Origin: Arbacia lixula
Lineage: Eukaryota > Echinodermata > Echinoidea > Arbacioida > Arbaciidae
Direction: 5' to 3'
DNA length: 64,000 bases
Assembly (NCBI GenBank): GCA_963669155.1
Contig: OZ022589.1
Location: 6,849,723 to 6,913,722 of the forward strand
In this document: positions 1 to 64,000 of the stretch, piece after piece
Layout: each line of letters opens with the position of its first letter
How positions within the stretch are numbered: the stretch's first letter is position 1
Made by a program: the position numbers and the translations under genes
Notes under the pieces: generated by a model
The model's database searches: none
Seen by the model: only the letters and a program-made list of their open reading frames with translations
What the model was told of the DNA's origin: nothing

Positions 1-260
1 AATACTTGTGTTTCACATTGCAACCCCGTTTTATGAATGATTTTAGTTTGCTAAGAGATTGCAATCAAGTTTAAGATTCGTGTATATTTCATTTTATCAT
101 TTCATTACCATTAGTAGTTCTAACGGGACTGGAAAACTTCCTTTATTGTATGACAATGTTGTTTTTAGCAATACGAGGCACTGCACATAAGTAGTTAATA
201 TTTGCATCATCCGTATAGTTTATCTATGAATGTTTACATTACGCTGGTTCAATGAGAGCA

Positions 261-925
261 TTAAAGGGTTGCTAAATTAGAAAAAATTAGTTCCCACTAA
301 TCGATGTGAAATTGTCCACGAATTTCACATCTGTTTGCCTCAATAAAATCTCATTTCGACAAAAATTTGAAGAAAAAAAAGACCGCACATCTCCAAGTGA
401 CGTCAGAAAAGTCAGTGCCGAGTCGAATGCATACAAGATGCCATAAAAGACTCCGCTGTTAAGCTTAGATTGTACGGAAGTCGACAATTAGAAATTAATA
501 TTTTATGATTGAATTAGCTCCTTAGATATATATCTTACAAGATGAATTCCATCTTTTACCACAAATTTACAGCGCTCGTGCGATTTTTGTAACTTTTGTG
601 AAAGACTGTTCCGCAGTGTTCAATGTTATGATCGTAGACACAAAGCCTTTTTTCCATGTAACTGTAAAACTACACCGTGCTTATACATAGGCCAATCTAA
701 GTTTAGCGGAGTCTTTTGTGACATTTTGCCTGCATTCGACTCGACTGACTGACGACGTCGACTGACTTTCCTGACGTCACTTGGAGGTGTGCATTTTTTT
801 CAAATTTTCGTCGAAATGAGACGTTATTGCGGCAAACAAATGTGAAATTCTTTTTTTGTGGATAATTTTACACAGATTAGTGGGAACTATTTCTTTTTCT
901 AATTTAGTAGCCCCTTAACTCTTTA
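261..925. mobile_element. Foldback (inverted-repeat) non-autonomous element, ~660 bp
   Basis: The left arm (about 261-480) reappears inverted as the right arm (about 683-925). Both arms carry the TTAAAG-type end, a block around 'TAGTTCCCACTAAT', a stretch read as CTCCAAGTGACGTCAG on one side and its complement on the other, and an inner block around CGGAGTCTTTT. The middle 200 bp is single copy. There is no coding potential. This fits a MITE or foldback element; the ends are imprecise by a few bases. Confidence 0.75.
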
Positions 926-2440
926 TATTCAAATTATGTATTTTAGCACTGGCTATATACTACATACACATTACGATGAGCAGTAGTCTGACTGCTATTC
1001 AAATGGTTAAGGATATATTTTCTAGAGAAATTAAGTAATTGACTATGAAATATTCATTCTAGCTATGTAGTTCTCTTCAAAAATGTGAAAATATGAAGAA
1101 GGAAAGTGTACCACAAAACATCATGTCCTTTGACATACACATTTAAGATTCATGTTGATGTGCTGAAATGTAAATCGAATACGGATTCGTGTTTTAATGG
1201 CAAAATGGCCATAGCCTGATAAAGAAATTTAATTTACAAACGATTCAGGTTTTTACCTGTCTTGTCAAGACAGTGGTGTATATCTAGATAATGTATTTGT
1301 TTTGAAATGATATTACAGTTAAACAAAATAATGAGTCATACCTCGGAGATTCAAGGTATTCAGACTGACAATTCTGCTTTATTTCCTGCTGTCATTTACT
1401 TGATATACTATAGGAAATGATAACTGACTTTCAAGAAAAAGAAAAGATCGTCTGCATTAAAATGATATATTTCTTGATACTCATCAACAGGTCAATTCAA
1501 GACGTTGTCAATGTCGTCAAGCGTGTGAAACTGAAGATTGCAGTCATCGATATGGAATACTTATGTTTGAAAAGGGGATGAAAAGAAACATATGGCAGAG
1601 ACAAGAGAAAACAAAAGAGAGAAACAAATAGAGGGGAAGGATGTGAAGATGAAGAGAAATTGAGTGAGAGGTATGTACACAAGAATGATAATCTGGGAGT
1701 GTATATGAGAGAGCTAGATATAGAGAAAGAGGGGGTGATAGTGAGATCGAGAGATAAGGGGGTGGGGCGTGGGCGTTGTTATACAGAATACATTCTTCTT
1801 GGAATGTACTGAAATTAAATGGAATTACAATGTGTGTTCCCTTTTTTATGAAAAAATCACACCAGCCCTAATAAAGTTTGATAAACTCAATTCCAAAGTG
1901 ACCGCAAAACCGGCGTATGATAGAGGAACATATTGATGTAAAGAAAAAAAAATATCGTTATGGATATTACATACCTACCAGAAAAGAATCTGGAGGGTGT
2001 AGGGAATTTCCCAATTTTTTTCTTTCATCAAAGCAAATAGTGGGTAAGTCTCGTTGCAACAACAAACTACATTGTTGGGGTCCATTATAGAAAGAGTTCA
2101 AACATGTACTGCATGAACGTACAAGGTCACCACTATATGTTTTACCATGAATAGATATCAGGAGTGTGTGGGTTTCTAAAAGGGAAAAATAAAAATAAAA
2201 AACACGCCTTAAGTTTCATTGTCTGTCGTTCAATTGTCCTTTTCTACAAACACCTCATCTGTGTGCAACTTGTTCTTCTTGTACTTGTTTTTGTTGGTGG
2301 TCTCTTTTCTTCATTCAGTCCCTTTTCGTGTTCTTCCGTGTCGTCATCCATCATGTGGCAGAAAAAAAAGAACGACAATAGCAAGAAATAGAGAGGGAGA
2401 TGGCGGGAAAACAAACACATAGAAATGGGGTTAGAGTCGA
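926..2440. other. Intergenic, no gene seen
   Basis: AT-rich sequence without a supported exon. A purine-rich patch lies at about 1590-1760 (GAGA-type on the + strand). Small open frames here have no recognisable protein. Confidence 0.6.
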
Positions 2441-2472
<32 letters not shown>

Positions 2473-2596
2473 TGTGTGAGAGAGAGAGAGCGAGAGAGAG
2501 AGATAGAGAGAGAGAGTCACGGAGAGGGACATGGGAGAAGCATAGGGGGAAGGCGAACGGGAGAAGATAAAATGGAGATGCATATTTCACATACAT

Positions 2597-2641
<45 letters not shown>

Positions 2642-2853
2642 AAGAAAGAGGAGAGAGAAAGAGAGGAGAGAGAGGGTGAGAGAGATGTGAGAGAGACAGA
2701 GAGAGATAGAGAGATAGAGAGAGAGAGAGAAAGAGAGAGAGAGAGTCGAAGTAAAAGAACAAAGGAGAGGGAGAGACAAAAATTCACATCTATATACATA
2801 TAAATCTTCAACATTGAAAATTAAAATCATCGAAGCGTCAGATTTCAGCCAGA

Positions 2854-2893
<40 letters not shown>
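2441..2893. repeat. TG/GA microsatellite cluster
   Basis: (TG)n runs into (AG)n at 2441-2516. Purine (GA)n tracts follow at about 2598-2752 and 2857-2893. The + strand is almost pure purine in these blocks. Leu/Ser-rich frames on the - strand are artefacts of the repeat. Confidence 0.95.
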
Positions 2894-2900
<7 letters not shown>

Positions 2901-4413
2901 CGAGATTGGGAATTGGAGGGGAATAGTTTGGCTATTGTGCCTATTGTGTCTATGATTATTATCTCGGTTCGGTTAACAGCATAAATGTCCCATTTCTCTC
3001 CAGTTTATTTGCGTTCCCAAACATCTCTCATGTACTCTGTATGAAGACTCCTGAATCAAAGTGCAATATATGGAATGCGGGTCATAAAATCCGTATCCGT
3101 GTTTGCATACCAAGGTTATGTGTATTCAATATGTGTTTAGTTGCTCTTTTATTAACACAAGACACCGGACGGATTTCATTTTGCTAGTCGTATTGAGTAT
3201 TGGTATTGAGTTTTGTGAGTAAACGGTAGTCATAACAGAGACGGATTGAGTCCATGCTACCGGGAAAGCAGAAAAGAGGTACGTGATATTTAGAGAGCAC
3301 CGTAAAACAAATGATTTGCTTTAGAACAAGACTTTACCACGATGACAGTGACGGGGTGTGTGTATGGTTTCCACAGAATAGCTTTGTAACGCGGTTTACA
3401 CAAAATCAAACTATTACTTCATCTTCTCCAGGCTTACCGTCTGGCATGCTTGCTACGATTATCTTTCACTATTATATGTGTATGAGTTGGTGTCATTATA
3501 GTATAGTGGCCACAACGAGTTATAGATATAGTTTTCCCGCAGTAATGGTAAAAAAAAAAACAGTTACAGAGGCATTTGGAACACTGTAAACATGTGAAAG
3601 CGTTTACAGATTACCAGCCTATGCCGTCAGAGAAATATATTGTGGGAATCGTTCAAGTGTCTAATAAACGAATGCTAATTCCTCCAAAACGCAAGATTCG
3701 CCCATATGTATGAGGAGGTTTATTGCGGCGGCCATCTTTGTGGTCAACGACGATTGTCCCGAAATGCGGTGAATGACCATTAAATAGCGTAACCATGGTT
3801 ACTTCTGAACTAAGAATCACGGCGAGACAAATCTGAAGATGATTTTATTCTGAAGTTGAAGTGAAAATAAGAGTCACACAGGAGAGTTGTTTTGATGATC
3901 ATATCGCGTTGTATGCACGAAAGTTTAATCAGCGATCAGTACATTGTGTAATTGTTATTGCAGGCTTGATAATATCTGAAAGAAACATGCATATTCCGTA
4001 TGTTTAGCATAAAACTTGCTACGTTCGTTTCAATATTGTTGTCATGCCAAAGCCAGCTTAGTTTCGCTTGGTATTATCTCGACATACATATGTATCTCTA
4101 CCCCATGCCCCAAGTTCCGTTCTTCATAACTTGATGCAGAATTGTTTGGTGCATTTTCATATCTCATTAGGTCGCCAGTGAAACCCCATCTGCATTTGAC
4201 CAATCTACGCCTTATATGGGTACGAGATTCTGAATGAAAGCCAGCAGAGATCCTTGATTAGCGTACCTGTTGGGAATGTTATCATGTAATCCACTGCTAG
4301 CATCTCTCCTACCATCGCGACCGGTCCATCGCCATTACCATCGCACCAAGATCTATCTCCAAGATCCTAATCCAGGACCCTCTCTCTCTGCATAACGCTA
4401 CCTGACATGTACT
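2894..4413. other. Upstream flank of the GPCR gene
   Basis: Single-copy, AT-rich sequence. No coding exon is recognised. The promoter of the downstream receptor presumably lies here, but no TATA box or initiator could be fixed with confidence. Confidence 0.4.
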
Positions 4414-5847
4414 ATGTCTATCCTTATGATTGAGGAGAACGTCAACCGCACTGGATGGCGGATGGGCTATATTACCGTGTGCAATGTGACATTCGATGTC
4501 GTTCCGGGAGAGTACATCCTACACGACCAAGGCCCGCGGATCGTCCTCGGCATCCTCATCCTTCTCATCTTCATTCTCGGCGTCTTCGGGAATCTCTCCG
4601 TCATTCTGGCCGTGGCGCTGTCCAAGCGTCTCCAGACGATCACCAACGTCTTTGTCGTCAACCTTGCCGTAGCCGACCTTGTTACCAGCACCTTCCTGCC
4701 CGTGCACGCATCCACGCTGCTCAGCGGCAACGGGTGCTACATCCCCGACCTCCTCTGCAAGTTTGTCGCCGCCGTCTCGCTCACGACAATCTGCTGCAGC
4801 GTCGTCACATTGGCTATGATCGCCTTTAATCGGTTTCACGTCATCTACGGCGTGCTCAAACCTGAGCCCGTCTTCGTGAACGCCTTCCGCGTCCGAAACA
4901 TTCTAATCATGGTCGCCTTCTCGTGGCTGTACCCTATTGTGCTGATGTGCATCATCATCCCCCTGGCTCCAGGCACTTTAGGCTACTCGCTTCAGTACAA
5001 GGTGTGTCTACAAAACTCGGATGAAGACTTCTCGGACTACCTGACGATCATCGCATGCCTTCTGGTTCAATTCCCCGCCTTCGTCGTCATCATCGTCTGC
5101 TACTCCATAGTATTCAAGATGTTCCGACGGCATCAAGACGAAATGAACTCAATGCTTGTACCATCCGTCAGATACCCGACAAGCTCAAGTGAGACTAATA
5201 CGACCTTCGTGGAAGACAGCGTAGACGGTTGCGGACCCAAATCATCACACAGTGAAAACATACCCAGTCAGCCGGCCGTTCTCCATGATATAGGATCAAT
5301 TGATGATCATACCTGCTCGAATGAGTGCGAGAAAAATGACATATCACCAACCAATGGGACATCGCCCGAACGCGACCCGACGTCTTTCGTCTCTACCGCA
5401 ATCCATCCTGAAAACCCACCAGATAATCCGAACCACTTGTCGCCGGCGACGATGAAGTCTCTTCCGCGTTCCTCGTCCGAGGGCACTCTTCGAAGCGTCT
5501 CTTCCGATCTACGGCGGGAGCGATACAAGCAGCAGCTCAAGATCACCAAGAATCTCTTCATCGTCGTGTGCGTGTACACTATCTGTGTTATGCCGCCGGC
5601 GATCACGTACCTCATCCCATCCAGCGACCCCGCTGTGCCCTGGCTGACTGTGCTCTTCCTCTGTAATTCCTGCGCAAACCCCATCATCTACAGCCTGCGC
5701 CACCCAACTTTCAGCGAGGTTCTGACCAGCATGTTCAGGTGCAGGCTCCGGGACATCCCCCAGCCGTCCGGCCTTCTGAAGTGGGTCTATGACCACGGCC
5801 CGAAAGGGTGCTCATCGAAAGACAAATCCGGCGAATCCACAGCTTAA
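4414..5847 (+). CDS. Class A (rhodopsin-type) orphan GPCR, Tre1/GPR84/melatonin-receptor-like
   Basis: An intact, intronless 477-residue seven-span receptor. Seen in the sequence: two N-glycosylation sites near the N-terminus (N11, N24); TM1 about 43-68 with GN (N60); TM2 about 78-101 with LAVAD (D88); C115 before TM3 and C198 in the second outer loop as the expected disulphide pair; TM4 about 162-186 with W171; TM5 about 206-235; TM6 about 378-402; TM7 about 409-429 with an intact NPIIY (422-426). The third inner loop is very long (about 239-377) and rich in Ser, Thr, Pro and Asp. A Cys at 443 after helix 8 could be palmitoylated. An in-frame TAA at 4393 makes 4414 the first usable ATG. Oddities: the DRY motif reads NRF (139-141), and CWxP of TM6 reads CVMP (391-394), so the toggle tryptophan is Val. 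NR(Y/F) is known in the Tre1/Moody-type group. The ligand is unknown. It could equally be one of the lineage-expanded, single-exon sea-urchin receptors. Confidence 0.93.
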   Translation: MSILMIEENVNRTGWRMGYITVCNVTFDVVPGEYILHDQGPRIVLGILILLIFILGVFGNLSVILAVALSKRLQTITNVFVVNLAVADLVTSTFLPVHASTLLSGNGCYIPDLLCKFVAAVSLTTICCSVVTLAMIAFNRFHVIYGVLKPEPVFVNAFRVRNILIMVAFSWLYPIVLMCIIIPLAPGTLGYSLQYKVCLQNSDEDFSDYLTIIACLLVQFPAFVVIIVCYSIVFKMFRRHQDEMNSMLVPSVRYPTSSSETNTTFVEDSVDGCGPKSSHSENIPSQPAVLHDIGSIDDHTCSNECEKNDISPTNGTSPERDPTSFVSTAIHPENPPDNPNHLSPATMKSLPRSSSEGTLRSVSSDLRRERYKQQLKITKNLFIVVCVYTICVMPPAITYLIPSSDPAVPWLTVLFLCNSCANPIIYSLRHPTFSEVLTSMFRCRLRDIPQPSGLLKWVYDHGPKGCSSKDKSGESTA

Positions 5848-6990
5848 CAGGGTTAGAATATAATGAAACTCGTTTACTGAAGATAACTTAGGATAATTAA
5901 GTGCCTATACTACTATCTTTCTGATCGTACTCTCTATATGAATGCCATTTGTTTGTTTCAAGAGCGAGACAGCTTGGGTTACTTGTAACCAGACAATTAT
6001 CACTTAAACCAAATTAGAAAACTATATCCGATGAAATTATTCAAAATTTTCAGTGTATATTTCAGCACTACTTTATCTGTGCTTGATTTTACTACTTCCT
6101 TTTGTATAAGCAAGATTGGTGTATACCTACTATGCCTACGTAAGATTTCAGGGGGCGCTCAATGTCTGAATAGCATTTTATAAATATATATATATATATA
6201 TATTGTATAATATATATTATACATAATATAAAGGGTTAAATTCTGTGTTTGTTATGAAATCCCCAAGAACATTCGGAACATTCACATGCACTACTTTTAC
6301 TGGATAAGTTCCATATCATCTGAATTAAAGTGGAACTCCAGGCAAGAACGAACTGCGTTCAATGAAAGCACGTAGATAAGAGAAATAGACTTTACAATAA
6401 TACATAAATTAGAGTACGAGTAATAAATAATTGAATATTGTATATATATTAAGATAATACGACCAGAAAGATAGTTTGGTCATAAGTCTGCAATCGCATA
6501 GCCCAACTTCCATCCTTTCAGCATGATCAGTTTGTATATTTATTTGATAAACCAACTGTCCTCTATTTTACCACGAAACGGGTTTCCTCATTATATATGT
6601 GTTGGCCAGATTTGCTTTGATAGTAACGTGCCTTCGTTAGACCCTTCACCTCTTGACATAAACCTGGTTGTGATAAAACACTTCTTCGATCAAGAATGGG
6701 ACATCAACATAACCTTTCTATATTTTTCGGCAGTGTAGGCATGGTAAGTATTCGTCACGTTTGTTAATATTAATTGTAAAAGAGAAAGTTGTGTTTGGCG
6801 AAAAACGTCAAAGTTATGTACGTAACATTACAATAGTGTAAAATATCCAACCTCTACGACAATGGAATCTTAGGCTCCCTTTTATGTTTTCAATCTAAGG
6901 CCGACGTTATGTAAGAATACGACGCTTAAGAACATACCGGCAGTCGTTAATGTGAATCTAGTGTCTAAGGACTCGAATTTAAGTTCAACC
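5848..6990. other. 3' flank of the GPCR, with (TA)n tract
   Basis: Probable 3' UTR and intergenic DNA. A (TA)n-like tract lies at about 6182-6235 and an AATAAA-type hexamer at about 6422, which could serve as a distant poly(A) signal. No other gene is seen. Confidence 0.4.
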
Positions 6991-7004
6991 CGACTTCAAA
7001 TTAC

Positions 7005-8400
7005 TGAGTTCAGTTCAGTTGTATTCCAACACAATTTTAAAAACAATAACATTGAAATACATACATCGAGAAAAAAACATGACAAAAATCGATTGAAACA
7101 TAAACAGATTGAAACATTTATCAAACACATATAAGTAAATTAGTAGGCAGGAAGGCAATGCCTTGTTTAAAGCCCACCCCTCAGGGAAATAATCCATCTA
7201 GAAATATACAAAAACACACACCCACACGCACACACACATACACACAATTTGCCTATTTACTGATGAAATTAACAATTTGAGGGTTATAATCAGAGGATTC
7301 CAAAATAAAATGTTTACATTTCCTTTTAAATATGTTAATAGATGGGCTTTCTCTCATATTGTTAGGTATATTGTTCCAGACGACAGGACCTAAAACGAAA
7401 ATTGACCTCTTAAAACTTGTCGTTTGGATTACTGGAAAGTGGTAGTTTAAAACATTTCTTGTTTGATAACTATGTACAAAGTTGTTAAGATTAAAATGGG
7501 GGTAGGGAGGAATTTGTTAAAGCATAAATACATAAAAATAGCAGTTTGAAATGAATTTTTATCATGCACATTTAAAATACCCAAGTGAGAAAATATCGGT
7601 GCAGTATGGGAATAGTAGCTTGAATGTGAAATATTTCGTACTGCTCGTTTTTGTAGTTGAATATTCTATCAATATTTTGCTTGCTGGTATTAAACCAAGA
7701 TGTTATGCAATATTGTATATGAGGAGGGCAAAGTGTATTATATAAATAGTAGTAAGACATATGATGGTAAAAACTTCAACTTGTGTAATATACCGACGTT
7801 CTTAGCTAATCTATTGCACATAACACCAACTTCTTCATTCCATGAAAATTTTTCATCAATAATTAAACCTAGGAATTTTAGATTTGTCGCTCTTCTTTAA
7901 TGTTAATTTGATGGCATTGCGGTTTACATGGTTATTTGTGAAAACGATGAAGTTAGTTTTTGTTTATATTTAATACAAGTTTATTATTGCATAGCCATTC
8001 ATCTAGTTTGATTATTTCTGAATTAAGCCTAGCATTGAGGGTATCAATATTACTATTGGACATAAACATGCTGGTGTCATCGGCAAATTGTATGATATTC
8101 AAATGTTTTGAAATATTGCACGTATCATTTACATATAGAAGAAACAATAGTGGCCCTAGAATTGAACCCTGGGGCACTCCACATCTAACCGACGATTCAC
8201 GTAAATCACAATTGTTCATACAAACATATTGCATACGGGTACTTAAGTAACTTTCCAACCAATTCAACAGAATACCCCGTACATGCCGTATTTGTATAGT
8301 TTATCAATCAAAATTGTATGACTTAAGGTATCAAATGCTTTACTTAAATTTAAGAATATACCAACCTTAACTTCTGTACTTTCAAACATATTCAACACAC
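7005..8400 (-). mobile_element. 5'-truncated, inactive non-LTR retrotransposon (CR1/L2/Jockey-like reverse transcriptase)
   Basis: Read on the - strand, this is the C-terminal part of a LINE reverse transcriptase. Motifs in order: a motif-A block ending SKAFDTLSH (about 8370-8330), GVPQGSILGPLLFLLYVND (about 8181-8120), the catalytic FADD (about 8087-8076), then WLCNNKLVLN (about 7990), the maturase-like tail, and a C-terminal block with GPVVWNNIP (about 7385-7355). A (CA)n tract sits at 7205-7247. The 3' end near 7005 shows short CTGAA-type repeats, as in LINE tails. It is broken: a small insertion shifts the frame near 8282, and another shift occurs near 7950. The first Asp of motif A reads Asn (FLNL). 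It is truncated 5' at about 8400, so it has no endonuclease and cannot move by itself. Confidence 0.85.
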
Positions 8401-8879
8401 GGTACAGGAGTCGTTGCACTTGTGACAACTACCAAAATAAGGCGTTCGTGGTGGGTACGACATTTCTAGATAAGGTGACAATGGGGTACTGGTGATAAGT
8501 TGAATTGAATTAAAGAAGAAACTCAGGCACACTGATCAGTAAATATATGAGAAAAAATCAGACAATGGAACTTTAATGACCAAGCCCGAAATCTTGCCCT
8601 AGTGAACGAGGGATGCTTGGGGTAATGTCGTATGTATGAATGAAATGCACAACGACAAAGTCCGGAAAATATGCCATTGCAAGCCAAAAAGAATTAGTTG
8701 CCCATGAAAACTAATGACGATGTTTTGAATGCTAGGAAAAACTATAATTTTCACATTCAAATAACTTCCTTACGATAATCAGACCATGTACTTATTACAA
8801 CGTGTGGGAGTCATTGTCATTCTTCTCGAACTTTTTGCTGATCTGGTTTTATGACTGTGTTCTATCTCTATTCAGTTCA
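8401..8879. other. Intergenic, no gene seen
   Basis: AT-rich sequence with no supported gene. It may include the 5' part of the + strand LTR that ends at 8948, but no LTR start was fixed. Confidence 0.3.
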
Positions 8880-8973
8880 ACTTATTGTAAAGCTTCAATA
8901 AACATCCTTCATCCTATCTTGATCGTGCATAAATGTGGTAGCGTAACATTATTATATGGTGGCAGAAGTGGGG
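8880..8973 (+). mobile_element. LTR 3' end plus candidate primer-binding site (+ strand)
   Basis: A poly(A)-type AATAAA near 8900 is followed by an LTR-like end, CTTGATCGTGCAT...TGGTAGCGTAACA, stopping at 8948. Eight bases later comes TGGTGGCAGAAGTGGGG (8957-8973). Its complement ends in CCA, as a tRNA 3' end does. This is the arrangement of an LTR retrotransposon LTR/PBS junction. No gag or pol follows. The start of the LTR was not located. Confidence 0.45.
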
Positions 8974-9049
8974 TTATTTGTACAATGTACATTATAACCA
9001 GAGTACATAATCATGAAGTCATAATCATTGATGACTATAATGATATCAT

Positions 9050-9242
9050 GCTACCACTATGATGCACGATCAAGACAAGGTGTAATGATGAACTTTATAC
9101 AGATAACATCTTTATTGGCGTACTCGGTGCTAAGAGCCCTAAACCAATCACACACCGTAACCAAAGGTAGCGGTACCACTACGCGTAAGTAAGTAGTCCG
9201 TCAATAACAACAATATACATCGTGTCACATCCCCTTCTCAAG
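9050..9242 (-). mobile_element. LTR with polypurine tract (- strand), related to the 8880-8973 LTR
   Basis: Read on the - strand: a polypurine tract CTTGAGAAGGGGA (9242-9230), an LTR start TGTGACACGATG (about 9229), an AATAAAG signal (about 9107), and the same CTTGATCGTGCAT...GTGGTAGC end (9074-9050) found on the + strand at 8918-8942. It is about 180 bp, a short LTR. Its 3' end faces the other LTR end, so the pair is inverted with only ~100 bp between. Confidence 0.45.
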
Positions 9243-9740
9243 CTTTAAATTTGAAAAGATGAATAATCTTATCTAAATTAAAAATTTCCTATAAAACGTA
9301 CTTCAAGGGTTTTTAATACTTGCGATGTAATATTTTGAATCAACGTTTTGATTGTTTTGATTTTACCATCTCACATGGTGTTCTAACAAAACATTGTTAC
9401 CATAGCAAATCAATGAGTGTGCATCTATATGCTCTCTAGACATGCCTACCTTAGCATAATAGGTAAACTTCCTTACTTTTGATCAACCTTGCAATATTGT
9501 AAGATACAAATTTATATGCTTAACTTCTCTCACATACAAGGTTTAACATTTGAGACGTTTTACGTTTACCGTCTTACCTCTGATTAAAAAATGAATCTAA
9601 TTTCTAAAATCATTTCCACACCCTGGCTGCTGATGACGAGTGTGGATTTGGCTGCCTGATTTTCTTTCTTTTTGGTACTCCCTATCCAGGAGAGTATTCA
9701 TATAGAGTACCTAAATGGTGTCGTTATTTGAGCATGTTTT
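9243..9740. other. Intergenic, no gene seen
   Basis: AT-rich sequence without a recognisable gene or repeat. Confidence 0.4.
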
Positions 9741-9892
9741 CAAGACAATTGGCTCTAAACAAACTCGCTCCAGTGAGAGGTTTAGGGTTCCGATATTGTC
9801 TATCGGGCTAGTGTCGGGCATTCCCAATTACAGTCCCCGTTGTGATCACCGCTGCTTGCTCTACTCGCATTGTTTAGAGCCAGTTGTCTTGG
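9741..9892. repeat. Short inverted repeat
   Basis: CAAGACAATTGGCTCTAAAC at 9741-9760 recurs inverted at 9870-9892 with one or two mismatches. The ~108-bp loop has no coding content. It could be a small MITE remnant. Confidence 0.6.
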
Positions 9893-10088
9893 CAATAAGG
9901 CTAAAATGTCGTTGGGTGCTCTGCAGTCTTTATGGTATTTTTTACATTAGGCATTGTATTGCCCTCCACTTGTTCAAAGATGTACGTGTCAGTATGCAAC
10001 AGTCAACGCCGGTTGGTATATCGCATGGGTTGCTTGGGTTGAATTGTATAGTTTTTTTCTGTCAATTTATTGCTCGTCGCCCTTCCTT

Positions 10089-10456
10089 AAAGGGATAGTT
10101 CACCCTGAAGTTAAGTTAGTTTCGATAAAAGCAGAAACATGAAGTTACATATAAGTGAAGGTTTGACGAAAGTCCGTCAATGCATACGAAAGTTATGGTC
10201 TTTAAAATTTGATTTTGTGACGTATAGTCATTAACCATAACAGTGTATTCAGAACAGTTTGTGGTTTTTTTTCAGAATTGTTGTGCTTTTCAGAACTGTT
10301 GTGTATATCTCGCATTTGACGTCACAACATCAAAATTTCAAACATTTGTAACATTTTTATCCTTTGACGGATTTTCACCAAACCTTCACATTTATGTTTC
10401 TTTCGTATTTTTGCTTCCATTACAACCAACATGCTTTCAGGGTGGACTATCCTTTT
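10089..10456. mobile_element. MITE family A, copy 1
   Basis: The ends are inverted repeats starting AAAGGGATAGTTCACCCTGA, with GGGTGGACTATCCTTT at the other end. Both arms contain the block around 'AAACATGAA', a '(T)TTGACG' block and GTGACGT. Other copies in this window: 22838-23350, 33813-34042, 39622-40075 and 57221-57697. No open frame of note. Confidence 0.85.
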
Positions 10457-11427
10457 TATAAGATGCGCTAACATAGCATAAATACCTGCTCTGTCAAATA
10501 ATGACGTCGAAAATCTCAGATTGTTACTGCCCCAAATGGAATGGCACATCAACATTTGAGAATAACCAAACAAAAAGGGAAGAAGCCAACGCAGTCAATT
10601 CATTACAACTCGCATTATTACTAGGCTGGTGGGTATGTCTGTGTAGAGGTTATTGTAAGGACTATACCGTAGATGGCGTAAGACCTATTCCTTGGTAATA
10701 AGCGAGTTCATAGTTGCAATGTGCGCATGAGCAGATTATTACTGGCACGAATGACCTCGGGCCACTTGTCCCACTCACAGAGTAAAATGGAAATTCCATA
10801 GATAGTGGACCATGTTTATACCCATTGTAATGCATAATGACAACAGCGATTCAGCTCTGAGAAGGTAGTGAAAGAACATTCCACCATGTGCACCTGCTTC
10901 TATTTGCTGGTATGGGCACGCTGTAAAATAACACACCTACACAGCTTCATGATCAAATCCCTAGTCGTCCTTAATTCAGTGGAGTGTTCGAACATGATGT
11001 AACTATGAATTGGCATATATTTCCAGTTACATCTTACTACTTAAATAATGGATATTTGATAACTGAACTTGTTGTTACATCGCCTTCGTAAAATTATAAT
11101 ACTGCATGTGACAATGCTAACAGTTCATGATCACTATGGTTTCGTCTCACTCTACATTATAGGCAGGGAGGTTTTTGGTTTGCGTGTCTGAATCTCCAAG
11201 AAATATACATCGGAATGTATTTCGTACCACATTAAAGGGAAATATATAGATGCTTTTGTTACTTAATGAAGTAACATTTTTCTTATTTAATGTTTGTGAA
11301 GTGAAACTTCTCTGCAATTGAACAATAGCTCAATGCCACAGTGTTTATTGTATAATGCACATGTGTATGTATGTGTGTTCTTTTGTGCGTATAGTGTGTG
11401 TATGTGTGAGCATACATAAATGTAACG
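10457..11427. other. Intergenic, no gene seen
   Basis: Single-copy AT-rich sequence. A 65-codon frame at 10501 has no recognisable features and no codon signal, and is not called. Confidence 0.4.
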
Positions 11428-11540
11428 AGCATAATTTTAACACCTGTATGGGCACTAACATGACTACAGCGTTTTAATAAATGTCAAAAAATTTCTACAA
11501 TCATGACAATGCCTTGATGTCCCATGTTTGGCATAGACAT
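11428..11540 (-). repeat. Dispersed repeat family J, copy 1
   Basis: Read on the - strand it carries GGGACATCAAGGCATTGTCA, a TTTTGACATT block, and CCCATACAGGTGTT...ATGCTC. The same order is seen at 15585-15702 and 59868-59990 on the + strand. Function and full-length form are unknown. Confidence 0.65.
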
Positions 11541-12066
11541 TTGTAATCGCCCATTTCGTCTCTAGTAGCTTTGTTTTTTATCATTTTCCCGCAAATTTAG
11601 AAATAAGGCTAAGACTTCAAAAGATTGTTTTTTGTGTTCTTTCTTCAAAAATTGATAAGGAATAATTAAAAAATCATACATATAACATTCGTTTTACTTC
11701 CAAAATTGACTAATTTTCTCACTCTCCGACACCTTGTGCATTTGTGAGATTCAATCATTGTTAAAATGATATCTTAAACTGCCTGTTCGCGTGCGCTTGC
11801 GTTCAGTTGAAATACTTTAAATTAAAAAAAAACACAATTATACTTGTTTGCTGATGTCTGTTATACTTACACAAGTATTGATTCCATTAACAAAACTGGA
11901 CAAGCGAAACGAGACTCTACATTTCTTTTGTTCTCTCTTAGAAGATGTTACCACACAATCGTGTCCGTAAATGTTAAAATACCTGAAAAGAACATAACTT
12001 CTTGGCGGGGTTGAGCATGGGTTCAAAGAAAGACAGTTTATTCATATCCTTCAACATTATCCTTGA

Positions 12067-12071
12067 GGTGT

Positions 12072-12128
<57 letters not shown>

Positions 12129-12205
12129 CGCGCGCATGCATGCGTGTGAGCATGTATGAATGTGTTGGTTACGTGTATGATGCGTGTATGTGTGTGTGTG
12201 TACGT
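12067..12205. repeat. (TG)n microsatellite
   Basis: A long TG/CA tract that decays into GCGTGCGCGCGCATGCATG. Such alternating purine-pyrimidine DNA can adopt Z-form. Confidence 0.95.
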
Positions 12206-14423
12206 ATACCTGCATACATTTTATCCAAACGTAATGATTAAAGTTATTATGATCCCGCAATAATCCCTTTGCTTCAATATCCAAACTGGTTGTTTTGGGG
12301 AAACCATAATTATTCAAAGTCTCATCAAATAGTTATTTATTCTATTGTGCTCCAACAAAGGAAAATATGAATTGAAATATGCGGAACAATAATTGACCTC
12401 ACGCAAAGTCCATGTACTGTTATTTGGGCCACGACAATGGAATATATGCAAGTGGATTAAACAATGAATCTATAGACGTATTCATTCAATCGGCCGTTTT
12501 CATGGATGACGTCATTAGCAGGGGGAATCCCCCTGTTTGAAATTGATCAAACTCAAATGTGCACGATGGTACCGGGTGCGGGCTGACACAAGAATGAATA
12601 CAGGGTGTATAAAAAAAAGGGGTGGTGGTGGTAGAGGGTGTACTTGAACATGTATGGGGTCGTATGGGGCAGGGGAGAGGGTGGGCAAACCTTACTCCCG
12701 AACCTCGTCCCAAACATGTCCCCTCTCACTTTCCCTAATAAATTTATGATAATGCTTAACAGCCCATAACGTATTAGCTCTAAATTATGACGATGGAAAA
12801 AGATGTACTATCATTCTATAACAGGCTTAAAACGATCGATCTTTTATGATTTGAAATAGGTTATAGCATTGTCCTGAATTTGTAAGCAGTTTATACAGTA
12901 GTCTGTGAATTCCCCCCCCCCCCCTCTCACGATAATATGGTATACAACTATTATATGGGTCAGCTGCTATGACACGGTAAATCTAGTACGAAGGGGGATC
13001 GAAATTACCGTTACCTGATAGTGCCGAGACTAAAGCCATGTTAGCTGAGTTATGGTCATTTCAACCAATGAGGTACTAGATTTACCATTTTATAGCAACC
13101 AATTGGTCATTTGTTGTTCTTTTATATCACTCATTAGCAATGTACAAAATATATGACATCATTGAACAGTAAGGAGCTTCATGTAGCGAAAGGTGCATGA
13201 ACTACCGTATCAATTCAACAACTTAGAGGTAACCTATTTTCCGTTTGACAAGATGGAGAAAAGGACCTGTGCTTTTCACCCCCTCCCCTTCCCCTTACAT
13301 TAGTAGAAAATCAACGTTGGACTAACCTTATTTAGGATGAGTCTAACAAATACTTGAGATGTTAGTCTATCCTAGTACCGGTAGATGTTGTCTATTAAAG
13401 ATGTTTACACATCAGGATTGCCCTGCGCCGTCGGGGAAAATGTTGTACCAGTGGCCGTTGTAATGATGCTATTTTGTGTTCAGCTACTATATTTAACTTC
13501 GGGTAACGCACATACAACCATGAATTAGTTTTGTTGGATATATCAAAATAGTGAGGTCATTCAAATATTAACACATGAAAGTACATGAGGTAAACTGGGC
13601 ATAAGTGACGTGATAATGCAAACATACAATATCATTCTGCTCATGGAAAATGAATGAATCCCTCGCACTGTTAGAAGTCATCTGGTTATTTACCCTTCAC
13701 GGTGGGTGAGCTTTCGGAATGTGTCATCGTTTTGTCAATATGACGTCGGCAAACGAATTCTGAATACTACCACCGCCAGCGCGACTCGCATGGCTTACCG
13801 ACTTTGCAAAGACAATCTCAAACAGTGTTTGGATACGCGTACCATTTTCATTTCCACTTTATGACCTGTACTTACGGGATTTACAGCTTGTGTTCTTGTT
13901 TTTTTCGTATCATGAAGATGCACAGCGAACTGGTAGGGGGGAAAGAGCCGTTTAAATGTCATAGCCGCGCCTTCTACCGCATTACAAACTTAAATAACAT
14001 TTAGAAAACGGAACTGCCGATGTTGATGTTGATTCTTGTTTTGGTGATCTATACCTATGATCTGAGGAGGAATTCGTGCGTATGCAGTCAGCAATAAGGC
14101 GTTCTCACTTTCGGAATTATCATCAGTCATATCGTTAGCAGCTTCGTGCACTGTGGCGCTGGTAAATATTGGCAATGTGTTCATTTATGTGGATTCGTGG
14201 ATTTATTGAATCTGTCTGAACGAACCTATGCTGCTAACGCTTGGCTCATCGACAACACGTACATCCTATCATACGTGCTTCATTAATGAATTGCGGTAGG
14301 CGAATTGTTCGAGTCAATGTATATTTTGGATAGGCTAATATAATTTGAGCGTTATTGCAACCACTATGTGATCATAACCACTGGTAAAGTTTGATTTGAT
14401 TTGAATTAATATAATTAGTTCTA
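12206..14423. other. Intergenic; one short inverted repeat
   Basis: No supported gene. A ~25-bp inverted repeat around GGTAAATCTAGTAC lies at 12965-12989 and 13072-13099. A C tract occurs at about 12911-12925. Confidence 0.45.
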
Positions 14424-14586
14424 GAAGAAGAAGAAGAAGAAGAAGAAGAAGAAGAAGAAGAAGAAGAAGAAGAAGAAGAAGAAGAAGAAGAAGAAGAAGA
14501 AGAAGGAGAAGAAGAAGAAGAAGAAGAAGAAGAAGAAGAAGAAGAAGAAGAAGAAGGAGAAGAAGAAGAAGAAGAAGAAGAAGAAA
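14424..14586. repeat. (GAA)n triplet array, ~54 units
   Basis: Nearly pure GAA on the + strand, interrupted by two GGA triplets (near 14505 and 14556). Long purine GAA tracts can form triplex DNA. The poly-Leu frame on the other strand is an artefact. Confidence 0.97.
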
Positions 14587-15085
14587 CGAAGGAATCAAGC
14601 AGGGAAAAGAGAGAAAAAGGAAGTTATAGAAGAAGGGGATAAGTTTCCCAGTATAAGATTACCAACAAAACGTCATCATAAAAGCCACCACTCGTATTAC
14701 GCCTAAAAGTGCTATCCTTTAAATCAAATATTCAATCTTGATTTTTACAAAGATGATGCACATAATAATAGAAGTTTGTTCTGCAGGACGTGTTTGATGA
14801 ACAATGGGCTGCGGTATTATATTTATATTATATATTATATTTATATCCTTGTTTTAATTACACTCATGTATTTCATGTTGTTTCTATGTTTTGTACAGTA
14901 AATTCTTACTGGTGTATTTTCTTTTGAATTGATGTGTGATATCATTTGGTTCTTATGTCTTGTTAGGATGTTCAAATGAAAGGCGTCAGTGTTAGCAATT
15001 TTGTGACAAGTGGGCCTAACCTGCATTTGTATATTTAAATGAATAAGTTATTAATACATACATAAAATAATAAAAATTGTTACTT

Positions 15086-15091
15086 CTTCTT

Positions 15092-15158
<67 letters not shown>

Positions 15159-15190
15159 TACTTCCACTATTTCTACTGCTACTAATACTA

Positions 15191-15251
<61 letters not shown>

Positions 15252-15283
15252 TACTTCCACTATTTCTACTGCTACTAATACTA

Positions 15284-15347
<64 letters not shown>

Positions 15348-15379
15348 TACTTCCACTATTTCTACTGCTACTAATACTA

Positions 15380-15438
<59 letters not shown>

Positions 15439-15460
15439 GCTGCTGCTACTACTGGTGATG
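15086..15460. repeat. (ACT)n triplet array with a higher-order repeat
   Basis: ACT/TAC triplets fill the interval. A ~50-bp variant block (ACTTCTACTACTTCCACTAT followed by TTCTACTGCTACTAATACT) occurs three times, starting at 15151, 15244 and 15340. This gives higher-order periods of 93 and 96 bp. All changes are multiples of three, so every frame stays open; the Ser-, Val- and Leu-rich frames are artefacts. Confidence 0.95.
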
Positions 15461-15584
15461 ATATTTCTATTCAGTGTAGTTATTGCTATGTGCAGTACAT
15501 ATTCACGGTTCCTGTACAGTACATATGAATCAAAATCATACTCGAGGAACAAAGGGATATTGCTATCTAAGTTGACATCAGCTC

Positions 15585-15702
15585 AATGTCGGTGTTTTTA
15601 TGGGACATAAAAGCATTGTCATGATTGTTGAATAATTTTGACATTCCACAGCACGCTTTTTCCATGCAGACGTCTGAATATATTATTCTCGAGTTTCTTT
15701 TT
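15585..15702 (+). repeat. Dispersed repeat family J, copy 2
   Basis: It carries ATGTCGGTG, GGGACATAAAAGCATTGTCA, TTTTGACATTCC, and CATGCAGACGTCTGAATATA in the same order as the copy at 59868-59990 and the inverted copy at 11428-11540. Confidence 0.65.
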
Positions 15703-17636
15703 CTTTCATAGAGTAACGCAGAATTTGCATGTAGAGTTTCTTTATTCTGAGGAGACCTGGAGGCTTTGGAGACCGCTTTGGGGGGTTTTCTTTGACACGG
15801 ACGCATTTTGTAAATCCCCCCCCCCCCCCACCCCTCCTTCTCTCTCTGGTTGGAGAGTCGGTCGGTCCTGTCTTCTTGGACGTCTAAATCTTCACTTTCC
15901 TCTGCCTTCCCCTTCCGAGTTTTGCATTTGCCATCCAGCTTTTCATCCATGCCTTTCCCTTCCTTGGATGGCATGTTACAGTTGAATTGCATTTGAAATC
16001 ACTTTTAAATGTACCGTGTGTACTCCGCTCAGAAAATGATTTTCCAGACCTACAGTTGGTCGAAGGTATGGCCGTGGACCCTACCACGAAGGTCCATGGT
16101 ATGACCATGTCGAGTGGTCACGTGGCGCCTCCGTACCCCAGTTTAAACGCATCGTACTGTAGCCATCATGTGGCCTTCGTGTGTCCTCAAGGTAATCCTT
16201 CTCAGTCTATTATGGAAGTTATTCTCATTGTATTGATATGGACTTGGTACTGAGATGGTTAATCTTCGTGTTGCCTTCGTGAGTTGTTCGGGTGCCATCG
16301 TATGACCTCATGTGTGCATCGTAACCGCTTCAGCTATTGATTGACCAAGTTCGGGGTTATTTTCGCACGACATTCCAACTTCCATAATATGACCATCGTG
16401 TGACAACTTCATAACAGAGGGATTTTCACAATATCATATCATAGTACGTACAATTCAACTACATCATGACTTACAAAAAAAAATCAACGCATATCAAAGC
16501 ATCAGCGGAGAACGTGAATAAAAGATTACTAACAAGCCTATTACAACTGAACGTTGTTATTGTACGTGCAGTTGGATTAATGCAGTACATTTCAGAAGAA
16601 TGTTTACCAACAAGAGTCCAAGTATAGTTAAAATCATTACCATGAGTGTTATTAATGTGTAGGGCTTGTTTTTCAAATGAGCTACTACGTTAAATTCCTG
16701 GTTGGCTGGATTGATTGGAAGTTCGTGGACTGGAACGAAGTCAACAGATTTCCATGCCGACCGAATGATCAGAAATCATCCCATTTACCCAAAATTATTC
16801 AGAAGAAAGGACAATAAAATCAGTTTATACGGGTTGCCATGGGGCGTGAAAACATCCGAGTCGTACGGAATGAGTTTGGGATACAATCGAAACAAAGGCA
16901 CTGGGAGATGTGTCGACAGATAGAAACATAAAATCACATTACCCATCAGTACAGTGTACTTCCCAAATGCGGTATGATGATGTTGTTGGAGTTATTAATG
17001 CTCAGAAAGCATTTACCGGGCGGGCATTTTGGAAGTCGAATTGATTCGTAAAATTGTTTATAATCTGTATACTCAAACACTGTATTACTACGTACTCGTT
17101 ACATACAAGGTATACTATATATGATGTTTATATGGTAAAAGCTATACAATGACATGATACATTTACATAAAGTGTTTTTGGTTACGTACTACCTTCTCTA
17201 CACTATGGAAACACGGACCAGTTTTCTACTCTACACGAACACGGCTTAGTCTGTTTTATCTAGACCCTATTCGTGACGGTTGTGGTTGCAGTGCAAAGGC
17301 AAGAGATTGGCCACATATCACAGTCTAGAATCTAGACTACTAAGGCATAAGCTTTAAAACAACGCACGAGTAAGGTATTTCAAATCTTTTGTGATATTGG
17401 ATCATTATAAGACATATACTCTATCAGTGTGATATAAAGGGCATCTCAAAGAAACATCGTTTTTGATGTTCAGGAAGAATACAGATTTTTACAAAATTAT
17501 GTTACATCGACATCAACGTCAAAGACCGGTATTACAGATGCAATGGTCTCGAAATATTGACACATGCAACTCACTGTACACATGATATGTTTGCTATAAA
17601 TGTCCATGGTTGTCTATAAATTAACTTAGAAATTTG
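15703..17636. other. Intergenic, no gene seen
   Basis: A C-rich tract lies at about 15818-15835. No splice-bounded exon or known domain was seen. The frame at 15987-16253 is unsupported. Confidence 0.4.
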
Positions 17637-17705
17637 TTCAGCACAGGGCTACTTTGGAAAGCAGTCCTCGATACTGAAAGGACTACCCTGTCTAAATAAA
17701 ACGTG
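17637..17705 (+). repeat. LINE-type 3' tail, copy 1
   Basis: It has the layout GGGCTACTTTGG...ACTGAAAGGACTACCCTGTC followed by AAATAAA. This is shared with 24928-24990 and 33124-33183, and resembles 3' ends of CR1/L2-like LINEs. It lies ~240 bp upstream of the four-span membrane protein gene. Confidence 0.5.
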
Positions 17706-17947
17706 ATATAAAAATTGAAAAAATTAATGAATTAATTAATACAATTTCCGTTTATCCATTTCGATCGTTTTACTTCATTCCATTTGTTATCACCTTTTTT
17801 TGCGCAGATACTAGATAAAATGGACAGCATTCACTGGCGACGAATGAGTAATATCGAGAGCAAATAAGTGGCAACAAAACACTCTTAGTGAACGAGCCTG
17901 TATCACAGCAGTATCCAGTATCATAACACCCAACTACATTACGACCA

Positions 17948-18313
17948 ATGGCATCAGCTAGCGGGCCAAGTATTGTTGACGTCACAGATAGTTTAGTTGA
18001 ATTTGAAAAAGAGAGCGGACACGTTACTACAGTGACAACGCCAAACGCACACAATATAGACGACGACGACCGAGACAATTACGACGACGACGATGAAGAC
18101 GACGATGATGAGGGCGAAGTGCATGAAAGACTTCATGATTTTTCGGATGGTTACACCGCGACGTCGAATTCCTACGGCGACAGCGGTGGTCGACAAAGTG
18201 GTCGACACGGAGCGAGGCCGATGTTCGTTCACAGCTACAGCGTGCCGACAACGGCGTTGAGGTCATGGGCGAACAGGATGTTTGCCACTGCTAACATCGA
18301 CATGCTTCTCAGG
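17948..18313 (+). CDS. Exon 1 of the four-span membrane protein gene
   Basis: 122 codons from ATG to donor AGG|GTAAGA. It encodes the acidic, soluble N-terminus with Asp/Glu at residues 38-60 and a Ser/Gly/Arg-rich stretch before the first span. Confidence 0.88.
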
Positions 18314-21300
18314 GTAAGATTATCATCCACACGTATGCCCTGTTCCCCTCCAGGGGATGGCATATAGGTTTTCAGTTATTGTAACTTCCCATTAAAAGCA
18401 ACTCCCATGGCAACAGGTGCAATACTGAGAGTTCATTGGCTGTTGCCGTGGTAGTTACCATTGATGGTAAGTTACAATATCATTGAAAACTTATATGCAA
18501 CATGGCCATGTGTCAGGCAAAATAGCGATTGGTGCGAGTGTGAATGGTACTCGTGCATAGGGTTACAGTTGTAAACAGTATAGACGCCATAAGATAGTAG
18601 TCATGGTGAATGTCTGTGGATATATGACCATATGCTCAGACTATGCTTCCAAGTTCATACGTGTAGAGGAACGTGTGTGAAATAACTTTTAATACGTACT
18701 TAATTCCCCTTGCATGCATGTCATAAGAACAACATATGAACATGAATACAATGAAAAGAAAAGAAATTAGCTAGTTCTTTCTGTGGTAGCGGAGCTCATT
18801 GAGAGGGCGGTGATTAGAGAGGGTGGGGGAAGGAAGAAATGTTGAGATCACGAAGGGTGATGGAAGGGAAAGGCGAAAGGAGGTACAGAGGGGTGGACGA
18901 GACAGAATGAGAGGAGGAAAGAAATAGGGGGCAATTACAAGGAAGAAATTGTCATAATATGTGATTAATTTTGGCGTCTCATAGATGTTTCCGATTTGAA
19001 AGAGGGTGTCAAACTCCAAATGACTAATAAATTCGTTATTGCCTATTCGATTTTGCTCAATTCTCTGCTTCATAATTTGTATACCCTCTTTTGAATGCAG
19101 ATTATATTTTAAGCTGAGCAATTCCTTGTGCATGTTGAAAGATGTGTCTTTCTGCTTCATAAATTGTCCTCCTTCTTTGGAGTGCAAATTATATTTTTGG
19201 GTGGACAGCTCCTTTAAAGATTTGTCTTTCTGCTTCATAAACGGCTCTTCGTCTTTTGAAGGAAAATTATATTTTAGGGTAGACAACTCCTTTCACTCTC
19301 TCGTTATCATTGACATGAAGATGTGTAGTAAGTTAATGGGGTTTTCAAGGCATGTTAATGTAACGGTTAACTCTCTCATTTCAATTGCCATAATATGTGT
19401 AGTAAGTTAATGGGGTTGTCAAGGCCTGGTCGTCTCGATGGAAGTATAATCAGTGAGTAATTATACAAAAAATAAAATGAATTGAGGGACAGGATTATTC
19501 TTTATGATAGAGTTTCCCTCTCCCAATACGTAATTGGCCCTTTTCTAATTTGACTTACTGTAGAATTGATGTCACAAAAAACGGGTGACTTTTGAAGGAA
19601 ATGCGGCAAAGGTGAATGGAAGTCAGAGATTGTCACGATGGAAGGATAAAGGTTAACTCTCTCATTACCATTGGCATAATATGTGTAGTAAGTTAATGGG
19701 GCTGTCAAGTCCTGGTAATGTAACGATGAACTCTCTCATTACCATTGGCATGAAGATGTTTAGTAACTTAATAGGGTTTTCAAGGCCCGGTAATGTGAGG
19801 GTTAAAGATGCGTCTTTCTATTTCCTGCCACATCCTAGAACACTTCCCTCCTACACATGAGCTGCTCCTTACTCCTGGTGCTGATGGGTACTGTCGGCAT
19901 CCTGGCAAAGAGCTTCTCCTCCTATGTGGCCATTCCCATCTGGTGTCCCGTCTTGGTGAGTCACTTTGAGAACTTGTGGAAATGTCTTAAGAAAAAAAAA
20001 ATGTTTGTAATGTTTGTACTTCTTGAGGTGCAACAGTTTCATGTATTATTCATATGTCTGATTTACTGGAGAAGGGCATTGGGAAACAAGTAAGGGGCGA
20101 AGAAGAATAAAAACAATAACAAGGGGAAATTAGAAAAAGAAAGGAGAGATAAAATAGCAGAGCAGTAATAGGAAGAAGAACGAGAAGAACAAGAAGATCA
20201 ACGACAACAACGACAACAACAACACCAAGAACAAGAAGGAGAGGAAAGATAAGAAAGAGAGGGAGAAGTACATGTAGGAGTAAACTTTAAGAAAATGAGA
20301 AGGAGACAAAGAATAAGGAGGTGGGAAAGGAGGAGGAGGAGGAGGATGGGGAAGCACAGTAATAAAGTAAAGCTATATTACTCCATGCACACCTCCTTTA
20401 TTATAAAAAAACTGCCGTATTCAAATATAATTGATTACAATTAATATTTTTATCAATATCTCAAATCTCCCTAGGTCTGCATTCCTACTAGTATATCAGG
20501 ATTCAGGACACGAAAGCAGTTACGCAGTCGCAATCTGTGGCGGATGGTAAGTTATCCCCTTTACTCCTGCATTCCACCAAAAACACATAACTTGTGTATT
20601 AATGGTCGCAGAGCGATGAAGGTTGCTTTAAAAGCAGGATAGCCCCTTTTCAGATCAAATAAATACAACTTTCGTTAAATAATAATAATAATGATAAAAA
20701 AACAACTTGTGTATTAATGGTCGCAGAACGATGAAGGTTGCTTTAAAAGCAGGATAGCCCCTTTTCAGATCAAATAAATACAACTTTCGTTAAATAATAA
20801 TAATGATGATAAAGAAACACCTAAGATGAAATAAATGCTCAGATAAATACTCAGATCATGGACCCTACAACGAGTAGAGTCCATGTTAACATCTTCCCTC
20901 CCAGTGATAGAGCTGGAAACTGACTTTGAACGAAAATATAGCGATCGCTAGATTTTGAAGAGGTTTCCGACGGATCGTCCATAACCTCTGTGGTTCTTGT
21001 AGCATAAAGGCCGGGACCGCCAAATCGTGGTACATTGGGGTGAGATAGAGAGAGAAAAGAGAGAGGAATAGAGAAAGAGGGATAGAGGGAAATGGAGAGA
21101 CGGAGAGAAAGAAAGAGAGGGAGAGGAAGAGGTAGCGAGGGGGAAGGGAGGGGTGGCAATTAGATAAAGAGCCTGTCAACATAATCAGGTTTGTCTTTCT
21201 TTATGTCTTCAGTAAAAGTTTCTCAATATCGTTTCAAAAGGTATCATACTAAAGCCTAATACTTTACATGCCAGAGCCCTTCATTCACAGAGTTTGGCAA

Positions 21301-24002
21301 ACTCGGTTCTAGAGGGGTTTTTTTTTCAAAAGAGGCAATATGGCGCATACGTTGTAGTTATCTCCTTGCCCAGCAAAGCAACACGCGCCATGTTCCTCCC
21401 AATTTGAAACCAACTTGGCCAAATTCTGTATAGCAAGAGCTCCGTTACATGCTAATGATCGAACCACTTGATTTTTTTGTTAAAACATAATTTATCTTTG
21501 CAGGTACGACAATTAGCAGTACTCTCAGGCCTATCGGCAACACTGTCTTTCATCTTCGTCTTCGTGTACATCTCCTTCGTCCATTTTGAAGGGCAGCTCA
21601 AAATATCGTGTATGCCAACCCCGTATGTCACTACAGATTACTACTGTAAAGAAACGGTAATGACTCATTAATTCATTTATATATTTATCTCTTCAACATC
21701 TTTATTCGGGATGATAAGATCAGTAAAAACTGTTTGACATCATGGTCCTAGGAGATATCAACAATCATGATAACTGAATTGATATTGATAATCCAAATTA
21801 TGGCAATGTTGATCCTAATGATAAAAATAATAGTGATAATTTATAACAACAATGATGAGTAATTATAATTATGATAGCAACACTACTAATATAAAAATTA
21901 ACAAAATGCAGTAATTACACTAATGGTAATGATACTACTACTGTAAATTTTAATAATTGTAACGATGAGATTATCATTATCATGAACATAACAGTGATGA
22001 TAGCCATGATTATCATAATCTAGTTATCCCCATTGTCTAGATAAATTCAGATATAAATTGCAATTGCCTCACATCCCGTTCACATAAATCAAGATTGCCC
22101 AATTATACCATCGTCAAATTTTCAATGTGTTACCTTTTCTTTATGTTATCATAATCTAGTTATCCCCATTGTCTAGATAAATTCAGATATAAATTGCAAT
22201 TGCCTCACATCCCGTTCACATATTCAAGATTGCCCAACTATACCATCGTCGAATTTTCATTGTGTTACCTTTTCTTTATGTTGTCGTTCTCGTGATAACT
22301 CGAAAATATCATTGTTTGCCGCAAGTATACAAGTATACAGAATACAAGTACACTTCGTACTTATTTTGCTGTTTTTCAATTTAGCTTTGTTGATTTTCCA
22401 TTACTGTACCGCATACACCCAAAACGTGAATTCCGTGCCAAAGTGTTAATTTTATCTTGTACATGACCAATACATGTTTAAATGTTGAATGTTAAATCTT
22501 GCGATACTTAAACAAAGTACTTGATTTCAATGTTTGATTGATCTATGATTTTTGATGATTTCTTCATGATATTTGTTAATCAAATCCCAATCCGCTCATT
22601 CCCCAGGCTCACAGAGTGCTGATCAACGCCCTGGATGTGCTCCTATTCCTCATCGAGTTGCTGACGTCATTGGTGAGCCTCGTCGTGTGCTACGTCGTAC
22701 GGGCAGGAGATACCAGAGCTGCGTCTGACTCAGAGAAGGTACCCATATCCCCTTAACCCTTTGAGGGACAGGCAAAATCCTGCTCAAGGGGATTTGTGTG
22801 TATTACTTGAGAAAAAAAGCATGAATGGCGCAAAAAAAGTTAATCAACCTTAAAGTCAAGTTGGTTTTGATAAAAGCAGAAACATGAAAAAAAAACATAA
22901 TAAGTGAAAGGTTTCATGAAAATCCGTTAAAAGGACAACAAAGTTACGATTTTGTTTAATATTTGATTTTGTGGCGTCACTTAAGAGATGCTCTCTCTCT
23001 CTCTCTCTCTCTTTCAAATGTTGTGTATTATTTTTTTTTCAATTTTCTTAAAAGATTACGCACCATTTTACTTGTGAATTTGATATATCAGTAGACACAC
23101 GTCTAACTTGTCTAACACGTCTAACTATGAAGAAGATTCATTCCTTCATCAAAAAAAAGAAAAGGAACAATTCATGGAATCATATCATACAACCCATGGG
23201 AGACACCTCGCACGTGACGTCACAACATTAAAATGCAAACAGATAACTTTCTTTACCTTTCACGGATTTGTTTAAATCTTCACTAATGTGCCTTTTTACA
23301 TTTATGTTTTTTATCAAGCTGACTTGATTTCAGATTTGACTTTCCATTTAACTCTTTCCATTTCAATGATGCATGTTGGCATAATATGTTTGATAATACA
23401 CACACATCATACAACCAGCAGTTCGTCTGACACACAAAAGGTTAACGCCCTCCTTGTCTGACTTGCTGTTTGGTGACGTCAGAGTGCAATGGAGTCAAAT
23501 TGCCTGAATGGTAATATTTAGTTCAATGCAACTGCATTGCACGTTAGAAAGCAAAGCCGTTGGATAGTAGTTTTAGCGAATATCATGTGACACGCTGTTG
23601 ACCAATAGGATGACAAGATTCGGAGAAGCTTTTAATCCATTCAGTAGCATGTCATATGACGCTCTGTAGGACTTGTGTATATTCATGTGGAAATGATTTA
23701 CATTGTTCGTCATCAGGGTTTCCAAAATGCAGCTCGTATCGATTGTTACGGTTGACCTATACAATTCAGACACAATAAAAGGACATAAGATAAATTTGGA
23801 TATGCTTCTCTAATCTCTTGCTAACCCTCAGCTCATCTCTGAGTCCAGCATGTCATACAAGAGGCTATCCAAGGAGACGTCGCTCGACTACGCCGACGAT
23901 CTTTCTCATCCTCTGGTCGCTAACGAATACGCCGGCAGGAGTATGAACGGACGAAGCATCAGTGCGCCAGCTATCGTTGGCGTCCGTATAGCGGAGGAAT
24001 GA
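17948..24002 (+). CDS. Four-span membrane protein, MS4A/CD20-like (six-exon gene)
   Basis: A spliced gene read by eye: exons 17948-18313, 19839-19955, 20475-20546, 21504-21656, 22607-22738 and 23832-24002. Every intron is GT-AG and phase 0, giving 336 residues. An in-frame TAA at 17924 supports the start. Residues 38-60 form a run of Asp/Glu in a ~120-residue cytosolic N-terminus. Four hydrophobic spans follow: about 126-147, 152-171, 189-211 and 240-267. The loop between spans 3 and 4 has two Cys (221, 233) that could pair outside the cell. Short first loop, 'PIW' at the start of span 2, basic RTRKQLRSR between spans 2 and 3, and the Cys-bearing last loop match the MS4A/CD20-like superfamily (including FAM189/ENTREP). 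That family call is from topology and motifs only. The C-terminal tail is Ser-rich (RSISAP), a possible kinase or 14-3-3 site. Function unknown. Confidence 0.85.
18353..18508. mobile_element. Foldback element family F, copy 1 (in intron 1)
   Basis: An inverted-repeat element just 40 bp downstream of the exon 1 donor. Arms read GTAACTTCCCATTAA...CCATGG and its complement through TACCATTGATGGTAAGTTAC. The second copy is at 62120-62271. Confidence 0.75.
19065..19290. repeat. Three-unit tandem repeat in intron 1
   Basis: CTGCTTCAT starts units at 19065, 19152 and 19230 (periods 87 and 78 bp, both multiples of three). Each unit then has a TTGAATGCA/TTGGAGTGC block and AATTATATTTT. On the - strand all three stay open in one frame (18771-19286), giving a repeated 'KYNLHSKEG..FMKQKD' peptide. 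Confidence 0.75.
19291..19805. repeat. Dispersed repeat family I, four copies in intron 1
   Basis: Four ~75-bp copies at about 19294-19370, 19371-19430, 19651-19725 and 19729-19805. The shared order is ACTCTCTCATTACCATTGGC, ATATGTGTAGTAAGTTAATG, TCAAGGCCTGGTAATGT. GTTAA occurs at both ends of several copies. A fifth copy is at 59168-59242. Confidence 0.8.
19839..19955 (+). CDS. Exon 2 of the four-span membrane protein gene
   Basis: 39 codons, acceptor CATCCTAG|AAC and donor TTG|GTGAGT. It encodes span 1 and the start of span 2 (VAIPIWCPVL). A second AG at 19860-19861 would break the reading frame, so 19839 is preferred. Confidence 0.85.
20100..20355. repeat. Purine-rich tract in intron 2
   Basis: GA/GAA-rich on the + strand, irregular, ending in (GGA)n near 20330-20345. 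Low-complexity sequence. Confidence 0.8.
20475..20546 (+). CDS. Exon 3 of the four-span membrane protein gene
   Basis: 24 codons between CTCCCTAG|GTC and ATG|GTAAGT. It completes span 2 and encodes the basic inner loop RTRKQLRSRNLW. Confidence 0.85.
20589..20815. repeat. Two-copy tandem duplication in intron 3, 115-bp period
   Basis: The sequence starting AACTTGTGTATTAATGGTCG at 20589 repeats at 20704 with very few changes, which indicates a recent duplication. Confidence 0.92.
20868..21005 (-). mobile_element. MITE family B fragment in intron 3
   Basis: It contains CTTCCCTCCC..., 'GGAAACTGACTTTGAACG', 'GCGATCGCTAGATTTTGA' and a TCGTCC block in the order seen in the full copies at 44768-45733 and 55676-56087. 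Confidence 0.6.
21504..21656 (+). CDS. Exon 4 of the four-span membrane protein gene
   Basis: 51 codons, acceptor TTTGCAG|GTA and donor ACG|GTAATG. It encodes span 3 and the outer loop with Cys221 and Cys233. Confidence 0.87.
22012..22283. repeat. Two-copy tandem duplication in intron 4, 136-bp period
   Basis: ATCATAATCTAGTTATCCCC starts copies at 22012 and 22148. The copies differ at only a few positions, so the event is recent. Confidence 0.93.
22607..22738 (+). CDS. Exon 5 of the four-span membrane protein gene
   Basis: 44 codons, acceptor TTCCCCAG|GCT and donor AAG|GTACCC. It encodes span 4 and the start of the cytosolic tail. Confidence 0.87.
22838..23350. mobile_element. MITE family A, copy 2 (in intron 5)
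   Basis: A degenerate copy: the left arm has TTAAAGTCAAGTTGGTTTTG, 'AAAAGCAGAAACATGAAA' and AAAATCCGTTAAAAGGA. The right arm has CACGTGACGTCACAACATTA, TTTCACGGATTTG and AGCTGACTTGATTTCAG. A (CT)n tract is embedded at about 22989-23013. Confidence 0.75.
23832..24002 (+). CDS. Exon 6 (last) of the four-span membrane protein gene
   Basis: 56 codons plus TGA, acceptor ACCCTCAG|CTC. It encodes the Ser/Arg-containing cytosolic tail, ending VRIAEE. Confidence 0.85.
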   Translation, partial: LISESSMSYKRLSKETSLDYADDLSHPLVANEYAGRSMNGRSISAPAIVGVRIAEE

Positions 24003-24927
24003 CATGTGTAACTGGTAACTGCGAAACTATGCGTGATTGGGTCATATACGTTTATTGTTGTTCGTAATTGTCTAAATTGCAAGTGATCAAACGCTTGCCC
24101 GCGAGTTACCATGACAACAACATGACAGGATACAATGCAACTACATGCGTCAACGACAATTTAGTTCTTTTTCCACAGGTTTATCCGAAACGATGGATAC
24201 ACCTCGCTTCAGCATAATGTTATTATTTTCATTACGGTGAATTATATGGCGAATCGTAGTCGTTGGGATATTTTGCCATATTCTGTCCAATTGCATATGT
24301 TTATGCCGAACTACAGAAATAGATTTGCACACATACTAGTGTCATGTATAACTGTAGCTCTCTGAAAGGTTGCATGGACCCTAGCTTAGTACCCCTCACG
24401 GTAAATATTTGTTTTACAATGAAAAGTCCAGGAAATTATTGAAAACATAATGATATGCGAATTTGTAGTCAGAGCAGAGACTCCAGGAAAAGTGAGTGCA
24501 ACAGTAAAGTTAACACTGCAAGAACAGATATCTTCGTTATTTATTTATTTATTTTTTTTTATTTATTTATCATTATTATATTTTTTTTTTTTGGGGGGGG
24601 GGGTGTAAAGCACATATGATTAGAATTTGTGTCAAAAAAAATGAAAATCTATGTGCATACCAGTTTTCAATCCATCAAATTGATGTACATTTTCGACTGT
24701 GTTTTTGTTGTTAAATGACGTAAATATACAATTATTTGATTATAATTTGTGCCAAAATGAAATCTAGACCTAATCCATAAATGAGTCTACCCGATACAAT
24801 TTTGTTTGTTATCATTTCGCTTAAATAATGCATATTCCAAAATGATGTTTTGTTTGTCACTGAGCTGTTTATGCCATTTGTTAGTATTCATGTAAACCAT
24901 GTTGTGTTTAATGTCGAAATGTCAAAG
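24003..24927. other. 3' flank of the four-span protein gene
   Basis: Probable 3' UTR and intergenic DNA. A T-rich stretch ends in a G tract at about 24592-24603. No clear AATAAA was found. Confidence 0.4.
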
Positions 24928-24990
24928 CGGGGCCCCCTGGTAGAACAACGTTTAACCACTGAAGGAGCTACCCTGCGTAAATAATAATAA
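24928..24990 (+). repeat. LINE-type 3' tail, copy 2
   Basis: GGGGCCCCCTGGTAGAAC...ACTGAAGGAGCTACCCTG, then AAATAATAATAA. Same layout as 17637-17705 and 33124-33183. Confidence 0.55.
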
Positions 24991-25421
24991 GGAATAGATA
25001 AATAGAAAAAATGAAATGGTTTCGAAGCAATCAGTTGAATATGATTAGCACTAAAATGTTTTTGTTGGAAAAGGATGTATTATTTGCTGTCAGCCCAATG
25101 AATACAACAATACTAGAGAAGAAAAACAAATGTCCAGGCACTGTTCGCATCGGAGCGGTGGTATCTAAACAATTTGTATAATTTTCAAAATAATTTTCAA
25201 ACAACATTATGGTTACTCATTTTAGCCCTTCTTATAACGGTATCAACGTGCGAGATGTTTATCACTCTATCGAATACCATTCATTCCAATATTCTAAAAG
25301 GCATTTATATTTCAAAAAGATTTGGAAGGTTCAATCAGACGGAAATAATGTCCTAATCGTTTATATAGAGTATTTTCTTTTGCACGCGGTACTTGGGTAT
25401 GAACGAGTCTTATCCTTCCAT

Positions 25422-25601
25422 GGGTGTGTTTCACCAAGCTGTTCGTAAGTTACGAACGACTTTACGAACAACTGGTTATCCCTTCTTGTGCTAAATCAGA
25501 TTCTCAATGAACAAAGTGTAGTATCGCATTTAGCACAAGAAGGGATCACCAGTCGTTCGTAAAGTCGTTCGTAATTTACGAACATCTTGGTGAAACACCC
25601 C
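25422..25601. mobile_element. 180-bp foldback MITE (family H), abutting the TU-like element
   Basis: A near-perfect ~73-bp inverted repeat with a ~35-bp loop. Arms start GGGTGT(GT)TTCACCAAG, include ACGAACGACTTTACGAAC, and end CCCTTCTTGTGCTAAAT. No coding capacity. It touches the next element without a gap. Confidence 0.9.
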
Positions 25602-25607
25602 TGTTAC

Positions 25608-25825
25608 ACCCACAAATGTAATAATCGCCCACAAATGTAATAACGCCCACAAATGTAATAACACTTTACCCACAAATGTAACAACGCCCACAAATGTAAT
25701 AACACTTTACCCACAAATGTAATAATTTCACCCACAAATGTAATAATGCACTTTACCCACAAATGTAATAATTTTGAACCACCCACAAATGTAATAATCA
25801 CTTTACCCACAAATGTAATAATTTT
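25608..25825. repeat. Left outer domain of the TU-like element
   Basis: Ten copies of CCCACAAATGTAATA separated by short spacers of a few types (CG, ACTTTA, TTTCA, TTTTGAACCA). The spacer order mirrors that of the right arm. Confidence 0.95.
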
Positions 25826-28800
25826 TAGGGGACATTTTGTCGAATTTCTTCAAAACTGAAACCCTGTACTGATGCATTGGTATAGCGCGCAGTCTTTATT
25901 CCAGACCCAATTATAGGCCAAATCACCTTATCTCTGTTGAATAACGTGAGAATGGAGCCTAGTCTTTCCTCCAGACCCGAAAATTTCAAAAATAAGAACG
26001 TAGTCTTTTTTCCAGACCCAATTATTTCATTTTTGGAATCTTCAAAACCAGGGCCCGATCGTCTTATTTTTGGGGCATAACATGAGAATCGAGTGTAGTC
26101 TCTCCTCCAGACCCGATGATTTAAGAAAAAAAAAAGCGTAGTCTTTTTCCAGACCCAATTTTTTCATTTTTTTTAATCTTCAAAACCAAGGCCCGATCAT
26201 CTTATTCCTGAGGGATAACCTGAGAATCGAGTCTAGTCTTTCCTCTAAACCCGATTATTTAAAATATGAGAGCCTAGGCTTTTCTCCAGACCCTTTTCAT
26301 TCAATTTTTTAAATCTTCAAAACCAAGGCCCCATCATCTCACTCCTGTAGAATAACGTGAATATTGAGTCTAGTCTTTCCTCCAGACCTGTTTTTTCCAA
26401 AGTAAGAGTGTAGTCTTTTCTCCAGACCCATTTAATTCATTTTTGAAACCTTAAAAAATAAGACCATCATCATCTTATTCCTGTGGAATAATGTCAACAT
26501 CTTCCAAACTAAGACCCTGACTGTGATAAATCAAATGTTTAGAGCGTAGTCTTTCCTCGTAATTGAAATTTAAAAACAAATCTTCAAAACTAAGATCCTA
26601 TCAACTAATTCCGTTTTTTTTTAAATAAAAAGATACAACTCAAAAAGTCAAGCACTTTGAGCATGTACATAATGTGTATATAGCTCATTATAAATACTCA
26701 TCATTATCGTCATCTTTTCTTGGTGATGCATGGCATCGCTTTACATTGTTACATATGTGGATACAACACGTCTCAGTGGTCGGCGGTCACACAAACTGAC
26801 GAATCAGTCAAAATAGTACATATATATACTTGTATATAACGCACAGAGGTGGAACCGATTCGATGGTACGTTGACTGTCGACTATTCTTTCAATCATCTT
26901 TGCCTATATTCTAATGGTCTAATTCAATGGTCGTATAGAAACAAAGTAATTGGATAAAATTTGGGCGATTTAAAATCATTACCTTTGTTGTTAAAGGGCG
27001 TTACTACGTTTGTGGTTGAAACTATTGCATTTGTGGGTAAAGTGTTATTACATTTGTGGGAGTTATTACATTTGTGGGTGTCTCGTACACCCACAAATGT
27101 AATAACACTTTACCCACACATGTAATAATTTCACCGACAATTGTAATAATGTTTTATGGTCACTAATTCGATTGCTTCTATTTTCGACGACCATTGAAAT
27201 CCAGGATATTTGTGGGCGATAGAATATTTCCATGATTAAAAAAAAAAAAATCCGTCCGTGATCAATGATCCATCACATCGGTTCCTCCTGTTTGTGTTAT
27301 ATGACCATTTGGACTGATTCGTCAGTTCGTGTGACCACCGAACAATCATTTATTTGCGACGTGTTGTTCCACATATGTAACAATGTTAAGAGATGCCATG
27401 CATCGCCAAAAAATGATGATGGCACTGATGAGTACTTAGAATGCACTAAATCCACCTTATGTAGATGCTCAAAGTACTTAATTGAAAAGAAAAAAAACAC
27501 AGGAATGAGATAATAGCCCAGCTAACAAAAGAGAAACGTACATATATGCATACATACGCACACATGCATACATATACGCACACATACCCTAATCCTATAC
27601 TTACCTATCCTAATCATTTCTTACCCTATCCTGCTCCTATCGCATTGTAACACCCTCATTAGTACTATGGCAATATGCTCTACAAAATATTGCATTCAAT
27701 TAAGTGGCATTTATGTTTTTAATGTCTAAATTTCAAAACGTACCATCGAATCGGTCCCACCTCTGAGCGTTATATACAAGTATATATATGTACTATTTTG
27801 ACTGACTCATCAGTTTGTGTTACGGCCGACCACTGAGACGTGTTGTATCCACATATGTAACAATGTAAAGCGATGCCATGCATCGCCAAGAAAAGATGAC
27901 GATAATGATGAGTATTTATAATGAGCTATATACACATTATGTACATGCTCAAAGTGCTTGACTTTTTGAGTTGTATTTTTTTATTTAAAAAAACGGAATT
28001 AGTTGATAGGATCTTAGTATTGAAGAATTGTTTTTAAATTTCAATTACGAGGAAAGACTACGCTCTTATCATTTGATTTATCACAGTCAGGGTCTTAGTT
28101 TGGAAGATGTTGACATTATTCCACAGGAATAAGAAGATGATGGTCTTATTTTTTAAGGTTTCAAAAATGAATTAATTGGGTCTGCAGAAAAGACTACGCT
28201 CTAACTTTTAAACTAACTGGGTCTGGAGGAAAGACTAGAAACGATTCTTATCTTATTCCACAGGAATAAGATGATGGGGCCTTAGTTTTGAAGATTTAGA
28301 AAATAAATTAAATGGGTCTGCAGAAAAGACTATGCTCTTACTTTTGAAATAACCGGGTCTGGAGGAAAGACTAGGCTTGATTCTCATGTTATTCCACAAG
28401 AATAAGATGATAGGGCCTTGGTTTTGCAGATTTAAAAAAACAACGAAATATTTGGGTCTGGAAAAAGACTACGCTCTTATTTTTGAACTACATGTACTCG
28501 GGTCTGGAGGAAATACTAGGCTCGATTACCATGTTATTTCACAAGAAAAATATAACGGGGCCTTGGTTTTGAACATTTGAAAAAATGAAATAATTGCGTC
28601 TGGAGAAAAGACTACGCTCTTAATTTTGAAATAATCGGGTCTGGAGGAAGGACTAGGCTTGATTCTGATGTTATTTCATAAGAATAAGATGACGGGGTCT
28701 TGATTTTGAAGAATTGAAAAAAATGAAATACTTGGGTCTGGAGAAAAGACTACACTCTTACTTTGGAAATAACCAGGTCTGGAGGAAAGGCTAGACTCAA

Positions 28801-29354
28801 TTTTCATGTTATTCTACAGGAGTGAGATGATGGGGCCTTGGTTTTGAAGATTAAATAAAAATGAAAAAATGAAAAAATGAATGAAACGGGTCTGGAGGAA
28901 AGCCTAGGCTCTCATTTTTTTTTAAATAATTGGGTTTAGAGGAAAGACTAGACTCGATTCTCAGGTTATCCCTCAGGAATAAGATGATCGGGCCTTGGTT
29001 TTGAAGATTCAAAAAATGAAAAAATTGGGTCTGGAAAAAGACTACGTTTTTTTTTTTTTTAATTATCGGGTCTGGAGGAGAGACTAGGCTCGATTCTCAT
29101 GTTATGCCACAAAAATAAGACGATCGGGCCTTGGTTTTGAAGATTCCAAAAATGAAATAATTGGGTCTGGAAAAAAGACTACGTTCTTATTTTTGAAATT
29201 TTCGGGTCTGGAGGAAAGACTAGGCTCCATTCTCACGTTATTCCACAGAGATAAGGTGATCGGGCCTATAATTGGGTCTGGAATAAAGACTGCGAGCTAT
29301 ACCAATGCATCAGTACAGGGGTTTCAGTTTTGAAGAAATTCGACAAAATATCCC

Positions 29355-29600
29355 CTAAAAATTATTACATTTGTGGGTAAAGTGATTATTACATTTGTGG
29401 GTGGTTCAAAATTATTACATTTGTGGGTAAAGTGCATTATTACATTTGTGGGTAAAGTGCATTATTACATTTGTGGGTGAAATTATTACATTTGTGGGTA
29501 AAGTGTTATTACATTTGTGGGCGTTATTACATTTGTGGGTAAAGTGTTATTACATTTGTGGGCGTTATTACATTTGTGGGCGTTATTACATTTGTGGGTG
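29355..29600. repeat. Right outer domain of the TU-like element
   Basis: Eleven copies of TATTACATTTGTGGG. The order of spacers is the mirror of the left arm, except that one TAAAGTGCATT-spaced unit is duplicated. Confidence 0.95.
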
Positions 29601-29605
29601 TAACA

Positions 29606-30100
29606 ACCCCCCAGGTCCTCACCTCTCTCTGAGTCTGGAAGCGTGTTGAAAATGCGTTTGGTATCAGTACAGAGTATGAATACTGGAGAACCCCGCTGGC
29701 GGTCTTTGGTGGATCCGAATCTATACCCTTTAAGTGTCGAGTGAGAGACGTTGTGCAACACTTCCAGCACTCGACACTCACGCATTAGTGGTAGAGACAG
29801 TCGCTGTGTTTCCCATTTGTAAAAGACATGAAACTCGGCAGGGATCAGCAATATCCTCTGTATGAAGTCTCAATCTCATAGTCATAGCCTCAGGAACATG
29901 TTTAGGGAAATGAAAAACTATCCTTGTTTACATTCCGATCGCATCGTTCATTTGTCCATGTCAGCGCGCATGTGCGGGCATTACTCCCATTGAACGCATG
30001 CACTTTGGAGCGGACCGATGAGGACCTTAGCTCAAAGCCGCGTCTTCGGTCTTTAGGTTTGTTTTGACCTGAAGAAGGGAAATCCTCTTTAAAAGTGTGA
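29606..30100. mobile_element. Flank of the TU-like element with a MITE family B fragment
   Basis: About 29815-30075 matches part of family B: 'ACATGAAACTCGGCAGGGATC', GAAAAACTATCCTTGTTTAC, AACGCATGCACT, and a 'CGGTCTTTAGG' block as at 46631-47095. A hairpin GTGTCGAGTG...CACTCGACAC lies at about 29733-29777. Confidence 0.55.
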
Positions 30101-30118
30101 GGGGGGGGGGGGGGGGGC
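30101..30118. repeat. G tract
   Basis: An uninterrupted run of about 17 G residues on the + strand; G-quadruplex capable. Confidence 0.9.
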
Positions 30119-30166
30119 GACGTTTACACATTGTGTGGTTGTGTATAATAAAGGTATTCATTGTTT

Positions 30167-30377
30167 ATTTTATACTCGTTAGTTTTCATTGATGTTGTAT
30201 TCATTGTGTCTCATCGAAATTGTTTTGTATTCCGTGTTCCTTTTATACTCATTGATTTTCTTTTATGTTTGTATTCATTGCGTTTCATCGAAATTGTTTT
30301 GTATTCCGTGTTCCTTTTAAACTCATTCATTTTCTTTTATGTTTATATTCATTGTGTTTCATCGAAATTGTTTTGTA
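30167..30377. repeat. 74-bp tandem repeat, ~2.9 copies
   Basis: Units at 30167-30240, 30241-30314 and 30315-30377 share TTTTATACTCATT, TATTCATTGTGT and CATCGAAATTGTTTTGTA. The hydrophobic frame through it is a by-product. Confidence 0.92.
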
Positions 30378-31226
30378 AAATTGTTATACCTTGCTATACA
30401 CTGTTTTATGTGATTTGCTTGTATCACTGGGATCTTTGAAAGAGAATGAAAAGACCACCATAGTTGATTAAGACGTGAAAAAATGATTTATATACATGAA
30501 GTTTATGAATAATTTAGTATCATTTAGGTTCCACATGATGTATAGGTTACTAGTATTTGGTTGTTATGTCATTACTTTATAATCTATCACATCATAACAT
30601 AACATAGTTGTTGTTGAATATGGTATTGTACTCGTGGCTGTGCTATACATGTTATCAATGTTTACTGTACAATAGAATGGTAATTTCAGAAGGTGCTCAA
30701 CATGCAAATTACCTACAAAAACATTTTCAGGCAACTCTTATTTATTGCATACGATGGCAAACTTTACACATACTTCATATGTGAAAGTGAATGAATCAAT
30801 ATGTAAGTTCATATGGTAAAACATAAACGTACGAATATTTGCAGAACACTAGCTGGAGCAATGTAATTTTATTTGGGGAAGAGCTGTTAATATTCCAAGC
30901 GCACATGATGTATTTTATAATAAATGGAGTATTATACTTCATCAATACAACTATCATTGTCTTAGTTGTGTCCTGTATTTGAAATTGCTTCGCGCATATT
31001 AACAAAGAGCGGATTGTGATGAACATCATCAAAATGGTGATGATTTGGTATTTACGGAATTTTAAGTTTGTTTATTTAGCCACTCTGATAATCATGACAA
31101 CGTTAGTCGATTGTAAAAGGTCGCAACTGAATTTAATGCTTAAAGAACAAATCGGTGTGGCTTACAGTGTCAATGTCATGCTTCCGTAAAATAAAAAGAG
31201 CAGGTGCATTAAAAGATTTGAGAATG
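30378..31226. other. Intergenic, no gene seen
   Basis: AT-rich single-copy sequence without a supported gene. Confidence 0.4.
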
Positions 31227-31382
31227 GGCGTGGGTGTAGGGTGTACACGTGTGTGTAAGAATATGTTTGTGGGTATGCGTGTTTGTGTATGTATGTTTGT
31301 GCGTGTCCGTATGTGTGTGTGTAGGTGTGTGCGCGTGTGTGTGTGTGTGTGTGTCCGTATGTGTGTGTAAAATATGTGTGTG

Positions 31383-31414
<32 letters not shown>

Positions 31415-31417
31415 GTG

Positions 31418-31463
<46 letters not shown>
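31227..31463. repeat. (TG)n microsatellite
   Basis: Imperfect then pure TG/CA repeat. The His-Thr and Cys-Val frames across it are artefacts. Confidence 0.95.
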
Positions 31464-31468
<5 letters not shown>

Positions 31469-32717
31469 TTGAGATAAAAGTGAAGATGGGTATGACAATA
31501 CCCAATATCAAGCGCATACAATACACACATTTCTCGAAACCATGACTACATTCTATACCACGTATGTATGCGTTATGCGCTACAGTGATCAGCCCCCAAA
31601 AATCTACGGCCATCGATAAAATTGCATTCCTCTGAAGAGAAGTGGGCATACTGCTCGGGCGTCTCTCTGGTAACCATGGTACCACCACGACTCTCCTAAG
31701 TGGTATCAGAGAGGTGTAAGGAATGGAGTCAGCACGAAGTGTAATTTATTCCTACAGCAGTCGCGTGCATTGATATCACAATGGAATTTGTTTACGCTTT
31801 TGGCTCTTTGATCGAGAGACATCTGCCGGCAAACAAGCATGACAAATTTTGGATGCGTTTAGAGGAATATATATATGCTGTATGCGTAGAAGATTTCAGA
31901 ACCACTTCATGTACTGAAGTGCACGTGCAGTAGTAGAACAGCGTATGGTACGATTCTGTGAATTTCAGATTATATTGTTGCTTCGTGTTTTTTTTTTTTT
32001 TTTATAAATCGAGAATACTGTCGAAAACATGTCAGAGAAATGCTTCCATATCGCACCTGCATTGGGCAATCATATTCCCTTACAGATATCTTGTTAATCG
32101 TTCATTGAGTGTTTCACCTCCCATAGAAACAACCTCGGTTTCATGTGCGGAGATGTCCGAAAAAGTTACGAACCACATTCTTTCTACAATTTTATCAAAA
32201 TTTCCCTTCGCTTACCCCCAATCTCATTTCCAGTGTATGTAATAAGATCAACTATGAACTACAGCGAAGGCTGAACGGTTGACATATTTCTCAAACCAGA
32301 TTTTCTTGTGTTATTCAGAGGAAGGCACTGCCTAATTAGATCGTATACAACGTATTGTTTGAAAAACCTGAATGTCTTGAGTTTTTATGATGCGGCAGTC
32401 ATCATAGATCAGAGGAAGTCTATCCGAACGCAGTATATCCATAACAGGTCCATGGTAGTATAAATTTTATGATTCGTATTTTTGTGTAATAATCCATTTT
32501 CGTAATGTATTCATGACTTTCCCGCTAAATGCGAAGTAGCGTGTTATTACATTCAGTTTCAATAGGTGGAACGTACTCTGAATCTATTAAGTTGTTGCTA
32601 CTCGGACAAACCTCCGACAGGCTTTGGGGGTATATTTAACGTATCTCATTTACACAGTGATATTCCATATTCAGCGCATCATGTTCCAAATTCAGAAAAT
32701 GAGGTCCATTAGCAATA
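31464..32717. other. Intergenic, no gene seen
   Basis: Single-copy AT-rich sequence with a T tract near 31990. No exon is supported. Confidence 0.4.
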
Positions 32718-32969
32718 TTAAAGGGCTAGGCAGTCGGCGTTCAAAACTGTAGACCACTAATATGATGTTTTGTTGTTTGTAGACACCTATCAATGATTTA
32801 ATGCCAGTGTGATTTACTTGAAAGTAAATTTCCTACCAAGTATCAGCTTATAATCGTGTTGATATCGTATATAAAGTGCAGCACGTTTGCAATTAGTGGG
32901 CGTGGTTGATTTTGGGCCGGTCTCCATGGTGATTTTTTAAATGAATAGGCCTACTGCCTCCTTTGCCCC
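32718..32969. mobile_element. Small TTAAAGGG-ended MITE-like element
   Basis: It starts TTAAAGGGCTAGGCAGTC and ends in GGCCTACTGCCTCCTTTG, an imperfect inverted end. The interior has GTGGGCGTGGTTGATTTTGG. Single copy here. Confidence 0.45.
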
Positions 32970-33123
32970 CAACTATTCCTTTTAATTGTTTTACCATACA
33001 TGAAAGTAGTTGTATATCTCTGACATTGATTTATGAATTAGTTTATGTATTTATTTTCGTTGTGCTGTTGCGTTTTAAAATGTGCATTGTGTGTATGTTT
33101 TTTTTTTTTTTTTTAAATTGAAT

Positions 33124-33183
33124 GCAGGGCCCCTTGGTAGATGAGTTGTCTAACTGAAGGGGCAACCTTGCTGAAATAAAACG
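33124..33183 (+). repeat. LINE-type 3' tail, copy 3
   Basis: AGGGCCCCTTGGTAGATG...ACTGAAGGGGCAACCTTGC followed by AAATAAA. It matches 24928-24990 and 17637-17705. Confidence 0.6.
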
Positions 33184-33414
33184 TTGACAAATAGGCTACG
33201 TACTTTATTAAATACCAGAGGAGGAGGGAGAAAGACAGAGAGATATTCTTGTGTTCAAGCCTCTCAGAGTACATTTTCTCTATTCTTGTCCCCTCCCTTT
33301 CACCTACCCCCTTTATATATACATATATATATTAATGTAATCTTTCTTCTCCGGCGTTTCATTCAATTTGTTTGTCTTCACCTAATAATCAGTGGGAGGG
33401 GAAAAGAATGTGCT

Positions 33415-33614
33415 NNNNNNNNNNNNNNNNNNNNNNNNNNNNNNNNNNNNNNNNNNNNNNNNNNNNNNNNNNNNNNNNNNNNNNNNNNNNNNNNNNNNNN
33501 NNNNNNNNNNNNNNNNNNNNNNNNNNNNNNNNNNNNNNNNNNNNNNNNNNNNNNNNNNNNNNNNNNNNNNNNNNNNNNNNNNNNNNNNNNNNNNNNNNNN
33601 NNNNNNNNNNNNNN
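33415..33614. other. Assembly gap (200 N)
   Basis: Exactly 200 unknown bases, probably a placeholder length. Frames drawn through it are meaningless. Confidence 1.
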
Positions 33615-33812
33615 GAGACTACCTATCCCTCTGCTGGAAGCCGAAATGTTTTTATGCTGTGAAGATTTGTGACCTCAGCTTTGAGAATGCACACAATGCC
33701 CCCCATTCATAGGCCAGTTGACTGGTCTCTGTACATACTGGGTCCATCCTCACCTTATGACAATGGAGACCTCTATATACAATGAAGAGGGAAGTCTCTC
33801 TATCTGATTGTT

Positions 33813-34042
33813 AAAGGGAAAGTCCACCCTGAAATCAAGTTTAAAAAAAAAAGAAAACTTGAAAGAAACAACACAACATGTGGGAGAGCACCTTGCATGT
33901 GACATCACAAAATAAAAAACTTACAAAATATCGTAACCTTCCAATCCTTTGACAGATTTTGGTCAAGCTTCTACATATATGTTTCGTTCATGTTTTTTCT
34001 TTCATTAAAATCAACTTTACTTCAGTGTAGACTATCCCTTTA
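33813..34042. mobile_element. MITE family A, copy 3 (short)
   Basis: TTAAAGGGAAAGTCCACCCT at the left and GTAGACTATCCCTTTAA at the right, with GTGACATCACAAAAT and TTTGACAGATTTTGG inside. Most of the left arm is deleted compared with copies 4 and 5. Confidence 0.85.
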
Positions 34043-34109
34043 AGTCAGCCATCTTCAACATGACTCCACCTGTCTCATGTATGTCTGGAGCCTTCATCCC
34101 CTCCCCCCC

Positions 34110-34115
34110 ACCCCA

Positions 34116-34204
<89 letters not shown>

Positions 34205-34228
34205 TCTGTGTCTCTCTTTCTCTCTCTT

Positions 34229-34259
<31 letters not shown>

Positions 34260-34401
34260 GTGTCTCTCTTGCAATCTGTAGTGTTTGATTCCTCTTTTCT
34301 CTATTTCATTTTTCCTCCTCTGTCTAGATCTCTTTCAGAGTATACATGTCTAAAGACAGAGAGAGACAGAGAGAGGGAGAGAGAGACAGACAGACAGAGA
34401 C

Positions 34402-34440
<39 letters not shown>
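34110..34440. repeat. CT tract followed by GA tract
   Basis: (CT)n on the + strand to about 34270, then a ~90-bp spacer, then (GA)n at about 34358-34440. The two arms are complementary and could pair. Confidence 0.93.
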
Positions 34441-34442
<2 letters not shown>

Positions 34443-34850
34443 CAGAAAGCTAGAGAGTGAACTGCATAATGTATGGAATGGTACAATTAAGGTGTGTCTT
34501 AGTGTTTACAAACATGATACTTTAGAATAGTGTGTACAATGCACAATATGTCTCACTACATTATAAAGATATACTCTGTCCTGGTAGAGGTGAAGAAAAA
34601 CTGAAAAGTGATCAGCTTATAAATGTACAATGTACTTCAACCACATGCATAATCCATATAGAGCTAGTTTAGACTGTACATTTTACCTATGATTTTAAAA
34701 GTCTGATTACAGTGTCCTGATTGGCTGGAACCCAGACTACCCCTTCCAAGATATTGCCCCATGATGTTCATAAATTTGTGCCTTATCGGTGACAGTACAT
34801 TATGCATATATACATGCACATACTGTATTGGACCATTTACTGATATCTAC
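34441..34850. repeat. Segmental duplication, left copy
   Basis: The sequence from AGCAGAAAGCTAGAGA through CCCAGACTACCCCTTCC to GACCATTTACTGATATCTAC is repeated at 37109-37550 in direct orientation. Both copies follow a (GA)n tract. The right copy has ~30 extra bases near 37250. Confidence 0.92.
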
Positions 34851-34861
34851 ATGTCTAGAGA

Positions 34862-34867
<6 letters not shown>

Positions 34868-34943
<76 letters not shown>

Positions 34944-35480
34944 TCTCTCATTTCTTCCTCAAACCTGTACATTCCTTTTATCCATTTATATCTCTCTTAT
35001 TTTTCTTCTCTGTCTATAGATCTCTTTCTGAATGTTTGTCTACACAGGTTCTAGTCTAGAGCTTTCTTTCCCCTCTCCCCCTCTCTCATAGTGTGACCCT
35101 CCCACCTACACCCCTGCCCCTACCCCCCCCCCCCTTTTCTCTGTCTCCTTTTCTCTTTGTAGTCTTGTTTCATATCTCCATTTCTCCATCTCCTATTTTC
35201 CTTCTTTGTCTAGATCTCTTTCTCAATTTTTACTTGTCTAGAGCCTTCATCTCCCACCACCCCCTCTCTCCCTCTCTTTCCCTCTTTCTTGTATTATTGT
35301 CTCTTCCTCAAACCTCTACACTCCCTTTCTCTGTTTATCTCTTATTTTTCTTCACAGTCTATAGATCTCTTTCTCAATGTTTGCCTACACAGGTCTAGCT
35401 AGTCTAGAGCCATCTTCCCCCCTCTCCCTCTATCACAGTGTGACCCTGCCACCTCCCCTCCCTCCCCCACCCACTCCTCC
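34868..35480. repeat. CT microsatellite and degenerate pyrimidine-rich tandem repeats
   Basis: Pure (CT)n at 34868-34945. Then the segment GATCTCTTTCT...TACACAGG...TCTAGTCTAGAGC recurs at about 35018, 35213 and 35362 (~150-190 bp apart). Low-complexity, non-coding. Confidence 0.8.
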
Positions 35481-35969
35481 TTCCAAGGATGTATCACAGT
35501 GAAGCACCTTGTGAGGGGCGTCACTCCTAATTTCACATTCCTCAGTGATAAGCGAAAGCTACACCCAGCCCTGATTCATGACTTTCCCCTCCAACAGCGA
35601 AACCATAAAGTTACAAAAGGTCAATTTTTGACATTTTACAATGAATACTCATATTTTATACATTCACCATGACTCATGTTGTTTGCGGTGAAAAGGTTCA
35701 GACTCATGCTGCAGTGACTTTAGACAAAAGTATGCAAGTGAGCGAGCAGTTTGTTGAAATATGTTTCAATTTCAAGTTTGGGGACCTTGCATATACTGTA
35801 CTTGTCTGCATGATATATAGTACTGGACTATGTAAACACTCTGACCACATAGACTCACCACTGCTACACAACTATGTCTGGAGAAATAAGACTAAACCCC
35901 TTTCATTATACATGTGACAGATCATGTTTCCAGACTTCGTTGTAACCAGATACATGTTGAAGTAGAGAA

Positions 35970-36178
35970 ATAGCCTAGGTACTAGGCTGCGGAGTTGCAT
36001 GGACAAAACCCAGTCTGTTCACAACGCAGTCTGGCAAAACAGGCAACACCTTAATTACGTTGTGGCTATTCTCAGGAGCAAGGATGGGATTGGAGCATAG
36101 CCTGTGTTACCAGACATAGTTGTTAACAGACTGGGTTGTGTCCATGTACCTGACAGCCTTGTACCAAGGCTAGTAGTT
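35970..36178. repeat. Inverted repeat (foldback) ~200 bp
   Basis: The left arm contains ATGGACAAAACCCAGTCTGT and the right arm AACAGACTGGGTTGTGTCCAT. The outer parts (TAGCCTAGGTACTAGGCT and CCTTGTACCAAGGCTAG) also pair imperfectly. Confidence 0.75.
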
Positions 36179-36907
36179 AAAGAGGGGTTAGTTTAAATGT
36201 CCACATTCTCTATAGCCTGGAACATAGGCTAACAGTTCAAACTGTTGAGACAATTTCTCAGTGCATGTACCATACTGTACAATCAATTAGTAGGCCTTGA
36301 ATTCTGGTTAAACTCATGTAACAGAGGGGTTGACAGTTCATCATCATCACACACATGATTACCAGTCATAACTTGAGGTACATGTAGTCTTGTCTCTAGG
36401 CTCTAAACATCTATGTCTGACAATAAATACTAAGGTTTTTGTATGGTTTTGATGGAGAATAATGACAAACACAGTCCACATTCAAGGAACATATGTCTCA
36501 GGCTATAATAGTCTGTGAGGGGAGGAGTCCGTTTAAGTTTTTAAGTCCAGCATTTCTAGGCGGGGTCAATTTGGACTCCTGAGGTGATTCCTGAGTCATT
36601 GAATAAACATGCTTGTGTATGATGTGTGTAACAAGTGGGCTGTTCTCAGACTCTGTGCTAGTCTGTCCCGAAGGCTGATGGACTTTTCTAATCCAAGTAA
36701 TGTGAAACATTCTTTAGGCTCTCCCTGCATAGAGAGACCACCTATTTAAAAAAAATGCTTGACAGTACCCTTTGCATTTAGACTACATGTCTTGTTTTTG
36801 TGTGTGTTTTAGGAAGAGGGGTAGAAAACACATGTGTACACCATGGATGTTGGTACTATGTAGAGTAAGGGTGGGTGATATGGGGAGGTAAGAGAAAGCT
36901 AGATGTT
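36179..36907. other. Intergenic, no gene seen
   Basis: No exon or repeat family recognised. Confidence 0.4.
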
Positions 36908-37005
36908 GATAGAGAGAGGGGGGGGGGGAGAGAGAAAGAGAGAGAGACAGAGAGAGAGAGACAGAGAGAGACAGACAGACAGACAGAGATAGAGAGGGGG
37001 AGAGG

Positions 37006-37048
<43 letters not shown>

Positions 37049-37065
37049 CAGACGGACAGACAGAC

Positions 37066-37108
<43 letters not shown>
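36908..37108. repeat. GA/GACA microsatellite
   Basis: Purine tract with interspersed GACA units, preceded by a G-rich start (about 36920). Confidence 0.93.
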
Positions 37109-37550
37109 AGCAGAAAGCTAGAGATTGAACTGCATAATGTATGGAATGGTACAATTAAGGTGTGTCTTTGTGTTCACAAACATGATACTTCAGAATAGTG
37201 TGAACAATACACAATGTGTTTCACTACATTATAAAGACATACTCTGTGTAATCTATACCAGTTTGATTAATTCTGCCTTTGTCCTGGTAGAGGTGAAGAA
37301 AAACTGAAAAGTGATCAGCTTATAAGTGTACAGTGTTCTTCAACCACATGCATAATCCGTAGAGAGCTAGTTTAGACTGTATATTTTACCTATAAAGTCT
37401 GATTAAAATGTCCTGATTGGCTGGAACCCAGACTACCCCTTCCAAGATATTGCCCCATGACGTTCATAAATTTGTGCCTTATCGGTGACAGTACATTATG
37501 CATGGGACTAGACATGCACAACTGTATGGGACCATTTACTAATATCTACA
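37109..37550. repeat. Segmental duplication, right copy
   Basis: Direct repeat of 34441-34850, ~2.67 kb away. It ends just before the transposon-like unit at 37562, which may have inserted in this copy. Confidence 0.92.
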
Positions 37551-37608
37551 GCTCCTTTTTTATTGTCTCGCCCACCGGAGGTGAAGGGGAGACTAAGGGA
37601 TCCAAATG

Positions 37609-37682
37609 GCGCGTCCGTCCGTCGTCCGTCCGTCGTCCGTCCGTCGTCCGTCCGTCGTCCGTCGTCCGTCGTCCGTCGTCCG
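37609..37682. repeat. (CGTCCGT)n microsatellite
   Basis: Alternating CGTC and CGTCCGT units, GC-rich against the local background; repeated CpG every 3-4 bases. Confidence 0.95.
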
Positions 37683-37690
37683 TCACAAAT

Positions 37691-39417
37691 GTTAAAGTTT
37701 ACCTGCAAGACTCTCTTTTGACAAATAACTTCACATGGGTTGCTTGGATTACAACCTAACTTGGGTCATAGATGCACTGGGGGTACCTTCATGTTATGGT
37801 ACCATTGGAGGTCACAGGATAAGGTCAAAGGTCATTTGAGGTCATACGTTAAAGTTTACCTGCAAGACTCTCTTTTGACAAATAACTTCACATGGGTTGC
37901 TTGGATTACAACCTAACTTGGGTCATAGATGCACTGGGGGTACCTTCATGTTATGGTACCATTGGAGGTCACAGGATAAGGTCAAAGGTCATTTGAGGTC
38001 ATACGTTAAAGTTTACCTGCAAGACTCTCTTTTGACAAATAACTTCACATGGGTTGCTTGGATTACAACCTAACTTGGGTCACAGATGCACTGGGGGTAC
38101 CTTCATGTTATGGTACCGTTGGAGGTCACAGGATAAGGTCAAAGGTCATTTGAGGTCGTACGTTAAAGTTTACCTGCAAGACTCTCTTTTGACAAATAAC
38201 TTCATATGGGTTGCTTGGATTACAACCTAACTTGGGTCATAGATGCACTGGGGGTACCTTCATGTTATGGTACCATTGGAGGTCACAGGATAAGGTCAAA
38301 GGTCATTTGAGGTCATACGTTAAAGTTTACCTGCAAGACTCTCTTTTGACAAATAACTTCACATGGGTTGCTTGGATTACAACCTAACTTGGGTCACAGA
38401 TGCACTGGGGGTACCTTCATGTTATGGTACCGTTGGAGGTCACAGGATAAGGTCAAAGGTCATTTGAGGTCATACGTTAAAGTTTACCTGCAAGACTCTC
38501 TTTTGACAAATAACTTCACATGGGTTGCTTGGATTACAACCTAACTTAGGTCATAGATGCACTGGGGGTACCTTCATGTTATGGTACCGTTGGAGGTCAC
38601 AGGATAGGGTCAAAGGTCATTTGAGGTCATACGTTAAAGTTTACCTGCAAGACTCTCTTTTGACAAATAACTTCACATGGGTTGCTTGGATTACAACCTA
38701 CCTTGGGTCACAGATGCACTGGGGGTACCTTCATGTTATGGTACCGTTGGAGGTCACAGGATAAGGTCAAAGGTCATTTGAGGTCATACGTTAAAGTTTA
38801 CCTGCAAGACTCTCTTTTGACAAATAACTTCACATGGGTTGCTTGGATTACAACCTAACTTGGGTCATAGATGCACTGGGGGTACCTTCATGTTATGGTG
38901 CCGTTGGAGGTCACAGGATAAGGTCAAAGGTTATTTGAGGTCATACGTTAAAGTTTACCTGCAAGACTCTCTTTTGACAAATAACTTCACATAGGTTGCT
39001 TGGATTACAACCTAACTTGGGTCATAGATGCACTGGGGGTACCTACATGTTATGGTGCCGTTGGAGGTCACAGGATAAGGTCAAAGGTTATTTGAGGTCA
39101 TACGTTAAAGTTTACCTGCAAGACTCTCTTTTGACAAATAACTTCACATAGGTTGCTTGGATTACAACCTAACTTGGGTCATAGATGCACCACGGGTACC
39201 TTCATGTTATGGTACCGTTGGAGGTCACAGGATAAGGTCAAAGGTCATTTGAGGTCATACGTTAAAGTTTACCTGCAAGACTCTCTTTTGACAAATAACT
39301 TCACATAGGTTGCTTGGATTACAACCTAACTTGGGTCATAGATGCACTGGGGGTACCTTCATGTTATGGTACCGTTGGAGGTCACAGGATAAGGTCAAAG
39401 GTCATTTGAGGTCAGGG
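37691..39417. repeat. 157-bp minisatellite, 11 units, with nuclear-receptor half-site cluster
   Basis: Units start at 37691, 37848, 38005, 38162, 38319, 38476, 38633, 38790, 38947, 39104 and 39261. All are exactly 157 bp, with only substitutions between them. Each unit starts GTTAAAGTTTACCTGCAAGA and ends in a run of AGGTCA half-sites: AGGTCA, 7 bases, AGGTCA, 1 base (A), AGGTCA, 4 bases (TTTG), AGGTCA. That makes a DR1 and a DR4 per unit in most copies. Because 157 is not a multiple of three, protein frames through it are not real. Confidence 0.97.
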
Positions 39418-39621
39418 ATACAATTCTTTTGCGTAGCAACGGAGATCGCGATATTTCTGGTTATTTTCGCAAGTGGGCGAGACACAATATTGCTAATGCC
39501 TTGTTATTACTAAGGATCCTTTATCGAACCTTGTATGTCACAACACAAGTGGTAGAAATAGTCCAACTCATACCTCATACATTTACAATGTAGATAGTGT
39601 CTATACTCTCAAGGCACATTT

Positions 39622-40075
39622 AAAGGGAAAGTTGGCCCTGAATTAAAGTTGGTTTTATGAGCACAAACATGAGAGAAATACATTAATGAATGTTTGACAA
39701 GTATCTATCAAAGGATGAGAAATTCATTATGATATTATAAAATATTGATTTTGTGACGTCACACGCTAGGTCTCTCCTAAATGTTGTGTTTTGTATGATT
39801 CCATTTTGTATTTTTCCATTTTGATGAAGGAATAAATCTTTTTCATAGAGGTATGGAAAAACATGTGTATAATGATACTGTATCAAGTGCACAATTAAAT
39901 TGATGCATTGAGAAAAATCAATATTTTTAGTAGATAGGATACATGTATGGGAAGGCATCTCACACAAAATGTCACAAAATCAACACTTTAAAAAGTCATT
40001 TTCTTATCCGTTGACAGATTTTGATCAAACCTTCACTTTTATGTTTCTGCAACCAGTAAAACCAACTTCCCTTTA
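39622..40075. mobile_element. MITE family A, copy 4
   Basis: TAAAGGGAAAGTTGGCCCTG at the left, ACCAACTTCCCTTTAA at the right. Arms contain AAACATGA, TTGTGACGTCAC and TTGACAGATTTTGATCAA. Confidence 0.88.
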
Positions 40076-41829
40076 AGAAGACTTCATTCCTTTCCACTCA
40101 TAATGCTATAAATCTTGAACTACCGATCACATATCCACAAAAGATTGCCGTAGCCTAAACAATCTCTTCAAATTCTTGCACAATGATTTAACTAGCTAAT
40201 CTGTATTTTGTCTGACATGGAGAGAGTTTAATAGGTCAGAGACGACTTCCCTGTCGATGAGTGATAAGGAAGAAGTGAAAAAAAAAGTAAGCTAACCTCG
40301 CTACACAAGGAAAAACGGAAGTTTCACAGGAAGGATGTTATGTGAAAAGTTAGTACCGAGACAATGGCACACAAAATCCACATGAAGTAAACAATGTGCG
40401 AGTGCAGTTGACTTCATGTGCTTTGTACATGTTGTAATGTACAGTACAGTAGTGTACACACAAGAATGCACAACAGAGTGTCTGCATATTTTTCTAACAG
40501 GAAATTGTGCACCGTGGGTTTCAGTGTGTTTATTTCTGAACATAATGCTTAAAAATACCCCCCCCCCCCCCATAGAATTTGATTTTCTCATTTGCTGTGT
40601 CGATTTATGTTATGAGTAAAAGATTATTTCAAAGGGGTGGGACCGATGTGTTAAAAACAACCTAATCACTTCTGATTGTCAAAAGACAATGTTTTGAATG
40701 CCCCTAATGTACAACGTGTGTGCCACTAATGGGCAGTGTGTGCCCCAATAACATATCAATCTTTACTACATTTGCCTAATGTACATTTGAAAGTGTTCGT
40801 CAGTCATGTCCAGTGATTAAACAGACAGGGCAGTTAAGAGTTCTGACTGCAACAGGATTATCCCCTGAGGGTGAAGTTTTCTGTACCCCTTGGACTACTA
40901 ATCTTGAATGGATTAGAGTCATCTTTAATAGATTAACAACTGTCTCATTCCATTCATTGACTACACATGCTCTGGTGTGACGAACTGCTCATTACATGGA
41001 GAGCTGTTGTCAAAAAGAAGTGAGGTGCATGAGGGGTGCATGGGGTGGGGAGGGGGGGGGGATGGCGGGGGGTGTAGGTCGCAGGGTGTGGAGGTGGTGG
41101 TGGGGGGGGGGGCGTTGGAGGAGGGGGATCGCAACTGAAGTACCCTCATACAGTCTTGCTTTGCAGAACAGGATTATGCAGGCTGAGGCTCTAAAGTAGA
41201 AGGGATATAGTATTGAGCAAGTAATTTAAATGTATTTGTTTTTATGGATGGCATCAGGCAAGATGTCTGTTGTATACACAATCATCATTTCGCAGGCTTC
41301 GTACTAAACCCGTATGTCAATTCAGTTGTAATGAAACACAATTCCTAAATGATATACTTTGGGTGATGCAGTACAGTAGTCTTTATGAATAGACTGACTG
41401 CACTGTCTCAAAACTGGTTTGTGTAATTAGCCAAACCAATACAAAACATGTATGATAGCTAGCCTGTGATGTTTCATACCTCATTAAATTCAGATTGACT
41501 GACAAAGGTTTATGTACTTGCAAACAATCTGATGTACTGCATGATTCTTTTGAATTTGGATAGAACTTATGATTGTAAACAGATATGGTCATCGGAATCA
41601 CTTCCATATTCATTTTATTCAAAGCCTATCAAAGAATGAGAATATGAGATTGACAAGCTCTGGCTCACTTCCTTATCCACATTTAATATGTACCTGTTGT
41701 ACCATTCGTGGTAGGGTCCATGGTTATACTGAGCCCAATATGAGGGCTGGCTTTTTTCCTCTCTGATACTGAGCAGTGTGACTCCCATACAATCTGTTGT
41801 TTGGACAATAGACAACAGGCTGTGTACTT
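40076..41829. other. Intergenic; C and G tracts
   Basis: A C tract lies at about 40559-40571 and a G-rich stretch (repeated GGGG/GGTGG) at about 41041-41125. No supported gene. Confidence 0.45.
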
Positions 41830-42236
41830 ATTTTTTCTCAGCACTGATAAGCCCCGCCTCGAAAATATCCTCCAACTCAAGATTCCCCCTCTGACATCAT
41901 CAAAGGTAGTAATTAGCAGGATAATAAGCAGAATTTATGCACAAATTAAACATTACAATGACTACATTGTACCTCCACCTGCCCACAAGAGCATCACATG
42001 TCTTCACACAATACCATCTAACAACCTTTCATGTGGGAATAATCGTTTCCCTATGTCAGAAATGTGCGAGCTATGTGATGCTATTATAAGAACTTGCAGG
42101 TAGTCATTGCAATGTTAAATTTATGCATAGATTCTGCTTATTGTCCTGCTATTTTCTACCTTTGATGATCTCACAGGGGGAATCTTGAGTTGCAGGATAT
42201 TTTGGAGGCGGGGCTTATCAGTGCTGAGAAAAAATA
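41830..42236. mobile_element. Foldback element, ~400 bp
   Basis: TTTTTCTCAGCACTGATAAG at the left pairs with CTTATCAGTGCTGAGAAAAA at the right. GCCCCGCCTC, CAACTCAAGATTCCCCCT and TGATCATCAAAGGTAG-type blocks continue each arm to about 41945 and back from 42110. No coding capacity. Confidence 0.9.
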
Positions 42237-43700
42237 TAGAAAAATTATTTTAAAATATAGGACATGTATTTCCATTGAACAGTTAGTGATTTTGTTATAT
42301 ACATATGAAGTTGCATCAACAGAAGTCAACATATATTTTGATGACAGGGGCCCTTTAAGTCACAACCCTGTCTTTGCTGCAGTTCCATGGTAAATGTTGA
42401 CATCTTTACTGGACCAGGGTTCACAAAGCCAGAAAATCTAACAGAAAGCAATGGCTTAGTTGTCTTGCCTCAAAGCACTTGACTTTATGTTTTAACGATT
42501 GTTAAGTCTTTCTGATACAACTTGCCACTTCCTTCCTGAAGAACTTGCCAAGAAACAGATTTAAAGTAAGTTAAAGTTAGCCCCGCCCGGCGTCTGCCTA
42601 ATTTCTTTCATGGCACTCAAATTATAACAATGTGTTGAAAATGTCTGTGATTCAAGCATTGCCCAATACCAATATCCCAGCTTCTGACTGTAGATAGACT
42701 GACATTGACATGGAAAGAAAACCTAGTCTCTGTTCCAGGTTGTGGAGTGTGACATTTTTTTAAATTTTCATGTGCTTTTGCAATTGCATCTTATGTATGA
42801 AGATATGATTTACTTGAACCAGGGACTCTCTCTCATGTCCCTGCTTGAACAGGACTTATGTGGTTGAGAGAGAGAGATTGTGAAGGCTATTCTGTTTGTC
42901 TAGACTTGTTATTGCAGTATAATTGTACAGAACAAAAAGGAAATCAGTGGCCTGGGACTAGGCTACCAAGGATCTTTATCTGTGTGCGTAGAGTTCTATT
43001 GTAATGACGTCTTTCTCTAACACTTATCCTCAACATTTATTCTACCCCTTTCATGCCAATAAGCCATGTCAACAATCATGGTATTTTAAGTGGCAGTCTA
43101 GTCAATAGAGGCATACAGTTTGACCAAGGGAGCAACACATGACTGAATTGAGCTTTTTAAACCTTAAGCTCCTATTGCTGCTTTGTACAGTAGACACACT
43201 AAATGATCAGTGTGAATTTATTTTTTTTAGCCCTTCTTTTGAAAGATTATGATAGGACGCTACCCTTTTAAGTAAAATCTGATCATTGTTTCACCCGAGA
43301 AATCATTTTAATAGCTCTAGAGGCTTGGGTGATAATGTTTGGAGGACCACACCTTTTTTTTTTTGGTAACACATTAACGAAATAGCCTAATCTTCAAAAG
43401 GAATACATTTGTAGCACAAAATAAGTAAATGTGTAATATAAAGGGTTTCTTTCTACTGCAAAGTGCCTTTTGTGTTTGAGGGGTTTAGTCCCACCATATT
43501 GTTCAATTATTGTTTTTAAATGGCTAGAAAAGGCATTGCGTAAATCATGTGACAAATACCACAATGTTTTTCTTTCGGATGTTTGTTCAAGACTTTATTT
43601 GAAGGGTGTGCTTGTACATGTAAATGTTTGTTTAGTCAAATGTATGTACTGAGAAAAATCACTCCTGAGCTCACTTTAGTGGTAGCTTCCAGGTGTAAAC
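42237..43700. other. Intergenic, no gene seen
   Basis: AT-rich sequence without a recognised exon or repeat family. Confidence 0.4.
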
Positions 43701-43927
43701 TACAGCTCAAAGGAATTGGCATAGGGAAAGGGAAAGGGAAGAAAGGGAAGGAGCTGCAGTGATGAACCACGGTATATTTTGTCCAGTTCAGCATGAAACA
43801 CGATGCTTTAGCCTAAAACGCGTCATGTTTCATGCTGAACTGGACAAAATATACCGCGGTTTTGTACTGTGGCTCCTTCCCTTTCTTCCCTTTCCCCTTC
43901 CCTATGCCAATTCCTTTGAGCTGGAGT
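43701..43927. mobile_element. Palindromic MITE family D, copy 1
   Basis: Nearly the whole ~228 bp is one palindrome. The ends are TACAGCTCAAAGGAATTGGC, then a purine block (GGGAAAGGGAAAGGGAAG), then TATTTTGTCCAGTTCAGCAT meeting its complement around 43812-43825. Copies 2 and 3 are at 50228-50455 and 60802-61027. Confidence 0.95.
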
Positions 43928-44044
43928 GTATGTTCTGTTCTCATCGCAGGGAATGACTTAGCAAGCACTACTAAAGATGAACAAGTACCGCAATACTCTG
44001 GATGAAATAGTGTGAAGTGTCCTTGTGACTCAAATCCTACATGT

Positions 44045-44332
44045 ACATCAAAAGAGCCATTCACACTTGCAGTAAAACGTTATCCTACACACACTTTAAA
44101 AGAGCTATTCACACTTGCAGTAAAACATTTTCCTTCACACACATCAAAAGAGCCATTCACACTTGCAGTAAAACATTATCCTACACACACATCAAAAGAG
44201 CCATTTATACTTGTAGTAAAACATTATCCTACACACACATCAAAAGAGCCATTCACACTTGGAGTGAAACGTTATCCTACAAATACATCAAAAGAGCCAT
44301 TCACACTTGCATTAAAGCATTATGATGTTCTA
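44045..44332. repeat. 48-bp minisatellite, 6 units, open in frame
   Basis: Units start at 44045, 44093, 44141, 44189, 44237 and 44285 with ACATCAAAAGAGCCATTCAC. 48 bp equals 16 codons, and the + strand frame 44012-44407 stays open, giving six repeats of a TSKEPFTLAVKHYPTH-type peptide. A second frame is also open. No family match is recognised; probably non-coding, but not excluded. Confidence 0.9.
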
Positions 44333-44767
44333 CAATCACCATGGAAAGGGAAAGTTGTCAGGCAACTATACACCCAAACTGGAGTTTTATTCAAAATTTT
44401 CTGTTAAACACTGCAATGTTTGGCCAGTGTAAATTGTCACTCATGAAAAATCTCTAAGTCAGCAATTTTGCATCATGACTAGTGCATTTTGCATGCTTTT
44501 GAATACATGTACCAGACATGTGCTGTATGTGTGCTTGCCAAAAATCTTGGAAGCATGTTGGCAGTCAAACTCTGCATTTTTTTTTTCAGATCAGTGTATA
44601 CATGTATGTTGGGATGAAACATCATGATCTTTCCAAAAGGTTATTTCTAAAGTACCGGTACTTGAATGAGCATAAGGTCACCACGGTGCTGCTGAACTTG
44701 GGTATTGTGCTGATTACATCAACAACATGAGCATGGAGTCTGGTTTCGAACAGGATGTTATGTTGAT

Positions 44768-45733
44768 TGAAAGACAGGGTGTCCCTTTTGAAGGTCAAAA
44801 AAATATATTTTGTAAGAACTACGGTAATGGAAGAAGACATTGATATCACAACTTCCCTCTTACGAATAGAAAGTCCGGAAATTGACTGTAAGCGAAATTA
44901 AAGTGATCGCTAGATTTTGAGGACACTGTGGATGGGTCGTCCGTAACCTGTAGCCTAGCTAAAGACCAGAGACCGTTGTGCGCAGTTTATGTGTGCACAG
45001 TTTGTGCACAGTTTATGCGTTCAATGGGAGCATTTTATGCAATTAGTAAAACTCCGATGATGATCCTACGCTTCTGGAGAAGCTCTTGTCTCTCTTTTTT
45101 AAAAGTTCGTCTAGGCTTGCCCGACATGGCAACAATTCATGGAAGCAAGACCCTTGCCAGTTCTATTATTGGGAGAGCAGTATTTTCTACCATTTCCTGT
45201 GATTTTTTGACCTGCAAAAAGTGCTACCCTATCTACTCTGTTTTTTATGACAGGGTAGACCTTTTGCAGGTCAAGTAACACTTTGTAGAGATAATGTGGA
45301 ATATGGAAGAAAATACTGTTCAAGAACTTCACTCCCTTGGAATAAAAGTGGAAACTGACTTGAAGCGGAATTATAGCAATCACTCGATTTAAAAGGGGTT
45401 TTAAATGGGTTATCCAAAAACCAAAACAAAACGCCTGTTCTTTGAGCCTAGAGACAGGAGACCACTTTCCACGATCGGCCGAACCACAGTGCATGTGTTC
45501 AATGTGAGAAATACCCATTGCCTGACACATCGCACACTGACGGGCAATACGATCATGAATGTGGACTATGGTAAGGGCATTTCAAATGTAAGTTTACAAG
45601 AATGATTACTCACTTTTCCTGAAAAGATTCGTATAGCTGTGAGGAATGTGAGATGTCATACACATTATCATCAAGTTATATACTGCCGATTTCTGCTGAG
45701 TTTCATGACATGCAAATGGGCTACCCTGTCTTT
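44768..45733. mobile_element. MITE family B, two adjoining copies
   Basis: The first copy starts AAAGACAGGGTGTCCC (44768). The junction region near 45225-45260 has TGACCTGCAAAAAGTGCTAC facing CTTTTGCAGGTCA. The second copy ends GGGCTACCCTGTCTTTA (45733). Shared interior blocks: 'GAAACTGACTTGAAGCG', GATCGCTAGATTTTGA, 'GGTCGTCCGTAACC' and 'TAAAGACCAGAGACC'. Confidence 0.75.
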
Positions 45734-46190
45734 ATAGTTTCGTAGCTCTAAGCCTTGAGTACTGAAGTGATAAACATCCATGTCCGTTACATGTACATGA
45801 ACGTCCTACTGGTTATCAGCCTTTGAGTAGAATTCATGCATGTACTGTATCTGTACATGCACCTACATGTACCTTTTAATATGTGTATATCTGTCCGTAA
45901 CGTACAATCACCATGGCTAGTTGTCACATGTAAGTACATATGTAGCCCAGTATCACAACATAGTTTGTGCTTGCAGACTGCATGTACATCTACATAGTAG
46001 TCATATATACTACACCTATTGTTTCTAGGGAGGTGTCACCCAGGGGCTGCCAGTCACATGCAGTGATATGAAACGGGGGGTTCCCCTTCCTCCTACATGA
46101 CTCAGGCACTCATGAAGGGGGATTTCCCCTGTCAGGGCATACTGGCTGCATTGGGGTACCAGCAGGGAATTGGGGTGGGGAGTGTCTCGT

Positions 46191-46611
46191 AGGCCATGTT
46201 TATCAGCTTTTCAGAAATTTAAAGGCGTTTCCAAAGGCCTTTACGAACACGTTTCCAAACGCGTTTCCAAGCGCATTTTAAAAAATGGTGGTTTATCAAC
46301 TCCAAAGGCCTTTACGAATGCGTTTCCAAACGCTTTTAAAAAACAGTGCATTCTCAACTCGATCGCCCAAGTCAAAAACCGGCCTTGTCTCGGAAAGCAC
46401 GTGGTTTAAACACGTTTCAAAACAGCTTTGTGTTAATCTTGCTTCTTTAAACGCGTTTAAAATTTAAACGCGTTTAGGATTGTACAAATTTGCGTGTTTC
46501 AAAACAGTTTTCCAAACCCCCCTAATCAAAACACCCTTGCGTTTATCAACTTGTTAAAACGCGTTAGGAAACCTTAATTCTACCCAAAAAAGAGTTGATA
46601 AACACGCCCTT
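46191..46611. mobile_element. Element with AAACGCGTTT-type internal repeats
   Basis: The ends pair: AGGCCATGTTTATCAGCTT at the left and AGTTGATAAACACGCCCT at the right. Inside, forms of AAACGCGTTT or its half recur many times (for example TTTCCAAACGCGTTTCCAAG near 46251, TTTAAACGCGTTTAAA near 46446, AAACGCGTTTAGG near 46467). This looks like a DNA transposon remnant with subterminal binding-site repeats. Confidence 0.65.
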
Positions 46612-46630
46612 AGTGTGCAGACACAGACTT

Positions 46631-47095
46631 CAAAGACAGGGAAGCCCATTTACAAAGCTCATGAGACTCGGCAGGAATCAGCAGTATACCCTCAACAATA
46701 TCGTATATGAAATCTCATAGTCATACGCTTTACAAACATTTCAGGAAAAGTGGAATACTTTCATTTTTTTATATTTGAAATGCAGCGAGCATAGCCTGCA
46801 TTCATAATCATATTGTACCTGTTAGCGCGTGATGCAGCGTTGCTCCAATTGCACGCATGCACTGTGAAGCAGACTGATGTGGGCTATAGTGCACAGCAGC
46901 CTCCGGTCTCTAAGCTGTAAGTTTCGGACGACCTGCCCAAAACCTCAATATCTAGCGATCCCTATCATTTCGCTTAAAGTCAGTTTCCAGATCTATTATT
47001 GGGAGGGACATTCTAATACAGTATCTTCTTCCATTTTCCATAGTTTTTACAAAATCTTATTTTGTTGACCTGCAAAAGGAACACCCTGTCTTTAA
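46631..47095 (-). mobile_element. MITE family B copy
   Basis: The ends CAAAGACAGGGAAGCCC and GGAACACCCTGTCTTTAA are inverted. The order of internal blocks runs opposite to 55676-56087. Confidence 0.8.
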
Positions 47096-47261
47096 GTGTG
47101 GCACTTTCTTGGAACAAATGTCTGTCTGCTATTTAAGACTAACATACCATCTGCCAGCTGTGTCTCAATTGTAAGGGGCATACTTATGCATGATACAGCT
47201 AGTCTATACATGTCAGACTCAATTACTGACTCACAAGCCGGGAATAAAATAACACCGGGGC

Positions 47262-47465
47262 TCCCTCTCTCTCCCTCTCTCTTTCTCACTCTCTCTCTCT
47301 CCCTCTCTCTCCCATTCTCTCTATCTTTGTCTCTTCCTGTCTCATGTTGTTAAAAAGCAGACGTTTCTTCTATCTATCTGAGCCCACCCCCACCCCCCTC
47401 TCCCCCCCCCCCTCTCTCTCTCTCTCCTTTCTCTCCCCCCCCCCTCTCTCTCTCTCTCTCTGCCA
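47262..47465. repeat. CT/C-rich microsatellite
   Basis: (CT)n tracts interrupted by C runs (about 47388-47412 and 47436-47444). Confidence 0.93.
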
Positions 47466-47673
47466 CTCTCTATCTTTGCCTCCTCATGAATTTGAAGAGT
47501 ACCAGATTTGCTCTTGACAGAAGATCATGTTACACATTAGCAAATCAGTAATCCAAAGGAAGTTATACAATTACTGTTCAGTGTCAGATTACCATTAATT
47601 GAGCAGCGACACTAATTGAGTTCAGCTTCTGTACTTTTCCTCTTAAAGTTGAAGGGTAGTATACTGTACATAA

Positions 47674-48173
47674 TTAAAGATTGTCCGTCCCTTCTGCAAG
47701 CTTAAAATTTGAAATCGTCTATCACGATCGTAAATTGAAGAAAGTGTGATTCAAGAGCATTTCTAAGAGTATAGCATGTTGAAGCTTTCTGTATATGTAA
47801 AAATTTCAGCCGTTAAATTTCAAACCGACTTTTTTTGTACTACGAAAAAAGTATTAGTCTATGTGGTTATTATGCATGTGTGAAATCCTAATTTTATGTG
47901 TAATTACTAAACTTTGGAGATGATTTCTTCTATAGAACAATTTTTTCATGATGTGTTTTATAATTTGATAAACAGATTAATCAATTAATCAACACAAACT
48001 GCTAAGAGCCTGAGGTAAAGACTATTAATCAGACATTGTTTACTACATAATTTGAATTTTACACTAAGTATCAGTTTCAAATTATGAATACTGCTTGCTA
48101 ACACTTCCCTATATGTTTTGCCAATGTTTCGATGGTTTTGTGGTGATCTAAAAAAGGGACGGGCTGTCTTTAA
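47674..48173 (+). mobile_element. MITE family C, copy 1
   Basis: The ends TTAAAGATTGTCCGTCCCTT and AAAAAGGGACGGGCTGTCTTTAA (outer 17 bases) are inverted. The ~500-bp interior recurs inverted at 51224-51749 with high identity. Landmarks: TCTATCACGATCGTAAATTG, AACTGCTAAGAGCCTGAGGT. Confidence 0.93.
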
Positions 48174-48889
48174 GTAATAATAGCAGAACTGCTCTGCCAG
48201 ATCATGTTGGTTTGTTTCATTTTGGCAATTGTATAGTTTTTTGATGATTCCTCCTGGTATTCCACATTCAACTTGAGTAGAATCCATGGTCATGGCAAAA
48301 TTAGCCCTCCATTTTGTACTGGTGCAGTATCAGTAATGAATACAGTATGCCCACCTACACTGTAGGTCCAATGTACTGTACATCCAACTCCATACAAACA
48401 TGATGCAAATTGCTTTCCCAAATCTGATTACAATATTAATGCAATACATGTCATGAACCTAATGAAAACAGATCATACCGCATGTGTAATTTTCTTGATC
48501 CATCTATAGCATCCATTGCATTCCCAATAACTATTATTTTTTACAAAACATTTTACCCAAATTTAACACAATATTAATTTATGAAATATTGAAACATTAG
48601 TCCATTGTGTTTTCAATTTTTTTTCAATCCATTCATCCAAAATACCAGGTATAGTGTAAATGCAGCTCCCAATAGCTCATTTTTTTAATAGTTTTGGTTT
48701 GATGCGAAATGAAAGTTATCAAAGGAAGGATGAGCTAGCCATCAATCAAGCTTTGTAATTTGATTGATTGGAAGAGGAACCCGGTGTGTTCACACACAGA
48801 CTGTGCAGTTCATCTACATGTAGAATCTACCCATGGATATTTTGCTTGCTTCTAATGGTACTATAATCTGGCTAAAGTTGTGTGTCCAT
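48174..48889. other. Intergenic, no gene seen
   Basis: AT-rich sequence without a recognised exon. Confidence 0.4.
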
Positions 48890-49071
48890 CTATTTATTTG
48901 AGAACATTTTTCTCTGTCATTTTTCACTCAGTAGAGATATAACCAAGGTTAAAGTGCTCCTAGATTGTCCTAAGTCCATCCTTATATTTGAAAACATTTT
49001 TTCTGTCATTTCTTACTCAGTGGAGATATTACCATGGTTAAAGTGCTTCGATCCAGATTGTCCTAGGGGAG
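48890..49071. repeat. Two-copy tandem duplication, ~90 bp
   Basis: TTTGAGAACATTTTTCTCTG...AAGGTTAAAGTGCTCC...GATTGTCCTA is followed by a diverged second copy (from about 48985). Confidence 0.8.
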
Positions 49072-49323
49072 TTTGTTATTTTTGTTTTTGTATTCATTAT
49101 GGCATAATTGAAGTAGTTTTCTCCTTCAATTTGTCATTCCTTTTTTTACCGCCAATCTTTCCTCACGGAGTCACGTACATAAAGAGAATTTGCAGATTTG
49201 ATGAACATACGGCCGAATCAGGTGAATATTAATGATTACTTACATGTACTTGCTGCGCATGACCTTGTATACATGGAACGGGTACATACAAGTATCCTGG
49301 AATAGTGCCAGGTGGACCCAATA

Positions 49324-49795
49324 GGGGTGTCTTCATTAGACCGGTGTGGATGAAATAGCGAGCTTGTTCTGATCGGGTTAGCTAGCCAGATCACGAAATA
49401 GCTAGCTATTTGTGTCTTCATTAGCCAGATCAGGCAAAATAGCTCGCTATTTGGTTGAGAAAATTTTCCTAGAAATCTTGGGCTCTATGTAGCTAGCTCG
49501 GAGCGTCTTCATTAGCCTGTAAATTTCTCGATCCCGGCATGCATCAGCGCCCACGAGGCATTGTTTACGTAATAGGTTTTTATACGTGCGTGAATGCGAG
49601 CTCACAACCGAAGCCATGCGGTCATGGCCTATTCCCGTCGCACACTGCTGGTATGTGCGAAACTCGGGATAATTTATGCATCCTGAGTTTCGAGCTAATG
49701 AAGACATGATTGCAACTTCGGCTAGTTCCCCGGATCATCAAACTAGCTCACTACTTTGTCTGATCGGGCTAATGAAGACGCACCTAATGGTGTCG
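49324..49795 (+). mobile_element. MITE family E, copy 1
   Basis: The ends GGGGTGTCTTCATTAG and CTAATGAAGACGCACCT are inverted. The sub-end module CTTCATTAGCC(AGATCAGGC) occurs several times inside. Landmarks: CGATCCCGGCATGCATCAGC and CATGCGGTCATGGCCTATTC. An inverted copy is at 63131-63638 and a fragment at 54869-54944. Confidence 0.93.
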
Positions 49796-50227
49796 TTTTC
49801 TCCTTTAGTTCCAGTGGATTTTCCAGCCTGATGTCATGAAACAAATACCATGAAGTACCTTCTTTAAACCCTCGCAATACCTACCACTGATCTAGGCTCG
49901 TGTGAATGGTAACGCGTACAATTCATTTCCAATGGGACCGAGAGTGTTAACACAACCTTGTATAAAAGAAGGGTAGTTCATGGTGTTTATTTCAACTTTC
50001 AGCTCAGAATAGCATGCGTTCAACCAGCATTCAATGACTTGATGTCCTTATTGTTATCAGGGAACAACCTTTATTTGTTCAAGGCAGACATGATAAATGC
50101 CACACGGTGTACCATGCTGTATTCATGTATTTTACCCGATGAGAAAATTATGTTTTCACAGGGACTTTTTTTTTTAATCCATGGGTGCTCCTTAATGTAT
50201 AACACCAGGGACATTTTTTGTACACAC

Positions 50228-50455
50228 TACAGCTCAAAGGAATTGGCATTGGGTAAAGGGAAAGGGAAGGAAGGGAACGAGCCACAGTTTAAACCGCAGT
50301 ATATTTTGTCCAGTTCAGCATGAAACATGAATCATTAGCTTAAAAAGCATCATGTTTCATGCTGAACTGGACAAAATATACGACAGTTTAAAACTGCGCG
50401 GCTCCTTCCCTTTCTTCCCTTTCCCTTTCCCTATGCCAATTCCTTTGAGCTGTAG
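50228..50455. mobile_element. Palindromic MITE family D, copy 2
   Basis: Near-perfect palindrome with the TACAGCTCAAAGGAATTGGC ends and the TATTTTGTCCAGTTCAGCAT core. Confidence 0.95.
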
Positions 50456-50627
50456 TGTACCTATACTAGGTACATTGTCACGCTATCAAATGGTATTCAT
50501 TTATTCTTTGACTTCTTTTCAATGGGAATCCAGGGGAAGAATGTATTTCCAACTGAAACTGTTCAAGCCTTATGTCATGACACAGGCATCTTGGCGAATC
50601 TAGGGGAGGGGGTTAAAAGGCAATGTA

Positions 50628-50925
50628 ACCCCCCCCCCCCCCTCTTGCAATCTTAATTTTAAATCCTCTTTCAATCGTAATTTAAAAAAAGGGGGTGATT
50701 AGGGAATTGTGGGGTTTTCAAATCCCCCACTACCCTTCTCCCCCCCCCCCCCCCCCCCCCACCACCATCACCACCACCCCCACTACCTGTAACTACTGCT
50801 TAGCGATGCCAGACATGGATTTTGTAACTCTTTTTTTTTATGACTGAGGAATAAAATCTCAAGTCTTGCTGGTCTGGCCTAGGCAGCTCTGACACCCTCC
50901 CCCCCCCCTCCCCCCCCCCCCCCCC
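50628..50925. repeat. Cluster of C tracts
   Basis: C runs of about 13-18 at 50629-50642, 50741-50760 and 50898-50926, spaced by 100-150 bp; the opposite strand is G-quadruplex capable. Confidence 0.9.
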
Positions 50926-51223
50926 TTGGTAAAAATCTGGAACTACCGCTGGCATCCAGGACCATATTGTGATAGATACACACTGTACCTTTACACACTT
51001 TGATGAAAATAAGTTTCTACAAAGGCTTTTTGCATTCTAGGGCAACTGAAGATTGTAATTTCAAAACAAAAAACAGTAAGTTCATTCACAAACAAAAAAG
51101 GAGATCATTTTACTGCTCAAAGAATAATGAGTGTGTAGGGGATTACCAACAAACCGGAAGCTTATTTGGGGTAAATCCCCATTGTAGTTAGAGTAGTCAT
51201 TACCTAGATACCACTACTTTCCT

Positions 51224-51749
51224 TTAAAGACAGCCTGTCCCTTTTTCAGATCATCACAAAACCATCAAAACATTGGCAAAACATAGAGAAGTGTTAGCAA
51301 GCTGTATATTCATAATTTGAAACCGATTCGTAGTGTAAAATTCAAATAATGCACGTAAACAACGTCTGATTAATAGTCTTTACCTCAGGCTCTTAGCAGT
51401 TTGTGTTGAAATATCTGCTTTATTGATTAATCTGTTTACTAGATTATAAAACGCATTATGAAAAAATTTGTTCTATAGAAGAAATCATCTCCAAAGTTTG
51501 GTAATCACTCATAAAATGAGGATTTCACACAATCATAATAACCACATAGATACTGTAACAAAGACTAGTCCTTTTTTTCGTAGTACGAACAAAGTCGGTT
51601 TTAAATTTAACGGCTCAATTTTTTACATACACAGAAAGCTTCAACATGCTATATTCTTAGAAATGGTCTTGAATCACACTTTCTTCAATTTACGATCGTG
51701 ATAGACGATTTCAAATTTTAAGCATGCAAAAGGGACGGACAATCTTTAA
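51224..51749 (-). mobile_element. MITE family C, copy 2
   Basis: Inverted relative to 47674-48173 and collinear with it over ~500 bp, including both TTAAAG ends. Confidence 0.93.
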
Positions 51750-52237
51750 GTGTTGCAATCAAAAACATTCAAGATGATACCATACCCCAGGGAAAAAAAT
51801 AAATGAATCATTTTTGATGGCTACTTTTTGAGCACATTGGTCAATTTGGCTACAATTATACATTGTGTCTATGGGAATTCTGGGGGCTCTTTAAACATTT
51901 CTAGGACTCTTGTAAGCATTTCAGCGGTGAAATCACCCCAAGCCCCCTTGTATTTCTTTTCCTGCCATACCCTCTGGTTTGTTATTAATATGGTTGTTAT
52001 TTATTAGTGGTGTAGTTTTTAAACCTCTTTAATATTTAAATTGGTTTCACCATAAATGTGTTTTGCACAGCTCTGGAACCTGTAGAAGAGTGAGGCAGTA
52101 TAAACTCAAATAATGATAACATTGCTGAAATCAAACAATTAAGAGGAAGAGCATAATTTCCAGTGCAGTACATGTAAGTCACTTAATCCCAATATTTTGA
52201 TTACCAGTGCAAAAGCAATTAAGTGCACCTTCCTTTT

Positions 52238-52302
52238 GTGTGTGTGTGTTTATTATTTGTGCTTGTTTGTTTGTGTGTGTGTGTGTGTGTGTATTGCGTG
52301 CA

Positions 52303-52340
<38 letters not shown>

Positions 52341-52350
52341 TATGTGTGTA
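52238..52350. repeat. (TG)n microsatellite
   Basis: TG/CA repeat with short interruptions. Confidence 0.95.
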
Positions 52351-52429
52351 TGTGTGTGGGTTGCACTATGGAATGAGTGGATCCTTTTTTAACCAAATGA
52401 GCTGTCGACACAAACTCCAATCCAATATC

Positions 52430-52760
52430 CTGATATTACTGCTGCTGAGCGTGTCATCATGTCGAAACAGAATTTCATCAAGCGTCATCACATTGGCAGT
52501 TCTGTAATAATAATGCCAACATGTTCAGTGAGGTGGGCGGGCTGGCTGTACCTCCCTGCCTTCTGCGAACGTTTGATCGCGATGCGGAATATCCTCTTAT
52601 TAGCTCCCTGAAATCCAATATCAAAAGCAATTTCATTAGAGTGGCATGTCAACCTGTGTATGTCAGCGAGCTGCTATTTGATCAAATTATGAAATGGTTG
52701 ATTGGAGCCCTACTGCACCCGAAAAGCAATTTTTGTTATAAAGTATGAATTTATATTGAC
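52430..52760. other. Low-copy segment upstream of the myosin exons
   Basis: Mixed-base sequence without repeats, unlike its surroundings. It has a 75-codon frame (52521-52748) without a recognisable domain or splice context. It could be a conserved non-coding element; not called as a gene. Confidence 0.3.
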
Positions 52761-52849
52761 ACCTTAATTTTTTTTTTTCACATGAGGCTCTGAGTCAAAT
52801 CAATAGCTACATGTATGATACATACTGCACAGTGACAGTAACTCCTTTC

Positions 52850-53180
52850 TCAGGGTAGGCCTAACCCTTTTACAAAAGTCATGAAACTGGGCATATATCA
52901 AAATTATGTACCCCTAACGATAACATAGAGAAATTTCACAGTGAATGTTTCACAAATATTTTCAGTAAAGTGAAAAGCTATCCTTGCTTACGTTTGAAAC
53001 GCAGGGACCATAATCTACATTTAACTGAATTGCAGTGAGCAGCTACGTGGCGCTTGCATTGCACTTACTGCTTGCATTACCGTGGACAAGCACTGGCCTT
53101 TATGCGGACAGTGCAGATTGCGGTCTCGGTCTCTAGGCTACAGGATCTGCGGGTTTTATGAAGACCAACTTGAAATCTAA
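52850..53180 (-). mobile_element. MITE family B fragment with triplicated end block
   Basis: It has AAAAGTCATGAAACTGGGCA, GAAAAGCTATCCTTGCTTAC and GGTCTCGGTCTCTAGGCTAC as in family B. The block ACCAACT(C/T)GAAATCT(A/G)AAG then repeats about three times to 53275. Confidence 0.65.
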
Positions 53181-53316
53181 AGATGGATAATTCAATATGT
53201 TTTGGACAACCAACTCGAAATCTGAAGAGGGCTAATTCAATGTGTTTTGACGACCTATACTCAAAATCTAAAGACCATTGATTCTATATATGTATGGATT
53301 ATTTTTCTGATTGTAG

Positions 53317-53525
53317 GTTCCAGAAGGGGCGCATCTACACCTACATCGGGGAGGTGGTGGTTTCAGTCAACCCGTACAGGGCTGTGAACATCTACGGCAA
53401 GGAGCAGATAGAGGACTACAGGGGCAGGGAGGTGTACGAACGCCCCCCTCACATCTTTGCCATCGCCGATGCAGCCTATAAGTCAATGAAGAGGAGGGCG
53501 CAGGACACATGTATTGTCATTTCAG
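53317..53525 (+). CDS. MYO1D: Myo1D-like exon A
   Basis: Acceptor TTGTAG|GTTCCAG; donor TTTCAG|GTAAAC. The first base completes a codon begun in the missing upstream exon; the exon ends in phase 1. It encodes the stretch from [12 protein letters not shown] to TCIVIS and the first base of the P-loop Gly. Confidence 0.93.
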
Positions 53526-56500
53526 GTAAACAGAGGCCCCCCCCCCCCCCAGATTTCTTACACCCTTTCCAAAAGGCAAACATGTTATTGAACCTACCAA
53601 TACCTGTACATGTACCAGAGGGGGGGGGGGGGGGTGTTAAATTTCCAGGTGCAAAGAAAGCCCCAAAGTTAAGAACCTGTGGAAAATTCTGCATGTGCTG
53701 TAGATATCAACAATCTACACTGATTTTCTATTAATTTCCTGTTGCAACATATTCATTATAGGTATTTTATGCATTTATTAATGACTCTGTCTCTCCCTTT
53801 CCCCATTCTCTTTTCCCTCCTGTCCTCTCATTTTTCTAGTGGAAGAAATCATTATTAAGCGGTATTTGCATTTCACCTGTTTTCCCAAGATGTAAGTTAC
53901 ATTAAGTCTTTTTTTACCTCGAGATCCATGTCTTTATTCCCTTCCCATTAGCATCAATTTGCACAGTGAAACTCACTTCTTGCTTCACTCTTGGCTAGTC
54001 ATGCCCTCGGCTGAGCAATCATTATTGAAATGAGAACACAATTAATTCTATTAGCATGATAAGAGAAAAGCGGAAGCTAGTGCGAGGGAAGTCCATTGAG
54101 GTAGCATACGTGTGCAGGCACTTGTGCCTCCATGGGAGTGTTTTATTAGCTGGTGTCAATATTGATTGGATAGGGGTGATCAAGGACAAATTGACTTGGG
54201 ATAAATTATCAGCCCAGGAAACTACTGCAAGCTGGCGACTCATTGAGAAATAGTGTGTTTTTCAAGTGTGTTATGAAATACATTTGGAGTATACAAGTTT
54301 ACATATGAACATGGTCTTTTGTTACAGGACAGGTGTATGTGAACAACAATTGAAAGGTAAAAAAATGATCAATGACAAATTGACTTGAGGATAAATTATT
54401 AGCCCAGGAAATTGCTGTAAGCTAGCAAGTCATAGAGAAATAGCATGGTGTTCAAGTGTGTTATAAAATACATTTGGAGTATACAAGTTTACATACTACA
54501 CTATGAACACGGTCTTTTGTCATGTCTGTGAACAACAATAGAAAGGTGCCAAATTGATCAAGGACAAATTTACTTGAGGATAAATCATTAGCCCAGGAAA
54601 CTGCTGTAAGCTTGCAAGTCATTGAAAAATTAATGTAGTTTCAAGTCTGTTATGAAGTACATTTGGAGTATACAAGTTTACATACTACACCATGAACATA
54701 GTCTGCTATGCGGACAAACTTTGAAAGGGATCCTTTGAAATTTTGTTTGCGTAACAAAAGACCATGTTTATAGTGCTGGTGCTGGTTATCTCCAAAGGGC
54801 TGAGGGTGGGGGGGGGGGGGGGCTCTTTTTGAAGCCTGTTGCCATGAGACAAATCCACTGCAACCCCACTATTTCGTGACCTGGCTAGGCTATCCTGATC
54901 GGAACTAGCTATTTCGCCTCATCGAGCTAATGAAGACGCACCTACTGTGTCTGGTACCCATGTATAAGAAAAATGCATGTTTTACAGGGGGCTCCTTTCT
55001 TGTGTGTCGGTGACTAAATCAAGTTAAGGCGCTGCATTTTTTTCACTGGGCATGTCATATTTTCTGTTGCTATGAATACCATGTATATGTTTGGATGATT
55101 CAAAAGAACATTCTAGAAATATCAAGAGCAGAGCATGTGCAGAAGCAAAGCAAGTTTCTGTTGTTCTCGCAACCAAATATCAAGTTGAGTTCTGATGGAA
55201 ATGAACAATGATCAGGTCCACATGCCGTTGTCACAGTATTGTAACATCAATGATATAATAATGATAATATTAAGTGCTTTACATAACAGATTTATATCAA
55301 AAGCGCTTTACATAACAATCGAACAGTGGTGCACTAGTGGCCATGAAATCATTTGATCCATGTGCAAAATTTGACTTGTACTGCATTTTAACAACAGTAT
55401 ACATGTAGGTGTGTCTGGATCAGCCCAAATGCTATTTTGTATTACATTATGAATATAACTCTGGATCTTATGAATATAACTTTTTTTTTGGTTGTCTTTT
55501 TGCTGGTGTTTGTTTTCTGATTAGGTGAGAGTGGCTCGGGGAAGACAGAAGCCTCCAAGATCATCATGAGATATATCGCCGCTGTCACCAACGTCAGCAA
55601 ACAGTCAGAAATCGAAAGGTGAATAGCTGTTAGGAGTGTGCCTGAGCATGCTGTAACATAAGTTTGATCTCATCATTAAAGACAGGGTGTCCTTTTCTTG
55701 CACTTCAGAGAAATACAATTTTGTGAAAAACATGGAAATTCAGAGAAAGAACTGAATTAGAACTTCCCTCCAAATAAGAACTGGAACCTGAATTTAAGCA
55801 AAGTGATTATTATCTCTAGACTTTGAGGAGGTTTTGGGCAGGTCGTCCGAAATCTACAGCCTAGAGACCTGTGAATGTGTGCAATTTGGATTTATTCCTG
55901 TATCGTGCGCTGAGAGGGACAAAAATGATTATGAATCTAGACTGTGCTTGGTGAGTTAATGTAAACAAGGATAGTTTTTCACTTTTCTTGAAAATGTTTG
56001 TTAAGCTCTGACTGAGATATGGTATGCGTATTTTGCAGATTTCTACAGAGTTTCATGACTTTTGCAAATGGGACACCCTATCTTTAACATAACTTTGATC
56101 GTATTAATAAACGATGAGACATCACATGGAATGTAATTTCGTGCAATTTACATTTTTCTCATTGTTTATCATGTTAACAATACTATCATGTTCTCTGAAA
56201 TTCATGTGGACGTTTGATAAAAAACACACAGTAAAATATGTAGTTTAATTCCAGAGTACAATGTGCACTAAATGCAATGTATGCTGATCATATCTTGTGG
56301 AATATTGTATTCATTGTATTTCTCTTCAATTACTTAATAAGTAGTCATTTAATGTCAATCATTAATGCACCTTTATGAATGATGGCATACCATGTGTTGT
56401 GTGTGCTAATGATTTCATATCTATTCAAAAATAGAATTCGCATGAAACAACTTGACCTTTGAAATAGTCAACATTCAAGAGAGGAGCTCACTTTTTCATA

Positions 56501-57976
56501 TTCAAGCGAGTGGTGCGTTTACATACACATCAACTTTTTTATGCTGGAGTTGTGGAGACATGTTGAATATTCAAGCAAATGCTGTAATAAAAATGATAAT
56601 GATAATGCTGTGCTACATGTAGTTTGAAATACCACACAAGATGGACACATTGATGTATATTATTTGTTACAGAATTTTGTTCATGTGTTTCCTAGGCAGG
56701 TAAAAAGGCCTGCAAATCCATTGACCATTTTTGTTATGTTTGCAAAATTTATTTGCATTGTTTAAACAATGCGTTACTAACAGTAACCCTAAAGCTTGTT
56801 TGAGGTTTGTTCTGAGTAGCAACAACTAATAGATTCAGAGTGCATTCTATCCATTGAAACTGATATCACTACAATAGAGGTGAATGTAATAATGTGTCAC
56901 TAGGCAGTTCGAGACAAAATTGTGAATTTGTAACAAAAATGGCTCATTGCAGTATGTAAAGAAAGTGTGTTTAGTTTGTTTGTTAAATGAATAAAGAATG
57001 GAATTGAATTCAAATTGAAACACAGTTTGTAAAGTGGTTGAAAATGATAATGTGTCATCAATTTTAGTGTTGCAAATCAAGTACATTTTTCCACCTTTAT
57101 CATATCCTTTTCAGTATAGCACTTGGAAGTGCCCCCAGGTCTTCAATCCAAACAAACAACATATTAAACATTTAGATTCACACCCACCTATTTAACTCAA
57201 TCTACATGACTTTAAAATTTAAAGGGTTAGTTCACCCTGAAGTTAAGTTGGTTTCAGTAGAAATATGAAAGAAAAACATTAGTGAATATTTGACAAAAAT
57301 CCGGCAAAGCTAGGATAAGAAAGTTATGCTCTTTTGAAATTTCAATTTTGTGATGTCACGTGTGAGTTGCTCTCCCATTTGTTAATGTGCTATATGATTG
57401 CTTAAATTGCTCTTTTTATGTTTTTGATGGAGGGATATAATTTTTTCAGAGAGATATTTGTGCAAAAACATGATTTAAATGATGTATCAAATGCACAGGT
57501 AAAATGGAAATTTTGAAAAAATAATTGTACACAACATATAGGAGAGCACCTCACATGTGATGCAACAAAATCAAAACTGTTACAAATAATAATTTTCTTA
57601 TCCTTTGAAGGATTTTCATCAAAACGTCCCTTATATGTTTCTGTCATGTTATTGCTTTTATTGAAACCATCTTTATATCATGGTGAACTATCCCTTTCAG
57701 GCCATGTGCATGTGTCTATGTAATCATGGAAGTGCCTTTCTTTGTGCTTTATCAATCATGCCCCCTTTTATACACATCCAATGGATCATTAATTTTTATG
57801 CTCACTACAGAGTAAAAAACATCCTCATCCAGTCCAACGCCCTCCTAGAAGCCTTTGGCAATGCCAAGACCAACCGCAATGACAACTCCAGCCGATTTGG
57901 CAAGTACATGGACATCAATTTTGACTTCAAGGGAGATCCCATCGGAGGGCACATCAACAACTACCTGCTGGAAAAG
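53317..57976 (+). CDS. MYO1D: Class I myosin motor domain, Myo1D-like (three exons, partial)
   Basis: Three consecutive coding exons (53317-53525, 55525-55618, 57811-57976) join in frame to ~156 residues of a myosin head. They cover roughly residues 30-190 of a ~1000-residue protein. Seen in order: [39 protein letters not shown]; the P-loop GESGSGKT, split by an intron after its first Gly; then switch I within [15 protein letters not shown]; and [17 protein letters not shown]. The sequence around switch I to LLEK is of the form found in vertebrate Myo1D and its close relative Myo1G, hence the symbol. The family is an actin motor that links membrane to actin; Myo1D and fly Myo31DF control left-right chirality. 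The P-loop has Ser where GESGAGKT has Ala. The first exon and the exons after LLEK were not found; both flanking introns must be long. No break in the three exons. Confidence 0.92.
54179..54720. repeat. ~190-bp tandem repeat, three copies (in myosin intron)
   Basis: GACAAATTGACTTG...GGATAAATTATTAGCCCAGG and TACATTTGGAGTATACAAGT recur with unit starts near 54183, 54373 and 54562. Confidence 0.93.
54869..54944 (+). mobile_element. MITE family E end fragment
   Basis: TATTTCGTGACCTGGCTAG...AGCTAATGAAGACGCACCT matches one end of 49324-49795. Confidence 0.8.
55525..55618 (+). CDS. MYO1D: Myo1D-like exon B (P-loop)
   Basis: Acceptor TGATTAG|GTGAG; donor GAAAG|GTGAAT. It encodes the [19 protein letters not shown] part and on to SEIE, ending with AG of an Arg codon completed in the next exon. 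Confidence 0.93.
55676..56087 (+). mobile_element. MITE family B, full copy (in myosin intron)
   Basis: It starts TTAAAGACAGGGTGTCC and ends GGGACACCCTATCTTTAA, a 17-18-bp inverted end with one mismatch. The ~410-bp interior is non-coding and shared with 44768-45733 and 46631-47095. Confidence 0.9.
56930..57020 (+). repeat. LINE-like 3' tail (tentative)
   Basis: GTTAAATGAATAAAGAATGG followed by GAATTGAATTCAAATTGAA-type short repeats looks like a LINE poly(A)/microsatellite tail. No reverse transcriptase frame lies next to it. Confidence 0.35.
57221..57697. mobile_element. MITE family A, copy 5 (in myosin intron)
   Basis: AAAGGGTTAGTTCACCCTGA at the left, TGGTGAACTATCCCTTT at the right. It ends 114 bp before exon C. 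Confidence 0.9.
57811..57976 (+). CDS. MYO1D: Myo1D-like exon C (switch I)
   Basis: Acceptor CACTACAG|AGTAAAA; donor GAAAAG|GTAATG, phase 0 at the end. It encodes [34 protein letters not shown] and [11 protein letters not shown]. Confidence 0.94.
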
Positions 57977-58134
57977 GTAATGGCTTTAACTTGTTCTCTA
58001 CCACTTGTACATTTTGGAACTGAATAGCTAAGAAAGAGTCGATTCTTTGTTACACTTTAGGACACCACCAAGGCCTGTATTCGAATTAACAATTTTCAAC
58101 TTTTTTGTCCTTCTTACTCTTTTCTTTTTGTCTT

Positions 58135-58269
58135 TCTTTCTCCCCCTAGTGCTATCTCATCTCTCCCTTCATCCCTCCTCCACCCCACCTCTTGCTCTCT
58201 CCCTTCCTTCATCCTTCACTCTCACTCCCACTCTGTCTCTCTCTTTAATCCTCCTACATCCCTCATCTC

Positions 58270-58332
<63 letters not shown>

Positions 58333-58410
58333 ATCTATCTCTCTCCCTCCCCCCTCTCTCTCTCTATCTCTCTCTCTCCCTCACTCTCCCTCTCTCTATC
58401 TCTCTCTCTC

Positions 58411-58452
<42 letters not shown>

Positions 58453-58690
58453 TATCCTACTATATCTCTCTCTCTTTCTCTATCCTTCTCTCTCTCCCCC
58501 GGCCTCTCTCTTTCTCCCTCTCTCTCCCTCTCTCTCTCTCTCTCCATCTCTCTCCCTCTCTCTCCCTCTCTCTCCCTCTCTCTCCCTCTCTCCCTCTCTC
58601 CCTCTCTCTCTCCCTCTTTCTCCCTCTCTCTCCCTCTCTCTCCCTTTCTCGCCATCTCTCCCCTTCCCTCCCTCTCTCCCTTTCTCAAAT
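58135..58690. repeat. Long CT-rich tract
   Basis: More than 500 bp of pyrimidine-rich (CT)n, CCCT and C-run sequence in the probable next myosin intron. The Leu/Ser-rich frame is an artefact. Confidence 0.95.
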
Positions 58691-59867
58691 TTTGGTTTTC
58701 ATTGAAACCTCTCTGTAGAAATATGGTGGCAGCCTCCTGTCCTAATTCACCACCTGTAACATGATCAAAATACAAATATGAACATTTGGTTGCCATAGAA
58801 ACTTTGCATTGCCTCCCTGAATAAATATACTGCCATATTACCATAAGGGCATCAGTATATTACTCATCATATCATGACATCAATGAATTAGACTGTTTTT
58901 ATTTTTCCTTTGAGTCACACTGCATAGATTAATTTGAGAACGAAATGTATCCAGTACTCATATGGGCTTATTTTGCATATAATGGGATGCAATTGTCACT
59001 TCAGGTATTAAATTGCTGTTCATCACTGGTGATAAAACCGAAGTCCCTTGTATTTGAAGAGAGTCCTATAAATGTCAATCAGTTTGGTTTGCTGCTACTT
59101 AGAATTTATCAACAGGGTTCATCTTCCACTTCAACTAGGCAAGAAATGAGTATTTATGGGGGAGAAAACTCTCTCATGACCACTGGCATGAAAATATGTT
59201 GTAGGCTAATTGGATTTTCAAGGCCTGGTAATGTAAGGGTTAATGTATGCTATCATGAAACACACCCTGAACTGAATATTGCATGTATACCCTATATTCA
59301 GGGATGTGTTATGGAAGGATATGAAACAACTTTCTTTCTTTGAACCCATGCGTGCCACCACTGAAAAATTATGTGGTCTCAGCATGTGCTTTTCAGGTGT
59401 TTTAACAATTGCGAATAGGATTGCATACCAACGGTTTCTCAGAGAGAACAAAAGAAATGTAGAGTCTTATTTCACTTGTCCAGTTCTGTTGGATTACATC
59501 AATACTCTTGTGAGGAAAAGAGATCAGCGAACAAAAATTAACATTTTTTTCTAGTGAAGTATCTCAGCTGCACGCAAATGCACACAAACTCTGTTAATGG
59601 AAATAAACAGCTTAAGATATGATTTTGATAATGATTGAATCTCACATTTGTGGAAATCTGTAGAAAGTGCAGAAATTTGTTAATTGTGTTAGTAAGAATA
59701 TTATCTTATATCTCCGTTCGTGCAATTATTTAGAAGAAAACCGAGTACAGGATCCTTAGTGGTGTTGTCCTTAACTTTCTTGAAAATTGCAAAATAATGT
59801 GATAAGAAACACAGCTTCGAGAGACAAAATAGGGAATTAAAGATATTGCTTTCCAGGTTAACTAAGG
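58691..59867. other. Probable myosin intron; family I copy
   Basis: No exon seen. Dispersed repeat family I has a copy at about 59168-59242 (CTCTCATGACCACTGGCATG ... TCAAGGCCTGGTAATGTAAG). Frames near 59279 are unsupported. Confidence 0.45.
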
Positions 59868-59990
59868 CTAAATGTCGGTGGCGCGCATGGGACATCAAAG
59901 CATTGTAGTGATTGTGGAATGCTTTTGACATTCATTAGCATGCTTATAGTACCCATACAGATGTTTGAATATATATTATGCTCAAGTTGT
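59868..59990 (+). repeat. Dispersed repeat family J, copy 3
   Basis: AATGTCGGTG, GGGACATCAAAGCATTGTAG, TTTTGACATTCATTAGCATG and CCCATACAGATGTTTGAATA, as in 15585-15702. Confidence 0.7.
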
Positions 59991-60519
59991 CCCTCCTTCC
60001 TAACACATCCCTGCCCTATTGAAGGCCTCTAGATATTCACAGGGACACATTTTGGTATTATGGGGTCTAGAAGCATCCCAATGTAAAGATACTGGTGATG
60101 AGACACAATGTCATAAAAGGGAAAAGCAGAGTTAATCATTGCATCACAATTCACCCTACTCCTTTTAATAGAAAAAGCATAGTGACAGTATTTGTTCAAG
60201 GTTGTACATGTTCGCATTGGGTGTGGCTCCCAACTATACACAGTTACACACAACCTTCTTTGATGTTCTGTTGAAGGAACAAAAGTGGAGGATATTGCAA
60301 GGAATTATGTAGTCAAAGGAAGCACAAATATAATAGCTTTACCCAGTGCTCTTTAGTCACATTTATGTCATACAGTGATAGGACATGGTTTGATTTCAGA
60401 ATTGCTTTCAAAAAGCTGGGGTAAACTTCAATATATTTTGTGAAACATACACAGGAATGCAGTAAGCACATGGTACTAAGCCATCAGATAATATTTAGTA
60501 TATCAGAAGTTCAATTAGG

Positions 60520-60570
60520 GACTCATAATTAATCTCTTAATCATGTCACTAATCCTCCATAATCTTTTTG
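60520..60570. promoter_or_regulatory. Cluster of TAATC(C/T/A) homeodomain-type cores
   Basis: TTAATCT, TTAATCA, CTAATCC and ATAATCT occur within ~40 bp (60529-60565), next to a CAATTAG. TAATC(C/T) is the core of Otx/Gsc-type (K50) homeodomains. Site density only; activity is inference. Confidence 0.3.
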
Positions 60571-60801
60571 TGGTAACTGCATGTGATGGCATTTGAGAAT
60601 GTTCATCTTGCAGAAAAGATTGCGCAGTCCAAAGGTTAAATAATGTTACCCTTTTGGACACAAATCAGGAAGTTTACTCTCCTAGTCACGTATTAACAAA
60701 TTGAGCGCTCAACATGTTGTGACACAGTGTTGTGTGTGTGTTCTTAGTGCAAGATTTTAGATACATTTTTATGAGATTTTTGAATGAAGGTCTGTACTTA
60801 C

Positions 60802-61027
60802 ACAACAGCTCAAAGGAATTGGCAAAGGGAAAGGGAAAGGGAAGAAAGGGAAGGACCCACAATTTTAAACCGCGGTATATTTTTTCCAGTTTAGCGTGAA
60901 ACGTGACCTTTTTAGGCTAAAGCATTGTGTTTCATGCTGAACTGGACAAAATATACCGCGGTTTAAAACTGCGGCTCCTTCGCTTTCTTCCCTTTCCCTT
61001 TCCCCATGCCAATTCCTTTGAGCTGTA
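60802..61027. mobile_element. Palindromic MITE family D, copy 3
   Basis: Same ends, purine block and TATTTT(T/G)(T/C)CCAG core as the other two copies; slightly more diverged in the left arm. Confidence 0.94.
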
Positions 61028-62119
61028 GTGTATATCAGAACATTGCTGTGGGATGGAAAAAGGTTGAAAACATCTCAAATTGTCATTGATCTACATGAGG
61101 GCTGGTCCAGAAGTACATTGCTTGCAATATGATACTGAACATATATCTGGTTCCTGGAGATACTTATGAGAATCAATCAGCAATCCTTAATCACCTTTAA
61201 TTGACTTTATAGGCGCAGTGATTAAGTCAATATAAGCCAACACCAGTCACATGGTAGATAATTGCCTTTAGCTCAGGGATAAGGGTATTATGGACCATCA
61301 GGGTATATTTCTGTAAAAGGACTCCACATTTCCCTAAAATATATTTTTGAGGGAAGTTCCACTTCAGTATCTCATTTTTTAACCTTTTACCCAAAGTGCA
61401 TTGTACCACATACACGCTCTCATATGGAGATGTAGGTGAGGGGGTGGGGGTGAGGTGAAGGGGGGGGGGGATGGCTCTACACGCTGAGAAACAAAACATG
61501 GTAGATGATTGAATGACAGGATTAAATGATTGAGTCAAATAGAAAGGGAATCAGAGAATGATGAGATGGGGGAAAGAAGAGGGAAAAGGACATAAATACA
61601 TGATGAATGGAAGAAATTAACCCGTTGATCATAATTAGATTTTTTCGGGCTTTGTGAACCCTGGCCCAGTTAAGATGTCAAAATTTGACATGAAACTGCA
61701 GTACTCAATGCAATGTGGCCTAATTGCACCCTATCAGCCTATCAGGACTTTGAAGTTTTTTCTTTCATAGCCCGTTATCTATTGTCTGTGCACCAGATTA
61801 TGCAGTCGGGTTACTCAGTATCTGAATGGAGAAAAAACAGCCCATAAATATGCGGTTTCAGAAACGAATGAGTAGTACTGTATGCACATTATACGTGTAT
61901 TTTTGTAAAATGAGGATGAGAATAAAACCAATAATGATGTCAGTAATGTCAGTCTACATGTATTGGATGAAATTATTTTCATGTTTAATTATCCAATCCA
62001 ATGAACACATTATTATGAGCAACATTGATAATGATGCTGAAAATCCTAGCACTAAATGATCAGAATGTTGTTAATAGCCATGATATTAACATCAGTAATG
62101 ATAATGATAATGTTGTCCT
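61028..62119. other. Probable intron or intergenic DNA, no gene seen
   Basis: A G tract lies at about 61460-61470. No coding exon with splice sites and a known domain was found. Confidence 0.4.
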
Positions 62120-62271
62120 GAGCCATGTTGCATATGTTTCAATTATTTTAACTTACCATCAATGGTAACTTCCATGGCAACAGGTGCAATAAGCAGAGCT
62201 CATTAGGTATTTCCATGGTAGTTACCATTAATGGTAAGTTACGCTAATTGAAAACTAGATTGAACATGGCC
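62120..62271. mobile_element. Foldback element family F, copy 2
   Basis: Arms GCCATGTTGCATATG...ACTTACCATCAATGGTAACT and the complement through ACCATTAATGGTAAGTTACG...GAACATGGC. Copy 1 is in intron 1 of the four-span protein gene (18353-18508). Confidence 0.8.
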
Positions 62272-62465
62272 CAGATTATTACAATGATAATATGACTGAT
62301 GATATTACCTAGTAACGGTTGTAACTCATATTGCAGCAACAAGCATGGACGCTACGGTATATCTCAATTTAACAACATATTCACTGCAGCAGTCAAGATC
62401 TTCCCATACTCCGACCTCGTTGTATCCCATACACTGATGTGGTCACTCACTTACAACCTAAATTA

Positions 62466-62838
62466 TTAAAGGGCATATACTGTACTGGGAAGGCAAAAAG
62501 GCCTTCAAAATGTAATTGTTAGCAATCTTCTTGCCAATGGTCTTAAATTCATGTATTGTCTATTTTACAGGCTTGCTGAAAGTTATCTGCCCTCAAATGA
62601 TCCACATATGGAGTAATTAATGATTAATGATTAAATCCTCAAAATGTTCGGCCCGAACATTTCAAGGATTTGTGATTTAATCACTTATTACTCCAAATGT
62701 GGATCATTTGTGGGCAAGTAACTTTCAGCAAGTTTCTAAAATGGACAATACATGAATTTAAGACCATTGGCAAGAAGATTGCTCGCGATCACCTTTTGAA
62801 GGCCTTTTTGTCTTCCCAGTACAGTATACTCCCTTTAA
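62466..62838. mobile_element. Near-complete 373-bp palindrome (MITE family G)
   Basis: TTAAAGGGCATATACTGTAC at the left meets GTACAGTATACTCCCTTTAA at the right. The arms pair almost throughout, turning at about 62650 (TTCGGCCCGAACAT). Nothing coding. Confidence 0.95.
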
Positions 62839-62939
62839 TCTTCGAAAACCTTTTATGGGTCATGGGTAAAAAATAAATCCAGTCTGTTTTCACTGTCTAA
62901 TATTTTTTCCTGAGTCCTAGGCTGGGAGGAAAAAAGTTC

Positions 62940-63060
62940 CCATTAATGAAATTGGGGAAGATGGCACCCGTATCCAGGCATTAATGGCAAGCACTTAATG
63001 CACAATTACATTAAACGCTTTTTCCACTGCATCAATGACAGGAAAAGATTAATGGATGAG
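62940..63060. promoter_or_regulatory. Cluster of ATTA/TAAT cores
   Basis: CATTAATG (twice), CTTAATG, AATTACATTAAA and GATTAATGG lie within ~120 bp of non-repetitive sequence between two transposons. It looks like a homeodomain-site cluster; this is inference from composition. Confidence 0.3.
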
Positions 63061-63130
63061 TTGGAAGAATTCAGTGTTACTGGAAAGCAGTGTAACCAAA
63101 TTATACAGCATACCAGGAAGAGGGAAATAT

Positions 63131-63638
63131 AGGTGCGTCTGCATTAGCCAGATCAGACGAAATAGCGAGCTATTTTGCTGATCCGGGGAACTAGCCTGAA
63201 GTTGAGTTCGCGTCTTCATTAGCTCGAAACTCGGGATACGTAAGCTCGAGCTCGGGTTGCATTAATTATCCCGAGTTTTGCAGTTGTGCGACGGGAATAG
63301 GCCATGACCGCATGGTTTTGGTCGTGAGCTCGCATTCACGCACGTGTAAAAACCTATTAAGTAAACAATACCTCGTGGGCGCTGATGCATGCCGGGATCG
63401 AGAAATTTTCAGGCTAATGAAGACGCTCCGAGCTAGCTCGGGCTAGTTCTCGAACTAGCTCGAGCTAGCTCCATCTAGCCCAAGATTTCTTGGGAAATTT
63501 TCTTGACCAAATAGCGAGCTATTTTGCCTGATCTGGCTAATGAAGACGCAAATAGCTAGCTATTTCGTGATCTGGCTAGCTAACCCGATCAGAACAAGCT
63601 CGCTATTTTGCCCAGCTCGAGCTGATGAAGACGCCCCT
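63131..63638 (-). mobile_element. MITE family E, copy 2
   Basis: Inverted relative to 49324-49795 and collinear with it. Ends AGGTGCGTCTGCATTAGCC and GATGAAGACGCCCCTT. It contains additional AGCTAGCTCG repeats near 63430-63470. Confidence 0.93.
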
Positions 63639-64000
63639 TAAATGTCATGCTCTGGTGACATGTTCACCGACATATTGGTTACAAGAATTTGGAATCCCGG
63701 AGTTGCATGGTTACACTCCTGTCAATGTACTCGGGGCTTAACGAGTCAAAGTTTGCTTTGTGTTAAATCTACAGTGACTTAGTGTTTTCATTTCCTCGGG
63801 TAGGATTTTTCAAGGGAAATGATCAAATGGTTTAGTTGTGACATTCTCACTGTCATAAAAAAGAAAGAAAAGCACTTAGAGTTTCCTGTATTTTTTCTTG
63901 GTTTCCTTCTCTCTTGAGAGGAGGCCAAATTTCCTTCCATGACGTAAACATGAAGTACATGTACATTTTGGGTCAAATTAGTCGGTAGGCTCAAAGCTGT

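Follow-up and report, generated by a model that had tools for sequence, protein, structure and literature searches.

A giant foldback element of the sea urchin Arbacia lixula, probably mobilised in trans by an integrase-type transposase of longer copies with the same ends

In the genome of Arbacia lixula, gene-less foldback elements occur alongside elements that have the same arms but also a gene for a candidate transposase of the retrovirus/Gypsy-integrase type. We consider it quite likely that the foldback element in our window—the whole stretch of 64,000 nucleotides from contig OZ022589.1 that was analysed—is a non-autonomous element that owed its mobility, in trans, to an integrase-type (rve, DDE) transposase of the kind that rarer, longer family members with the same ends encode. 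The family as such was probably mobilised by a retrovirus-like integrase; gene-less and gene-bearing copies have the same arms, the same ends and 5-bp duplications in common. Foldbacks are often orphans, in that their enzyme is unassigned or inferred from the length of the target-site duplication (TSD), and for Tetris the available text of one report states that its authors found no autonomous copy (PMC4079207). If our reading is right, an integrase-type element can acquire a foldback architecture, the enzyme and its binding motif become testable, and the preference for homopolymeric G/C targets would be an unusual one.

The window element is complete and 4,004 bp long (25602-29605, from sequence reading and repeat analysis), running from the first base of TGTTACACCC to the last base of GGGTGTAACA between two perfect copies of a 5-bp target duplication (Table 1). 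From the outside in, each arm consists of 10 or 11 tandem copies of a 16-bp motif, then ~136-bp units arranged in tandem, and finally an inverted inner segment, the short-motif arrays proper lying at 25607-25825 and 29361-29599. With its long inverted arms, tandem subrepeats and flanking TSD, the element has the structure of a foldback, and the proposal of an earlier, sequence-only reading, a foldback of ~4.0 kb with modular mirror-image arms, is confirmed with its coordinates exact and with repeat analysis in agreement. The arms match as inverted repeats at 96-99% over parts of their length (99% for 25626-25772 with 29436-29582, 96% for 25859-26135 with 29047-29323), and the best gapped alignment of their outer ~0.9 kb gives 90%; a change of array length by slippage would explain the unequal motif counts. 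The same reading held that no mobilising enzyme is encoded in this copy, which was borne out by ORF and Pfam scans: no recognisable enzyme was found in it, no ORF contained in it exceeds 112 aa, and all eight inside ORFs of at least 70 aa are without a Pfam match above the cut-off (there are two weak ones below it).

Table 1. Window coordinates of the foldback element, its parts and its flanking duplications.
Feature	Position	Strand	Details
Left target-site duplication ACCCC	25597..25601	+	identical to 29606-29610
Left outer array	25602..25825	+	terminus TGTTACACCCACAAATG; ~16-bp motif CCCACAAATGTAATAA, 10 copies
Left inner array, ~136-bp units, 4.2 copies	25915..26491	+	repeat analysis
Inverted inner segment, left copy	26616..26872	+	97% complementary to 27737-27993 (257 bp)
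Two degenerate internal end arrays, paired at the centre	27017..27150	.	abut at 27076-27092 (GGGTGTCTCGTACACCC)
Extra diverged part-copy of the inner segment	27368..27479	+	85% identical to 27848-27959
Inverted inner segment, right copy	27737..27993	-	inverted-repeat match to 26616-26872
Right inner array, ~136-bp units, 8.2 copies	28116..29267	-	repeat analysis
Right outer array, 11 copies of the ~16-bp motif	29361..29605	-	ends GGGTGTAACA
Right target-site duplication ACCCC	29606..29610	+	identical to 25597-25601

Several other features surround the element. A palindromic, MITE-like repeat of ~180 bp (GGGTGTGTTTCACCAAG...CTTGGTGAAACACCC, 25420-25600) adjoins the left target duplication, and the sequence to the left of another insertion (L048/L049) closes with 14 bases that match this MITE end. 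A rhodopsin-family GPCR ORF (4396-5844) and a myosin-head exon (53282-53731) flank the element at a distance, on either side, and 11 copies of a 157-bp unit (97% matches) form a tandem array at 37691-39414.

The centre of the element (27076-27092) holds a feature overlooked in the earlier reading, namely two degenerate extra copies of the ends set back to back, about which the element is lopsided (~1.5 kb on one side and ~2.5 kb on the other). Of 24 copies scanned, 15 have this junction without a mismatch, in either orientation, and four more have a variant of it (L013, L018, L035 and L036); none was found in L014, L021, L028 and L034 from the same scan. It is visible on reading the sequence of L037, though not in the 24-copy scan, and L027 has two back-to-back centres in opposite orientation. 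Most simply, the central pair arose by fusion of two elements or ends and then spread. The IS3 family transposes through a circular intermediate with its ends joined, and by analogy the internal pair could be a fossil of such a circular, end-joined intermediate.

The element belongs to a family that is repeated across the genome. A 20-base end pattern allowing up to 2 mismatches gives 163+184 = 347 matches genome-wide, against 9+5 = 14 for the reversed control; these matches are not a count of elements, because some are internal centres, which differ by at most 2 bases. A search with the whole element gives 317 matches (31 of 374 candidate regions scored), and among 100 of the 347 places that were listed, all exact matches and all on contigs C1-C12, 31 end pairs were counted by hand. 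The sequence-only reading depended on the ends recurring elsewhere, which they do, and on the arms not being an assembly artefact, a worry answered by an architecture that recurs at many places, with 5-bp duplications proper to them. We reject an artefact as very unlikely on these grounds, since the perfect duplications, seen in 36 of 46 end pairs, differ between places.

The arms also bear on the age of the family. Over 27 copies, outer arms of 315 bp are on average 96-97% alike (per-element medians 95-99%), the two outer arms of a 10.2-kb copy are identical, and in the aligned columns the left arm of the window element shows no difference from one arm of another copy. Judged from these sequence identities, with arms so alike and some of them identical, the family appears to have spread fairly recently. 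Homogenisation of the arms inside each element was considered and finds no support: outer-arm identity is 0.963 within elements and 0.965 between them (27 copies, including L039 with its disrupted right end), and the partner of a left outer arm is its best match in 5 of 27 elements with ties counted, or 6 of 27 with 900-bp arms. Behind the arms, at least ~490 bp of a shared non-coding middle occurs in 23 of the 27 copies without an integrase core, with almost none of it in L014, L034, L043 and L044. A module of ~650-660 bp (~95% alike) lies mid-element, in either orientation, in L016, L021, L023, L024 and L028; neither the window copy nor L041 has it.

For the target-site duplications we assembled 46 end pairs, made up of the window element with 23 loci (24 pairs), 16 pairs from the listed end-pattern places and 6 others, which cover all 31 hand-counted pairs (9 within the first 24, the 16 and the 6); seven of 30 loci were dropped as without a usable end (L010, L015, L025, L026, L030, L033 and L038), L015 re-entering later as a partner of L042. 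Ten of the 46 pairs are without a perfect 5-bp duplication, and two of these (L016 and L017) match at 4 of 5 bases. Because many targets are homopolymeric, the 24 pairs in which both flanks are non-homopolymeric provide a cleaner test: 19 match at 5 bp, one at 3 bp and none at 4, 6, 7 or 8 bp, against a mean of 2.0 matches and a maximum of 7 when partners are shuffled among the same pairs. The remaining 22 pairs have a homopolymer on one side or both, whereas CCCCC/GGGGG make up only 0.41% of 5-mers in the window, which served as background; runs of G or C are favoured as targets. The family termini are TGTTA...TAACA, and an integrase of the retroviral type would be in keeping with TGT..ACA ends and duplications of 5 bp.

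Two longer copies with these arms do encode an integrase. The sequence-only reading had suggested looking elsewhere in the genome for the same ends around a coding copy, and we opened all four long end pairs among the 100 listed places, three with ends 7.5-10.2 kb apart and one of 11.6 kb. A copy encoding an integrase and an OTU domain was found in this way. This copy (L041+L045, on C7; 10,197 bp) has 10 motifs and 136-bp arrays in each arm and is flanked left and right by ACCCC, and its arms align over 1,512 columns at 86%. Its rve integrase (PF00665, 5.2e-12) lies in a 282-aa frame, and an overlapping frame of 647 aa carries the remainder of the integrase gene and then the OTU domain (PF02338, 4e-13), the gene being broken by this split. 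L039 (on C2; 9,020 bp) aligns with L041 over arm and integrase together, at 94% in a single alignment of 3,408 columns. Its one integrase frame, of 360 aa (PF00665, 2.9e-8), stops beside an internal deletion. Its gene is broken as well: N replaces the second catalytic D, and the region after the integrase domain is gone, and with it the part that holds the OTU domain in L041, the only copy in which that domain was found. As both integrase copies are defective, no working enzyme was seen. The integrase core occurs in none of the 27 other copies, and a genome search (113 of 710 candidates scored) finds the integrase at >90% identity in these two elements only, the next match being short, at 65% identity (C19:3730224); below it come relatives at 39-43% and then the others at 27-35%, many of which lie in long, presumably Gypsy-like ORFs. 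As for the other two long pairs, the 7.5-kb one (L040) is an ordinary copy whose middle module is split by a LINE with a 982-aa open frame for a LINE-type endonuclease and reverse transcriptase (L040:2208-5153), and this LINE, being nested in the middle module, was rejected as the mobiliser. The 11.6-kb pair (L015/L042) was rejected as a coding copy; its flanks do not match, so that it probably represents two fragments.

The integrase differs from the Gypsy-like integrases of the same genome. The spacing between the second and third catalytic residues is 34 (DD34E) in L041, L039 and the relatives L078-L080, the last three having S at the expected E position just before their frames end, and 35 in the Gypsy-like L082-L085; two of these relatives, L078 (C2:34238895) and L079 (C19:5339588), are integrase fragments at 42-43% identity. 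In a tree of eleven proteins, the DD34E proteins group with L081 (92 residues; support 1.000), apart from the sampled Gypsy-like integrases, although a tree of eleven proteins all from this genome cannot place the group among named superfamilies (L087 had no usable frame, and catalytic spacing is given for neither L081 nor L086). The H2C2 zinc-finger model PF17921, which according to the available text of one report has also been applied to a Ginger1-derived gene (PMC12863088), gives no hit for the family integrase (P0004) at E up to 10. As a yardstick, the model hits three of four Gypsy-like integrases at 1.3e-14 or better; L085 and the relatives L078 and L079 are without a hit. YPYY and GPY/F motifs, which characterise Ginger1, have no clear match by eye in the integrase translations, and the nearest solved structures by sequence are foamy-virus integrases (3.2e-15). 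The IS481 model of NCBIfam was rejected as a classifier, because it scores L039 at 94 bits but four Gypsy-like integrases at 75-98 bits.

The integrase gene might instead be an unrelated insertion in two copies, with the true transposase elsewhere or lost, which we regard as unlikely. The link between enzyme and ends is one of co-occurrence, in two coding copies that are both defective (113 of 710 candidates scored) and that may share one origin, since one of them is a deletion relative to the other and both L039 and L041 may therefore descend from one insertion. However, a nested transposon is expected to be bounded by its own ends within middle sequence, as is the LINE in L040, and the L041 core lacks this signature: long terminal inverted repeats do not bound it, its left edge adjoins the 136-bp array directly, and at its right edge only ~76 bp are like the inner segment of the window element, at 74%. 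None of the 17 ORFs of at least 70 aa in the core has a reverse-transcriptase domain. Nor was the gene found at high identity outside these elements among the same scored candidates, and duplication length and TGT..ACA ends are compatible with an integrase. We take the core to be the middle that the family, gene included, first had, and the foldback copies to be derivatives in which only the arms were kept, a direction that we infer.

Other origins concern the family as a whole. The sequence-only reading had seen in the element a relative of TU. In the TU elements of Strongylocentrotus purpuratus, each of the long inverted repeats has an outer domain made of short repeats and an inner domain, the middle is variable, and the target duplication is 8 bp. 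The modular arms agree with this description, and different middles are found here behind the same arms. However, the duplications here are of 5 bp in 36 of 46 pairs, with 0 of 24 non-homopolymer pairs matching at 8 bp, which leaves kinship with TU, compared by description only, unsupported and membership of that family improbable. The available text of one study suggests, moreover, that foldback structure evolved independently in different lineages (PMC4079207). Most described foldbacks are of the Mutator type, and if ours were as well, the integrase genes would be passengers; this seems very improbable indeed, given 5-bp duplications against the 8-10 bp reported for Tetris in the text available (PMC4079207) and no Mutator-type transposase among the ORFs scanned in L041, in parts of L039 and L040 and in the window copy.

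Mobilisation in trans by the integrase, the reading we prefer, suggests the following mechanism. The integrase would bind the tandem motifs at both ends, which are its predicted binding sites; Tn7 has repeated binding sites in its ends. The tandem repeats of Galileo have likewise been reported as transposase binding sites, in the available text of PMC4079207. The enzyme would then cut at TGT/ACA and attach the ends to phosphates of the target that are separated by 5 bp, with a putative preference for G/C runs, and gene-less copies would be mobilised in trans. Repeat slippage and fusion may have produced the long arms and the pair of internal ends.

Compared with known systems, the integrase and OTU domain of the coding copies point to Ginger-like, integrase-type transposons. 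No report of a foldback element with a Ginger-like integrase was found among the titles and abstracts listed from one open-licence library. As described in the available text of Bao et al. 2010 (PMC2836005), Ginger1 has an rve integrase without reverse transcriptase, as here, a C-terminal OTU domain in some families, in line with the OTU domain downstream of the integrase in L041 (OTU/Ulp1 being the domains at issue), TGTNR termini, which TGTTA...TAACA matches, GC-rich targets and, in B. floridae, non-autonomous copies with the same ends. There are also differences: the same text gives Ginger1 a 4-bp TSD (CCGG/CCGT), TIRs of 40-270 bp, an H2C2 zinc finger and a length of 2.6-7 kb, whereas our family has 5-bp duplications (19 of 24 pairs, with 0 of 24 at 4 bp), arms of >1 kb of tandem arrays, no detected H2C2, lengths of up to 10.2 kb and, as a further difference, DD34E spacing. 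Ginger2, TDD-4 and TDD-5 are also described there as integrase-type DNA transposons with TGTNR termini and TSDs of 4 or 5 bp, the 5-bp TSD of TDD-4 and TDD-5 agreeing with ours (PMC2836005). However, Ginger2 has H2C2 and AT-rich targets (RTATAY; PMC2836005, available text), in contrast to the G/C-run targets and undetected H2C2 here, and the OTU domain and giant arms set our family apart from the Ginger2/TDD group.

IS3EU, GingerRoot and IS481EU, as far as the available text of PMC10045372 describes them, share an integrase-type transposase without the HHCC motif, and TG..CA ends are occasional in GingerRoot and TGT..ACA ends, as here, are found in IS481EU. However, IS3EU and GingerRoot have 6-bp TSDs (0 of 24 pairs match at 6 bp here), those of IS481EU are of about 4, 15 or 25 bp as against 5 bp, and OTU, present here, has no mention in the main text of that paper as available (PMC10045372). 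Galileo and Tetris resemble our family in their tandem-repeat-extended arms, variable structure and copies without transposase (PMC4168063, PMC4079207, available text); they differ in that Galileo belongs to the P superfamily with 7-8-bp TSDs (PMC4168063, PMC4079207) and Mutator is suggested for Tetris, with 8-10-bp TSDs (PMC4079207). The family fits best among the Ginger-like DNA transposons of the integrase type, although it departs from both Ginger1 and Ginger2 in some of the features compared. We propose tentatively, at somewhat less than even odds, that it is an undescribed integrase-type lineage (DD34E, no H2C2, C-terminal OTU, TGT..ACA, 5-bp G/C-run duplications) whose ends have expanded into giant tandem-repeat foldback arms, and, if so, such a lineage may account for other orphan foldback elements.
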